Shown piece by piece: positions 1-49,068 of a DNA stretch of 49,068 bases (its first letter is position 1; each line of letters begins with the position of its first letter). The notes beneath the pieces were generated by a model that searched no databases, had not been told where the DNA came from, and saw only the letters and a list, made by a program, of their open reading frames with translations. The translations under genes and the position numbers were made by a program. Origin of the DNA: a virus; the IMG/VR virus record IMGVR_UViG_3300046170_000210, positions 1 through 49,068 of that record; one strand, 5' to 3'.

Positions 1-3000
1 GCATCATCTGGATTGATGTCAATATTAATGATATCACCTTCAGCAATACCATGTTCGTCTGATGTGGTTAAAATTGCTACATTATCTTTTAAATTAAAGA
101 TAATTAAATCATCACTCAGTAAATTAATTGTTATTACTTTAGAACCAGTAGTATTAATTAAATCTGAGCTTCTTAAAAATAAAGTATCAGATACGACAAA
201 AGAACCAGTAAGAACTTTAATCTTTACGATGTTTTGTTTTGTGGTAGTCTCCAGAACTTCTCCAGTCGCTACTGGAACGTTAAGACCATCAGTAAATTCT
301 AATGTAGCTCCTTTAGTGTAAGAAGAGTTTTTATCTAAAAATAGACTAATAACCTTTACATTAGATGATAATACATCTGTACTATTAAAAGTACCACTTA
401 CATCACGTAGAGCAAATTTAGTTCCGGAAAATACATTTCCTACAATCTTACCAGTAGCTCCAGTTACACTTTGAGTGATGGTGTCCCCATCAAATAAGTA
501 TGCAGTTGTTTTTAATTCAACAAATAATGCTTTAGTATCTTGAGATTCAATGCTATCTACAGATCTTCCTTTTACAGAAGAAACTTCTGCACTTGCTCCA
601 AATCCATCAGTATCTGAATTATCAATAATTAACTCAGATCCTACAGAAAAATTACTAGTACTATTTAAAATAGAAACTGAACTAATACTACCTCGTTTTA
701 CATCAGTAATTTTTGCTAATGCAAATTCTCCATTTTTAGTAATATTAGATGTTCTAAGTCTTTTAGCAAATTTAGGAATATTATCTTGGGATAGTTCGGA
801 ATTATAATTTGAATCAACTGGTAATGAATAATAATTATCCCCTAAAATATAAGGAAATACTGGATCATCTTGACTATCAAGAGTTATAAAATATGCATAA
901 GTTCCTTCTGGGTAATCTGGTGTTACACAGTATCTTCCATTATTTTGATCTAAACTACCATACTCAGCAATATACGTAAAATCATCAATGAATGTTCCAA
1001 TAGGATATTGACTAACTAATGGACCATTAGATCTACTATTATTTCTAGTATAACTACTAGTCATTCTAGTAATCGTACTTTGAGAATCTAAAGGATTCTG
1101 ATGTCCAAATGGACCATAAATTGGATTGCCATCATATGCAAAACCAATAATGGGTGAATGATTTACTCCAGTATCTCCAGATCTAATAGTAGATGGAGCT
1201 GCATAATAAGCATATCCAGATCCAAGATATGACAATGAATTATTGAAAAAATATCCGTTCTCAGCATCTAGTGATGATTTATTTTTGTAATACTTATCTT
1301 TTCTCCACTTTCTAATAGATGCAGTTGCTTCAGATCCGGATCCTACTGCAATAATATCTACTTGTACATTTTCTTGTGAATATAAACTACCACCATTAAT
1401 TTTCTCAAATCTATCAATAGCACCTGCAGTAGTAACAACTGCACGATACACTGCAAATCTTCCTCTACCTGCAGAATCTGTAATTCTTACTTCTGGTGCA
1501 GAAGAATAATACTCACCAGCATTTTCAACTACAATACTAGTAATTTCACCATTAGTGATAATTGCTCTTGCCTGAGCATTTCTACCTGATAATACTTCTA
1601 CATTAGGAACTGAATTATAATCTCCAGGAGTATCAACAATAACAGACTCAACTACTTGACCTGCTAATCTAGTTCTTGCTAAGTTAGAAACCCCGTTAAT
1701 TAACACAAATGGTGGTTTAGCGTATCCAGATCCTCGTGATGTAACTGCAATAGATTGAATAGCACCCGAATTGACTACTTCTTCGTCTTTATAACTTAGA
1801 AAGGGAATACCATTAATTGCAATACCAATATCTCTGTATAGGGTTTTATAAATTTCTGTAGTTTGTATTGGATGCTTTCTAATAATTTTTAGTAATTTTT
1901 GATCCTGAGCATCGGAAGGTAAAGTTGGAATAACATGTGAAGGAAATCCTGACGATGCAATATAATATCCACTACCATCTTCAAAGATAGCAGATACATT
2001 TGAGTTAAGTCCTGCAACCGCAGCAGAACCTGTACTAAAAATCCATCTTAAGTTATTTTGAGTATCATTAATTCTAATATCGTCAGTTAAAAATCCAGAC
2101 TCGGAAATTTCTACTGATTCTCCTGGATTTGAATACGGCGATTCAATAGAATTGTTTAGTCCATATAAAAGACCAAATACCTGCAATTCAATATCACCAG
2201 AAGATACTTCTATGTTATAACTAACAGTTGTCCCAGATTGATAGGAACCATTACCATTTCTAGTTTTAATTACAAATTGATTTACGTTCTTTTCTTCAAA
2301 TGTAAAAATTTCATCTCCTATTACAAAAGACCCCTTTGTCTCCCAACCCATTGTAGAGAAAAACATTTATCCTATCACCAACAGTTGTTGATGCAGGTAC
2401 AGGACTCGTTAATTGAGTTTTTAAAGATGAAGTAAAAGTACCATTGACACTAGGTTCGCTTAAAATAATATCGTATAATTCTTCATTATCAAAAGTACCA
2501 CTATACTTAACATTATCTACAATAGCAGATGCATAGTTGCCTTCTACATTTTGAGTAATTTGCTTTCCAATTAAATCGTTTGGATCACCCGCAAGAATTT
2601 TTACTCTTAATGCATATGATTGAATCCAATTAGATTCCGATGACTTTAACGTAAAATCTCTTGGATATGCAACATCAGGATTCGGATCATCCTGAATTAA
2701 ACATTTGAATAGAAACTTAATAGAACTATCAGTTCCTTTTGCTCTATAAAAATCGGTAATATTTTTTAGTAAAGTTCTCTTGTCAACTCCTTCCTTTAGA
2801 TATGCTTCAGGAAAATCTGCAAGGTATTGTGCTTCAAAACTTTTAACTAAAGAATATAAAAATAGATTACTAATATTTTGTACAGTAGACCCATTAACAT
2901 GAGTATCTGCTTGTGTAGGTTACAAAAGTGCTAGCATTATAAAGATCACCAATAGTAGTATTACCACTAACACCACGACTTACTTCTAAAAATTGAGTAT

Positions 3001-3331
3001 CTGTTCTTTCTGCATAAAAACAAATCTCATCATCAATTTTGATGTATCCACCATACTTAGGAAACGAAGTTGCATCAGCAACAGTAATTGTTGTGCTTAG
3101 TTGTCCTAAAGATCCAACAATGGTAGTTGACTCTTTAAGAATATTCGTTTCGTAAAAATCAATATCGCGATACGATTGAAGATTCGCAATGATATCAACC
3201 GGTTGACCTTGTAATTCTAATTGCTCATAATATTTTTGTATGAACTTACTAAAAAGTTCATACTCTTCATTAATAAAGTCCGGTAATTGTGACTCAACTA
3301 GATATGAGATTTTATTAGCAGTTTTGACCAT
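1..3331 (-). CDS. Large YHYH-domain virion/baseplate structural protein, partial and frameshifted
   Basis: The start codon lies 6 bases after the gp6 stop and the gene runs off the left edge, giving over 1,100 residues. The first frame (2894-3331) begins MVKTANKISYLVESQLPDF and contains a long N-terminal domain. Coding then continues in a second frame from about 2905 (VNGSTVQNISNLFLYSLVK) and a third from about 2361 to the edge, where the YHYH-family motif HSPIIGFAYDGNPIYGPFG is seen near 1,100-1,160. The breaks are each repaired by one base; the second lies in an A5 run. Cyanophage T4-like genomes carry a similar large structural protein. In T4 the gene after gp6 is the wedge protein gp7, so a gp7-like role is possible but inferred from position only. 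Confidence 0.8.
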
Positions 3332-3337
3332 CTACTA

Positions 3338-5140
3338 CTACTCTTTGTATGCTACAAATGTACTCTTTGAGATATCTACGTCTAGATATACTTCACGTTT
3401 AACTTCAACATCATTACTGGATGGTTTTACTCTCAGTTCAATACGATTGTCTGAGAATGTTCCTTTCAGAATAGTGAAGTCATACAATTTAATCTCACCT
3501 TTGACATAATCAACATCACCAACAGAATCGTTTAGGAGAATTTTATCTCCAGTTAGTGAATCTAGTCTATATAGGACGATTTTGCCATCTCTATCTTCCA
3601 AATACGATGTGTAATTGGGATGTTCAAAAACAGTCATACCAGTAGATGTTACAACTGGATTATCACAATCTTTTAAGAATTCATTCTGATAACAAATTTC
3701 GTAAAAAGAAGATGCATTGATTTGAGCATAAAAATCTTTTCTTAACGTAATTTCTGTAATGTTAGAATTGATTGAACGATCAGAACTATCAATTACACCT
3801 ATGAATTTACTATATCTAAACTTACCATTAAATTTTTCAGTGCTTGATGTTTTTAAGTACTCATTAACTCCAGTTGAAACTTTTGCTGCAACTTCAGCTG
3901 GAAGAAGATTAGTTTTAGCACCATCAAAGTAAATCTTACTATCAATCTCAACAAAAAGAATAGATGGATCTAAAAACACTGGTTTTACAGAAGCAACTGT
4001 ATAACTCTTTAACTTATCTGATAGTTCTTTCTTAGTTACTGAAGTTAAAGAATTTGCTACAGTTGGTTTTACTGCAATGAATACTTTACCATAATCAGGT
4101 GGTACTTGATCCTCACCACCAAATACAATGATATCACTCACTGCAGGATACAAATTTCTTACAATAGCAGAATAGTCATTTGATGTTACTGCTCTATTCT
4201 GAGAACCATAAAATTTTGGTGCATTGAATTTAATCTTTTCAATACTTTCAATTTCAGATCCACCTTGTGCAATAGAAGTTGCTACAATATTACCAACACT
4301 AAATGGTGATGATACTTTAACATCATTCTCGTCTAAGAATACACCACTAAACGTAAATGACTTTGCACCATTAGATTGTGAACCTTTTGTTAAGATATAA
4401 CTTATTTCAATTACATTTCCATCAGTTAATTTTTTGCCAAGAATACCATCTCCAAAAAATAACTCATATTGCTCATCATCAATTTCATTGACGAAATATA
4501 CTTTATCTTCACTTCCTACTTGAAGGATATTGTCCGACTTCTTATATTCTTCATAGACACTAGAACCAGCAGACTCATACACTCTAACAATTAATGTATT
4601 TAAATCTGCTGCTGAATTCTGAATTTTAAATTTTTGATCTTTTAATGATCCATCATACGTAAATGTACTCAATACATATGATCCTTCATTTAAAAGGACA
4701 TTAGAGAACGTTGCAACGTTATTGACAACAGGAACTTTAATATCTTTTAATGTAACATAACGATAAAGAGTTTTATCGTAATTAGTTACAAATCCAGTTC
4801 CTGCTTTCAATTTAATTGAAGTGGGTCCTGAAACTGGAAATGTAACAGAAAATCCAAGTTCTGCACTTGGTGATGTAATTGATTTGGGAGTATACCCTAA
4901 TTGCTTCGCTAACGATACTACGTTGTCTCTCAGCGTTGCTGAATCTAGGAATAGTTCATTGACCACCATATTGGCATTAAATGCCGTGTAGTACGTATTG
5001 TATGCCAATACATCTAACAACTGACTTAATGCAGAACCTTCAAAATCATAATCGGTAAAATCCGATTGTGATCTCATGTAATCTTTGAGAGTACTCTTGA
5101 TTTCGGTGAAATCTAGATTGTTTAATTGAGTATATGGCAT
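3338..5140 (-). CDS. 6: Baseplate wedge protein gp6
   Basis: This 600-residue protein matches the cyanophage form of T4 gp6, the wedge subunit that forms the continuous ring around the baseplate hub. The N-terminus (MPYTQLNNLDFTEIKSTLKD), followed by the AYNTYYTAFNANMVVNE and LAKQLGYTPKSITSP segments, is characteristic of the family, and the length is close to T4 gp6 (660). Its ATG overlaps the gp25 stop (TAATG), so translation is probably coupled. The gp25-gp6 order is the same as in T4-like phages. No frame break is visible. Confidence 0.93.
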   Translation of the reverse strand: MPYTQLNNLDFTEIKSTLKDYMRSQSDFTDYDFEGSALSQLLDVLAYNTYYTAFNANMVVNELFLDSATLRDNVVSLAKQLGYTPKSITSPSAELGFSVTFPVSGPTSIKLKAGTGFVTNYDKTLYRYVTLKDIKVPVVNNVATFSNVLLNEGSYVLSTFTYDGSLKDQKFKIQNSAADLNTLIVRVYESAGSSVYEEYKKSDNILQVGSEDKVYFVNEIDDEQYELFFGDGILGKKLTDGNVIEISYILTKGSQSNGAKSFTFSGVFLDENDVKVSSPFSVGNIVATSIAQGGSEIESIEKIKFNAPKFYGSQNRAVTSNDYSAIVRNLYPAVSDIIVFGGEDQVPPDYGKVFIAVKPTVANSLTSVTKKELSDKLKSYTVASVKPVFLDPSILFVEIDSKIYFDGAKTNLLPAEVAAKVSTGVNEYLKTSSTEKFNGKFRYSKFIGVIDSSDRSINSNITEITLRKDFYAQINASSFYEICYQNEFLKDCDNPVVTSTGMTVFEHPNYTSYLEDRDGKIVLYRLDSLTGDKILLNDSVGDVDYVKGEIKLYDFTILKGTFSDNRIELRVKPSSNDVEVKREVYLDVDISKSTFVAYKE

Positions 5141-5535
5141 TATCTCGTCCTAGACAGGAAGAACTCTATTTGAACAGGTGGGACTTCTGTTCCTCTTATC
5201 TCATACGTCATTTCAACATCTAAACCGTTATCTTCAAAGTTGGGAATACAACTAATAGATGTTACGGCGATTCTAGGTTCGTATTTTGCTAGAGACAATT
5301 GCATATTTCGTTTAATAATACCTGCAACTGCATAGTCCAAAGGTTCAAACAAAAATGATCTAATGTCTGAACCATAATCAGGATTAAATAAACGCTCACC
5401 CTTATTCGTAAGTACTAAATTAACAATTGCTTGTTTAATTGCAGCATTATCTTTACTAACAACTACATCGTCAGTAACAGGGTGTTTTTTGAAAGTAATA
5501 TTGACATCTCTAAACGTGAGATTAGAAGTTGCCAT
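5140..5535 (-). CDS. 25: Baseplate wedge protein gp25 (lysozyme-like fold family)
   Basis: The 131 residues match the usual gp25 length (132 in T4). The segment VLTNKGERLFNPDYGSDIRS, followed by LFEPLD, is the hallmark of the gp25/GPW family, which joins wedge subunits and nucleates sheath assembly. It is the first gene of a gp25-gp6-large protein cluster and overlaps gp6 by the TAATG junction. A late-promoter-like ACTAAATA lies just upstream. Confidence 0.95.
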   Translation of the reverse strand: MATSNLTFRDVNITFKKHPVTDDVVVSKDNAAIKQAIVNLVLTNKGERLFNPDYGSDIRSFLFEPLDYAVAGIIKRNMQLSLAKYEPRIAVTSISCIPNFEDNGLDVEMTYEIRGTEVPPVQIEFFLSRTR

Positions 5536-5557
5536 TAAGAGTACACGGAGTCTTTAA

Positions 5558-5565
5558 TATTTAGT
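5558..5565 (-). promoter_or_regulatory. Possible T4-type late promoter before gp25
   Basis: The minus strand reads ACTAAATA, 6 of 8 matches to the T4 late consensus TATAAATA, about 25 bases upstream of the gp25 start and overlapping the stop of the upstream oxygenase. Weak match; inference from position. Confidence 0.35.
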
Positions 5566-6155
5566 CGTCAGGAAAAACAATATTCCAAGAAATACTAATT
5601 CTAGAATCATCACCATGATAAGGAGTCACGTAATGTGGCAACCAACTCTCAAATACCAAACCTTCTCCAGCATTTGCTACAAAAGCAACAGTTGGCATTT
5701 CATTCATTGTACCATGAGATCCTCGTGGATCCGGAAAACAAATTGCTCCATTTGTCTGAGAGCACTCTCCTGGAGTTTGTACATAATAAACACCACTATA
5801 TTTAAAGTTTGTATGAGAATGGTAATTTGAATAACCACCATCCTCCAACTTAACTGCCCAACATTCTACAAATGCTTTTTCAATTGGACCTTCTTTATAC
5901 GCTTGAGATGCATGAAGAAGTAGGGATTTTAAATCAAAACACCAGTCATATTCTAGTTCAGTTAAATTAACAAGTGAGTGCCACCCTTTCCCACCTACAG
6001 AATACTTGGCATTGTCAGGATTCTTTTTAGATTCCTCATTAACAGTAATTAATGATACTTCTATTTAATTTTTTGGGGTTGGTATCATTGCGAAATGCAG
6101 TAATATTACATGGAAAAAATGTTTCCTTATTAACTGATATAGGTGATTTGTTCAT
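5561..6155 (-). CDS. 2OG-Fe(II) oxygenase (HxH...H...R type), apparent frameshift
   Basis: The protein starts MNKSPISVNKETFFPCNIT at an ATG overlapping the upstream stop (ATGA). It changes frame near 6050 and continues from VNEESKKNPDNAKYSVGGKGW through NYHSHTNFKYSGVYY to HGDDSRISISWNIVFPDD. HSH and the distal His in LPHYVTP plus the following Arg are the expected iron and 2OG ligands of the PF13759-like family common in cyanophages. Removing one base near 6050 restores a single frame of about 197 residues. It lies in the late baseplate gene cluster; its substrate is unknown. The break is probably a sequencing indel. Confidence 0.8.
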
Positions 6156-6403
6156 TGACTCCAACGTTCTACAAATTCACCAATCGCACTATCTGGATTT
6201 GGATACAACTCTTCCTTACGCTTATTCCTATTTCGTTTTGCTGCCATGTCAAGATACTTATCACTATCAGTCTCAGTGATGAGAGTCATTCCTTCATCAA
6301 TAAAACTTTGACCTTTATCAACTTTATGATGATTGCCCATTGTAGCTCCAGTGTTTGTTTGGTTGTTCCCACCAGAAGTGTAAGTCTTCTGTGTTGTCGT
6401 CAT
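6152..6403 (-). CDS. Small hydrophilic protein of the baseplate cluster
   Basis: The 83 residues are polar, with a Gly/Asn/Thr-rich start (GGNNQTNTG) and a Lys/Arg-rich stretch (AAKRNRNKRKEELYP). The gene begins inside the previous reading frame, overlapping it by 80 bases, and ends in an ATGA junction with the oxygenase. No family is recognised. Its placement suggests late expression with the structural genes. Confidence 0.6.
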   Translation of the reverse strand: MTTTQKTYTSGGNNQTNTGATMGNHHKVDKGQSFIDEGMTLITETDSDKYLDMAAKRNRNKRKEELYPNPDSAIGEFVERWSQ

Positions 6404-6866
6404 AATATTCAGATACTAATTCGCTTTTAAATTTACTATGAATGTTTTCACACAATGAAAGAGTATGGTAATTCTTGTCTGAAAACTTCTCCATCGCTTC
6501 TGTGATCCAAGTATAGTTACCCCCACGGATAACTCCCGCTTCACATAGGATAAAGTTATCCCAGTCTAATACCCAATCCGCATAATTCAACATAAAGATG
6601 TCCTTATACGGATCTACACCTTCATCAGGAAACGGAACGTTCACTGATTCAACATGAAAGCACTCTTTGTCCATGGATAATCCGTGACAAAGGTGCTGGG
6701 TTACAATACTAGAATAATCAGGAGAAATACAAAGTAAACATGTCTTACTAGGATGAATATCCCAATCGGACATCTTCACTTTATATATCATTTCCTGAAT
6801 TAATGCCATCTCATGATCTTGGGAGATAAACAATAAGTCTCGGCGCTTCGGCGTTTTGAGACTCAC
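6324..6866 (-). CDS. Conserved cyanophage-like hypothetical protein, 180 aa
   Basis: The start is GTG in a GTGA overlap with the preceding small basic protein. The protein is Trp- and Cys-rich (LNYADWVLDWDNFILCEAG, WWEQPNKHW) with no signal peptide or membrane segment. I do not recognise a family. It sits between the PAAR-like gene and gp25, so it may act in baseplate assembly, but this is only positional inference. Confidence 0.75.
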   Translation of the reverse strand: MSLKTPKRRDLLFISQDHEMALIQEMIYKVKMSDWDIHPSKTCLLCISPDYSSIVTQHLCHGLSMDKECFHVESVNVPFPDEGVDPYKDIFMLNYADWVLDWDNFILCEAGVIRGGNYTWITEAMEKFSDKNYHTLSLCENIHSKFKSELVSEYYDDNTEDLHFWWEQPNKHWSYNGQSS

Positions 6867-7009
6867 TTACCCTGACCGCGATAACGCTTCTTAGCGCCAT
6901 TACGACTCGTAGATGCATACTTCGTATGCTTTCCCATACCTTGACGACTCTTCTTCGGTTTTGCTTCAATCTCTAAAGTACCCGATAGTCCTGATTTTGC
7001 TTTTGCCAT
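6863..7009 (-). CDS. 48-residue very basic conserved protein
   Basis: The ATG directly follows the PAAR-like gene stop. The protein begins MAKAKSGLSGTLEIEAKPKK and ends NGAKKRYRGQGK, with about a third Lys/Arg. From memory, closely similar small basic proteins occur at this position in T4-like cyanophages. The charge suggests nucleic acid or structural-protein binding, but no function is known. It overlaps the downstream GTG start by four bases. Confidence 0.75.
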   Translation of the reverse strand: MAKAKSGLSGTLEIEAKPKKSRQGMGKHTKYASTSRNGAKKRYRGQGK

Positions 7010-7011
7010 AA

Positions 7012-7386
7012 TTAATCTGCTAAATTTGAACCTATGATTATTCTAGGGTATTGGAACGGTCCTGTCAAGGGCCTCGGTGTACCTCCTAGAACTAACTGTG
7101 CTTCGTCCCCAGTAACTGCAGGTAACCTTCCGTTGAAAAAGACAGTACTATTAATAGTTGGTCTGATGATCCTCTCACCTGGTTGACAAGGTAAAGGAAT
7201 GAGTGGATTAATTTTCTCTCCTGCAATAGAAGCAGGTTTAGAGAGGTTATCGTAGATGTCTATAGGAATACCATCGGAATACACTGTTGTGGCGTATGGA
7301 GTCCCTCCTAGGGGTGCTGCAGGGTATAAGCAGTTTCCATCTGTACTTACAGTATCTACTGTTTCTGGTCCAGCGAGGTTTGGCAT
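7012..7386 (-). CDS. PAAR-like baseplate spike-tip protein candidate
   Basis: The 124-residue protein has the Gly/Pro-rich, short-strand pattern of PAAR tips: GTPYATTVYSDGIPIDIYD near the start, and TINSTVFFNGRLPAVTGDEA near residues 80-100, resembling the PAAR core (xVxINGxPAAxxGD). In T4 the equivalent is gp5.4, which caps the central spike. The position, just before the gp25/gp6 genes, fits. I do not see a clear set of His/Cys metal ligands, so the assignment is by pattern and context. Confidence 0.6.
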   Translation of the reverse strand: MPNLAGPETVDTVSTDGNCLYPAAPLGGTPYATTVYSDGIPIDIYDNLSKPASIAGEKINPLIPLPCQPGERIIRPTINSTVFFNGRLPAVTGDEAQLVLGGTPRPLTGPFQYPRIIIGSNLAD

Positions 7387-7577
7387 TCTTCTAGTTTCCT
7401 ATAAAGGTCATTCAACGTCTCCGCCAAAGTCAGATAACTCTGGGATGACGGTGGCTTGTACATTAATTGGGGGTTCTCTAAGTTGGATACCCTCTGCTCC
7501 ACCATCGTCAACCTCTTGTGCAGCTCTTGGAGTTGATCGTTGAACTTCTGCGTTGTTGATTGGTTCTCTTGAGTCAT
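7356..7577 (-). CDS. Coiled-coil protein overlapping two neighbours
   Basis: The 73 residues have heptad-like spacing (FNDQLQELHKRLTMVEQRVSNLE) and a second helix (LTLAETLNDLYRKLEECQ). It has an ATG with AGGA seven bases upstream. The gene shares about 170 bases with the 7408-7674 gene in another frame and overlaps the PAAR-like start by 31 bases. The good ribosome binding site and helical pattern favour expression, but dual coding makes it uncertain. Confidence 0.55.
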   Translation of the reverse strand: MTQENQSTTQKFNDQLQELHKRLTMVEQRVSNLENPQLMYKPPSSQSYLTLAETLNDLYRKLEECQTSLDQKQ

Positions 7578-7674
7578 TATCTAATCCTGAAAATCTTTTT
7601 GCTGCTGCTCCCTCAAATTGATCGCAGAAGGCGTCAAAGTTGTTTAGAATCTCTTCATATACATTACGCTCCAA
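7408..7674 (-). CDS. Acidic hypothetical protein in overlapping frame
   Basis: The 88-residue protein starts with TTG preceded at 7 bases by GGGAGG, a near-perfect ribosome binding site, and begins MERNVYEEILNNFDAFCDQF. The C-terminal half is rich in Pro, Glu and Gly and looks disordered. Its last 170 bases are also covered by the coiled-coil gene in a different frame. I do not recognise a family. Either or both overlapping frames could be used. Confidence 0.5.
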   Translation of the reverse strand: MERNVYEEILNNFDAFCDQFEGAAAKRFSGLDNDSREPINNAEVQRSTPRAAQEVDDGGAEGIQLREPPINVQATVIPELSDFGGDVE

Positions 7675-7879
7675 CGTTCAACCTCCCAGATACTTCAGGG
7701 TACTTGTCCAATGGATTCTCCCCATCAGGGAATCTCATTAACCCTTCAAGTTCAATTACTTTCGCTTCCAATCCTACAAGACGCTCCGCAATCTCTTGGA
7801 TTACATCTGCCATCTTATTGATCTGTTGCTGTTGTACTGCTAATTGAAACTGGGCGTCCTTCTTCAATGGATTATTCAT
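7664..7879 (-). CDS. Small coiled-coil protein, first gene of the baseplate cluster
   Basis: The 71 residues are largely a coiled coil (LAVQQQQINKMADVIQEIAE then LVGLEAKVIELEGLM). The ATG is preceded by AGAGGAT. It is the first gene after the GATAAATA late-promoter candidate and a 204-base gap from the early region. It overlaps the next gene's TTG start by 11 bases. Probable structural or assembly role, from context. Confidence 0.65.
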   Translation of the reverse strand: MNNPLKKDAQFQLAVQQQQINKMADVIQEIAERLVGLEAKVIELEGLMRFPDGENPLDKYPEVSGRLNVGA

Positions 7880-7982
7880 ATCCTCTAGAACAGTCTCTTC
7901 AGTGATAACGAGGTTTTCAGGTCATTTTTTTGCTGGGAAATTTTTTTGGGTTTTAAGGTTTTAAAAAAACCATTTTCAAATA

Positions 7983-7990
7983 TATTTATC
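7983..7990 (-). promoter_or_regulatory. T4-type late promoter for the baseplate cluster
   Basis: The minus strand reads GATAAATA, one mismatch from TATAAATA, about 100 bases upstream of the first baseplate-cluster gene. The gap of 7880-8083 also holds homopolymer-rich DNA and a weak GGTTTT/AAAACC dyad that could end early transcription. The same GATAAATA octamer occurs at 23633. Confidence 0.55.
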
Positions 7991-8083
7991 GGTCGCTGGG
8001 ATACTTTTGTAGGTTAGGGACTTAGGCGTTTTTGCTGTCACCCCCTACCCCCTGCCCAAAGTGTGATATCATGGGGGACTGCC

Positions 8084-8782
8084 TCAGTCGTAGCGACGGT
8101 AGCAATCGCCCTCGGGTGCGTGACCAGTGCATGCGCGATATTGCCAAGCGAAGCGTTTGGCGTTGGGTTCGGTGGGGCGACCTGACTTGGTTCGGATGAC
8201 CTGCTCAACTGTGCCGTCCTCCATTATCTCATGGCGCAAGGTGCGGGTCTTGCTCTCACCAATCCACCCATCATTGGTGCCGAAGGTGGTGGGGATAATG
8301 GGGTTGATCAGTTCAGAGTATTTCTTCTCCCACATTGCCACGATGCTCTTGAGTTCAGTCATGGGGATAACGAACCACTCGCCGCCACCCTCTTGGTTGT
8401 GGTAGGCATCACGCCACTCAGCAGGCACGTTTTGATTGTATGCCTGCAAGGTGCCATAACCCGCCAACCATAAGAGGTTATGCAGCGTCGTCTCAGAGTA
8501 ACCGCAATCAGTGACCGGTATCATGTTGTGGTTGTACGTGTCGCCTGGGTTGCTGGTGCGATGACTTGACAGGGTATTGAAGGCGCTCACCTCTCCACCT
8601 GTTGCCAGTCCAACTTTGACGCTCACCCAGTCATGCTCACCTGCCAAATACCCTCGGGTGATGTGGTCAGATTTGCACAGCATGAAATAGATGATGCCAG
8701 GTTTGCGGTGCTTTGACCCGTCTTGTTTTGTCGGGAGGCATTCCTCAGCGTGGAGGGGAGCAGAGGTTTCGTCAATCCACAT
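8084..8782 (-). CDS. GIY-YIG-like (MUG113/T5orf172-type) domain protein
   Basis: The 232-residue protein contains GIIYFMLCKSDHI, then VSVKVGLATGGEVSAFNTLS and HRTSNPGDTYNH, in the spacing of the T5orf172/MUG113 branch of the GIY-YIG superfamily (strand Y-x-M, then KxG...R). The C-terminal 100 residues are unassigned. These domains are often found in phages and may be nucleases, but the catalytic Glu/Arg set cannot be confirmed by eye. The leader is A/C-rich without a clear ribosome binding site. Base composition is GC-richer than the structural genes. Confidence 0.6.
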   Translation of the reverse strand: MWIDETSAPLHAEECLPTKQDGSKHRKPGIIYFMLCKSDHITRGYLAGEHDWVSVKVGLATGGEVSAFNTLSSHRTSNPGDTYNHNMIPVTDCGYSETTLHNLLWLAGYGTLQAYNQNVPAEWRDAYHNQEGGGEWFVIPMTELKSIVAMWEKKYSELINPIIPTTFGTNDGWIGESKTRTLRHEIMEDGTVEQVIRTKSGRPTEPNAKRFAWQYRACTGHAPEGDCYRRYD

Positions 8783-8825
8783 GGTCTGTCGTGTCTTTCT
8801 TGTGTATATCCTACAGGGTCAGCGA

Positions 8826-9041
8826 CTAATGTCTGTCGCTGATGTTCCAGTTGGTGGACTGGACAGGTTGGATACGTCCTGCTCGGACTGCCATGCGATA
8901 CTCATGCTCTGCCTGGTGCTGGCGTTGGATGTTCTCCATCACCTTCAGCATCAGTGGCGAGGGGTTCTCGCTGTGAAGGAAGAATCCGGTTCGTTGCATT
9001 GGTTTGTTGTTCATGTCCCTAGTATAGGGGATTAGTTCCAC
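8826..9041 (-). CDS. Small hypothetical protein
   Basis: The chosen start is GTG, overlapping the end of the KTSC gene, with GAGG seven bases upstream; an alternative ATG is at 9014 (MNNKPMQRTGFFLHSENPSP). The protein is basic and helical in the middle (LMLKVMENIQRQHQAEHEYR). No family recognised. Early-region neighbour of the KTSC-domain protein, probably co-transcribed. Confidence 0.6.
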   Translation of the reverse strand: MELIPYTRDMNNKPMQRTGFFLHSENPSPLMLKVMENIQRQHQAEHEYRMAVRAGRIQPVQSTNWNISDRH

Positions 9042-9316
9042 CCCGTTGCCTCTGATGGTCCAGTTCTGTAATTGGTCACTAGGCGACGGATCCCGGTCTC
9101 TTGCTTTGCTGGTCGTCTCGTGGTAACATAGTTAACCCACTGCCCCACGCTACGATCACCCGCCAACAGGAATGCAAGGATGGAGCGACGGGAAACGTTC
9201 TCATAGCGGTACGTCGTATCGGAGTTGAACCAAAGCACTCGGATCGTTCCGGTCAGTGGGTTGACGGTCATGGAGTCAACCGATGTGGACTCGGTGAGGG
9301 TGATAGGGAAACGCAT
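9032..9316 (-). CDS. KTSC-domain protein
   Basis: The 94 residues match the KTSC domain (PF13619): SVDSMTVNPLTGTIRVLWFN, then TTYRYENVSRRSILAFLLAG, then a Gly-x-W/Y-x-N end (VGQWVNYVTT). KTSC domains occur alone in phages and fused to lysyl-tRNA synthetase-like proteins, and their role is unclear. The gene has its own TACAAT -10 element and an A/C-rich leader lacking a ribosome binding site. Confidence 0.75.
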   Translation of the reverse strand: MRFPITLTESTSVDSMTVNPLTGTIRVLWFNSDTTYRYENVSRRSILAFLLAGDRSVGQWVNYVTTRRPAKQETGIRRLVTNYRTGPSEATGWN

Positions 9317-9341
9317 GAAATGATTTTGTGTTGTTGTTGGT

Positions 9342-9347
9342 ATTGTA
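9342..9347 (-). promoter_or_regulatory. Early promoter -10 element
   Basis: TACAAT on the minus strand, about 26 bases before the KTSC-gene ATG, followed by a CAA-rich leader. No clear -35. Confidence 0.4.
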
Positions 9348-9367
9348 GCACGAGGGGGGCGAACCCC

Positions 9368-9637
9368 TCAATCTGCAACGAGTTCCATCATCATCTCAAC
9401 CATCTCATCCTCATCAATGGCGGGATCGTTCCACTTAACGCCGTCGCCTGTCTCATTGAGCATACGTCCGATCTGCCCATCACACATGCAGCGGACGAAC
9501 TTAGTCCATGGGTTCTCTCCCTCTGCATACTTGACGCATGCCCTAGCGGTGTTGTACAGGAACTCATCGTTCTGCATCCAGAGGGAAGCGTTCCAAGTTT
9601 CGTAGTTTGCCCAACCGTTGTAGGTGGAAGCGGTCAT
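9368..9637 (-). CDS. Phage protein of the YNGWxNYETW family
   Basis: The 89-residue protein starts MTASTYNGWANYETWNASLW, the signature of a widespread small phage/bacterial family (DUF7249-type, number from memory) in which NYETW is followed by W...N(D/E)E. The C-terminus is acidic (DEDEMVEMMMELVAD). Function unknown. It has its own TATAAT promoter element and a leader ending ACCAC before the ATG. Confidence 0.75.
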   Translation of the reverse strand: MTASTYNGWANYETWNASLWMQNDEFLYNTARACVKYAEGENPWTKFVRCMCDGQIGRMLNETGDGVKWNDPAIDEDEMVEMMMELVAD

Positions 9638-9662
9638 GTGGTTCGTTCGTGTGTTCTTTTTA

Positions 9663-9668
9663 ATTATA
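9663..9668 (-). promoter_or_regulatory. Early promoter -10 element
   Basis: Minus-strand TGTATAAT, 26 bases upstream of the NYETW-family ATG. The -35 is not well conserved. Confidence 0.5.
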
Positions 9669-9687
9669 CAGCCCGGGGCGTCCCTGA

Positions 9688-9876
9688 CTACCCTGCTGAT
9701 GACACTTGTTCATCTGTCACATACATCCATTTCATCCACGCCTTGGTGCCTTCCTTCCATATGGTACAATCTTCATTCCACTGCCTCGCGTAATCGTATG
9801 CGTCTGTCATGTTGGTGGCATAGTCACACCCGTGAGGATCAACCCGATCCCACGCCTTTGGTTGAATTGCGTACAT
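9688..9876 (-). CDS. Small hypothetical protein, Trp-rich
   Basis: The 62 residues start MYAIQPKAWDRVDPHG at ATG 9876 (GTG 9882 is an alternative) just after the upstream stop. Aromatic-rich pattern (YARQWNEDCTIWKEGTKAWM). No family recognised; probably co-transcribed with the gene upstream. Confidence 0.6.
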   Translation of the reverse strand: MYAIQPKAWDRVDPHGCDYATNMTDAYDYARQWNEDCTIWKEGTKAWMKWMYVTDEQVSSAG

Positions 9877-9878
9877 GT

Positions 9879-10112
9879 TCACAGTCCGTTGATGTAGTCA
9901 GCGAGTGCCTCATCATACTCTGCCTTCGTGTCAAAGGTCCGACCGTAGATGGTGCGAGGATAGGTGACATCACGACCAGCAGCGGCGACCATCTCACAGT
10001 CAGCGCGATCGTATCCCATTTCCACGAGGTTCGCCACGTAGGGGTTGTGGATCTGCATCAGCACCTCATCGGTCTCAAGGGCAAGTGTGCAGGGGTCTTT
10101 GAATTTGTTCAT
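9879..10112 (-). CDS. Hypothetical protein
   Basis: The 77-residue form beginning MNKFKDPCTLALETDEVLMQ is preferred; the frame is open to GTG 10160, but that upstream part overlaps a -10-like TATTGT and a leader ending GACAC, the style of neighbouring starts. The C-terminus (YGRTFDTKAEYDEALADYIN) is helical. No known family. Confidence 0.6.
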   Translation of the reverse strand: MNKFKDPCTLALETDEVLMQIHNPYVANLVEMGYDRADCEMVAAAGRDVTYPRTIYGRTFDTKAEYDEALADYINGL

Positions 10113-10208
10113 GTGTCTACAATACACGATCTGAGGTGCTGTGCCTGTTTTGTGTGCCACTTAGTCAATTGGTCGGGCAGCCTGAAACGTTTGTGTTACT
10201 TAGTGACC

Positions 10209-10352
10209 TTAGTTCATGATGGCAGTAACACTAACCACTTTGGCGTTAGGGTTACGTGCGAGGGCAACTTGCTTCGCTTCTTGGTAGTCACGAGCGATCA
10301 CCTGTTCTTTGAACATAGTGCCTGCAACGAATAGTGTTACCTCGTGTTTCAT
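10209..10352 (-). CDS. 47-residue conserved small protein
   Basis: MKHEVTLFVAGTMFKEQVIA, then ARDYQEAKQVALARNPNAKV: a beta-beta-alpha-beta layout with an ARNPNA motif that I recall in small cyanophage proteins. Its ATG overlaps the upstream stop (TAATG). Function unknown. Two GTGTTAC-type octamers lie just inside and after the gene. Confidence 0.7.
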   Translation of the reverse strand: MKHEVTLFVAGTMFKEQVIARDYQEAKQVALARNPNAKVVSVTAIMN

Positions 10353-10471
10353 TAGTTGTTGATGTCGGTGAGGTCAACTCCTAGTTCTCCGTTCTCATCT
10401 TCAACGAGAACAGTTTCTATGTTTGGCACGTCAAAGATTTCGCCTTGCATGTCATTGATTTCGTCAAACAT
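10352..10471 (-). CDS. 39-residue acidic protein
   Basis: MFDEINDMQGEIFDVPNIET followed by an acidic tail. The frame extends upstream to 10576, but that part contains TTGATT and CATACT spaced like a promoter, so the short form is preferred. Coupled by TAATG to the next gene. No family known. Confidence 0.55.
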   Translation of the reverse strand: MFDEINDMQGEIFDVPNIETVLVEDENGELGVDLTDINN

Positions 10472-10572
10472 TGATCTGGTTTGTTTCAACAATAGTAGTA
10501 TGGCAGAGGTGAGAGTGAAAATCAAGTGATGATGTGACAGTTTAGGAACTGTACCCAATCGGTCCAAATATC

Positions 10573-10689
10573 TCACGATTGTGTGGTATAGTCAATGTCT
10601 GCATCAAACATACAACTATCATCGTAGTTTGTGTCACTATCTTCCTCTAACTGATCATTCAGTTCTTGATACATTTCTTCTACAGTCAT
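10573..10689 (-). CDS. 38-residue acidic protein
   Basis: MTVEEMYQELNDQLEEDSDT with many Asp/Glu. An AGTAACAC octamer abuts the start codon and a second copy is 61 bases upstream; a TATAAC lies between. Small size makes the call tentative. Confidence 0.5.
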   Translation of the reverse strand: MTVEEMYQELNDQLEEDSDTNYDDSCMFDADIDYTTQS

Positions 10690-10840
10690 AGTAACACTTA
10701 CTGTTCGGTACTAATAGTTATACTAGAGGTAACTCATTTAGTGAGTATAGAGTAACACTTTTTAGTGATTATCCACAAAAACCAAGGAAATAGTTCATCA
10801 TTAGTACTAGTTGGAATTAACATTAAATGTAAAATTAACG

Positions 10841-10887
10841 AAAAAGTGAAAAACCCAAGAATCTCAAAAAGCGAGAAACTTGGGTTT
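10841..10887 (-). terminator. Intrinsic terminator
   Basis: On the minus strand AAACCCAAG ... CTTGGGTTT forms a 9-bp stem whose loop contains a second TCTC/GAGA pairing, followed by T-rich sequence. It begins 7 bases after the 10894 stop. Confidence 0.75.
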
Positions 10888-10893
10888 CGTCAA

Positions 10894-11220
10894 TTACGCA
10901 AATTCTACAAACTCGTAACCATTAGTGAAGTCGTGGATCACCTTGTTGTCACGGATATACCATGCATAGTCCTTCTGGAAGACACCATCAGTGAACGCAC
11001 AACAGAACTCGTTGATGATAGCGTTAAGACGTGATTTGGTGGTATTGGACTGCCATCCACCATCAAAGATGCGAACGAATGCATCACCTACCTCAGCAAT
11101 CTTGTTGCCATGGAGATACACAGTAGACACACCATCATCAGTGGTAACAGAGGTGTTAGCGTTAGTCCAGTTCTTGTTTGCCTTGATAGCGGCATTCATC
11201 AGGGTCTCAATCTTACGCAT
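10894..11220 (-). CDS. Conserved phage hypothetical protein (NTSV...VYLHGNKIA family)
   Basis: The 108-residue protein carries NTSVTTDDGVSTVYLHGNKI, then DGGWQSNTTKSRLNAIINEF, a pattern I recall from a widespread phage family in which a short beta-domain is followed by GGWxSxTTKSRLNA. The function is unknown. The ATG follows a CTAACAACACC leader without a ribosome binding site; the gene ends at a strong terminator, so it is probably a single-gene unit. Confidence 0.7.
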   Translation of the reverse strand: MRKIETLMNAAIKANKNWTNANTSVTTDDGVSTVYLHGNKIAEVGDAFVRIFDGGWQSNTTKSRLNAIINEFCCAFTDGVFQKDYAWYIRDNKVIHDFTNGYEFVEFA

Positions 11221-11262
11221 GGTGTTGTTAGTAAAGGGTACAGGTGGACAGATGGACTGGAC

Positions 11263-11442
11263 TCAGCGAGTCGCCATCATCTCTGCACCGATCAGCACAC
11301 CACGCAACAACTCAAGATCAGCACAGCAGTCATCTTCTTGAATGAAGGGGCAGTCAAGAGCACGGTCAAGAGCATCAATGTAACGCTCAACGTCAGCGAC
11401 GGTAGAAGCGATGGGGCAGGCAGTGACAGTGGTGGTGGTCAT
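11263..11442 (-). CDS. Small early protein, 59 aa
   Basis: MTTTTVTACPIASTVADVER starts at ATG 11442, just after a promoter; the frame is open further upstream but the promoter lies there. Cys-rich middle (CPFIQEDDCCADLELL). The start MTTTT resembles that of several neighbours. No known family. Confidence 0.6.
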   Translation of the reverse strand: MTTTTVTACPIASTVADVERYIDALDRALDCPFIQEDDCCADLELLRGVLIGAEMMATR

Positions 11443-11463
11443 GTGTTTGTTTGAACTGAAGTC

Positions 11464-11492
11464 AATATAGAACGGATGGGGTCGGAAGTCAA
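11464..11492 (-). promoter_or_regulatory. Sigma70-type early promoter
   Basis: Minus-strand TTGACT, 17-base spacer, TATATT, followed by an A/C-rich leader ending AAACAC before the ATG. Confidence 0.65.
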
Positions 11493-11510
11493 CCCCTGGT
11501 GGACGGTTCG

Positions 11511-11762
11511 TCAAGTGTCACGGATGTCGCCTTTGACTACCACGTCCGATGGTACACGTGACACAGTGTAACGACGGATCTGACTGCCAAACTGACGCCA
11601 TGCCTCTACGGTCTCGTTAACGATCCGATCATGCTGTCTCTCCATGCCCTTGTGAGTCGTACACTTGCCACACTTGCGAAAGTAGATGATCGGATGTTGC
11701 GGTGACTCAAAGGTGTCAATCTCAACCTTATAGTATGAGTGCTTGACGATTGTGGTGGTCAA
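11511..11762 (-). CDS. Hypothetical early protein with a CxxC pair
   Basis: The 83 residues start at TTG (MTTTIVKHSYYKVEIDTFES) about 26 bases after a promoter; AGGA lies 9 bases upstream. A CGKC pair followed by His residues (CTTHKGMERQH) could bind a metal. The C-terminal half is basic. No known family. Confidence 0.6.
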   Translation of the reverse strand: MTTTIVKHSYYKVEIDTFESPQHPIIYFRKCGKCTTHKGMERQHDRIVNETVEAWRQFGSQIRRYTVSRVPSDVVVKGDIRDT

Positions 11763-11787
11763 CTGCTGATTTCCTGACGACTCCCTT

Positions 11788-11815
11788 ATAATACATCATT
11801 TCAGTGCCCTGTCAG
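11788..11815 (-). promoter_or_regulatory. Sigma70-type early promoter
   Basis: Minus-strand CTGACA, 16-base spacer, TATTAT, upstream of the 11762 gene. Confidence 0.55.
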
Positions 11816-11830
11816 CAGATAGTGGACACT

Positions 11831-11989
11831 TCAATAACTGTCATCATAGTCATTGACTTCGCGTTTGAATTTCGTTACCTTCTTCTTAGCGGATCGTTTC
11901 ACGTTCTTAACATTGTATCCAAAGTCTTCAAACTCATCTCGTAGTTCTTCACGGTAATCAGTATTACCGCGATAGTTCTTCTTACTCAT
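11831..11989 (-). CDS. 52-residue highly charged protein
   Basis: MSKKNYRGNTDYREELRDEF, then a Lys/Arg-rich segment (VKRSAKKKVTKFKR) and an acidic tail. Likely helical and nucleic-acid or protein binding by charge only. No family recognised. Confidence 0.55.
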   Translation of the reverse strand: MSKKNYRGNTDYREELRDEFEDFGYNVKNVKRSAKKKVTKFKREVNDYDDSY

Positions 11990-12028
11990 CGTTCAAGTTT
12001 AATCTAACTGTTTAACAGTGGTGAGTGA

Positions 12029-12265
12029 TTATTTAGATGGTACAATCAATCCTTCTTTTACACTACTATGGATGAATTTACCAACTGATTCCTTGTTTGT
12101 TAGTGTATTTGACAGTTTAGTATTGAATTCATCTGTATTATCACAGTCAAATGTATATTCTTTGTCAATATTACTATTATACACGATTTTGACTAGTGTT
12201 TCATCAATTTTAACACTATTTACCGCAGTTGATGCTAGTTCTTCGTAGATTTTCACGAGTTCCAT
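12029..12265 (-). CDS. Small KTSC-like protein
   Basis: The 78-residue protein has VKIVYNSNIDKEYTFDCDN, then ESVGKFIHSSVKEG. The strand-turn-strand with Y-x-F and the terminal SVGKF(I/L) resemble KTSC-type domains, giving a possible second member in the window. The gene is preceded by an unusually long hairpin whose right arm contains TATAAT. Confidence 0.6.
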   Translation of the reverse strand: MELVKIYEELASTAVNSVKIDETLVKIVYNSNIDKEYTFDCDNTDEFNTKLSNTLTNKESVGKFIHSSVKEGLIVPSK

Positions 12266-12280
12266 TAAAGTTTAATGTTT

Positions 12281-12373
12281 AATAATTGGAAAAACACAAA
12301 AAACTGAGAAAATAGAAACTTTGAAAAACTCAAAAATCTCAAAAACTCAGTTTTCTTTGTTTCTCCAATTATT
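12281..12373 (-). promoter_or_regulatory. 28-bp imperfect inverted repeat in a 316-base gene gap
   Basis: Arms 12281-12308 and 12346-12373 pair over 28 bases with one mismatch and two G-U pairs; the 37-base loop is T-rich on the minus strand. The gene gap 12266-12581 holds this hairpin and otherwise no recognisable gene. The hairpin may be a terminator for the upstream operon or a 5' leader structure of the 12265 gene, because a TATAAT (12371-12376) overlaps its outer end. Confidence 0.7.
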
Positions 12374-12376
12374 ATA
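12371..12376 (-). promoter_or_regulatory. Possible promoter -10 at hairpin edge
   Basis: Minus-strand GCTTTATAATAATTGG; transcription from it would begin inside the hairpin's first arm. No convincing -35. Confidence 0.35.
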
Positions 12377-12581
12377 AAGCACCTAGGAGGGATTCTGAGG
12401 GTTTCTGTGCCACTTTGAGGTCTGGCACATGTTTGCTTGACTTTCGGTAGGTTGTGCGCTAAGCCAACACCTCCAGAGTACCTTCCATGTCCCTCCGAAG
12501 ACCCTTGACAGTAACTACAGAGCTCCCTACCCCTATTAATTTAATGATTTATAAAGAGTTGGGTAGTATCCATGAGTATCT

Positions 12582-12809
12582 TCAAAAACCCTGTGGTGGA
12601 GAGGTGCGGAGGGTAGGTACATCTATCACTTCAACATGAGATAAGAATTGCTTCGGTGTTTGAAACCATTTAAGGTAAACCTCTTGCCAATCAGTGTATT
12701 TGTGTTGTGTATTATCCTTATAATGTAGGATATAATGATGTCTATCGTATGGTTCTGTTGATGTATGGGTGAAGTATTGTGGATCAGAGGGTTGGATCAA
12801 TTGAGTCAT
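12582..12809 (-). CDS. Hypothetical protein, last gene of oxygenase operon
   Basis: The 75-residue protein is His/Tyr-rich (TEPYDRHHYILHYKDNTQHK) and overlaps the upstream gene by 26 bases, so it is probably translated from the same mRNA. No family recognised. Confidence 0.6.
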   Translation of the reverse strand: MTQLIQPSDPQYFTHTSTEPYDRHHYILHYKDNTQHKYTDWQEVYLKWFQTPKQFLSHVEVIDVPTLRTSPPQGF

Positions 12810-13029
12810 GATAGATTGATTTACGTTTACCTAGGTATTGTACTTCATTATAGAATATGTTATGTACTAGTAGAAGTATGTGATGTTTTTTATGAGGAGA
12901 ACCTTGGTTATCTTTCTTTGGTCTAATACCGAGTTCTAATGTAAAGTATTCAGGGCAGATGAAGTATACCCAACCTTCATGATCTTTCCATCGTACTCTA
13001 TCATTAATTGTTGGTGTGTAGTTAGTCAT
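12784..13029 (-). CDS. Conserved small protein following oxygenase
   Basis: Starting at ATG 13029 inside the end of the upstream oxygenase, the 81 residues include INDRVRWKDHEGWVYFICPE and a HKKHHILLLVH segment. I recall similar proteins with xGYVYFxC(P/D) and a late histidine-rich strand in cyanophages. Function unknown; overlap implies coupling to the oxygenase. Confidence 0.65.
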   Translation of the reverse strand: MTNYTPTINDRVRWKDHEGWVYFICPEYFTLELGIRPKKDNQGSPHKKHHILLLVHNIFYNEVQYLGKRKSIYHDSIDPTL

Positions 13030-13582
13030 CCCACTCATAACCTCCTGCATAAAATCCTTCCATTGATACATCCATGTTAGGTGGTGTGAGGTAAAAATTA
13101 CCTGCTAATACTAGTCTATCATCTACATCACATTTGTCAACATGATGACGTGTGCCACATGGGAGAATGACCACTTTGCCTTCTTCTACTGGTATTTCTG
13201 TGTTAGAACTAGTAAGAACTAATGGTGCAGAACCAGGGGGTGTATTGATGTAGTATACGAATGAGTATTGTGATGGGAAGTGATGATGAGAGATCGCATA
13301 ATCACCTTTTGAATACTTAGCAAACCATGCTGATACAATAGTAAATGTCTGATCTTGTACAAAGGAGTTATGCCTACGAATAACACTTACAACCCAATCA
13401 ACAATAGTATCAATAGCGGGAGATTCCACCCACCATTTAGACATTTGTTGTACTTGTACTGCTGATACATTCATATCACGTGGTTTCTCATTATCAGCAT
13501 CAATGATTAATTGTTTATTGATAGAGAGATCAGGGTATATGGCAGTGATCACATTGATATCTTCTTTATGGTTTATGATCAT
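13022..13582 (-). CDS. 2OG-Fe(II) oxygenase, paralogue B
   Basis: The 186-residue form starts MIINHKEDINVITAIYPDLS at an ATGA junction with the cupin gene (TTG 13597 is an alternative). Core: AWFAKYSKGDYAISHHHFPS, FVYYINTPPG, then a distal His (RHHVD) and Arg (DDRLVLAGNF). HxH...H...R fits the PF13759-like oxygenases. Clearly paralogous to the 14163-14657 gene (shared IYxDLSIN, AWFAKY, GKVVI, VLAGN). Substrate unknown. Confidence 0.8.
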   Translation of the reverse strand: MIINHKEDINVITAIYPDLSINKQLIIDADNEKPRDMNVSAVQVQQMSKWWVESPAIDTIVDWVVSVIRRHNSFVQDQTFTIVSAWFAKYSKGDYAISHHHFPSQYSFVYYINTPPGSAPLVLTSSNTEIPVEEGKVVILPCGTRHHVDKCDVDDRLVLAGNFYLTPPNMDVSMEGFYAGGYEWDD

Positions 13583-14166
13583 CGTCTGTAATGCCAATTG
13601 TAGGAGAAAGTAACACGTGGACCAAAGATTTTAGGTGCATGATATACTCCTCTTGGAATATAGATGGCATCACCTGGATGAAGTTGATGAATTGAATCAT
13701 CTTCAAACTCATATTGAATCATACCCACACATTGTATGATGAGAAGAGAATGAGGATCACGATGAGATTTAAAGAGGAATGATTCAGCGAGGACATTACT
13801 GTAGATGTGTAAGTTTTTAAGGTTTAAGTCATATGCTTCTTGGCATATGTTAACAGTATTAGGATCAAGGAAGTCTTGAGTATGTGTAATGAACGTTGGT
13901 ATCAGTACTTGTCTATCAATCTCCAATGCTAAATCAGGGTTATCAGTTTCACCTTCATAATCAATGGGGTTTTCATGTACTTGATGATTATCTGGTGTTA
14001 AGCATCTTAAGTAATCATGATTACGTTCTTGTTGCCAAAGGGGGACAATATTATCCCAAGTAATTGTTGCATGTTGAGGAAAACGACCACGAAAGACTTT
14101 AACTTCATCACCCCATTCAAGAGTAGGATCATAGGTTGTGGGAGTAATTTCAAAATTTGCTTTCAT
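13579..14166 (-). CDS. Cupin/JmjC-like hydroxylase
   Basis: In the 195-residue protein the C-terminal half shows SHRDPHSLLIIQCVG, then HQLHPGDAIYIPRGVYHAPK: the HxD, the PGDxxYIPxGxxH strand and the distal His are the iron-binding pattern of Cupin_4/JmjC ribosomal-oxygenase-like enzymes. The N-terminal half is unassigned. It is sandwiched between two paralogous oxygenases with ATGA overlaps on both sides, pointing to a coupled three-enzyme unit. Substrate unknown; a protein side chain is plausible. Confidence 0.7.
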   Translation of the reverse strand: MKANFEITPTTYDPTLEWGDEVKVFRGRFPQHATITWDNIVPLWQQERNHDYLRCLTPDNHQVHENPIDYEGETDNPDLALEIDRQVLIPTFITHTQDFLDPNTVNICQEAYDLNLKNLHIYSNVLAESFLFKSHRDPHSLLIIQCVGMIQYEFEDDSIHQLHPGDAIYIPRGVYHAPKIFGPRVTFSYNWHYRR

Positions 14167-14657
14167 TTGATATTACCTGCAAGGACAACTCTATTTGTAC
14201 ATTGATTGATTGGTACATAATGTTCTATGTTACCAGGGAAGATGACCACTTTACCTGGAGTGGGAGTGATTTCTTTATTAGATGTAGGGAAATAGAGTGA
14301 TGATGATCCTTCAGGTGAATGAATAAAGTAAACAAAAGAGAATGGTACAAACTTATGATCATGACATCGTGTACTATCACCATCATTATACTTAGCAAAC
14401 CATGCTTCATGCAACTCATATAGATCTATGGGTAAATCATGATGAGTTTTACGTAGTAATGTGAGTACCCATTCATAGATCGTGTTAATATTATCTGATT
14501 TCGTTTTCCAATCAGACATCATAGCACCAACATTTGTCTTATAAGACATAGGCCAGTTAATGTCTTCTAATTCCTGCATGAATCTATCATTAATAGACAG
14601 ATCATGATAGATATCAGTGATGATTTGATGTCGTTCACGGATAAAGAATCTATTCAT
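14163..14657 (-). CDS. 2OG-Fe(II) oxygenase, paralogue A
   Basis: The 164-residue form starts MNRFFIRERHQIITDIYHDL at an ATGA overlap with the upstream gene. Core: AWFAKYNDGDSTRCHDHKF, FVYFIHSPEG, GKVVIFPGNIEH and NRVVLAGNIK, giving HxH...H...R. Paralogous to the gene at 13022-13582, with the cupin gene between them. Confidence 0.8.
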   Translation of the reverse strand: MNRFFIRERHQIITDIYHDLSINDRFMQELEDINWPMSYKTNVGAMMSDWKTKSDNINTIYEWVLTLLRKTHHDLPIDLYELHEAWFAKYNDGDSTRCHDHKFVPFSFVYFIHSPEGSSSLYFPTSNKEITPTPGKVVIFPGNIEHYVPINQCTNRVVLAGNIK

Positions 14658-14886
14658 TTGTTTGTGCTTTTGATTTCGTATGATCATCACGAGACCTATT
14701 TTTAATTACAATGAATGCATCCTTATTATACTTACGATGACCTTTAGGTGATGCCCACTTCTTATTATATCCTTCTGGTTGTTCAATACCAGAAACTACA
14801 GTACCACCAACCTCAAGTACAATATCATCATGTCTTACATCCCAACCAAGAGTATGCATCATATGACATAGTTCATCTTGAGTCAT
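14650..14886 (-). CDS. Hypothetical protein of oxygenase operon
   Basis: The 78-residue protein MTQDELCHMMHTLGWDVRHD... has a small beta segment (IVLEVGGTVVSGIEQPEGYN) and a basic tail. It is linked by ATGA overlaps to genes on either side. No family recognised. Confidence 0.6.
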   Translation of the reverse strand: MTQDELCHMMHTLGWDVRHDDIVLEVGGTVVSGIEQPEGYNKKWASPKGHRKYNKDAFIVIKNRSRDDHTKSKAQTNE

Positions 14887-15026
14887 TTGCCAACTCCATA
14901 ATCAGGTGCTTGTTCTTCTAGTTTACGAATGCCATCATGTAATTTCTTCAATGCAGCACGAGTTTCAGGAGTTTCTTCATACTCCCAGATATCACCTTTC
15001 TTATTCACCATTTTCTTCTTAGTCAT
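14883..15026 (-). CDS. 47-residue helical protein
   Basis: MTKKKMVNKKGDIWEYEETP, then AALKKLHDGIRKLEEQ. Short, charged and helical; ATGA-coupled to the next gene. Function unknown. Confidence 0.55.
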   Translation of the reverse strand: MTKKKMVNKKGDIWEYEETPETRAALKKLHDGIRKLEEQAPDYGVGK

Positions 15027-15050
15027 TAGTACTGTTCTCCATCTTTTGCT

Positions 15051-15182
15051 TTAGGGGAAAGAATGCACAATCTCAACGATTGTTTGAACCACCTCACCTT
15101 GTGTGGCGGAAGGCATTGCAGTCACGTACAATAACCCAATGCCACATAATGTAGTTGTCAATAACCAAAAACGGTTGCTCAT
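15051..15182 (-). CDS. 43-residue membrane or exported peptide
   Basis: MSNRFWLLTTTLCGIGLLYV continues with TAMPSA, giving one hydrophobic segment of about 19 residues that could be a signal peptide or membrane anchor, followed by a short polar tail. It is the first gene after a TATAAT promoter and heads the oxygenase operon. Start ATG is clear. Confidence 0.6.
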   Translation of the reverse strand: MSNRFWLLTTTLCGIGLLYVTAMPSATQGEVVQTIVEIVHSFP

Positions 15183-15204
15183 GATATAGGTTGGTTACTC
15201 TGTT

Positions 15205-15210
15205 ATTATA
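15205..15210 (-). promoter_or_regulatory. Promoter of the oxygenase operon
   Basis: TATAAT on the minus strand within a near palindrome (CTGTGTTATAATAACAG), between the 15218 stop and the 15182 start. The dyad could be an operator. Confidence 0.5.
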
Positions 15211-15217
15211 ACACAGA

Positions 15218-15829
15218 TTACCAGTGTTCAGGGTTGCTTATGCCAGTTGTAATAGTGGTCACATTCGGGATGATTTTATTGATATGGAAGTTAATATTCA
15301 ATACCACACGACGTACTCCCTCTGTGAATGGTGTTGCAGCATGCTCATACGTAGAAGGAAACTGAATGAAGCGATTCTCTTTAGTCTCTACTTCAATTTG
15401 CTCATTTGTACCATCTTTGAATACTGTGCAACCATCACTATCATGCATATAATATATGCCAGATTGACATGCAAATGGTACATCCGTGTGCCAATCACGT
15501 TGTTGCATCTTATCATTAGTACGCCAATTACAATTAGCGCGGACACGAATCAATGATGCTGGTTGAAGACGCGCAATGACAGGATCAATTGCTCTGAATG
15601 CAGTTGTATTCACCATTGGTGTACCAACATGTAGTTCAGGTCCTCTCTTCTCAGAGTAGAATACATGCTCCATCAATGGATAACCACCAGCATAGTTACC
15701 AACCCAATACCAGGACATTTGATGTCCTAAGATATAGTCTCGTACAATTGCAAAGTCTTTCTCTGGTAGGAAGTCATCTGTGACAATGATCTTACTCTCG
15801 TCTATTGGTTCTGGTTGTAACATAAACAC
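15218..15829 (-). CDS. 2OG-Fe(II) oxygenase (prolyl-4-hydroxylase-like)
   Basis: The 203-residue protein has the double-stranded beta-helix core QRDWHTDVPFACQSGIYYMH, followed by NRFIQFPSTYEHAAT and RRVVLNINFH, giving HxD...H...R. The pattern fits the P4H-like phage oxygenases. The N-terminus DDFLPEKDFAIVRDYILG is also typical. It ends just before the oxygenase-operon promoter. Substrate unknown. Confidence 0.8.
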   Translation of the reverse strand: MFMLQPEPIDESKIIVTDDFLPEKDFAIVRDYILGHQMSWYWVGNYAGGYPLMEHVFYSEKRGPELHVGTPMVNTTAFRAIDPVIARLQPASLIRVRANCNWRTNDKMQQRDWHTDVPFACQSGIYYMHDSDGCTVFKDGTNEQIEVETKENRFIQFPSTYEHAATPFTEGVRRVVLNINFHINKIIPNVTTITTGISNPEHW

Positions 15830-15954
15830 TTATAATCTTTAATTGGATAGAGGTTATACCTCGTGACATATTTAATCACATGATCTTCACACTGAAACCA
15901 ACACTTCTTGTTATCTTCCTTACGATTTTCTAGAAACCATGGGAATGTCTCCAC
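15802..15954 (-). CDS. Small Cys/Trp-rich protein, start unresolved
   Basis: A protein-like stretch reads RYQNSRKLNLFPYVETFPWF, then ENRKEDNKKCWFQCEDHVIK and YVTRYNLYP, resembling a small cyanophage protein with CWFxCExHVxKY. No ATG exists in frame after the AbrB-like stop at 15992; GTG at 15954 is the first standard start, but coding character extends upstream to about 16000. A frameshift or an unusual start is possible. It overlaps the next gene by 28 bases. Confidence 0.45.
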   Translation of the reverse strand: METFPWFLENRKEDNKKCWFQCEDHVIKYVTRYNLYPIKDYKCLCYNQNQ

Positions 15955-15991
15955 GTAAGGAAATAGATTTAACTTACGTGAATTCTGATAT

Positions 15992-16276
15992 CTAAACTCT
16001 GATGCTGGTGTACTCTTGCCCTTCGCTTTCGCTGTTGTACCAGAAGTCTTGGTAGTCTTCTTGCGTGGCGTCACTGATGTTAACGCTTTGATATTCTCCT
16101 CTAGTTTTCTTTGAGTAGTTCGTGAGGATGATTTGTTCGTTGACGACTGTCCAACCGATTTCATCTCCTTCTTGCCAGTTGAGTTCGTTGGTGATTTCTT
16201 CTGGGATTTCAATGTAGTAGTCCTCTGTGTCTTTGTACTGTTGTACTTTAGTGATGTACTTATTTGATGAATCCAT
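15992..16276 (-). CDS. AbrB/SpoVT-like DNA-binding protein
   Basis: The preferred start is ATG 16276 (MDSSNKYITKVQQYKDTEDY), overlapping the upstream stop. The first 50 residues contain YYIEIPEEITNELNWQEGDE and WTVVNEQIILTN, the swapped-hairpin AbrB pattern (IP.ei...L....GD.i.w......i.l). Such proteins act as transition-state regulators or antitoxins; here it could regulate phage or host genes. No toxin partner is seen next to it. Confidence 0.7.
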   Translation of the reverse strand: MDSSNKYITKVQQYKDTEDYYIEIPEEITNELNWQEGDEIGWTVVNEQIILTNYSKKTRGEYQSVNISDATQEDYQDFWYNSESEGQEYTSIRV

Positions 16277-16964
16277 TGTTCTCCAACCATTCACGTGTCA
16301 TAGGAGTTGGTTCATAATCCAACCACATTGTTCCTGCTGCACAACTCTCAAGTGCCTTCAATGTCATTCCTTCAGTCTTACCTGCCCATGTTGCTTCCTT
16401 CTCCCACGGAATTGCACCTGGTTGCAATACATATGTCCGCTTCACCATCTCTTGCCACAACATTGGCACGTCATCTTCAGGCATAATGATAGCAATCATA
16501 CTATTATCAATCGTACCTGCCATACAATCCTGCGCTGCATGCCATCCTTCATGACGCATGACACTCATGAGTGTATTAGGACGACCCATAAATGCCTTGT
16601 TCAAGAAGAAGTTATTACTCACAGTATGATAGACACCACGATGTCCTACAGGGAAATACTTCTCATCCGCAAGATATACTCTGACACCAACTTGATTCAA
16701 TGCTACAAGCATATGATTGAATTCATTGGCAACAGGATAGAAAGAATCTGTGTTGTCATACTGAGAAGAAACATCCAACAGAGAGGACACTTCAGTTACA
16801 TCATCAGTACACTCCTGAAGAAGCATACATCCCATGGAATGGTTGGAATAGTAATCATCATCTGTAAGAGGATCTGCAATTGCAGGAGTGCCCACATTGG
16901 CAGCAAGTGCTACTACAGTACCAACAACAGCATTAATCAGTTTAGTTTGAAAGGGCATAACCAT
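16260..16964 (-). CDS. Secreted or periplasmic HExxH metallopeptidase-like protein
   Basis: The 234-residue protein has an N-terminal signal-like segment (KLINAVVGTVVALAAN, then AIA-DP as a cleavage site near residue 30) and a zinc-binding HEGWH at residues 138-142, with Glu188/Glu190 in PWEKEATW as candidate third ligands. This is the gluzincin-type arrangement. Several Cys occur in the predicted exported part. It might act on the host envelope or periplasmic proteins, but no substrate is suggested by neighbours. Confidence 0.65.
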   Translation of the reverse strand: MVMPFQTKLINAVVGTVVALAANVGTPAIADPLTDDDYYSNHSMGCMLLQECTDDVTEVSSLLDVSSQYDNTDSFYPVANEFNHMLVALNQVGVRVYLADEKYFPVGHRGVYHTVSNNFFLNKAFMGRPNTLMSVMRHEGWHAAQDCMAGTIDNSMIAIIMPEDDVPMLWQEMVKRTYVLQPGAIPWEKEATWAGKTEGMTLKALESCAAGTMWLDYEPTPMTREWLENNGFIK

Positions 16965-17128
16965 GTGTCATAATCAGTTTGTTCAATTCTACCATCATTA
17001 TATAAAATGTCAAGGAACTTACTCCAATACTCTTGCTTTGCAGGTATGTTACCACGTAGTTCGGGATGCCATACCTTAAGCATCTTTCGGCAGATCCATA
17101 CTGCCTCCTTCTTTGTTAGGTATTCCAT
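16937..17128 (-). CDS. Small conserved protein (MEYLTKKEA family)
   Basis: 63 residues, MEYLTKKEAVWICRKMLKVW, then WSKFLDILYNDGRIEQTDYD and a WLCPF end. The last part (LYxDGxIxxxQYxxWxxPF) is a pattern I recall in small cyanophage proteins. Overlaps the peptidase start by 28 bases. Confidence 0.65.
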   Translation of the reverse strand: MEYLTKKEAVWICRKMLKVWHPELRGNIPAKQEYWSKFLDILYNDGRIEQTDYDTWLCPFKLN

Positions 17129-17273
17129 AGTTGTGAATAAAATAGAGAAAACTTTTGAGTGAACGTTTGATACCCAAACTCTGTTTAATCTCCAACCAAT
17201 CTTGATACTCTTGTTCTAGAGTATCAATCAGGGGAATCTTCGCTACAAAGGGCTTTGATTTTGTTGATGTCAT
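17076..17273 (-). CDS. Small hypothetical protein
   Basis: 65 residues, helical (LEQEYQDWLEIKQSLGIKRS); overlaps the next gene by 53 bases. No family recognised. Confidence 0.5.
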   Translation of the reverse strand: MTSTKSKPFVAKIPLIDTLEQEYQDWLEIKQSLGIKRSLKSFLYFIHNYGIPNKEGGSMDLPKDA

Positions 17274-17358
17274 ACAGAATCTTCTCTGCTAGCGCGTGAT
17301 CTTTCTTGTTTTCCGCTTCCATGTACAACAGTATCAATTCCTTGATTTGTTCATCCAT
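17224..17358 (-). CDS. 44-residue coiled-coil-like protein
   Basis: MDEQIKELILLYMEAENKKD, then HALAEKILYDINKIK; overlaps its neighbours on both sides and has no clear ribosome binding site, so it may depend on coupling. Tentative. Confidence 0.45.
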   Translation of the reverse strand: MDEQIKELILLYMEAENKKDHALAEKILYDINKIKALCSEDSPD

Positions 17359-17578
17359 GTTGGAGCGATTTGTAGAGTTCTGCGAGCTCATCTTCGTTGT
17401 AAAACAAAGTTTGCTCGTTTATGTAGCCCTCTGGATCCATCCATTCAAACCACTCATCTGCAAAATGCAGTGCATCATCAACACGATCATCTGCAATTAG
17501 TTCACGAAAGCGAGTCATCATCCATTCACAAATGTCATCGCGTTGTTCGGATATCCGAAGAGCATCAACGTTATTCAT
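17351..17578 (-). CDS. Acidic hypothetical protein
   Basis: 75 residues with many Asp/Glu/Trp (DDALHFADEWFEWMDPEGYI). ATGA-coupled to the upstream gene. Strongly acidic; could be a protein-interaction or DNA-mimic-type early protein, but there is no direct evidence. Confidence 0.6.
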   Translation of the reverse strand: MNNVDALRISEQRDDICEWMMTRFRELIADDRVDDALHFADEWFEWMDPEGYINEQTLFYNEDELAELYKSLQHG

Positions 17579-17868
17579 AGTTTGATAAGAGTCAGTTTGT
17601 TGTTGAGGTGATCGTAAGAGACAAATTTAACGTCTTTAGGCAAAGATTGCATCAATGCCTTGGTAAATTCAAGAGTGTAATGACCATGATAACGCCAGAA
17701 GCGTCTGTATTCGTCTGTGAGGGGTTCTGCAGTGGTTGTGACAGGTACACTGTACTCACCTCTGCTATAATGCGTTGGAAGCGGTTTTAAGAGGGTCTTG
17801 ATATCTGCTACAATTAATGGAGCAGCATGTTGGGGTTTCGTCTTAGTATATCGGGACAAGTAAATCAT
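17575..17868 (-). CDS. Hypothetical protein
   Basis: 97 residues starting MIYLSRYTKTKPQHAAPLIV; mixed alpha/beta pattern with a YRRFWRYHGHYTLEF segment. Joined to the upstream and downstream genes by ATGA overlaps. No family recognised. Confidence 0.6.
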   Translation of the reverse strand: MIYLSRYTKTKPQHAAPLIVADIKTLLKPLPTHYSRGEYSVPVTTTAEPLTDEYRRFWRYHGHYTLEFTKALMQSLPKDVKFVSYDHLNNKLTLIKL

Positions 17869-18095
17869 TTGACGAAGACCTCCTGAAGTTGTTCTTGAGA
17901 TAGTTGTTGTGCTTGTTTGAGTAGATTACACATGTGTGCAACATACTCAACATCCTCTTCATCTGGACTGAATTCATAAGAACCAGACCAATCCACGCTG
18001 CCGTCATCATTAACAGCAGCACCAAACATATAACCGTCATCTTCAATGGCAAATGCATTACCATCAGCAACGAGATAGAACAGGGGAGCAGACAT
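17865..18095 (-). CDS. Acidic early protein, first in its operon
   Basis: 76 residues, MSAPLFYLVADGNAFAIEDD, with an acidic middle (SPDEEDVEYVAHM) and helical end. It is the first gene after an excellent promoter and heads a run of overlapping small genes that continues to the AbrB-like gene. Confidence 0.6.
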   Translation of the reverse strand: MSAPLFYLVADGNAFAIEDDGYMFGAAVNDDGSVDWSGSYEFSPDEEDVEYVAHMCNLLKQAQQLSQEQLQEVFVK

Positions 18096-18117
18096 GAGAT
18101 AAGATCGGATGAACTAC

Positions 18118-18146
18118 AGTATACTATGTATGAAGTGGGATGTCAA
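18118..18146 (-). promoter_or_regulatory. Strong sigma70-type promoter
   Basis: Minus-strand TTGACA, 17-base spacer, TATACT; drives the 18095 to 15992 run of overlapping genes. Confidence 0.75.
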
Positions 18147-18601
18147 CCGGTGTAACCAGCATTGCGATAGAGGTAACCACCGGCCCAGTCAGCGTTTTCA
18201 AGCATAAACTCACGCTCTTTGATGATCAACATGTTGAAACGAACACCTTTGGCAGGTGATTTGATAGATGCTGGTTTGTATACTTCACCTGTCTTCTTAT
18301 CAACAAATGCGTGAACAGAGCGATTACCACCATCAGTAGTCATCATCACCTTGTGATACTTGCGACCAGTGTCCACAGTGAACTGATATGCGCCAATGTT
18401 ATTCTTCAGGTCCGCAATCTTCTGCTCATGATACTCTCGGTTCACGGAAGATGCCATGAAAAACTCTTGGCGACGAATGCTCTCATTCACGAAGTTCTGC
18501 TCAAGTGCTTGACACAGCGCGAATGTATGACCTAAGATCGCTTGTGCGATGTCGTTACGTGCCTCAGCAGATGCAGCGTAGTCAGCGAAGGTGGTGGTCA
18601 C
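18143..18601 (-). CDS. Conserved cyanophage-like protein (GGNRSVHAFVDKKTGEVYKP)
   Basis: The 152-residue protein starts at GTG with AAGGA nine bases upstream. The N-terminal half is helical; the C-terminal half contains TTDGGNRSVHAFVDKKTGE, then VYKPASIKSPAKGVRFN, a motif I recall in many T4-like cyanophage proteins of unknown function. It has its own TATACT -10. Confidence 0.75.
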   Translation of the reverse strand: MTTTFADYAASAEARNDIAQAILGHTFALCQALEQNFVNESIRRQEFFMASSVNREYHEQKIADLKNNIGAYQFTVDTGRKYHKVMMTTDGGNRSVHAFVDKKTGEVYKPASIKSPAKGVRFNMLIIKEREFMLENADWAGGYLYRNAGYTG

Positions 18602-18628
18602 AGTGGTGGTTTCCTTTGGTATGAATAT

Positions 18629-18634
18629 AGTATA
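18629..18634 (-). promoter_or_regulatory. Early promoter -10 element
   Basis: Minus-strand TATACT about 28 bases upstream of the GTG at 18601. Confidence 0.45.
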
Positions 18635-18641
18635 GGCTGGA

Positions 18642-18776
18642 TCAGAGCAGATCCAATGCCTCTTGTGACAGTTCTTCAGTTGGCATGTCCTTGTTAAAGT
18701 CCATGTTCATGTCATCATTGATCTCGTCAATTTGCTCTAGGAGCCAACGATCAAGCATTACTTCGGAAATAGACAT
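18642..18776 (-). CDS. 44-residue acidic protein
   Basis: MSISEVMLDRWLLEQIDEIN, then many Asp/Met/Glu. Start overlaps the upstream stop (TAATG). No family recognised. Confidence 0.55.
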   Translation of the reverse strand: MSISEVMLDRWLLEQIDEINDDMNMDFNKDMPTEELSQEALDLL

Positions 18777-18919
18777 TAGTTAAAATTAATAGTTAGTTGT
18801 TCAAATTCAAGATGATCACAACATGTGTCATCATCATGTAGATCAATCATGTCAGTGTCAACATGACTGAATAGTTTATCAAATAGGTCGTTAACGAACT
18901 CTTTGGATTGTGGAGTCAT
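18776..18919 (-). CDS. 47-residue acidic protein
   Basis: MTPQSKEFVNDLFDKLFSHV, then DLHDDDTCCDHLEFEQ with a Cys/His cluster. Overlaps the upstream membrane-protein gene by 29 bases. No family recognised. Confidence 0.55.
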   Translation of the reverse strand: MTPQSKEFVNDLFDKLFSHVDTDMIDLHDDDTCCDHLEFEQLTINFN

Positions 18920-19022
18920 AGTAGTTCATCATTTTGGAATCACGCTCTGCTAAGAATAGCAGGTAGCATGTGAGAGCGACAACAGTAAAGATGCCACCTA
19001 AGAGATACTGAGTGATTCTCAT
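18891..19022 (-). CDS. 43-residue single-span membrane protein
   Basis: MRITQYLLGGIFTVVALTCY continues LLFLAER: one hydrophobic segment of about 20 residues followed by a charged tail. ATG overlaps the upstream stop. Function unknown. Confidence 0.6.
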   Translation of the reverse strand: MRITQYLLGGIFTVVALTCYLLFLAERDSKMMNYYDSTIQRVR

Positions 19023-19180
19023 CAGTTGTTCTCACCAAACATTTCGTTGAATAAGTTGCGACCATCGTAGTCCATGTTACGCTCACGATTGGCATATGCT
19101 TCCATACGTTGGCGAGCAGTGTGCTTATCAACACTGTAAGGCAAGTAGAGCATTGTACCGTTGGGGAGTTGCTGGAGCAT
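19022..19180 (-). CDS. 52-residue hypothetical protein
   Basis: MLQQLPNGTMLYLPYSVDKH, then ARQRMEAYANRERNMDYD. First gene after a TATAAT element, with a leader ending CAACCAACACC before ATG and no ribosome binding site. No known family. Confidence 0.6.
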   Translation of the reverse strand: MLQQLPNGTMLYLPYSVDKHTARQRMEAYANRERNMDYDGRNLFNEMFGENN

Positions 19181-19202
19181 GGTGTTGGTTGCTTATGTGC
19201 TT

Positions 19203-19208
19203 ATTATA
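19203..19208 (-). promoter_or_regulatory. Early promoter -10 element
   Basis: Minus-strand CCTATAATAAG, 22 bases upstream of the ATG at 19180. Confidence 0.5.
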
Positions 19209-19211
19209 GGG

Positions 19212-19376
19212 TCATTCCTCCACCTGTAGCGCGTACCTGTGCCACTTCTCTAAGTGGTCATACAGAAACGCATCATCAACATGCTTATGGTATACATGGT
19301 CTTTAGGATACTTCATCATCATATCCATTACAAATTTCATTTGTTCCGCAGTGAACGGAACTCTTACAATAGTCAT
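19212..19376 (-). CDS. 54-residue hypothetical protein
   Basis: MTIVRVPFTAEQMKFVMDMM, then DHLEKWHRYALQ. GGAGA precedes the ATG, which overlaps the upstream stop. No known family. Confidence 0.55.
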   Translation of the reverse strand: MTIVRVPFTAEQMKFVMDMMMKYPKDHVYHKHVDDAFLYDHLEKWHRYALQVEE

Positions 19377-19534
19377 TCTCCTAATACGGGGATAACATCT
19401 ACAGTACTCACATTAGGATCTTCTTGAATGTTCTTCACCAAATGTAGTACATCAGCATCATTAAACAAGACAACAGATTGCCTACTGCTACATCCTTTCT
19501 GCTTACGCTTCCACCATTCAACACGGTATTTCAC
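19373..19534 (-). CDS. 53-residue small protein
   Basis: GTG start overlapping the upstream TGA, with AGGA upstream. MKYRVEWWKRKQKGCSSRQS, then VVLFNDADVLHLVKNIQED: a beta-beta-alpha-beta layout similar to other small cyanophage proteins. Function unknown. Confidence 0.6.
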   Translation of the reverse strand: MKYRVEWWKRKQKGCSSRQSVVLFNDADVLHLVKNIQEDPNVSTVDVIPVLGE

Positions 19535-19869
19535 AATGAAGATCCTCGCTGGAATTTAGTAACGTCACCAAGAGTAATATGAGCAGCATAACCATATGAT
19601 GTGCTACCATCATCATTGTACACAGGATCCTCTTGCTTAATATCTTTTCTATAATATGCATCAGTATCAAAATCCTGATCAACTGACATCAAGCACCTCA
19701 ACTCTTCTGCACGATTTGCTACTCTACCATGTATATCAATCACATCCTGGATACAAGATATAATCTCTTCATACGCTTGTCGTGCTGATACTTTATCATC
19801 TTGGAGATAATCATCAATCGCATCTTGCATACGAAATTTGCGTTGGTGCTCATAAGATCCTTCTTGCAT
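19531..19869 (-). CDS. Hypothetical protein, 112 aa
   Basis: Preferred ATG 19869 (MQEGSYEHQRKFRMQDAIDD), in a TAATG overlap with the previous gene. Helical N-terminal half; the C-terminus has DDGSTSYGYAAHITLGDVTK. No family recognised. Confidence 0.6.
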   Translation of the reverse strand: MQEGSYEHQRKFRMQDAIDDYLQDDKVSARQAYEEIISCIQDVIDIHGRVANRAEELRCLMSVDQDFDTDAYYRKDIKQEDPVYNDDGSTSYGYAAHITLGDVTKFQRGSSL

Positions 19870-20060
19870 TAGTTGAACTCCTGTTGACGACGTTGTTGTA
19901 GGTATTGAAGAATGTCTTGTCTCCACTCCATTAGTTCATTGAAACATTCTTGATTGTGAGCACATGACCGAAGTCTATTGTCAGGCTTCAATACACTCTC
20001 GTAAAACAAACCGAATGCATCCTTACGCTTTTGCTGCTTCAAATCATAATACTCAGACAT
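19869..20060 (-). CDS. Small basic helical protein
   Basis: 63 residues, MSEYYDLKQQKRKDAFGLFY, ending in a Gln/Arg-rich helix (LQQRRQQEFN). First gene after a TATAAT element. No known family. Confidence 0.55.
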   Translation of the reverse strand: MSEYYDLKQQKRKDAFGLFYESVLKPDNRLRSCAHNQECFNELMEWRQDILQYLQQRRQQEFN

Positions 20061-20081
20061 AGTGCCCCTAGAACTGGTGTA

Positions 20082-20087
20082 ATTATA
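20082..20087 (-). promoter_or_regulatory. Early promoter -10 element
   Basis: Minus-strand TGCTATAATTACACC, between the 20095 stop and the 20060 start. Confidence 0.5.
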
Positions 20088-20094
20088 GCATACT

Positions 20095-20415
20095 TTAACT
20101 TAAAAAGTTAAGTATTGTTGGTGTAAGTGGTTTAAGTATCTGCATAGCAGTATAAACTCCAGTATCATTTATATCTACTTCAGCACCTACCTTATTTGAG
20201 TTGATGGGGGCATGGTAAGTGTGCGTAGTGCTTCTCTTCGTTCGCTTGAACTTGACGAATCCCCAGATGGTACGAATAGGACTATCAGTAGTATAAGCAT
20301 AACTTTGAGTGTTACAAAGCCATACAGCAACCACATTACGTTTGAAATCCTTACATTCATAGTAATAGTGCTCGGGTGCTTTATGTGGAAAATCTGAGGG
20401 TAGTTCTATCATCAA
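20095..20415 (-). CDS. Hypothetical protein, 106 aa
   Basis: MMIELPSDFPHKAPEHYYYE, then CNTQSYAYTTDSPIRTIWGF and FKRTKRSTTHTYHAPIN; beta-rich, basic centre. ATGA-type overlap with the upstream gene. No family recognised. Confidence 0.6.
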   Translation of the reverse strand: MMIELPSDFPHKAPEHYYYECKDFKRNVVAVWLCNTQSYAYTTDSPIRTIWGFVKFKRTKRSTTHTYHAPINSNKVGAEVDINDTGVYTAMQILKPLTPTILNFLS

Positions 20416-20657
20416 CCTACTGCCATTGGACGATACTCTGAGCGAGGCATTTGCTCAAGATGGTAATCAGTGACGAAAGAACCGTTACCGATACGCTCAT
20501 TCCACTCGTTACGTGCTGTTAGCATAGTCACGGTGCTGTAGGACTTGAGACCGTTAGAACGCCAGGTGACACGCTTCTGGAAACGCTTAACACCCTCGTC
20601 AGCGATGAATGCCTCAGGAAAGAAGTCAACGACGGTGACGTTAGTGGTGAGTTGCAT
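20412..20657 (-). CDS. Hypothetical protein, 81 aa
   Basis: MQLTTNVTVVDFFPEAFIAD, then FQKRVTWRSNGLKSYSTVTM. The leader ends AATCCCACCAC before the ATG, without a ribosome binding site. No family recognised. Confidence 0.6.
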   Translation of the reverse strand: MQLTTNVTVVDFFPEAFIADEGVKRFQKRVTWRSNGLKSYSTVTMLTARNEWNERIGNGSFVTDYHLEQMPRSEYRPMAVG

Positions 20658-20776
20658 GTGGTGGGATTGAAAATGGGTTGTGAAGGCGGCAGATGTTTGT
20701 CTCTGCTCTTACGTGTCTTGCCTCCACTCATCTAATATACACGGTTATGGGGTGCTGTGCTGGTTTGGTGGACAGT

Positions 20777-21385
20777 TCAGCAACTGTCATAAAGCAATGA
20801 GTTTTTGGTAGAGAATGGATGGCATATTTTATACTGTCCCTTGACGTGACTCTTACCAATAAGATCTTTATTGATATAGTGTACAGTCAATGATGGATGA
20901 TCAATCCAATCTGTATATGTCCATGATGCAGATCGTACATATTGATTGCCTCCTTCTTCACATTTCTTTCTTATTTGTGAATCAAGTTTATGTGCTACAG
21001 CATCAATAGTAAACTCTACAACGTAATGTAGTATGCCATGAACAAACAACCCATGAATAATAGGAAGATTGACGTTAGTGTCCTTAACATATCTTGCTCT
21101 AGTATAATCGTTGAAGCACCCGCTACCATTGGTAGTCTTATTAGTATAGTTCTTTGGTTTAATCTCTTTCTCTATGTTAGTCCCGATTTGAATTGCATCT
21201 CTGCCAAGCTTACCAGGAAGAGGGTTACATCCAGCAACACGAGCAACAATATGCTCACGCAAAGTGGAGCTATTGGAGTCGTTGATGTAGACTTCATACA
21301 ATTCCTCAAAAAGATCACATTCTGTTTGTGTAGGATGACCTAGTGCTCGGTCAGTTGCAAGTGAAATTAATTGTTCGGAGAACAT
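20777..21385 (-). CDS. Putative PD-(D/E)xK nuclease
   Basis: The 202-residue form starts MFSEQLISLATDRALGHPTQ; the frame is open upstream only through the promoter. Residues 59-79 read KLGRDAIQIGTNIEKEIKPK plus N, giving Asp63, Glu74 and Lys76 in PD-(D/E)xK spacing, followed by NGSGCFNDYT. I recall a phage family with EIKPKN and a NGGGxFxDFT motif. The rest contains a long helix (VVEFTIDAVAHKLDSQIRKK). It may act in host DNA breakdown, phage DNA processing or defence. Confidence 0.55.
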   Translation of the reverse strand: MFSEQLISLATDRALGHPTQTECDLFEELYEVYINDSNSSTLREHIVARVAGCNPLPGKLGRDAIQIGTNIEKEIKPKNYTNKTTNGSGCFNDYTRARYVKDTNVNLPIIHGLFVHGILHYVVEFTIDAVAHKLDSQIRKKCEEGGNQYVRSASWTYTDWIDHPSLTVHYINKDLIGKSHVKGQYKICHPFSTKNSLLYDSC

Positions 21386-21407
21386 TAGATTGATGGACAA
21401 CTCACAT

Positions 21408-21436
21408 AGTATGGCACATGTATTTGAATATGTCAA
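21408..21436 (-). promoter_or_regulatory. Strong sigma70-type promoter
   Basis: Minus-strand TTGACA, 17-base spacer, CATACT, ahead of the nuclease-like gene. Confidence 0.7.
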
Positions 21437-21453
21437 GGTCACTGTGACAGTTA

Positions 21454-21681
21454 TTAATCGTCCACTGCATCAACCGACTCAATATCACACACTGGCACTT
21501 CATGCTCACCACCAATCATGTACCAGTGCATTAACTGTCCATGATATTCGGGATGTGCAACGTATTCTGTAGTATACTCACGTTCACCACAATACAACAA
21601 CTCACTCTCAGGAATACAATGCTCTTTCAACATTGCTTGCAGTTGCATATGCTGCAATTCTACTTTTGATGGTACTTTCAT
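21454..21681 (-). CDS. Hypothetical protein, 75 aa
   Basis: MKVPSKVELQHMQLQAMLKE, then a Tyr/His/Glu-rich segment (EYTTEYVAHPEYHGQLMHWY). ATGA overlap with the PKHD-type oxygenase suggests coupled expression. No family recognised. Confidence 0.6.
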   Translation of the reverse strand: MKVPSKVELQHMQLQAMLKEHCIPESELLYCGEREYTTEYVAHPEYHGQLMHWYMIGGEHEVPVCDIESVDAVDD

Positions 21682-22286
21682 TTAAATAATGGTCCCCACA
21701 CCCACGATACTAGTACATTTCTAACACCACTTGTAACTGGTTTTACTCTATGCTCCATAAGTGAAGGAAATATTAATATATCACCATAATCTAGATTGAT
21801 CTCTTTTGTATTAAGTTGACCAGCACGTACACTTGCAAACTCAAACTCCCCACCTTCATAATCTTCTTTATGACTGAGCATTAATGTCATTGATAATTTT
21901 CGTGTCATTAAATTGACTTTATCATCACTCATCATCATATCATTATGCCAATCAAAATGATCTTCTTCACTATCATATCTCAGATATTGAACGTTCTCAA
22001 AGAATGAGAGGTCAAATTGCCAAATATCAGTAGCAGGATTTACTTCATTAAATTGAGCGAAGACGAATTTCATAACATCGTCATTTTCAATGACTGACAT
22101 TTTACACTTTCTTCTATCAGAAAGATATGCAGACATATCTTCCTCAGGAGATGTTGATCCTGTTACTCGTGCGTCATTTAATTCTAAGTTAGAAGCATCT
22201 ATATTATTCTCTAGATCTTCCATTAATTGTTTAGGTATGGTAGTTCTTCTAAAACTAAAGAACTGACTATTATATTGTAAACTCAT
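21678..22286 (-). CDS. PKHD-type 2OG-Fe(II) hydroxylase
   Basis: 202 residues. Iron ligands are visible in DHFDWHNDMMM (HxD) and FPSLMEHRVKPVTSGVRNVL (distal His, then Arg for 2OG). Segments LSMTLMLSHKEDYEGGEFEF and LDYGDILIFPS are the classic PiuC/PKHD core. Transcribed from a double TATAAT and coupled to the 21681 gene. Phage PKHD hydroxylases are common in cyanophages; substrate unknown. Confidence 0.85.
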   Translation of the reverse strand: MSLQYNSQFFSFRRTTIPKQLMEDLENNIDASNLELNDARVTGSTSPEEDMSAYLSDRRKCKMSVIENDDVMKFVFAQFNEVNPATDIWQFDLSFFENVQYLRYDSEEDHFDWHNDMMMSDDKVNLMTRKLSMTLMLSHKEDYEGGEFEFASVRAGQLNTKEINLDYGDILIFPSLMEHRVKPVTSGVRNVLVSWVWGPLFK

Positions 22287-22303
22287 TTCATATCAGAATG
22301 TAA

Positions 22304-22314
22304 TTATATTATAT
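22304..22314 (-). promoter_or_regulatory. Promoter, overlapping TATAAT repeats
   Basis: Minus-strand TATAATATAAT, about 20 bases upstream of the PKHD-type gene and touching the stop of the upstream gene. Confidence 0.5.
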
Positions 22315-22670
22315 CATGAAGCAGCAACTTTATTTGTATATGGAATAGATCCTGCTGGTGTTACTACATATGCTTCAACAAAGTAATCAGAATCCTCTAA
22401 CTCTTTTAGTAAGGGGAACCAATTACGTGCAGTATCAATAGCAACTGTTTGTGTGTCAAATTTGTAGAATGTTAATGTATTTGAGAATATCTCTTGTACT
22501 TCATCCTCGTCAATGATATCATCATCATAGAATGCTAGAATTTCTTGCTGTTTCTCTGATGAAAGATAACACCAGTTGGTATTATCAATGACTAGAATGT
22601 ATTTGTTTTCTGCTTTTGCATAGTACGAGACCAATTCATATAGTCTCTCTGGATTCATTGATACTAACAT
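22314..22670 (-). CDS. Hypothetical protein at end of tail-fibre module
   Basis: 118 residues, MLVSMNPERLYELVSYYAKA, with an acidic centre (FYDDDIIDEDEVQEIF). The ATG overlaps the upstream stop (TAATG). It probably belongs to the late fibre operon; perhaps an assembly helper. No family recognised. Confidence 0.65.
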   Translation of the reverse strand: MLVSMNPERLYELVSYYAKAENKYILVIDNTNWCYLSSEKQQEILAFYDDDIIDEDEVQEIFSNTLTFYKFDTQTVAIDTARNWFPLLKELEDSDYFVEAYVVTPAGSIPYTNKVAAS

Positions 22671-23608
22671 TAGATCTCTCCGTTTTCAATTCTTGTTATC
22701 AAAGCTCTTATGTACGCTTCTGGGTCCTCTGCAGGATGAGATACTCTTACAGCATCTACACTATCTGATCTCATTCCATTCTCAGTCATTAAGTTTATAG
22801 TTTGATCTCTAAATTTTCTAACTGGTCTTACACCAGATAGTTTAGCATCTTCATCTAATATAGATTTCATTGTCACATAAATTGCCATCTTTTGTGCGAA
22901 ACTATTAACAGCAGGAGATGTTAGTTTCCAGAAATGATACTCACTAAACAAATATTCCTCGTCTACACCTTGAGTACCAAGTACTTCAACATTTAATGCC
23001 GGAATATCTAATGTTTTTCTATGTAAGTATTCTTTAGGAGTGATTGGAAAACATACATCGTATGGTAATTCTACCTGATTTTGATTAAACAATTCACGTA
23101 AATATGTTCTATATTTTTGATATAATACTTTTTCCTCTGCTGTTACTGGAGCATCTTCTACTTGAGTCCAATCAGATTCATCTAGTAAGAATTTTCTAAC
23201 TAACTTTACCTTGTCCCAGTTTAATGTAGCATCTGCTCTAAACTTTTGCTGAAGTGCTTTTTCATATTCTGCTTCACCAATTTCTTTATATTGGATAAAC
23301 TTCTCTGATATACTATTGAATAAATCTTCAACTGGTACGAAGTCAGTGATTGCTGCTGGATCAAACTCATAAGATACCCACTTACCATCTTTGGTTTTAA
23401 AGTTTCTTACATACTTATTTCTTTGCACCAAATAGGTTTTATCCTCTTTGTATACAAACAATTCCAGTCTATCCTTAGGAGTATCCCATGTAGGTGTGAT
23501 AATAGGAGCAATTTCTCTCTCCCAATAATCATCATTAATAGTTTTTGAAATACCTTTATAATTAATTGTCTTATTAAAGGCATTCAAAGTCAATAAAGAT
23601 TTTGACAT
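22670..23608 (-). CDS. Probable tail-fibre assembly chaperone
   Basis: 312 residues. The segment LDESDWTQVEDAPVTAEEKV, then LYQKYRTYLREL (about residues 140-178) matches the tail assembly chaperone repeat seen in many phages (DSDWTQ..DAP....YR..LR). The rest is unassigned. Its position directly after the fibre genes supports a role in fibre folding or assembly. A GATAAATA late promoter lies 25 bases upstream. Confidence 0.7.
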   Translation of the reverse strand: MSKSLLTLNAFNKTINYKGISKTINDDYWEREIAPIITPTWDTPKDRLELFVYKEDKTYLVQRNKYVRNFKTKDGKWVSYEFDPAAITDFVPVEDLFNSISEKFIQYKEIGEAEYEKALQQKFRADATLNWDKVKLVRKFLLDESDWTQVEDAPVTAEEKVLYQKYRTYLRELFNQNQVELPYDVCFPITPKEYLHRKTLDIPALNVEVLGTQGVDEEYLFSEYHFWKLTSPAVNSFAQKMAIYVTMKSILDEDAKLSGVRPVRKFRDQTINLMTENGMRSDSVDAVRVSHPAEDPEAYIRALITRIENGEI

Positions 23609-23632
23609 TTGGATAATCTTAAGTGCATGAAG

Positions 23633-23640
23633 TATTTATC
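23633..23640 (-). promoter_or_regulatory. T4-type late promoter
   Basis: Minus-strand GATAAATA at the end of the 1,830-residue fibre gene, directly before the chaperone-like gene; the same octamer as at 7983. Confidence 0.55.
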
Positions 23641-26600
23641 TAGAACGCCTTAATCAAGTATTTTGCTCTATGATACCTTGTAATCAAAGGTATAGTTTCT
23701 TGTACTCGTGCTGATGCAGTTACAGATATTGGAGTGGATGACGACAATTGGAATTGTCCATCAGTGAATCTCATATTACTCTTAGCTGCACTAACTGTTC
23801 TTCTAAGACGATCAATTCCATCATCAGGACCACAATCACCTAGATTACTAGGAAGAGTAGCATCTACTGATGGGACAAAGTTTTGCTGTATCGCAGGGTC
23901 ATAATTAAATCCAAATTGAGCCAGTCCCCAGTTATCATTAGTATCTCCCGTTCCTGCCTCATCATTATCTCCCGTACCCACAGGACGATTTTGACGAAGA
24001 ATTAGATAAATTCCATTAGCTCTGGCATTATTATTATCATCAATTACAGTAGAATAATTCGCATATCCACTTGCACTAACAGTGGGTCCGGCAATTTGTG
24101 ATAATAATGTTTCCGAAGTTGCCTCAAGCGAAGTCTTATAGTATAAGAAAAGTCCTTCTTCGGGAGCATCACCACCATTAGTATTATTTCCTCTAATAAC
24201 AGTAAAGGTTGCTTGATTTACATTTGTTAGGTTAAATGGTCCTAATTGTAAATATCTACTTCCAGCACCACTAAACAAGACATACTTTGTTGCTTTAGTT
24301 CCACTCAATGTTGATGCAACTGGGAAATTTGCTCCTGTTGCGTTGGTTACCTCAACTCCAAGACTTGAAGAATGCCATATACCACCACCAACTGTATTTG
24401 GAGTAGCAGGGAAAGCTGGAGCATCTGATGGGAAATTAGGAACTTCGTAATATCTTCCTGCAGGAGATGTAATTCCAATTACATTATCATCACCCTCAAT
24501 TCTTTCATATACTGATACGGTAACCGTTCCTGTGCTGCCACCTCCACCATTACCTGAACCACCGGCACCAGCATTTCCAACTGAACAAGCAATAGCAGTA
24601 GGATCACCTTTATAACTGAAAACTATTCTTGATCCTGATCCACCGCCACCACCATCTGGATTATCAACTGGTTGTTGATAACTAACGGTAAAGTTAGCGT
24701 ATCCACTACCACTAGAACCAGAAGATTCTGAATAACCAGAAACATAATTAGTATTTACAGCAGATCTACCTGCCTGACCACCAGATCCTGATCCAGTGTT
24801 AACGTGACCAGCACCAGCTTGACCACCTAAACCGCCGTTACCACCGCCATTAGGACCAGCGCCTCCACCGCCTCCACCGCCTCCACCAGCGGTGCAACCA
24901 GAAGCACTACCAGCACCACCACCAGTGAAACCGATAGAACTTGCTGTATATAATCCTTGACCTGGACCTAGACCAGGACCACCAGTCCAACATGGGTCAG
25001 TGACAGAACCACCATTGTTTCCGCCACCGTTACCGCCGCCGCCTCCACCGCCGCCAGCGCCCATTAGGTTACCAACACCACTAGAAAGTTGAGTAGCACC
25101 ACCGCCACCACCACCTGATCCGCCATTACCCCATGCGCCGCGTCCACCAGTACCACCCTGAGCAGCGCCACCACCGCCATACGTTGTACTTTCTGCAGTA
25201 GATCCAGCATGAATGTTTTGACCAGTGCCACCTTTTTGACCAATGGTGAAACTTAGATTTCCAGTAGCAGAAATATTGCCAGTTAATCTTCTACCACGAG
25301 ATCCAGTACCACCAGTTGTACCACATCCTGCAGCACCATTTCCAGGTCCATTACCTCCTCCACCACCAGATATATCTGCATATACTCCTGTTATACTGCC
25401 ACCACTAGGAACTACAGATGAAGGATTAAATGATCCACTACCGTTAAAACTTCTATAAGCGGTGTTTGATTGCATACTATCTTGATCACCACCAGTACCA
25501 CCAGATCCACCTCCACCCTGACCACCATTTTTACCAGATCCTGCAGTTCCAGCCTCTGTTACATCAAAATTAAATCTATCATCATTCAACAAAGCAGCGG
25601 GAATAGAATAAGTTCCTCCTCCACCTGCTCCACCACCACCATTACCAGAAGAACCACCTTGACCACCATTAGCAGTAATAGTATAGTTGATACCATCAAC
25701 TGTAAGAGTAGCACTTGCACTCCCACCGTTGCCACCACCGCCAAAGGATCCGCCACCGCCACCACCAGGAGCTAATAAGGTTACTTCATAACCACTTACT
25801 GTGCTTGAATTGTTAGGACGCGCAGGAACATTTAATGTTCCACTATTAATTGATTGATTATATATTTCTTGTCCAAGATCTGCATCAGATGCAATGATCT
25901 CTTTACCACCAATAGTTGTAACATTATCAACAACCCAAACTCTAGGTTGATTTTGAACTTGAGACTCTACAAAATATCCACCTGCCTCTCTAATTGTTCC
26001 ACCACTTACACTTCCAGCACCTATAGCAGGTTGAGGTTGTAATCTAACTTGATTATTACTAAAACCTAATTCTTCTACTGTATAAGTTCCATCAAAAGTG
26101 TTAGTTAAAGCAATTGTGACAGCATCTCCAATAGCAAATCCATGATCTGTAGCTGTAGTAACAGTAAGAAATGTACCATCACTAGTAGTACTACTAATCT
26201 GGACCGTTGGTGGTGTTGTGACATTATAATTATAACATCCATCCCAAGTTACATTTGGTTGTGTGCCACCTGTTAATCCAACTTGTGCAACTCCAATACT
26301 GTCATAAGCATTGGGGTTTGCAGCATCAAGGGCGTCGGCATCACCCTGGAATTCATTCGGACCTGTTCTACTATCAATAACTTGATGCAAGTCAATTCTT
26401 ACGTTAGACGTTTGATACTGCGGGGGGATATCAACTACCAGTCTCTTCCAGAATGCATATGCCGCATCAAATTCGTCAAAACTTAAACCAGAATCATCTT
26501 TAGAAGGTAAAAGAGGATATGTACTACCATCTGGCCAGATTAATGTCAATCCTTCACCTGCATGGTTAGGACGTTCTCCACCATTATAGTCATTACCTGC

Positions 26601-29132
26601 GATAGCAAGAACAAATAGTTTTGTATAATTACTACAATCTATATCAAATACAAGACCTCTATCAACTGCCAAGTCATCTTGTAATGTTGTTCCCAAACTA
26701 GAATATGCTGCATATTTTGTTTGTTCTAAACCAGGATTAGCGAATCCACCAGTTTCACCAGCACCACTACCCCATTCAGTAAGAAAAAGATCATTATAAT
26801 CAAAAGTCATCTCAATGAAAGTCGGATCATCTACTGCATACACTTTATCTGGTAAGTAGTTTGATGGTTTCTTTTCACCAATACCATCAGTATTACCATA
26901 AGTAGCGATAGCTGAATTGGCAGGTCTTGATCCTGCTAATCCATGAGAGTGACCTAATGCACCACCATCTCCAGCAGGACCACCGGGAACAAATTCAAGA
27001 ACACCACCAGTATAATTTACATATTGTGTAGTAAATGTATCTACACCTCCCATAGTTGCTAGCGATCTCTCTAAAACAACACTTCCTAAAATATAGTGAT
27101 TATGTTGTGCAGGACGTGCAAAAATATAATCTTCTGTAGGTCCTACTCTATATGTTTTTTCTCCGGTAGCATATGCACTAATATCTGATATTACATCACT
27201 ATATCCAGTAGTAACAACATCACTAATTTCATAAAATTCTTGAGGAGATTCTAATGTAGACGTTGGAATATACCATTGTCCACCAATATCACCAATATTC
27301 ATGGTGATTCTATCACCTACTAGTGGACTACCAGATCCTTCAATACCTTCACCATATCCAATTAGTTTTCTATCTCTATAATCTGGAACTCTAAACTCAC
27401 CTAAAATATATGGATAGTCAGATAGTTCAAATCCCTTTCTAATTCTAATCTCAGGTTGATTTGTTAGATCTCCAATCTTAATATTTAAACTAGTGTTAGT
27501 AATTCCAGATCCTGTTCCCGTGATGTCATAATTATCTGTATATGCTGGTGATCCATAATCAGGAATTAACTGACCAGATCCAGCAGCAAAATCCATATGA
27601 GTAACTAAGGTTTGCTGATTAGTTAGATTTGCAATAACATGAAGTCTATACTTATGCTTTTCACCATCAGGAGGTTGTGGACCAGAATATCCATTATTAA
27701 CCCATTCTGGACTGGATCCAATTGATTGCTGCTCAACACTGTTAGTTAATTTCGTTACACCATTTGGGAGTGGTTCATTAACACTCATTCCGGTTTTTGA
27801 TGATGGAATATTTTTGATATTCCACAATACAAATGATTGAATTGATAAATCTTCTAAGTAAACTTCATATGTATCTACGCTAACACCCTGAGGCATTCCA
27901 AATAAATTACCCCAAGAGATCTGCATCGTATCATTACGAGCACCTTGATCTTTATATTGAGTGAAGTTTGTTGGATATCCACCACCAGTTAAAGGATCAT
28001 AAGTACCAGGATCAATTGCAGGAACTGTACCATAATGAGCTATAGCAAGATCATTAAGTGTATCTGGTGATGCTAATACTGATGATGAACTAATACTCCA
28101 TGTTACAGTTGCTCCAGGAGTTCCTGTAGTATTATCAGTAGGGTCATAATTTACAAGTAGTCTATAAACATGAGTATCAGATCTTTCTGCTAAATTTTGA
28201 TAAAAAGAAGCATATGATAAATTATACTCTTTATTTTCTTGAACTACACCTTCTGATGAAGTGTTAGCAACATTAGAAGTTGTTGCCCATACATCCACAT
28301 TATTAGAATCATCATAGATTCTAATAGCAATACCACCAGGATTATTAGCCCAATCTTCACCAGCACCGTTAGTAACACTAAATGAAAATGGATATGATCC
28401 AGCAGGAACATTTCCTAAATCTACTGTGTTATCTTGCCCTTCTTCAAATGAAGAGCCACTACTATAAGTAGTGCCATTAAATGTTATAGTGCCTGTATTA
28501 TCAGTCGCATATTGAACTTTATAATTGCCAGTTGAAGGAATATCAACAACAGCACCAGTATAAGTATGAGCAGTTCCACCCAACGATTGGTTCGTTGATA
28601 CGTATACTGAATACGCCTTCATGAACTCGCTCCAGACAGAAGCGTAAGGTTGCACTGCCTTTTTCCAAACTCTAGATCCAGGAAAATCCTTTAATTCACG
28701 AAATGATAATGTCGCATTATGAGGAACTACTCTATCATAGGATGTTACCCCATTAGCTTTAATTATTTCTTTTCCATAAATTTCTGCATATACATTGCCA
28801 CCATCTACAAAAGTTCTGTATACTGTTCCTGCTGGTCCTGCTGCAGTTTGAATGATAGCATTTGCAGAAATTCTTTCATTACCATTAGCACCAGATCTTT
28901 GTAAGTACCCATTACCTAAATTTTCATACAATAAAGGATAATCTTTGATAGAATACTTACTGCCATCACAATATAAGTATCCACGATGAGAATAATGTGG
29001 ATCTTGTGTTGGTAAATTATTCGTCGGATCAGAATTATTGTCTACTAAAACTGGTACAATAGCACCAATCTGAACATATGACCCGCCTTTATCGGAATAA
29101 AAATTTGGGAGAGTGGATCTGTAATTTGCCAT
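23640..29132 (-). CDS. Tail-collar fibre protein with long glycine-rich region, 1,830 aa
   Basis: The N-terminus contains a phage tail-collar-type module (GAIVPVLVDNNSDPTNNLPT, then GYLYCDGSKYSIKDYPLLYE). A second GEFRVPDYRDR-type collar segment occurs near residue 580. Residues of about 1,120-1,540 are extremely Gly-rich with runs of six or more Gly, then comes a compact C-terminal domain ending RYHRAKYLIKAF. The same RxxxYxIKxF-like ending occurs in the two upstream collar proteins. Likely a receptor-binding or short fibre on the baseplate. Overlaps the upstream stop. Confidence 0.85.
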   Translation of the reverse strand: MANYRSTLPNFYSDKGGSYVQIGAIVPVLVDNNSDPTNNLPTQDPHYSHRGYLYCDGSKYSIKDYPLLYENLGNGYLQRSGANGNERISANAIIQTAAGPAGTVYRTFVDGGNVYAEIYGKEIIKANGVTSYDRVVPHNATLSFRELKDFPGSRVWKKAVQPYASVWSEFMKAYSVYVSTNQSLGGTAHTYTGAVVDIPSTGNYKVQYATDNTGTITFNGTTYSSGSSFEEGQDNTVDLGNVPAGSYPFSFSVTNGAGEDWANNPGGIAIRIYDDSNNVDVWATTSNVANTSSEGVVQENKEYNLSYASFYQNLAERSDTHVYRLLVNYDPTDNTTGTPGATVTWSISSSSVLASPDTLNDLAIAHYGTVPAIDPGTYDPLTGGGYPTNFTQYKDQGARNDTMQISWGNLFGMPQGVSVDTYEVYLEDLSIQSFVLWNIKNIPSSKTGMSVNEPLPNGVTKLTNSVEQQSIGSSPEWVNNGYSGPQPPDGEKHKYRLHVIANLTNQQTLVTHMDFAAGSGQLIPDYGSPAYTDNYDITGTGSGITNTSLNIKIGDLTNQPEIRIRKGFELSDYPYILGEFRVPDYRDRKLIGYGEGIEGSGSPLVGDRITMNIGDIGGQWYIPTSTLESPQEFYEISDVVTTGYSDVISDISAYATGEKTYRVGPTEDYIFARPAQHNHYILGSVVLERSLATMGGVDTFTTQYVNYTGGVLEFVPGGPAGDGGALGHSHGLAGSRPANSAIATYGNTDGIGEKKPSNYLPDKVYAVDDPTFIEMTFDYNDLFLTEWGSGAGETGGFANPGLEQTKYAAYSSLGTTLQDDLAVDRGLVFDIDCSNYTKLFVLAIAGNDYNGGERPNHAGEGLTLIWPDGSTYPLLPSKDDSGLSFDEFDAAYAFWKRLVVDIPPQYQTSNVRIDLHQVIDSRTGPNEFQGDADALDAANPNAYDSIGVAQVGLTGGTQPNVTWDGCYNYNVTTPPTVQISSTTSDGTFLTVTTATDHGFAIGDAVTIALTNTFDGTYTVEELGFSNNQVRLQPQPAIGAGSVSGGTIREAGGYFVESQVQNQPRVWVVDNVTTIGGKEIIASDADLGQEIYNQSINSGTLNVPARPNNSSTVSGYEVTLLAPGGGGGGSFGGGGNGGSASATLTVDGINYTITANGGQGGSSGNGGGGAGGGGTYSIPAALLNDDRFNFDVTEAGTAGSGKNGGQGGGGSGGTGGDQDSMQSNTAYRSFNGSGSFNPSSVVPSGGSITGVYADISGGGGGNGPGNGAAGCGTTGGTGSRGRRLTGNISATGNLSFTIGQKGGTGQNIHAGSTAESTTYGGGGAAQGGTGGRGAWGNGGSGGGGGGATQLSSGVGNLMGAGGGGGGGGNGGGNNGGSVTDPCWTGGPGLGPGQGLYTASSIGFTGGGAGSASGCTAGGGGGGGGGAGPNGGGNGGLGGQAGAGHVNTGSGSGGQAGRSAVNTNYVSGYSESSGSSGSGYANFTVSYQQPVDNPDGGGGGSGSRIVFSYKGDPTAIACSVGNAGAGGSGNGGGGSTGTVTVSVYERIEGDDNVIGITSPAGRYYEVPNFPSDAPAFPATPNTVGGGIWHSSSLGVEVTNATGANFPVASTLSGTKATKYVLFSGAGSRYLQLGPFNLTNVNQATFTVIRGNNTNGGDAPEEGLFLYYKTSLEATSETLLSQIAGPTVSASGYANYSTVIDDNNNARANGIYLILRQNRPVGTGDNDEAGTGDTNDNWGLAQFGFNYDPAIQQNFVPSVDATLPSNLGDCGPDDGIDRLRRTVSAAKSNMRFTDGQFQLSSSTPISVTASARVQETIPLITRYHRAKYLIKAF
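24520..25770 (-). repeat. Glycine-rich low-complexity coding region
   Basis: Repeated GGC/GGT/GGA codons (CCACCACCG and similar on the plus strand) code for Gly-rich motifs such as GGGGGGSFGGGGNGGSAS. Comparable Gly-rich segments in T4-like adhesins fold as polyglycine-II bundles. Confidence 0.85.
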
Positions 29133-30493
29133 CAGAACTTAATTAGGTATTCCGTTACAATGTAAGGCTGTATGTATTTATCTGCCTTTTTCTCAGTATT
29201 AATATCAATCACAATTTGAGAATCTAGTCCAGTATCAGCTCTTGCCTGTGCTGCTCTAGTTATCATTTTATACGTATGCGGATCATCAGCTTCAAGTGGT
29301 ATTCTATGTCTATGAATTCCTTCATCTCCAAAGTCACCAGATAAAATTGATATGTTAGACACTGACCCATATCCTGTAGGATAATATTCTTCGTCTAACA
29401 TTGTGAATGGTAAGTTTTCACCTAGTCCTTCAAAATTAGTCAAAGTGTCAGAATTAACGAAGTCAGTATCAATACCAGCTGGGCAACCAAATATCCCGTT
29501 TGGACATACACAATCAACTGTCCAAGTTGGATCATAAGTTATATTACTAAATGTAGTAGTCTCTCCTTCGCGATTGTTGCCTTTGTCACAATCAGAGTCT
29601 AATCTAATATTCCATTCCTTATTCTCTATTTGTCCATCTCCAGGACAGTTAGAAGTTGCAGGCCATAAGCAATATCCCTGAGTAGTAAACTCTCCACAAG
29701 CAAACCAACATGCTCCATACTGGTTAATTTCATTAGATGGTCCAATCAGTGTAGATACATCATTTTGCCCTGGTCCGACTCCACTTCTGGTTAATGCCGA
29801 TGCTGTTGTTATCTGCCAATAACAAAGTTCCTGTCTCGTATTTGCCCACCATTGACAAACATTAAGTGAAGACATGGATCTAATAGAATTATTTTGATTT
29901 GCAGAAAAATGATTTCCACTTCTATCAAATTGTCTGGCACGACTAGTTGTAGTTCTGTGTAGGTGAGGTTGGAACATATTATTCTGAACACCCGTTTCAA
30001 ACGTATATGCTCCCGTTTCAAGTGAAAATGACGGTTCTCCTCTCAACTCTTGTGTTTGTGGAGGAATATAAAACTCACCATTATATGTTAACTGAAATGG
30101 ACTTTCAATGTTTTGAATTACATCTAATCCAACACCAGCTTTTATAACTTGATTACCATTAACATCAGTTACATATAAATCATTGTATAAACCAATGTTA
30201 GCAGATGTTGTTGCCCTGATATGTTTACTTCTTAAGTCAGGTATCTGAAACTCATTTACTGCTAATATAGTACCGGGTTTTTTATAACGACAACTGTCAC
30301 CAACTCCCAGAACAGAAGCTAATAAAGGATATTCAGAAGCAAATAATACACTACCATCACATCTTAGATAACCTGCAGGTAACAAATCTACATTATCTTT
30401 AGGTTCATTAGTAGGAAGTTGTGTAGCAAATGATATGATAGTTCCAGTAAGAGACCCTAACTTACCTCTCTCTCTGTTATAGAATACTGCCAT
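29132..30493 (-). CDS. Tail-collar fibre protein, cysteine-rich, 453 aa
   Basis: N-terminal collar segment TGTIISFATQLPTN...PAGYLRCDGSVLFASEYPLL, FQIPDLRSKHIRAT, and C-terminal QPYIVTEYLIKF. Residues 205-340 contain about ten Cys (NVCQWW, LCYW, ACWFACGE, DCVCPNGIFGC), unusual for a fibre. Stop overlaps the start of the next gene. It is paralogous in architecture to its neighbours. Confidence 0.8.
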   Translation of the reverse strand: MAVFYNRERGKLGSLTGTIISFATQLPTNEPKDNVDLLPAGYLRCDGSVLFASEYPLLASVLGVGDSCRYKKPGTILAVNEFQIPDLRSKHIRATTSANIGLYNDLYVTDVNGNQVIKAGVGLDVIQNIESPFQLTYNGEFYIPPQTQELRGEPSFSLETGAYTFETGVQNNMFQPHLHRTTTSRARQFDRSGNHFSANQNNSIRSMSSLNVCQWWANTRQELCYWQITTASALTRSGVGPGQNDVSTLIGPSNEINQYGACWFACGEFTTQGYCLWPATSNCPGDGQIENKEWNIRLDSDCDKGNNREGETTTFSNITYDPTWTVDCVCPNGIFGCPAGIDTDFVNSDTLTNFEGLGENLPFTMLDEEYYPTGYGSVSNISILSGDFGDEGIHRHRIPLEADDPHTYKMITRAAQARADTGLDSQIVIDINTEKKADKYIQPYIVTEYLIKF

Positions 30494-30496
30494 TTT

Positions 30497-31879
30497 TTAG
30501 AACGCCCTAATAATATACATTATGGTTAGTGATGGTGTATTTGGATTAACTGCAATTGTTAATGCGGTGTCAACACTAACAGGAACTGTAGTACCAGTAG
30601 AAACATTATTAACTAATACCGTTGTTGGTAACGCAAGACTTCCACGATTCATCGTCACCTCCATCGCATCATGGGTATGTGACTTCAATGTAGTATTTAG
30701 CCACCGATCGGACTCGTGGTCTAGTGTTGAAGGAAAAGTATCAGTGACACCCAGAGCTATTGGTTGTAGTTCTCCGACCTGAAAAGGTGGATCATTTATA
30801 TACGCCTGTGGCATATCCACTCCTCTATGATAATCAGGGACATCTGGGGATGGATAATAATTTCTTCGTCCTTGATATCTTCCTGCAGGAGGAAATGGTC
30901 CGGTGTGTGCTTGTGTTTGAATATTTGGTATTGATAGACCATTATCTTCATATCCCTGCTCAATTTTACCTACCTTAGGTATATCTCTAGCCTGCTGTTG
31001 AGGAACAAGTGCCATACTAAATGGAATTGTTACCTTTTTGTCTAGAATTGGAGCAGTAAGACCCCCATCATTCTCATCATACCATGTAACATCACGCTCT
31101 CCACGTAAAAATGTATGTGGAATAGAATTAGCACCTCGGTTTCCAATAGCAGTAACACTCGTAACCTTACCGGGATTATCAGGTAATGCAGTTCCTGGTT
31201 GGAATTCCATTAGAGGATTTGCAATAGGTTGCACACCGGTAAATTTATCAAACTCACTGTCAGTAGCTGGTCTATGTGTATGTGCTGGAGTATGATCATT
31301 ACCAAGTTTTCTTGGTAAAACATATACTGTATCACTGTAAATTGGATCTGATAATGTAATGCCAGTAATTCTACCGGAAAGGTTATCAGATGGTTCTACT
31401 GTAAAAGTAACATCAACATCAACATCTGGTTCTGTATCTGGTAAATCACCTTCTGTTCCATTTTTACTAAGATATGTTCCCAATTCAAGTAAAACATCAG
31501 TTGCTATTCTAGATGGTTCAATATCAACTAATGCAACCTGATTTAAATTAGGTAATGCAAACAGATCTACATGTTTTGATGCATCATGACGATCACTATC
31601 AGAATTAGGATTGTAAGGAAAACCATTTACAATACCAAAATTTACTCCCATGACTGATGTAGTATCAGTTGGTTCAGGAAATGGTCCATATGTATTTCCA
31701 ATTACTTTAGCAAGTAATGGATAATCTGCAGCATTTAATGACTGAGTAGTAGCATTACATATAATCCAACCAGTTGGTATGTTATCATTGTTCTCTCCAA
31801 TCGCTGAACCACCACCCCATGGCATAATTGTACCAATTGGGGCGATTTTTGTTGACTTAATTCTACCGTAATTTGCCAT
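30497..31879 (-). CDS. Tail-collar fibre protein, 460 aa
   Basis: N-terminus APIGTIMPWGGGSAIGENND, then IPTGWIICNATTQSLNAADY and PLLAKVIGNTYGPF, the tail-collar domain pattern. A TPAHTHRPATDSEF histidine segment and a final TIMYIIRAF resemble its two tandem paralogues. Lies 3 bases after the giant fibre gene and 3 bases before the next one, so these form one operon. Confidence 0.85.
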   Translation of the reverse strand: MANYGRIKSTKIAPIGTIMPWGGGSAIGENNDNIPTGWIICNATTQSLNAADYPLLAKVIGNTYGPFPEPTDTTSVMGVNFGIVNGFPYNPNSDSDRHDASKHVDLFALPNLNQVALVDIEPSRIATDVLLELGTYLSKNGTEGDLPDTEPDVDVDVTFTVEPSDNLSGRITGITLSDPIYSDTVYVLPRKLGNDHTPAHTHRPATDSEFDKFTGVQPIANPLMEFQPGTALPDNPGKVTSVTAIGNRGANSIPHTFLRGERDVTWYDENDGGLTAPILDKKVTIPFSMALVPQQQARDIPKVGKIEQGYEDNGLSIPNIQTQAHTGPFPPAGRYQGRRNYYPSPDVPDYHRGVDMPQAYINDPPFQVGELQPIALGVTDTFPSTLDHESDRWLNTTLKSHTHDAMEVTMNRGSLALPTTVLVNNVSTGTTVPVSVDTALTIAVNPNTPSLTIMYIIRAF

Positions 31880-31882
31880 CTA

Positions 31883-34800
31883 TCAAACCTCTTTGAGCCA
31901 CCATCCAGTTACAGAAGAAGAAACAATTGTTCCTTGCGAGTCTGTAGATCCTAGGTAGATCAAGGTAAACGCTGCATTTGGTGTTTGTACAACTAGTTCA
32001 CCAGCATTGTATGGAGTGGATCCACCTAATCCAATTGTTGTTCCTGAATTGTCACCTTGAACTCTAACCTGTGATCCCGATGCTCTAATGACTAGAGATG
32101 TATCGTAAGTTAGATTACCACCAACCTCAATGATTTCAACTCTATCTCCACTTTGAGCATTCTCTGGTAGGAATAGAATCATTTCATCTTGGTTTGTTAC
32201 GTTAACAAAGTAAGTAATGTTAGATTTCAGATTCTTATCATCAGCATCAGATCCAGTAGATACATATCTGGCATGTCTACCACCACTACTGGTGTAGAAA
32301 TTGTTGATGCCAAATGCGTCAATAGAATTATCTTGATTAACTACGAACTTATCAGCACCGTTAATACCAAGATTTTCAACAGATAGTTTCGGTGCCTTCG
32401 GTGGAGACTCTTGTGGAGATCCAACAACCGACCAAGTATTACCAACTAAACCATTACCAAATGTGTCAATCTTAAATGATGGGTCACATGACTGTGCATC
32501 TGTAACAACGTTTTCTGGACAAGTTGCTGGGAAGAGAGTAATATTACCTCTTCCAATAACACCTGCATCAAAGAAAATAGATCCGGAATGATCTGCATGA
32601 CCATCATCATTAACAACTCTCAGGATATTTGTCTTACCGACAGAATCCTTCATGGTGATGTTACCACCAAACATGGTGAAGTCTTTGTTAAGAACTAGAT
32701 CACCGTTTCTATGAGTAACATTACCATCTTGGAGTGTTTCATCCATAGAAGGTGTGTGATATTTTCCTAGTAAACCTCCATTAACAAGGAATACCTTACC
32801 ATCCGGATCAGATGCGCTAGTAATTCTTACAAAGTTTGTGTAATCAAGTTTTGTTTGAACAATCTGTCCCTTATCAATAATTACAGAAGCGTAAGGAGTA
32901 TTAGTTCCATTAACATCACGAGTTCTTTCTTCAATGTCAATCATTGAAGAAACCATAGGATGCTTCAGAATTCTAACAACACTAGTCGTAGTTGCTGGGT
33001 AAGTTGATAATCCATTTGCAGTTGTTCCTTCTTGAGCAGGAAGACATCTCAAAATATTTGAGGTGCTATCAACTACCAAAACTTTCATGATTTCCCAATC
33101 AGTTCCAGTTGTTCCCTTAGCATTAATCTGAGATGTATTACCAACCAGAACTAAATCATCAACGGCAAATCTGCCAGATCCAAGACCCAATTCAGCAACA
33201 GTTAGATAAACAGATCCAGCAATAGCACCAGTATTTGCAGTTGCAGTTAATGTTGTAACTGGACCATTAGCATTAGTTGTTTGAGGATCAACCCAATAAG
33301 AATAAATCTTTTGATCTTCTTCACTTCCACTATAAGCAGCTACAGTATCTGCAGCAGACTCTAATCCAGGAAGAATTCTACTGATATCAATTCTTCTGAT
33401 TTGGTTACCAATTTCAAGAGCAGCACTACAGGTATCAAAGTAAAGAGTGTTTTGCTCTTTACCGTTAGTAATGATAAACTCTTCGTTTTTAGTAACACGG
33501 AATACTACGTTTGTCAGAGATGCAGTGGAAACAATATTTTGATTAAGTCTAATAAAGTCTGTTCCGATCTCAATAATTCTAGTGTTACCGAACAGATCTG
33601 CATTAATTCCACCAACATTAAATTTAACAGTATCATTAAGTTTAACCTTAGCAATGTCAGTAGCACTGATATTAGTAATTGTGTCTACTAGAATGCTTGG
33701 AGCAACTGGTGTAATATTACCAGTGATTGTTCCTCTATCTGTAGTAGAACAACCACCATTCATATTGATGGAATTTTCAATTGTTACCGTACCACCGATA
33801 TAAGTATCACCAGTTGTAGAATCAACAATGAAGACATCATTGTCTGGACTTCCACAGTCAGAAATTCTAAACTTCTGAACCTCTTGATTGAGTGATGTTA
33901 GAACCTTAAGGATTTCACCTTGATCAAAGGTGCCATCACTATTAGTATCTTCACGATCAACAATTACGTAGTCACTGACATTTAGATCTCCACCAAATTC
34001 TGCAAGATATACATTATCTTCAGGTCCATTTGCATCTAATTGTTGTTCAGTCCATGTAGAATCAAACTGTACATTAACCTTATAAATTGGTGTTGTATCT
34101 GGGTGTGTGTCTACTTGTCCAGTAAATGTACCGAAAGGTTTACGCTCAACTTTAATATAATATGGTGCGGTATTGATTCTAGTTAACTCTAGAACTTTCA
34201 AGAATTCTGGATATCCAGTTGTTGTAATTACTGGACTATCAACAATAATATAATCATTTTCAACAAAGTATGGATTACCATCTGCCTTTTCTGGTTTATT
34301 TTTAAGAGGTAGGTAGAATTCATTACCACTTAAGACCGGCAATCCAATGCTTTGATCATCTTGATATGAACTAGCACCCCAATTTCCAGAACCAGCACTA
34401 TCAATTTGGTTATATCCAGTATCAGTAGTTGCAAGACGTGTGACATTTAAGATGTCAATATTCTTATTGAACTGAAGATCTGCAACGATAACTCCATCAT
34501 CATGTGCAGAAATTGTTGTTCCACTCTGTCCTCTAGATGCACTGAATGCGAAGGATGCAAGTCCACCACACATATGCATGTTGCCGTTGAACTTAGCAGA
34601 TGCAATAACTTCCAACTGGTTGTTAATAGTAGTCTTACCACCCTGACCAGCGATGTTAACTTCAGATGCATTTAGACCGAAGTTAATACTAGATGCAGAA
34701 CCAGAGTCAGAGAAGAAGCTAACTGTACCAGCAGTAGTAGATAGTCTTACACTATCTGTAATAGTACGCCTAGTTCCTAACTGGAGATCGCCATTAACCT

Positions 34801-37800
34801 TCAGAGACTTAGTTTTAACCTCAGTGTATGATTGAGATTCATTGTTATTATATGCACCACCGATCTCAATCTTAGAAATATTTCCAAGAGGAGTGTCGGG
34901 AGTAGATCCGATAAAGATATTACTATTAAGGGATTTAGTGCCTATCTTAACATATTGTTCTCCTTCAGTTTGATTACCAATTTCAATATTCTGTACCGAA
35001 CCAGCAATTTTGAGACCACTACCATTAGCAACACCAACAAAGGTGCTATCCATTAAGAAGTTAAATGTGCCTGAAGTAATATCAGTTCTGATTTCAGCAG
35101 TGTTAGTGCCACCACCACCATGAACTTCAATATCCTGTTGGAATCTAGCATCGTCAGTGAATCTAGATGTGCCATCAACAACTAATGCTCTGTCTAGTTC
35201 AGCATCAGTTACATTAATACCGACACGACCACTGTTTGTAGTTGCAACTCTAAGTGTTGCTTCATTTGCTGGTGTTGCACTATCACCACCAACTAAGAGT
35301 GCATAATCAGAAGTTGTTTCTGTTCTATTGGCAAATGCAGCATTGTCTAAGTAATCAGAAATAATCTTACCACTGATGAATGCATTACCAACAACATCAA
35401 GGTTTGCACGAGGAGCAGTTGCAACATCAACAAATGCAGTCTTATATGCATCATGTTCAGATCTTGCGACTGTGTTAATACCAAGTTTGTAGTTACCAAT
35501 CTCTTCAGTATCAGTTCTAATTGTTTCAGCACCAAGAACTCCAAATTCTTTCCAGGAAGAATTAGAGAACTCTAGTCTTACATCATTTCCAAGTGCAACT
35601 TCATCACCCCATAGGCGTGGGTTATCATTAGCAACATTAGATCTATTCTCAATGAGAGCAATCTGACATGTATTGGCAGTAGATGTAAATCCATTACCGA
35701 TGATTTGCCACAGACCATTAAATCCAGGATCACTAAAGTTACTAATTCTAATTTGTGATCCGCTAGTAATACCAAGTTGTTGGTTGCTTAGATTGTTACC
35801 CCAGGTAATGGTGATGACAGTGCTACCATTCATTGTGAAGTGAAGGATATTTGCTGTTGCAATTTCACCAAAGAAGTTAGCATAAATCCAACCTAATGAT
35901 CCGGAACCACCAACTTCAGATCCCTTAAGAAGGATATCTCCAGCTAATGGAACTATAGATCCATACAATACATTTTGAGTAGCATCAAGTGTAGTTCCAA
36001 GACCTGTGTTATACAAAGGACTTTGATTGGGTGTGATATTTGACCCAAGGCTTCCAACTACATGATTTTGAATCTTATAACCTTGTGCAGCACCATTTGA
36101 ACCACGTGGATTAAACTGGAATACAGAAGCAGCAACTCGGTTTCTTGCAATTACAATATCACCAAAAGTATCTTGATTGAGGAACTGATTAGTCTTATCA
36201 AGTGATGCGTCATCGCCATCACTAGGTGATACATTAGAAACTACAGTAAATGCATATTCTCTAACTCTACCCAGAACATTAATAGTCACAGGAGAATTAA
36301 ATGTACTCATGCGATCCTGTTGATCACCACCATTAATAGTGATGTACTCATTGAATGTTACAGGAGTATCAAAAGTAGTAACAAGACTACCGATATCTTC
36401 AGTATCATCTTCAGAATCAACTAACTGTGCAGATTCTAGGAACTCTTCCTCACCTGTGATAGCATCAATCTTACGGTTACCAATGTATAGGTCACCATTA
36501 GAGTTCAGACCAGTGTAGAATACTAAACCACCATCTTGCTTCTTAGACTGTGCATAGAAGTCTTGAGTTGGTGTTAGAACGATCTCCTGACGGGCAGGAA
36601 GACCGGTTGAATAGTTACCAGGACCGAATCCAAGGTACTCAAAGGTATGGTTACCTGCACGAGCAATAGAAGGTCTTCTAAGTTCAACATAGAGACGCAT
36701 ATCCGACATTACAGTGCTGTCACCAGCAATAGGAATGCGACGATCTTCAGATCCAGATGCAGCATTACCCTTCTGCGCTCTCAATCTGTTGTCAATATTA
36801 GAATTGACTTGGGTGTAAGTATTTTGTATAAGTGCTTGCTGAGTCGTAAAGTCAATCATTGCTTCACGAGTCATTGAACCCTTGAAGTCATTAACTCTTA
36901 CAAGACCGTGAGTATAGTTATCTGCAGCAGAGTATGTTGCAGGAACATCAAGTTGGGTGTTATCTAACTGCTTAAACCAAAGAGGATCATTCTTATAGTT
37001 CAGTGGATACAGTTTGCTGATTGGTTGAGAGAACTTAAAGTTACGGAAGTTACCTTGGTTACCAGCACCAGTTGGGAATGGAGAGATGTTACCACGAACA
37101 GCAGTTAGATAGTAGATACCATCTTGCTGACCGTAAATACGACGCTGAATTTCTTCAACATCAAAGATATAGAAGGTATCATCAAGTTCCCCAGTATCGG
37201 TTACAGAATCTACGTAGAACTGAACGTTTGCATCGTCAGTAATGATATCACCAGGAGTGATAGTATAAACTTTAGATCCAAGTTGTCTATAGTAGTATTC
37301 TGGATAGTCCTTACGAATAAGATCCTTAATGTATAGTGACTTACCGAAGTCTTCATCAGTCAGTAGGTCAGCAAATACTGCACCTTGAGCAAATCGGATA
37401 TTTTCAAAAGCAGAATAGTCAATCTTACCAGAAATACCCTTAAGGATTAAATACCAGTCACTTGTATTTGGAACATTGAGTACCGCATGTACAAATGCAT
37501 AACCTGAAGAATTACCATACCAATCAACTCTATTTGTGGAATTTGATTGAGTCTTATTAGCAACGAAAGAACCACCCTGAGGTGAAGTAACCTTAACTGT
37601 GGTAAACGTCTCATTCAACAATCCAACGTTTGTAATACCTAAGTCAAATACAGTCAGTTCTAATAGTTCGTCACCACTTTGTGTATCATTAAAGTATCTA
37701 CCAGACTGAATAGTCATTGAGACATAATTAGAAGTCTCAATACTCTTAGCGTACTGAGTTGTACCTACAACATCTCTCTTGTATGGATCATATGCAGTCT

Positions 37801-40800
37801 CTTCATTTAGATTATTACTAAGGAAATCTGCCTTAGTGAAACCAATAACTTCATTTGCTTGTACTGGGTTGAAGAACCTTGCTTTTGTTACAGAACCAGA
37901 TACTGGTTTAAGTACAAGTTTTTGTGGCAGAAGTTTTCTAGTTTCATCCTTACGAACTTTAATAGAGAATCCATTAATAGGATCACGAACTGCTTGTAAG
38001 TAATCAGGAATAACATAACGAAGACGATAGATACGATCATCTTTATCTCTTTCATCCTTGATCCTTTCAAACCAAGCATCGTTAGTCTTATCTTGACCAG
38101 AGATATCGCTATAAGTATTCTCATGCAGTCTAGTCAAGATACTTTCATCATACCTAGGATCATTAACATTAGAAGAATGATCCTCAACCTGCATATACCA
38201 CTTACCATAAATTGCTGGTGTAGTATTTGGATTTAAATATGACGGATCATATTTTACAGGTGATTCACGCTTATCTGCAAATGTTGAGAAGTCGTAAGAA
38301 CCAGTCTGGAATGTAATTGCATTAATATCAGCAATTGCATCTGACTTTGTTGCGTGAATAGTGAAAGTTTTTTCAGTTTGATATCTTGCCCAGAAGAATT
38401 TATCTCCACGAATTCTACCATTACTATCAGAGATAGAACTATCTCCAGCATAGTTAGAACCTACAAGAGGAACACTTCCACCTTCATTTGCTCTAAAGAA
38501 TACCTGATGACCAGAAATATCTGCAAAAGGAACATCAAAGATATGTGGTACATCAGTACGAATCTTAGAGTTAGTATTTGCCTCTAGGATACAATTGTAC
38601 TGATGCAAATCATAATTATCATCTAATACAAATTGATATACATCAATTTCAATATCAGGATCAATAGACTCTACTTCAGCAGAGTGAATATAGATACCTG
38701 CTGCAGCATTTTCTTTGCTGTTTGCAAGCATAATTTTTGTTTGATCTGTTCCGTTAAAGACTGAAGTTCCTTCATAAGGTTCGGGTTTTGTCTTTCTTGC
38801 AGGAGCAATTACATAATACTCTTCGTTGGTTTCAAAACCATTTGGAAGTCTAATCTTTCTCTTATCAACATCAACATAAGAGTTGGTTACGCTATCATAA
38901 CGAGGACGTGGAACCAATCTAATTGGTGTGCCAGTTTCTAGGTTATGTGGGTTGGCACCAGCACCTGTTCTAAGAGTCCAAGTTGTTGCTCTAGAAGCAA
39001 GTTGTGTGGTAAGTTGAGAAGGTTCTACTCTAGGAATAGTATTCAGACCGGTCTGAATAATCGTTGAGATATTAGTAAAGAACTGACGAATAGCAGAAGC
39101 TTGATCAGCACACTCTGGATAAGAGGTATGTTGAGTAATGGTATCGTCAACAGTTGGTGAGAACTCAGATGTATATACGCCTGAAGTTAAAGTGAAGTAT
39201 AGGTAGGAGTTTGTGGTGGTTGCGTTTGCATTTACCGATGGACCAAATGCAAGTCCGAGTGGAGACTCAACTCTATCAACTGACTGTAAGTATCCAGGAT
39301 TTGCAATTGTATTATTAACAATCTGGAACAGAGTAGTAACAGCAGATGCTACATTCTGACAAGATCCGTTAGATACAGTTCTAAGAACAGATGAAAGTGA
39401 TGTTGGCGTTAATACTGCATTCTGAACAATAGTAAAGAGTGTAGTAATAGTCGTTCTAGCATCCTCACATGATCCAACAGATAAAGTTCTTGCAACATTA
39501 GCAAGAGAAGATGGTGTACTGATAGCAACAGTAACTAGATCAGTGAATGTTGTCAGAGCTGATTTAACATCATTACATGAAGCATTAGATAGAGTACGGG
39601 TAATACCATATAGTAAATTACCAGAGGTAATGGTATTAGTAAGAACTTGAATCAACGTGGTGATCGTAGCTGCTTGTGAAGCACAAACAGGTGATCCATC
39701 AGCAGTAATCGTTAAGTCTTTAGATTGAGTTAATGTTGTATGACCACCGATGGTTACATCTTCGTTTCTCATGACCTCAATCATAAGAGCACGTGCTTCA
39801 GTAAACGCGAAAATTGTTTCGTTTACAGATCCTGAAGCATGTCCCCCAGTAGCATAGAAGTTAGCAGCATCCCATACTCTATCATTACCACCATATGCTA
39901 AGTTATGGGAAACAACTTCTACAACGTCCTTAATGTCATCAAGACAATCATCAGTTGTATATCCAGTAGGAGATGTATATGTTGGGAAGTTTGCTAACAT
40001 TCTACCCAAAGCAATCTCAGAAATAAAGTCTTTGTTTGCTAGGATTAAGTTTCTTGCATCTGCAGACTTATTATCTACAGGTGTAGGAGCATCAACTGTA
40101 ATAGTTGTATCTTTTGTCTGAGTTAAACCATGACTACCAATAAGGAGCATGGTTTCATTTCTCATTGCTTGGACCATCAGGTCTCTAGCATATTCAAAAC
40201 ATTGAATTGTTTGTGTTTCTTCGCCTGCTACATGAGCACCCTGAACATATAGATTAGCAGTATCCCATACACGATCATTGCCACCAAATGCTAAGTTATA
40301 AGAAACTTCTTCAACGAAATCAGAAATATCATCAATACAATCTTGAGAATTTCCTGACGGACTAACAAATCCAGGATTTTCTGCAAGCATTCTTTCGTAT
40401 GCTTCAGAAGCAATCAATGCCTGATTGGAAATGATTAAGTTGCGAGCATCACCATTACGATCAATTACTGGATCTGGTGTGTTGTATGTAATTGATGTAT
40501 CATAGGTTTGAGTTAAACCATGCGATCCGATAGAGAGAACTTTTTGGTTTCTCATTACCTGAGCAGCCATTTCTTTTGCTTGCTCAAATGCATGATTTGT
40601 CTCTGCCTCTTCACCTACTACGTGAGCACCTTTAACATAAGAGTATGCTGCGTCCCATGTCTTATCGTTACCACCATATGCTAAGTTATCAGCGACTGCT
40701 TCTAGCAGATCTCTAACATCATCAACACAATCGGCAGAAGTATAACCAGAACCATACGTATGGGCAGGGTACACATTCATCATTCTTGCTACTGCTTCTT

Positions 40801-43753
40801 CAGCAATAAGTTCTTTGTTAGCAAGAATTAGATTACGAGCATCGCCATAACGATCTTTTACTAGTTCAGGTGCTTCATATGTAATAGTAGTATCTTTCTG
40901 TTGTGCTAAACCATGAGCTCCGAAGATGAATACATCTTCATTACGCATGACTTGGATGCACATATCTCTAGCATATGTGAATGCTTTGATAGTCTCATCT
41001 TCTTCACCAGCAACATGAGCACCGGTTTCATATAAGTATGCTGCATCATAAGTAACAGCATTACCACCAAAGGCGGTATTTTCTGCAACTGCTTCAATTA
41101 CATCAATAATATCATCCTTACAATCCTGTGGATTACCTGTAGGAGTAACAAATCCAGGGAAGTCAAGGACCATACGATCATATGCTTCAGCAGCAATGAA
41201 TGCTTTATTGAGAAGGATTAAATCTTTCGCATCTCCATAACGATCAGATACCAGTTTCTTCTCACTGTATACTGCTTTTTGACCCAACTCAATCGTAGTT
41301 GCATCAATAACACGCTTAACATAGGTGTTATCTGGGATGGCAGGAGCATTAGGACGTGAAGCTCCAGCATTTAACTTACCATCAGTAAACTCAGAAGGAT
41401 CGTAATCTGCAACGATCATACCCTGAGAAATACCAGAAGTATCACCAATGTCTACAATAGAAGATGCTGCTGTAGTAGAAGCACCTTGACGCAGATATGC
41501 GAAATTACGCATTGCTGCAATTGCTAAATCTCTTGCGTAGTTATATCCCTCTAAAGTTTCTGATAGTTCTCCGGTGATATAAGAAAGATTATTTCCAACA
41601 TAATAAGACTCTGCTGCCTGAATGGTATTAATATTACCACCAAGACGGAGATCTTGTACCGTAGCATCAATTAGATATCCGATATCGCGACGACACTTCT
41701 CAATACTAATACCAGATTTAACTACGAGACTTGGATACTTTCCAGTAATATATCCATATGCTTCAGCAGCAATGAAGCTCTTATTTTCTTCAATTCTATC
41801 TGCTGCATCAAGATCCTTATTATTAAGTACAAGACTACTAGGATTAAGGATAGATGCAGTTGCAGTAAATTTTCTAAATCCATTTGGTGATAACGTAGCA
41901 TCAAAGATGTTACTAGCACCAGCACTTCTTGGAGTTAATTTTACATATAATTTTTCATTACTTCTTGCACCAATTCTAAATCCATCAATTGATGCTGCAG
42001 GTCTCTTAGCAGGATCATATGCTTCATCATCACCAAAGTAAATTTTACTGTGATTATTAGGATCATTAGATGCTTTTACATCAATGGTGTAATAAGCATT
42101 CTTCTTGGTATTTCCTTGTGTCTCAGGGATAGTTTTTGGAGGAACAATATCCGTGATGTAACCACCCTTATCTTGATTAAAGGCAAATCCTTTGAAACCA
42201 ATAGCGTGAAGTGATGTGTTACCGAAGTTAGAGTTAGAGTTGGTGATAGACATATCACCACCACTTTCCATCAGGAAGTGATCAGCAAAACCAACAGCGA
42301 AGATAGAAACGTTCTGAATGAATGCGTCATCTGATGCACGAACGTGGAAGTTTCTCCAGTCATCCTTCCAATATGCATCACCTTTGGTGTGATATGGAAC
42401 AGTAGCAAATGCATCAGTTAGTGATGCCTGATTAAACGTGTTAGAATACTCATCATAACGAATGAATGCTCTATCATCTTTCTGCAATGAAACGCCCGTA
42501 TACTGAGCGATAACCATTGATTTGAATCCAGTCGCCTTTAGACCGTTTGCCCAGATTCCGCAAATACCCCAGGTAGAGCGAATAGAGCAGTTAAAGACAT
42601 ACGGAGACGCGGATTCAACAGAATCAACTTCCGCTTTAACTACAGCGTTTGCACTCAATCCACTTTGAGCCGTATATACTGTTCCACTAACTAAACTTAT
42701 ACTAGTTCCAAGAGCTGCAACAGTTCCAGGAATTTTATAGGTGAACTTTCTACCATCTACTAGATCAATATCTTCTACGGGGAAAGTACCGTTTAATTGA
42801 TCATCCAACCCATTGTTTTCAATAGAAACAAACTGGTTCTTGAAATAACCATGGTTTACTTTAGTGGTAATATTAACACTAATTGTTCCTGCAGGAGAGG
42901 AATCTACACACTCAATGCTCTCAATAGAGCGAATGTCTGATAGAGGACCAACAATTCTGGTTTCTTGAATTCTTTCAGTGAATTCACCAGGATCGTCAAT
43001 TGTTGGTTGATACTGAGAAAATGCCTTAGCAATCTTCTGATAGTATAGACCTAATTCTTCTTTGTCTGCATATTCAAATACAGTTAGTTTGTGGTGAGAA
43101 TAGTTAGGAATTGCTAACTGATCCCAATATCCATTCTGATAATATACCTTACCAACACCTTCGTTCTTATTGTAGAGAGGGGAAGAAGGTTCTAGATCAC
43201 CATCTTTGATGGTAAATTGCCAGAAATAACATGCACCAGTTACATTGAAGATAGCAGAACGCTTCTCTAATCTATCTGCAGGATCTGGAACATATAAAGG
43301 ACGTACAACAGTTCTACGAAGGTCATAACCTACGAGAGATGAACCCCTAGGTAGAATTGCACCACCTTCGGTGTTATTAAATCTATAAAGAATATTATTT
43401 GGATCTGAGATGTCAAGATTGGAGTTATCTTCCCACTCATTTAATGATTGATTGAAAGCAAATGCATCAATACCTGTAGTTCCAACAATACCAGGACGGT
43501 TATCAATATAATGATTACCAGGCATCAACATGATCGTGAACTGGTCAAAACGATCATTATCGGGACCAGGAAGGTATGAATACCTCGCAATTTCTAAGAA
43601 TGCTCTCTGAATAGACTTAAATGGTCTAATTGGGGAATTTCCCCTGTTGTTCAACTCATCCGAAGCATTGAAATCATCGGGGGAGACATACAAATACTTA
43701 CCAGTTTTACTACTAATAAGATTGTCAAGTCTAGTCAAAGCCATATTACTCAA
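31883..43753 (-). CDS. Giant tail-fibre/structural protein, 3,956 aa
   Basis: The N-terminus (LTRLDNLISSKTGKYLYVSP, then RPFKSIQRAFLEIARYSYLP) matches the large fibre proteins found in T4-like cyanophages. It is followed by a beta-helix-like region (GGAILPRGSSLVGYDLRRTV; ACYFWQFTIKDG), five tandem repeats of about 130 residues (about 640-1,354), four short Cys-anchored repeats (about 1,354-1,498), and a long beta-rich fibre shaft. The C-terminus ends SVTGWWLKEV. Preceded by a perfect late promoter. No frame break across 11.9 kb. Likely long tail fibre or whisker-like fibre; attachment or receptor binding is inferred. Confidence 0.85.
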   Translation of the reverse strand: MSNMALTRLDNLISSKTGKYLYVSPDDFNASDELNNRGNSPIRPFKSIQRAFLEIARYSYLPGPDNDRFDQFTIMLMPGNHYIDNRPGIVGTTGIDAFAFNQSLNEWEDNSNLDISDPNNILYRFNNTEGGAILPRGSSLVGYDLRRTVVRPLYVPDPADRLEKRSAIFNVTGACYFWQFTIKDGDLEPSSPLYNKNEGVGKVYYQNGYWDQLAIPNYSHHKLTVFEYADKEELGLYYQKIAKAFSQYQPTIDDPGEFTERIQETRIVGPLSDIRSIESIECVDSSPAGTISVNITTKVNHGYFKNQFVSIENNGLDDQLNGTFPVEDIDLVDGRKFTYKIPGTVAALGTSISLVSGTVYTAQSGLSANAVVKAEVDSVESASPYVFNCSIRSTWGICGIWANGLKATGFKSMVIAQYTGVSLQKDDRAFIRYDEYSNTFNQASLTDAFATVPYHTKGDAYWKDDWRNFHVRASDDAFIQNVSIFAVGFADHFLMESGGDMSITNSNSNFGNTSLHAIGFKGFAFNQDKGGYITDIVPPKTIPETQGNTKKNAYYTIDVKASNDPNNHSKIYFGDDEAYDPAKRPAASIDGFRIGARSNEKLYVKLTPRSAGASNIFDATLSPNGFRKFTATASILNPSSLVLNNKDLDAADRIEENKSFIAAEAYGYITGKYPSLVVKSGISIEKCRRDIGYLIDATVQDLRLGGNINTIQAAESYYVGNNLSYITGELSETLEGYNYARDLAIAAMRNFAYLRQGASTTAASSIVDIGDTSGISQGMIVADYDPSEFTDGKLNAGASRPNAPAIPDNTYVKRVIDATTIELGQKAVYSEKKLVSDRYGDAKDLILLNKAFIAAEAYDRMVLDFPGFVTPTGNPQDCKDDIIDVIEAVAENTAFGGNAVTYDAAYLYETGAHVAGEEDETIKAFTYARDMCIQVMRNEDVFIFGAHGLAQQKDTTITYEAPELVKDRYGDARNLILANKELIAEEAVARMMNVYPAHTYGSGYTSADCVDDVRDLLEAVADNLAYGGNDKTWDAAYSYVKGAHVVGEEAETNHAFEQAKEMAAQVMRNQKVLSIGSHGLTQTYDTSITYNTPDPVIDRNGDARNLIISNQALIASEAYERMLAENPGFVSPSGNSQDCIDDISDFVEEVSYNLAFGGNDRVWDTANLYVQGAHVAGEETQTIQCFEYARDLMVQAMRNETMLLIGSHGLTQTKDTTITVDAPTPVDNKSADARNLILANKDFISEIALGRMLANFPTYTSPTGYTTDDCLDDIKDVVEVVSHNLAYGGNDRVWDAANFYATGGHASGSVNETIFAFTEARALMIEVMRNEDVTIGGHTTLTQSKDLTITADGSPVCASQAATITTLIQVLTNTITSGNLLYGITRTLSNASCNDVKSALTTFTDLVTVAISTPSSLANVARTLSVGSCEDARTTITTLFTIVQNAVLTPTSLSSVLRTVSNGSCQNVASAVTTLFQIVNNTIANPGYLQSVDRVESPLGLAFGPSVNANATTTNSYLYFTLTSGVYTSEFSPTVDDTITQHTSYPECADQASAIRQFFTNISTIIQTGLNTIPRVEPSQLTTQLASRATTWTLRTGAGANPHNLETGTPIRLVPRPRYDSVTNSYVDVDKRKIRLPNGFETNEEYYVIAPARKTKPEPYEGTSVFNGTDQTKIMLANSKENAAAGIYIHSAEVESIDPDIEIDVYQFVLDDNYDLHQYNCILEANTNSKIRTDVPHIFDVPFADISGHQVFFRANEGGSVPLVGSNYAGDSSISDSNGRIRGDKFFWARYQTEKTFTIHATKSDAIADINAITFQTGSYDFSTFADKRESPVKYDPSYLNPNTTPAIYGKWYMQVEDHSSNVNDPRYDESILTRLHENTYSDISGQDKTNDAWFERIKDERDKDDRIYRLRYVIPDYLQAVRDPINGFSIKVRKDETRKLLPQKLVLKPVSGSVTKARFFNPVQANEVIGFTKADFLSNNLNEETAYDPYKRDVVGTTQYAKSIETSNYVSMTIQSGRYFNDTQSGDELLELTVFDLGITNVGLLNETFTTVKVTSPQGGSFVANKTQSNSTNRVDWYGNSSGYAFVHAVLNVPNTSDWYLILKGISGKIDYSAFENIRFAQGAVFADLLTDEDFGKSLYIKDLIRKDYPEYYYRQLGSKVYTITPGDIITDDANVQFYVDSVTDTGELDDTFYIFDVEEIQRRIYGQQDGIYYLTAVRGNISPFPTGAGNQGNFRNFKFSQPISKLYPLNYKNDPLWFKQLDNTQLDVPATYSAADNYTHGLVRVNDFKGSMTREAMIDFTTQQALIQNTYTQVNSNIDNRLRAQKGNAASGSEDRRIPIAGDSTVMSDMRLYVELRRPSIARAGNHTFEYLGFGPGNYSTGLPARQEIVLTPTQDFYAQSKKQDGGLVFYTGLNSNGDLYIGNRKIDAITGEEEFLESAQLVDSEDDTEDIGSLVTTFDTPVTFNEYITINGGDQQDRMSTFNSPVTINVLGRVREYAFTVVSNVSPSDGDDASLDKTNQFLNQDTFGDIVIARNRVAASVFQFNPRGSNGAAQGYKIQNHVVGSLGSNITPNQSPLYNTGLGTTLDATQNVLYGSIVPLAGDILLKGSEVGGSGSLGWIYANFFGEIATANILHFTMNGSTVITITWGNNLSNQQLGITSGSQIRISNFSDPGFNGLWQIIGNGFTSTANTCQIALIENRSNVANDNPRLWGDEVALGNDVRLEFSNSSWKEFGVLGAETIRTDTEEIGNYKLGINTVARSEHDAYKTAFVDVATAPRANLDVVGNAFISGKIISDYLDNAAFANRTETTSDYALLVGGDSATPANEATLRVATTNSGRVGINVTDAELDRALVVDGTSRFTDDARFQQDIEVHGGGGTNTAEIRTDITSGTFNFLMDSTFVGVANGSGLKIAGSVQNIEIGNQTEGEQYVKIGTKSLNSNIFIGSTPDTPLGNISKIEIGGAYNNNESQSYTEVKTKSLKVNGDLQLGTRRTITDSVRLSTTAGTVSFFSDSGSASSINFGLNASEVNIAGQGGKTTINNQLEVIASAKFNGNMHMCGGLASFAFSASRGQSGTTISAHDDGVIVADLQFNKNIDILNVTRLATTDTGYNQIDSAGSGNWGASSYQDDQSIGLPVLSGNEFYLPLKNKPEKADGNPYFVENDYIIVDSPVITTTGYPEFLKVLELTRINTAPYYIKVERKPFGTFTGQVDTHPDTTPIYKVNVQFDSTWTEQQLDANGPEDNVYLAEFGGDLNVSDYVIVDREDTNSDGTFDQGEILKVLTSLNQEVQKFRISDCGSPDNDVFIVDSTTGDTYIGGTVTIENSINMNGGCSTTDRGTITGNITPVAPSILVDTITNISATDIAKVKLNDTVKFNVGGINADLFGNTRIIEIGTDFIRLNQNIVSTASLTNVVFRVTKNEEFIITNGKEQNTLYFDTCSAALEIGNQIRRIDISRILPGLESAADTVAAYSGSEEDQKIYSYWVDPQTTNANGPVTTLTATANTGAIAGSVYLTVAELGLGSGRFAVDDLVLVGNTSQINAKGTTGTDWEIMKVLVVDSTSNILRCLPAQEGTTANGLSTYPATTTSVVRILKHPMVSSMIDIEERTRDVNGTNTPYASVIIDKGQIVQTKLDYTNFVRITSASDPDGKVFLVNGGLLGKYHTPSMDETLQDGNVTHRNGDLVLNKDFTMFGGNITMKDSVGKTNILRVVNDDGHADHSGSIFFDAGVIGRGNITLFPATCPENVVTDAQSCDPSFKIDTFGNGLVGNTWSVVGSPQESPPKAPKLSVENLGINGADKFVVNQDNSIDAFGINNFYTSSGGRHARYVSTGSDADDKNLKSNITYFVNVTNQDEMILFLPENAQSGDRVEIIEVGGNLTYDTSLVIRASGSQVRVQGDNSGTTIGLGGSTPYNAGELVVQTPNAAFTLIYLGSTDSQGTIVSSSVTGWWLKEV
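39260..39690 (-). repeat. Four tandem 45-residue repeats in giant fibre
   Basis: Units share RTxSxGSCxDvxxAxTT..., e.g. RTLSNASCNDVKSALTTFTD, RTLSVGSCEDARTTITTLFT and RTVSNGSCQNVASAVTTLFQ; period about 135 bases, helical with one conserved Cys. Confidence 0.8.
39690..41830 (-). repeat. Five tandem 130-residue repeats in giant fibre
   Basis: Each unit has ARNLILANKxxIAEEAxxRM, then DCxDDIxDxxEAVxxNLAYG, GNDxxWDAAxxY and a MRNExxxxxGxHGLTQ end. Units begin near 41800, 41220, 40840, 40450 and 40060; the first is degenerate, the others have a period of about 390 bases. Confidence 0.85.
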
Positions 43754-43784
43754 CCGCTGCGGTTACTAAGATCTGATCTCAGAT

Positions 43785-43792
43785 TATTTATA
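43785..43792 (-). promoter_or_regulatory. T4-type late promoter, perfect consensus
   Basis: Minus-strand TATAAATA between tRNA-Asn and the giant fibre ATG, about 35 bases upstream of the start. Confidence 0.75.
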
Positions 43793-43795
43793 CAA

Positions 43796-43867
43796 CTCCC
43801 GAGGCAGGATTTGAACCTGCGACCGAGTGATTAACAGTCACCAGCTCTGCCACTGAGCTACTCGGGA
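43796..43867 (-). tRNA. tRNA-Asn (GTT)
   Basis: Acceptor TCCCGAG/CTCGGGA, D-arm GCTCAGTGGCAGAGC, anticodon loop CTGTTAA, T-arm GCAGG-TTCAAAT-CCTGC. CCA is not encoded. Confidence 0.95.
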
Positions 43868-43872
43868 TTAAA

Positions 43873-43887
43873 GAGGTATTTCACCTC
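43873..43887 (-). terminator. Weak hairpin between oxygenase gene and tRNA-Asn
   Basis: Minus-strand GAGGT-GAAAT-ACCTC followed by TTT; short stem, so read-through into the tRNA is likely. Confidence 0.35.
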
Positions 43888-43893
43888 CAGAAT

Positions 43894-44505
43894 TTAGTCT
43901 TCAATTATAGAATGCAACCATCCTGTAGCAATATACTTAGTTTCGCTTTTAGGTGGATATCCACGATGATAAAAAGTCCAACATGCCGGAAAAATAATCA
44001 TTCTACCAGTCTTAGGTTGAATTTTTGTACCATCAATAAATTCTGTGTAACCATCTTCTACAATATCATTAAGATACCATATAAACGTTAGCAAGCGAAC
44101 ACCAGTATTTTCAATTTGAGACTTATATGTGTGAAAGTCACTATGCCAAGTATATCCTGAATTTGGATTAGTTCTTTGTATTTGATACCCAGTATCTTCC
44201 ATTTTAGTTTGGAAAATTTCAATATCATCTATACCAGTACGTTCTTTAATGATACCACTGTTTACATAGTTTTTTAGATGTTCACTAAGAGTTTCGCAAA
44301 ATATATTATCTTCATATTTCCAATCAGAAAGGGAAGAAATTGTCAAATCAGTGGAATCTTTAATTTCTTTATTAATATAACCATGACCAATATGACCTTC
44401 AAATTTACGCTCGTCTGCTTCAAATTTTTCAATACAGGTTTTACAGAAATGCTCACTTAAAGCATTATCTGCACAGTATATAAATTCGGAATACTGAAAA
44501 GACAT
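43894..44505 (-). CDS. 2OG-Fe(II) oxygenase (P4H-like)
   Basis: 203 residues. Core GYTWHSDFHTYKSQ (HxD), RLLTFIWYLNDIVEDGYTEF, then RMIIFPACWTFYHRGYPP (distal His) and the end TKYIATGWLHS. The spacing fits P4H-like phage hydroxylases. It lies between the tmRNA coding piece and tRNA-Asn, so it belongs to the tRNA-bearing accessory operon. Substrate unknown. Confidence 0.82.
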   Translation of the reverse strand: MSFQYSEFIYCADNALSEHFCKTCIEKFEADERKFEGHIGHGYINKEIKDSTDLTISSLSDWKYEDNIFCETLSEHLKNYVNSGIIKERTGIDDIEIFQTKMEDTGYQIQRTNPNSGYTWHSDFHTYKSQIENTGVRLLTFIWYLNDIVEDGYTEFIDGTKIQPKTGRMIIFPACWTFYHRGYPPKSETKYIATGWLHSIIED

Positions 44506-44517
44506 AGTACAAAGACA

Positions 44518-44541
44518 TAAGAAAGGGGCATCTCACCCCCC
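44518..44541 (-). terminator. Hairpin after tmRNA coding piece
   Basis: Minus-strand GGGGTGAGATGCCCC followed by TTTCTT, directly downstream of the tmRNA coding segment; may end or define its 3' side. Confidence 0.5.
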
Positions 44542-44728
44542 CAGAACTACTTGGTTAACAAGGCTAGTTTAACCCCGATCTCCCATTCAGGCAGTCGCGA
44601 GTTCGCGAGTGCGGGAGAATGCAACGATATTATTCGCTGCGGTGTCAGATGTTTTTGCATCTATGGTTTGCTTATCCAAGCAGGTTTCAGTAACACTCCT
44701 TATACCCCGTCTAAACCATGGCACCCCC
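44541..44728 (-). ncRNA. ssrA: Permuted tmRNA, coding piece (tag-bearing)
   Basis: The 5' end reads GGGGGTGCCATGGTTTAGAC, then GGGG, matching the conserved tmRNA start. GGGGGTG pairs with CACCTCC of the acceptor piece, including a G3-U pair used by alanyl-tRNA synthetase. AGTGTTACT pairs with the acceptor piece as helix P2. A 16-codon tag frame (44587-44637) reads ANNIVAFSRTRELATA then stop; TCTCCC...GGGAGA encloses the tag end. The 3' part forms a stem (AACTA-CTTG / CAAG-TAGTT), so the end at 44541 is estimated. Confidence 0.88.
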
Positions 44729-44733
44729 AGGAG

Positions 44734-44815
44734 TGGGCAGAGTTGGATTTGAACCAACGTAGGCAGAGCCAGAAGATTTACAGTCTTCCTCCTTTAACCA
44801 CTCGGACATCTACCC
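44734..44815 (-). tRNA. tRNA-Tyr (GTA), nested inside the tmRNA gene
   Basis: Acceptor GGGTAGA/TCTGCCC, anticodon loop CTGTAAA, long variable arm, T-arm GTTGG-TTCAAAT-CCAAC; 82 bases. It occupies the intervening segment of the permuted tmRNA: 2 bases separate it from the acceptor piece and 5 from the coding piece. CCA not encoded. Confidence 0.93.
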
Positions 44816-44817
44816 AA

Positions 44818-44884
44818 TGGAGGTGAGGGGAATTGAACCCCTGTCCGAAATACCGGTGGTGTCACCTATTCCACAAAAGTGGAA
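44818..44884 (-). ncRNA. ssrA: Permuted tmRNA, acceptor piece
   Basis: The minus strand contains GGTATTTCGGACAGGGG, the conserved tmRNA sequence before the T-arm, then T-arm AGGGG-TTCAATT-CCCCT and the 3' acceptor strand CACCTCC plus discriminator A. GGTGACAC upstream pairs with the coding piece (P2). A small hairpin (TCCAC-TTTT-GTGGA) abuts the tRNA-Thr end. In marine picocyanobacteria the tmRNA gene is permuted with acceptor piece first, as here. CCA is not encoded. Confidence 0.88.
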
Positions 44885-44957
44885 AGCCAAACACAGGACT
44901 TGAACCTGCGACCTGATCTTTACAAAAGACCTGCTCTACCAGCTGAGCTAGTTTGGC
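44885..44957 (-). tRNA. tRNA-Thr (TGT)
   Basis: Acceptor GCCAAAC/GTTTGGC, D-arm GCTCAGCTGGTAGAGC, anticodon stem GGTCT/AGATC with loop TTTGTAA, T-arm GCAGG-TTCAAGT-CCTGT. The upstream CpeT-like reading frame runs 38 bases into it. Confidence 0.93.
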
Positions 44958-45405
44958 GTTTAAACTCTAAGTGTCCCCATTGAGAACCCCAAAGTTTTTT
45001 TCCAGTCTCAGGATCAATTCCCGAATCCATGACCTTGTAGTCATTATAACCTAAAATTATGCTGTTTGTCAAGTAAGTTTTAATTCCTTTCCAAATAACC
45101 CAGCAAGTACACTCAGTATTGCTACCATGATATTTGTTCCCGATTAATTCAAATAACGTATCACATCCTTCTTTATACACACCTTTTAGGTCATAATTTT
45201 TGACGCGAATTTTTTCCCCTTCTGGGAAAATACGAATTAGAAATTTCCTATAGGGTTCTCTTTTATGAAAAGATTGGGTTCCCTCAAACCAATCACCACC
45301 GATCCACTTATGATTAATAATAATTCTAGCATACCTAGTAGGATATTTTAATGCCTGTTCTTTATTGTCAAAAGTACCTTCAATAAAATCATGAAAACGT
45401 GTCAT
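44920..45405 (-). CDS. CpeT/CpcT-like bilin lyase homologue A
   Basis: 161 residues. Start TRFHDFIEGTFDNKEQALKY, then HKREPYRKFLIRIF, NSIILGYNDYKVMDSGIDPE and KKLWGSQWGHLEFKR follow the CpeT order (F...G.f.N..QA...P; PYR; D.G.DPET...WGS..G...F). CpeT/CpcT enzymes attach or chaperone phycoerythrobilin on phycobiliproteins; phage versions occur in cyanophages. The last 11 codons and stop lie inside tRNA-Thr. Divergent from the second copy. Confidence 0.75.
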   Translation of the reverse strand: MTRFHDFIEGTFDNKEQALKYPTRYARIIINHKWIGGDWFEGTQSFHKREPYRKFLIRIFPEGEKIRVKNYDLKGVYKEGCDTLFELIGNKYHGSNTECTCWVIWKGIKTYLTNSIILGYNDYKVMDSGIDPETGKKLWGSQWGHLEFKRQTSSAGRAGLL

Positions 45406-45685
45406 CTGGCATTAACTCTGGATTAGTCATTTCAACTGGATATAAACATGGGTGTAATTCTTCAGCAATAAGATAATCAGAGTATTGATCTACCTGCTCC
45501 ATTGTGAACTCTGGATTTAATGCTGCCTCTGCTCTTATCCAAACATCTTCTAGTTCTTCTTTTTCTACTTTATCATATGTAAAAGGCATTCCCTCAATAA
45601 AATACATTTTCACGATAATTTTATAATTTACCGGAAATGTGCAAAAGACATATTTTGATGTTAAATTGTATGGATGAAACGACAT
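45389..45685 (-). CDS. Hypothetical protein, 98 aa
   Basis: Starts MSFHPYNLTSKYVFCTFPVN; an internal ATG (MYFIEGMPFTYDKVEKEELE) is an alternative. Acidic C-terminal half. Follows a CATAAATA late promoter and overlaps the CpeT-like start by 17 bases, so it is probably co-expressed with it. No family recognised. Confidence 0.6.
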   Translation of the reverse strand: MSFHPYNLTSKYVFCTFPVNYKIIVKMYFIEGMPFTYDKVEKEELEDVWIRAEAALNPEFTMEQVDQYSDYLIAEELHPCLYPVEMTNPELMPDDTFS

Positions 45686-45705
45686 CGTATTGCTTCTGCT
45701 TATCG

Positions 45706-45713
45706 TATTTATG
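45706..45713 (-). promoter_or_regulatory. Possible T4-type late promoter
   Basis: Minus-strand CATAAATA, one mismatch to TATAAATA, 21 bases upstream of the ATG at 45685. Confidence 0.5.
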
Positions 45714-45730
45714 GTGATATCAACTCATTT

Positions 45731-45919
45731 TCATTCTCCATATTCTTTTTTGGTTTTAAAATATAGTTTGTAATAGGGTTTCTTCATCTCATTCAATGTG
45801 TTCATGTCCTCTTCAAAACCCATGTATTTACACAGTTGAGATGATCCTTCTAACTCACTGATTAAACGTAAAATGTTAGCAGGGTGTCTATCAAGACCAC
45901 CAAAATCATACTTAGACAT
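45731..45919 (-). CDS. Small hypothetical protein
   Basis: 62 residues, MSKYDFGGLDRHPANILRLI, basic end (KLYFKTKKEYGE). Lies just downstream of tRNA-Leu. No family recognised. Confidence 0.6.
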   Translation of the reverse strand: MSKYDFGGLDRHPANILRLISELEGSSQLCKYMGFEEDMNTLNEMKKPYYKLYFKTKKEYGE

Positions 45920-45935
45920 AGTTTATTATTAATAA

Positions 45936-46020
45936 TAGGAGTAGGGAGACTTGAACTCCCACGAGCATAATGCTCAACAGATTTTAAGTCTGGTGCGTCT
46001 ACCGATTCCGCCATACTCCC
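45936..46020 (-). tRNA. tRNA-Leu (TAA)
   Basis: Acceptor GGGAGTA/TACTCCT, anticodon loop CTTAAAA, long variable arm (TTGAGCATTATGCTCGT), T-arm GGGAG-TTCAAGT-CTCCC; 85 bases, class II. CCA not encoded. Confidence 0.94.
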
Positions 46021-46023
46021 GAA

Positions 46024-46096
46024 TGCAGGTTGTGGGAGTTGAACCCACTTTAGCCGCTTTATGAGAACGGTGCATTTACCAAATTGCTAAACCTGC
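46024..46096 (-). tRNA. tRNA-Met (CAT), elongator or lysidine-type Ile
   Basis: Acceptor GCAGGTT/AACCTGC, anticodon stem CCGTT/AGCGG with loop CTCATAA, T-arm GTGGG-TTCAACT-CCCAC. Identity between Met and Ile(CAU) cannot be settled by eye. Three bases from tRNA-Leu. Confidence 0.9.
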
Positions 46097-46108
46097 TGAG
46101 GAATCACT

Positions 46109-46261
46109 CTATTTCTCCTTGTGATTGTAGGTAATTACAATTTTTTCGTGTTGAGTCTTTCTATCAGTGCAGATATAGTGACTTACTTCGCCACCCAATA
46201 TCCTGCATAAATTATCTAGTTGCATTTCAAGTGCGAAACCTTTATCATTTTCAAATTTCAT
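46109..46261 (-). CDS. 50-residue hypothetical protein
   Basis: MKFENDKGFALEMQLDNLCR, then CTDRKTQHEKIVITYNHKEK. ATGA-type overlap with the upstream gene. No family recognised. Confidence 0.6.
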   Translation of the reverse strand: MKFENDKGFALEMQLDNLCRILGGEVSHYICTDRKTQHEKIVITYNHKEK

Positions 46262-46491
46262 AGATCAAGCTCTAGTTGTAGTTTACGTTCTTCCTCTATT
46301 CTATTGTGCTCTGCCCACATCTCAGCAACCATATCTACTGCTGGTGGTGTGTTATAAGGAAGTGGTGGTTGTGAGCGATGTTTATCAATTGCTTCCTGTG
46401 TAGGAATAACAATTCGGAAAGGAATATCATCCTCTTCAAACTCCTTATTCATATCAATGTATGTTTGAGGAGTAATCTTAAATTCATTCAT
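46258..46491 (-). CDS. Hypothetical protein, 77 aa
   Basis: MNEFKITPQTYIDMNKEFEE, a proline-rich middle (SQPPLPYNTPPAVDM) and an acidic helix (WAEHNRIEEERKLQLELDL). Overlaps the upstream gene by eight bases. No family recognised. Confidence 0.6.
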   Translation of the reverse strand: MNEFKITPQTYIDMNKEFEEDDIPFRIVIPTQEAIDKHRSQPPLPYNTPPAVDMVAEMWAEHNRIEEERKLQLELDL

Positions 46492-46675
46492 TTACTCTAC
46501 TATCAAGTGTATCCAGAAGGCTATCAAACGACCCAATACTGTCAATATCACTAAGTGTCTTAGCAATCTGTGTACAAACAATTGGACGCTCCTGCCTAGC
46601 AGCATATGCTAATGCATTGCGTAGATGTGCTGATGCTTCGTTGAGTGATTCTTCAACTGAGTTAGATAATGCCAT
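46484..46675 (-). CDS. Small conserved helical protein
   Basis: MALSNSVEESLNEASAHLRN, then ALAYAARQERPIVCTQIAKT. The NSVEESLNEA...LRNALAYAARxERP pattern is one I recall from cyanophage genomes. 63 residues, function unknown. Overlaps neighbours by one and eight bases. Confidence 0.7.
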   Translation of the reverse strand: MALSNSVEESLNEASAHLRNALAYAARQERPIVCTQIAKTLSDIDSIGSFDSLLDTLDSRVNE

Positions 46676-46974
46676 TACAATGTTCTTTCTAAACGGTTGG
46701 TTGCTTGATCGGGAAAATCTCTTGGTCTACTATCAGTAGCATTATCAGTTTTAGGAGATCCTTCGTTTGCCTTCATTGTATGTTGATAGTTAGGTCGTGG
46801 ATATCGCATGTAAAATGGATCAGGCATCCAGTATGTTACCTGCCATTCTTGATCAGGATTTAACTCAAGATGTTTCTCTACACTATGAGAGAAACTACCG
46901 AGTTGAATGTATCCATCATGAGTGATACATCTACCGTTACCAGCATCAACCAAGAACATCATCTTACTACTCAT
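46675..46974 (-). CDS. Hypothetical protein, about 99 aa
   Basis: ATG 46974 (MSSKMMFLVDAGNGRCITHD) is preferred; the frame is open to 47076, but that part is basic and not obviously coding. Contains EWQVTYWMPDPFYMRYPRPN, and the C-terminus is polar and probably disordered. No family recognised. Confidence 0.6.
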   Translation of the reverse strand: MSSKMMFLVDAGNGRCITHDGYIQLGSFSHSVEKHLELNPDQEWQVTYWMPDPFYMRYPRPNYQHTMKANEGSPKTDNATDSRPRDFPDQATNRLERTL

Positions 46975-47098
46975 AGCACTTTTTGCTCTGGGTTGAGATT
47001 TTTCACGAATTGCACAGGATCCTTTTCTGACTTGTGTACCCAATGATACTGCATACGTTGAAAAACAGGGTTCCATGTTTGCACACAGACATAATCAT

Positions 47099-47203
47099 TC
47101 ATGTGTACCTCGCTGCGAGTTCTTTGAGTTCTTTCACTGTCAGTTTATCCAACCGCTCCGTGAAATGGTCTAGCAGTAATTGTTTATATTCTTTCTTAGT
47201 CAT
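47099..47203 (-). CDS. 34-residue charged helical peptide
   Basis: MTKKEYKQLLLDHFTERLDK, then LTVKELKELAARYT. The helix-like K/E pattern (L-x-V-K-E-L-K) is suggestive of a SAP/Rho-N-like helix. Short, so tentative. Confidence 0.5.
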   Translation of the reverse strand: MTKKEYKQLLLDHFTERLDKLTVKELKELAARYT

Positions 47204-47252
47204 TTAAACACAAATAGGTCCTTCAGATTTTTGAAATTCGTAAATTACATTA

Positions 47253-47678
47253 CTACCCCCATATAACTTTATTATTCTTCCATCCCTGATCCCTGCTCTT
47301 GTAGATTTCACCATTAAATTCTACCACACTTTTGAGTTCTCCGCCATTAATTATACAATTATTTGTGGCGACAGCACCTTTATAGAATATACCATTAGGT
47401 TTGAATATCATATCACAACATTTGTTGCGATCTTTCCAGTCAGGAGACCAGTTTTCAACTACAATTTGATCCGAATCATCTTGAATACGATGCCATCTCT
47501 GTCGGTAAGGATTTTCTTCCCCCAGATACTGATACCACTGCTTTGATTTAAATTCAAGATGTCCTATACGTTCCCAAGTAAGTTTGATATGTGCATACTT
47601 TGCCGGGTTACCAGCAGCTTGATACCAATTATCATAGAACCCCTCTAGTTTAGCACAAAAATCTTCAATGTTTATCAT
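47253..47678 (-). CDS. cpeT: CpeT/CpcT-like bilin lyase homologue B
   Basis: 141 residues from ATG 47678. CpeT pattern: FYDNWYQAAGNPAKYAHIKL, KQWYQYLGEENPYRQRWHRI, QIVVENW, CDMIFKPNGIFYKGAV and IYKSRDQGWKNNKVIWG. Phage CpeT homologues are common in cyanophages and presumably affect phycobilisome pigment attachment during infection. Its start overlaps the glutaredoxin gene. Confidence 0.85.
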   Translation of the reverse strand: MINIEDFCAKLEGFYDNWYQAAGNPAKYAHIKLTWERIGHLEFKSKQWYQYLGEENPYRQRWHRIQDDSDQIVVENWSPDWKDRNKCCDMIFKPNGIFYKGAVATNNCIINGGELKSVVEFNGEIYKSRDQGWKNNKVIWG

Positions 47679-47907
47679 AACCAATACTACTGAGATAATG
47701 TAATGTTTCTTTCATACTACCAATATGTTTATTGCCGATGGATACTTGAGGATAAGTTGCATCAGCTCCAAACTCCATTTGGAATTGTTGTTGAGTAAAA
47801 TGATTTCCTAGTACATATTCATGGAACTCAGTACTAACAGATCTCAAGAGCATTCCCATACGTTCACACTCTTGATTACTATTACTATAAATTACGGCTG
47901 TCGTCAT
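47665..47907 (-). CDS. Glutaredoxin-like protein
   Basis: 80 residues from ATG 47907: MTTAVIYSNSNQECERMGML, then ATYPQVSIGNKHIGSMKETL. The cis-Pro TYPQV and GNKHIG segment are typical of glutaredoxins; the active site is monothiol-like (SNQEC, no CPYC). Cyanophage glutaredoxins of this type probably support phage ribonucleotide reductase. Overlaps the CpeT-like gene. Confidence 0.85.
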   Translation of the reverse strand: MTTAVIYSNSNQECERMGMLLRSVSTEFHEYVLGNHFTQQQFQMEFGADATYPQVSIGNKHIGSMKETLHYLSSIGYDKH

Positions 47908-47909
47908 AA

Positions 47910-48438
47910 TTAAATCCAATCGGGTTTACGATGTGGAAGTTTAAGATAGTTATCTGCTACCCATGGTTTAGATGCAATATACATTTTGTAAGCAGTGAAT
48001 AGTATCAATGCTTGTGTCAAGTTTGAACTCATCAGGCATTGCTCTGACAAAGGGCGTTGTATCCTTCCCTGAGCGACCTTGAGGATCAGCAGTAGGAAGT
48101 ATCTCTTTCGCTGCTAGAAGGGTCTTCTGGCAGGTGTGGACCTTACCATAGCGAGCAGTGTACTCATCACACATAGCAAGTCCATGAGCAAGCAACCACT
48201 GCCAGTTAGTTACGAACTCATTCGCCCACTTAGTGCATGGATGATTACGAAAAGCACCCTTCTCAGTAGCATAGGGAGTACCGTCTGCTTTGGGAAGAGT
48301 GCCAAATCCATGACCCCATTTGTCAGAGCATACAATAGCAAGCATCTGACAGGTCTCTAAGGGCATCTTGACAATGTGCTTGTCAGGAAGAACCACAGCA
48401 GACTTATATGGACTGGAGTCAGTTACAAAGATGTTCAT
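47910..48438 (-). CDS. Conserved phage protein (MNIFVxD...DKHxVKM), frameshifted
   Basis: Begins MNIFVTDSSPYKSAVVLPDK, then HIVKMPLETCQMLAIV, the start of a broadly distributed phage family of unknown function. The first frame stops at 47968, but the next frame carries the expected ending AYKMYIASKPWVADNYLKLP, then HRKPDWI, to a stop at 47910. Removing one base near 48000 rejoins them (about 175 residues). Confidence 0.75.
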
Positions 48439-48641
48439 AGTAACTTAGATAACGAAATGAAGAGTAGGAATGCTAACATTATAACCACATCCCAGGATTT
48501 TGTCTTTATAAAGTAAGGAACTGAAATAAGATCTGCAATAAGGTGTGTTGCCACACCAACCAATACATTTACATGAAGGACAATGAAGTAGGCAACAATG
48601 ACGAGCGCACTACCTATGACCCTTAGACGAACTACATTCAT
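48435..48641 (-). CDS. Small multi-span membrane protein
   Basis: 68 residues from ATG 48641: three hydrophobic stretches (VIGSALVIVAYFIVLHVNVL, VGVATHLIADLISVPYF and VVIMLAFLLFISLSKLL). I recall similar small membrane proteins in cyanophages. Preceded by TATACT and overlapping the next gene. Function unknown. Confidence 0.7.
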   Translation of the reverse strand: MNVVRLRVIGSALVIVAYFIVLHVNVLVGVATHLIADLISVPYFIKTKSWDVVIMLAFLLFISLSKLL

Positions 48642-48645
48642 AATA

Positions 48646-48979
48646 TTAGTATAACTCAATTAGTCCCGTCTGACGCCAGTCGTCAGGTTTGTCTTGCTGA
48701 AACCAGCTCTTAGCATATCGTCCGCACTCTGTGAATCCCCTTCTTGTGTTTGGATGGGTCGGGATCTCCTAATCCCATCCTATTCAGAAAATCATCTGTA
48801 CTACCTTCTTCAATTTCCTGAGAAGATTGCCTTCGTGCTTGCTGTAACCAATCCCGAGCAGTGGTATGACTCTTTGCCAACTTCTCTGCCCAGATCATGT
48901 CATCTAATTTTACCTCTTCTCCATTTGCAATGCATTTACAAATAAACTCCAGTCGCAGTCGGTATTTCGTAGACAGCAT
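48646..48979 (-). CDS. Conserved cyanophage-like protein with two frame breaks
   Basis: Begins MLSTKYRLRLEFICKCIANG, then LDDMIWAEKLAKSHTTARDW and NRMGLGDPDPSKHKKG. The first frame ends at 48710 after about 83 convincing residues; the expected continuation SADDMLRA lies in a second frame and WFQQDKPDDWRQTGLIELY in a third, reaching a stop at 48646. Two missing bases, near 48736 and 48713, would restore one protein of about 110 residues. Confidence 0.7.
48648..48653 (-). promoter_or_regulatory. Possible -10 element
   Basis: Minus-strand TATACT just upstream of the membrane-protein ATG; no clear -35, and very close to the start. Confidence 0.3.
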
Positions 48980-49001
48980 AAAACCTAGATCACACCTGGT
49001 T

Positions 49002-49009
49002 TATTTAGA
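49002..49009 (-). promoter_or_regulatory. Possible T4-type late promoter
   Basis: Minus-strand TCTAAATA, one mismatch to TATAAATA, upstream of the 48979 gene and after a terminator. Confidence 0.45.
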
Positions 49010-49014
49010 AGCAT

Positions 49015-49040
49015 AAAAAAAGAGGACCCGAAGGTCCTCT
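49015..49040 (-). terminator. Intrinsic terminator with TTCG tetraloop
   Basis: Minus-strand AGAGGACC-TTCG-GGTCCTCT followed by a T run; ends transcription of the gene lying beyond the right edge. Confidence 0.92.
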
Positions 49041-49068
49041 CAGTTATGTCAGGAGATCAGAAGGAATA

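Follow-up and report, generated by a model that had tools for sequence, protein, structure and literature searches.

What does a short phage gene do when the profile of its family is annotated as of unknown function, and what would its carrier gain from it? The gene lies in an IMG/VR virus record of 49,068 bases, referred to here as the window and analysed over its whole length, whose DNA relatives are Synechococcus phages and other cyanophages, Kyanoviridae among them. Its product matched phrog_3210, the profile with that annotation (E value 5e-86, profile positions 1–193 of 198). With the single protein as query, no family was matched in Pfam, NCBIfam or PADLOC (E value up to 1), and nothing was matched in a sequence search of the PDB. 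The gene and the sites at its ends are as follows.

20777–21385, minus strand: nuclease gene (phrog_3210) with a predicted PvuII-like fold, 202 aa, ATG at 21385 and stop at 20777; identified by the phrog profile and an AlphaFold2 model
20811–20814, minus strand: CT repeated (two extra bases) relative to the related loci L001 and L072; C-terminal tail altered
21408–21436, minus strand: promoter-like site TTGACA-17-CATACT upstream of the gene, with TG ahead of the second hexamer

A first-pass annotation had placed a putative PD-(D/E)xK nuclease gene with a near-consensus promoter at 20777–21436. The gene stands; the upper limit of the span does not, as the coding region begins at 21385 and position 21436 is where the promoter-like site starts. 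The site itself is present as described, occurring once in the window (0.02 occurrences expected from shuffled windows). Both hexamers are retained in 8/8 close relatives compared, with a variable spacer between them, and are absent from both of the more distant relatives compared (L046 and L049). As a class, promoter-like sites showed no clear enrichment between positions 19000 and 23700 (24 found versus 19.9 ± 4.0 expected).

Owing to the two-base insertion near the 3′ end of the gene, the last residues of the window protein differ from those of L001 and L072. The latter (NHDO01000094.1) encodes a near-identical nuclease (99 %) and is filed under a ‘Proteobacteria’ metagenome-assembled genome; it is probably a cyanophage contig that was binned wrongly. 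The same strand of the window also carries a 2OG-Fe(II) oxygenase gene (21678–22286; PF13640, E value 7.9e-14), placed two genes upstream from the nuclease.

Predicted fold and active-site residues

The AlphaFold2 model of the nuclease, built from homologue alignment A2 (mean pLDDT 87.9, pTM 0.87), displays the alpha/beta core of the PD-(D/E)xK superfamily together with its acidic-acidic-lysine triad. Foldseek comparison with the PDB returned PvuII chains at all of ranks 1–12 (E values 2.0e-7 to 1.1e-5) and DpnI next at 1e-3, the TM-scores of the PvuII matches being moderate (0.49–0.56 on the query). VIA-align likewise ranked PvuII (Z 10.1–11.9; best 1ni0_A, 136 residues aligned at rmsd 3.3) ahead of the other restriction enzymes, the next entry being Eco15I (Z 8.6), followed by DpnI and NhoI (both 8.2), Hjc resolvases (up to 5.6) and I-Ssp6803I (5.1). 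At the sequence level, the A1 profile aligned PvuII across the Asp, Glu and Lys positions in a weak match (E value 0.06), and PvuII was not recovered with the single protein or the broader profiles A2 and A3. Because the A1 match was not reproduced with A2 and A3, we rank the fold evidence first.

The residues that had been singled out as the nuclease triad, Asp63, Glu74 and Lys76, sit in the motif GRD...EKEIKPK, and their numbering (from the ATG at 21385) proved right.

21197–21199, minus strand: Asp63 codon, predicted catalytic; invariant in A2 (39/39) and A3 (22/22)
21164–21166, minus strand: Glu74 codon, predicted catalytic; invariant in A2 and A3, aligned with the PvuII Glu
21158–21160, minus strand: Lys76 codon, predicted catalytic; invariant in A2 and A3, aligned with the PvuII Lys
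21101–21130, minus strand: codons of NGSGCFNDYT, residues 86–95; 9/10 residues invariant in A2

All three residues are also invariant in a further set of 24/24 aligned sequences, and alignment A3 reaches down to 26 % identity. Phage records yielded 48 homologues, every one from Synechococcus phage ACG-2014d (63–64 % identity; its copy, gp036, has 198 aa), in a search that may leave out records very near the window; further homologues were found in viral contigs, to 26 % identity in alignment. We take the PvuII Asp, Glu and Lys that align with the triad to be the catalytic residues of that enzyme. Residues 86–95, for which a PvuII loop is presumably the counterpart, are a candidate for base recognition. 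The model and the invariant triad together support the assignment to the PD-(D/E)xK class, with a restriction-endonuclease core that is predicted to be closest to PvuII.

TCGA in genomes with and without the gene

A recognition site should be missing from the genome of a phage that makes a restriction enzyme without a matching methyltransferase, and one tetranucleotide is missing from the window.

1–49068, no strand: whole window; TCGA 0 seen, 79 expected

The expectation, here and below, was derived from the TCG, CGA and CG counts. TCGA was likewise absent from the gene-bearing G001 (0 seen/273 expected), ACG-2014d (G002; 0/311), G003 (0/179) and G005 (0/98), occurred twice in G004 (2/93) and was absent from 40-kb samples of G006 (0/63) and G007 (0/67); no TCGA spans any of the piece borders of G001–G005. 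Among the 136 tetranucleotide classes, TCGA is the only one missing from the 743,907 bases of seven carriers, whether genomes or fragments, of which the window is one (G000–G003 and G005–G007), a count that leaves out G004 with its two TCGA, the second carrier clade and distant carriers. Every 5-mer missing from these seven is an extension of TCGA, and none of the TCGA-free 6-mers with an expectation of at least 12 is missing from them. The second carrier clade (46–49 % identity) includes G011 (0/86 in 40 kb) and G020 (0/51 in 20 kb); in the carrier G012 (47 % identity), a 20-kb sample contained 13/57.

Over all loci with a nuclease of at least 46 % identity, many of them near-duplicates, 70/74 are TCGA-free, with 6 TCGA seen versus 759 expected. 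Relatives at 41 % identity or less retain more of the word (77 seen versus 204 expected over 12 loci), and individual distant carriers extend from G016 (0/55) and G013 (3/60) through G015 (16/47) and G014 (58/106) to L074 (10/11) and L078 (26/24). Our reading is that some of these distant relatives changed specificity; alternatively, their counts tell against the TCGA claim.

The word is ordinary in gene-less relatives. As controls, we used 14 Kyanoviridae records, of which 13 have complete genome in the title, in which a nuclease homologue was sought over the whole record and none was present. They hold 1,646 TCGA in 800,000 bases, or one per 486 bases, with observed/expected ratios of 0.65–0.89 in 14/14 (40–60 kb of each). 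When the TCGA sites of five controls were aligned to G001 or ACG-2014d (15 pieces from W01–W04 and W06; one site may count once per genome), 0/333 were retained and 180 had become TTGA, versus 22–47 % retention for ten other words in the same alignments.

Among the ORFs of G001 and ACG-2014d, the two largest gene-bearing genomes, the nuclease is the only credible one that the TCGA-free genomes share and the sampled controls lack. The 189 ORFs of the window include two that occur in all of G001–G007 and in no sampled control, namely the nuclease and its antisense shadow. Starting from G001 (731 ORFs) and ACG-2014d (682 ORFs), and requiring absence from 75 further TerL-bearing contigs as well, we obtained the nuclease, the shadow and one 70-aa ORF as common to G001–G003 and found in no control. 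These ORF comparisons covered 40–60 kb of 12/14 controls, the exceptions being W07 and W08.

A panel of TerL-bearing contigs, the best 80 of at least 600 matches, contained five without TCGA; TCGA counts in the remaining 75 run from 3 to 66, at least 0.39 of expectation. The nuclease gene was found in one of the 80, ACG-2014d, by a gene search run in two parts, the second of which included no genome known to match. The other TCGA-free contigs, L201–L204, lack the gene and are fragments of 4.6–29 kb that neither support nor refute the association. In a portal-protein tree of 15 genomes (four gene-bearing), which contains one long branch (W10), the distribution of the nuclease gene requires at least two gains or losses.

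Proposed function and alternative explanations

We propose that the product of the gene is a Type II-like endonuclease that has a PvuII fold and recognises TCGA, and that the phage is protected mainly by having a TCGA-free genome, a reading to which we assign a probability of roughly 0.86. TCGA, a short palindrome of the kind expected for a Type II-like nuclease, is predicted as the target from the purge of the word. The enzyme would be produced in the infected cell, where it would bind TCGA and cut, presumably as a dimer acting on both strands by analogy with PvuII; we infer this cleavage, its timing and its benefit to the phage. The absence of TCGA would act as a self label, the phage's own genome offering no site, and DNA that contains the word would be treated as non-self. 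Co-infecting cyanophages with TCGA at the density of the controls would be cut, and presumably so would the host chromosome. We lean slightly towards exclusion of rival phages, over degradation of host DNA, as the main driver, since related lineages seem to use different sites (see below); both effects would co-occur. The role suggested in the first-pass annotation, an early nuclease that could degrade host DNA or act as defence, fits these results, with promoter resemblance as the ground for ‘early’; the purge of TCGA extends further than that annotation.

The strongest competitor is an ordinary phage-borne restriction–modification system, with the nuclease as its restriction half, a methyltransferase guarding the phage genome and the purge as a secondary effect. 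The neighbours examined beside the nuclease were METHYLTRANSFERASE and a helicase, at 87 loci, many of which stop at a contig end, where the absence of a neighbour shows little. At 28 of the 87, a DNA methyltransferase (PF01555, E value 1.8e-55) is clearly present no more than approximately 1.5 kb from the nuclease, and in L061–L065 and L068 it overlaps the nuclease or is at most 66 bases away, as such a system would predict; weak or cut-off matches in L079 and L070 are not among the 28. The linked methyltransferase has 12 PDB matches, CcrM being the best and M.PvuII (1boo, E value 2e-6) being included. Against this explanation, searches of G001 (192,818 bases) and ACG-2014d (179,110 bases), both TCGA-free, recovered nothing related to the linked methyltransferase, nor was it found in the window fragment, so none of the three shows the linked cognate methyltransferase that a Type II restriction–modification system would have. 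Furthermore, the control phage P-RSM4 carries the methyltransferase (56 % identity) without the nuclease and has ordinary TCGA. In all, 9/26 records searched gave a match, those in controls W01 and W06 being partial (32–41 % identity). G003 bears the methyltransferase and yet is purged of TCGA, and methylation alone would not require a purge in such a phage. Present-day protection by methylation is unlikely as the explanation. Restriction–modification as ancestry is compatible with our reading: the nuclease family seems to descend from a restriction–modification module, of which some lineages, the one nearest the window among them, would have kept the nuclease alone.

Two neighbours were rejected as explanations in their own right. 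The methyltransferase is not a credible cause of the purge, given that P-RSM4 carries it with ordinary TCGA and ACG-2014d is purged without it. A helicase immediately precedes the nuclease in 11/87 loci and has no match in the window, and was set aside as a partner in the same function on these grounds.

Four of the six residual TCGA sites in loci of at least 46 % identity lie inside a methyltransferase open frame:

L019, position 7037: TCGA in the methyltransferase frame
L030, positions 7229 and 7415: TCGA in the methyltransferase frame
L039, position 2044: TCGA in the methyltransferase frame

A second alternative places the cause in the host: restriction–modification at TCGA in host cells drove the loss, and the nuclease gene is just a passenger in the lineages concerned. 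Type II sites are known to be depleted in virulent phages, according to PMC12707154, and many Kyanoviridae are depleted in other tetranucleotides too, e.g. CCGG. However, ACG-2014d and several controls with ordinary TCGA appear, from their Syn7803 isolate names, to have the same host, and WH7803 is the recorded host of W04, W11 and W14, which also have ordinary TCGA. The purge also tracks one gene across at least two portal-tree clades and the second carrier clade, and the 14 controls, at 40–60 kb of each, include no phage of the same clades that lacks the gene yet has zero TCGA. We consider host-driven loss improbable.

A modification-dependent enzyme akin to DpnI, NhoI and Eco15I, cutting only modified TCGA, is a shade less probable again. 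These enzymes are the next folds behind PvuII (Z 7.5–8.6), although they fall 3.3 to 4.4 Z units below the best PvuII chain; the purge also extends to phages in which the linked methyltransferase was not found, and such an enzyme would be expected to put little pressure on unmodified phage DNA. Finally, a PD-(D/E)xK protein of another trade (a homing endonuclease, Holliday-junction resolvase or general phage recombination nuclease) is very improbable: I-Ssp6803I and the Hjc resolvases share the core fold and the gene neighbours vary by lineage, but PvuII at Z 11.9 scores far above both, a four-base purge would be pointless for a resolvase, and homing enzymes, with their long sites, would not be expected to remove all TCGA.

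Known systems and other missing words

The TCGA-cutting endonuclease that we propose resembles known systems in part. PvuII (PDB 1pvu, 1ni0 and 3ksk), which acts as a dimer, cuts both strands and recognises CAGCTG, is the best structural match over model residues 2–172, with Asp, Glu and Lys aligned in the weak profile match; the two also share a methyltransferase connection, through the PF01555 gene near some nuclease relatives and the presence of M.PvuII among its PDB matches. They differ in that the nuclease is 18 % identical to PvuII, is phage-borne and has TCGA as its predicted site; G001, ACG-2014d and the window yielded no linked methyltransferase. Phage T4 degrades host DNA with Endonuclease II and DenB, and modified cytosine shields its own genome; the phage considered here would likewise turn a nuclease on the host while sparing itself, with word absence in place of modified cytosine. 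PacI has a long, rare site of 8 bases. It is a solitary restriction enzyme of Pseudomonas alcaligenes, and PMC3488263 explains its toleration without a methyltransferase by a genome that lacks the recognition site, as we propose for the phage. A rare site is easily absent, whereas here a four-base site expected 273–311 times (G001 and ACG-2014d) is gone.

Phage nucleases directed against other DNA in the cell have also been described. ICP1 Odn is an origin-directed nuclease (PMC8263062) that targets the replication origin of one satellite and uses no general self/non-self word, and the PhiPA3 gp210 intron endonuclease, which harms a co-infecting phage (PMC11620839), is a homing enzyme of the HNH type whose specific target lies in the rival genome. 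Both the toleration of solitary restriction enzymes through site absence (known in principle) and the use of phage nucleases against other DNA are known. In the open-licence literature that we searched, we came across no account of the function of this nuclease gene or of TCGA-free cyanophages, and no phage enzyme whose four-base site, with an expectation in the hundreds, had been eliminated altogether.

The analysis yields a predicted function and recognition site for phrog_3210 in cyanophages from sequence alone. It suggests a form of self/non-self discrimination without base modification, in which a common word is purged genome-wide and its cutter retained, so that TCGA-free carriers could destroy other DNA in the cell while sparing their own genome. 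If general, this would account for the loss of particular tetranucleotides in particular phage lineages, and inter-phage warfare would be readable through word counts.

Such a generalisation, to which we give slightly less than even odds, would hold that cyanophage lineages carry exchangeable restriction-type nucleases, in many cases located after a helicase gene of one family, each genome being purged of the tetranucleotide of its own enzyme, with the absence as a self label that defines mutually exclusive clans; host DNA would be cut, as would that of co-infecting phages purged of a different word. Two whole genomes each lack another word: S-RIM14 (KX349305) has 0 TTAA where 590 are expected, and S-SM1 (NC_015282) has 0 GTAC where 492 are expected. 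Both carry a helicase of the same family (57–58 % identity), with a different small ORF directly after each.

L281:5761–7535: S-RIM14 helicase followed by a 168-aa D...ExK ORF (phrog_6927)
L291:2260–4034: S-SM1 helicase and, directly after it, a 173-aa D...ESK ORF

Among viral-contig relatives of the S-RIM14 ORF, the observed/expected TTAA counts are 0/31 in L296, 1/95 in L298 and 6/40 in L297 (78 % identity); S-BM3, where the relative stands at 80 %, nevertheless has 14/74 in 24 kb. The TTAA case is not clean because of the S-BM3 and L297 counts. S-RIM14 also has an HNH-like ORF in common with contig G031, which is poor in TTAA (1 seen, 221 expected), and this ORF is another candidate for the cause of that purge. 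The model of the TTAA-type nuclease reached pLDDT 50.2 and was left out of the fold search, and the GTAC link comes from a single genome (S-SM1). The TTAA and GTAC lineages may do likewise; the word counts and gene order are suggestive only. The helicase is also present in S-H9-1 (W05) and Bellamy (W10), where, of the 16 palindromic tetranucleotides, the only one missing from the parts sampled is CCGG in W05.

Other tetranucleotides are missing from carriers in the second clade or more distant from the window: GATC and CCGG from G013, CGCG from G014, AGCT and GGCC from G011, and ACGT, AGCT and GGCC from L069. CCGG occurs at most once in most of the Kyanoviridae sampled (W01, W02, W04, W05, W07–W09, W11–W14 and G002–G007), and is present in W03, W06, W10, G001 and the window. 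In L298 (9920–12170), the phrog_6927-like nuclease overlaps a TDPPY methyltransferase-like ORF that is followed by a TSPPY one, an arrangement that resembles a restriction–modification operon.
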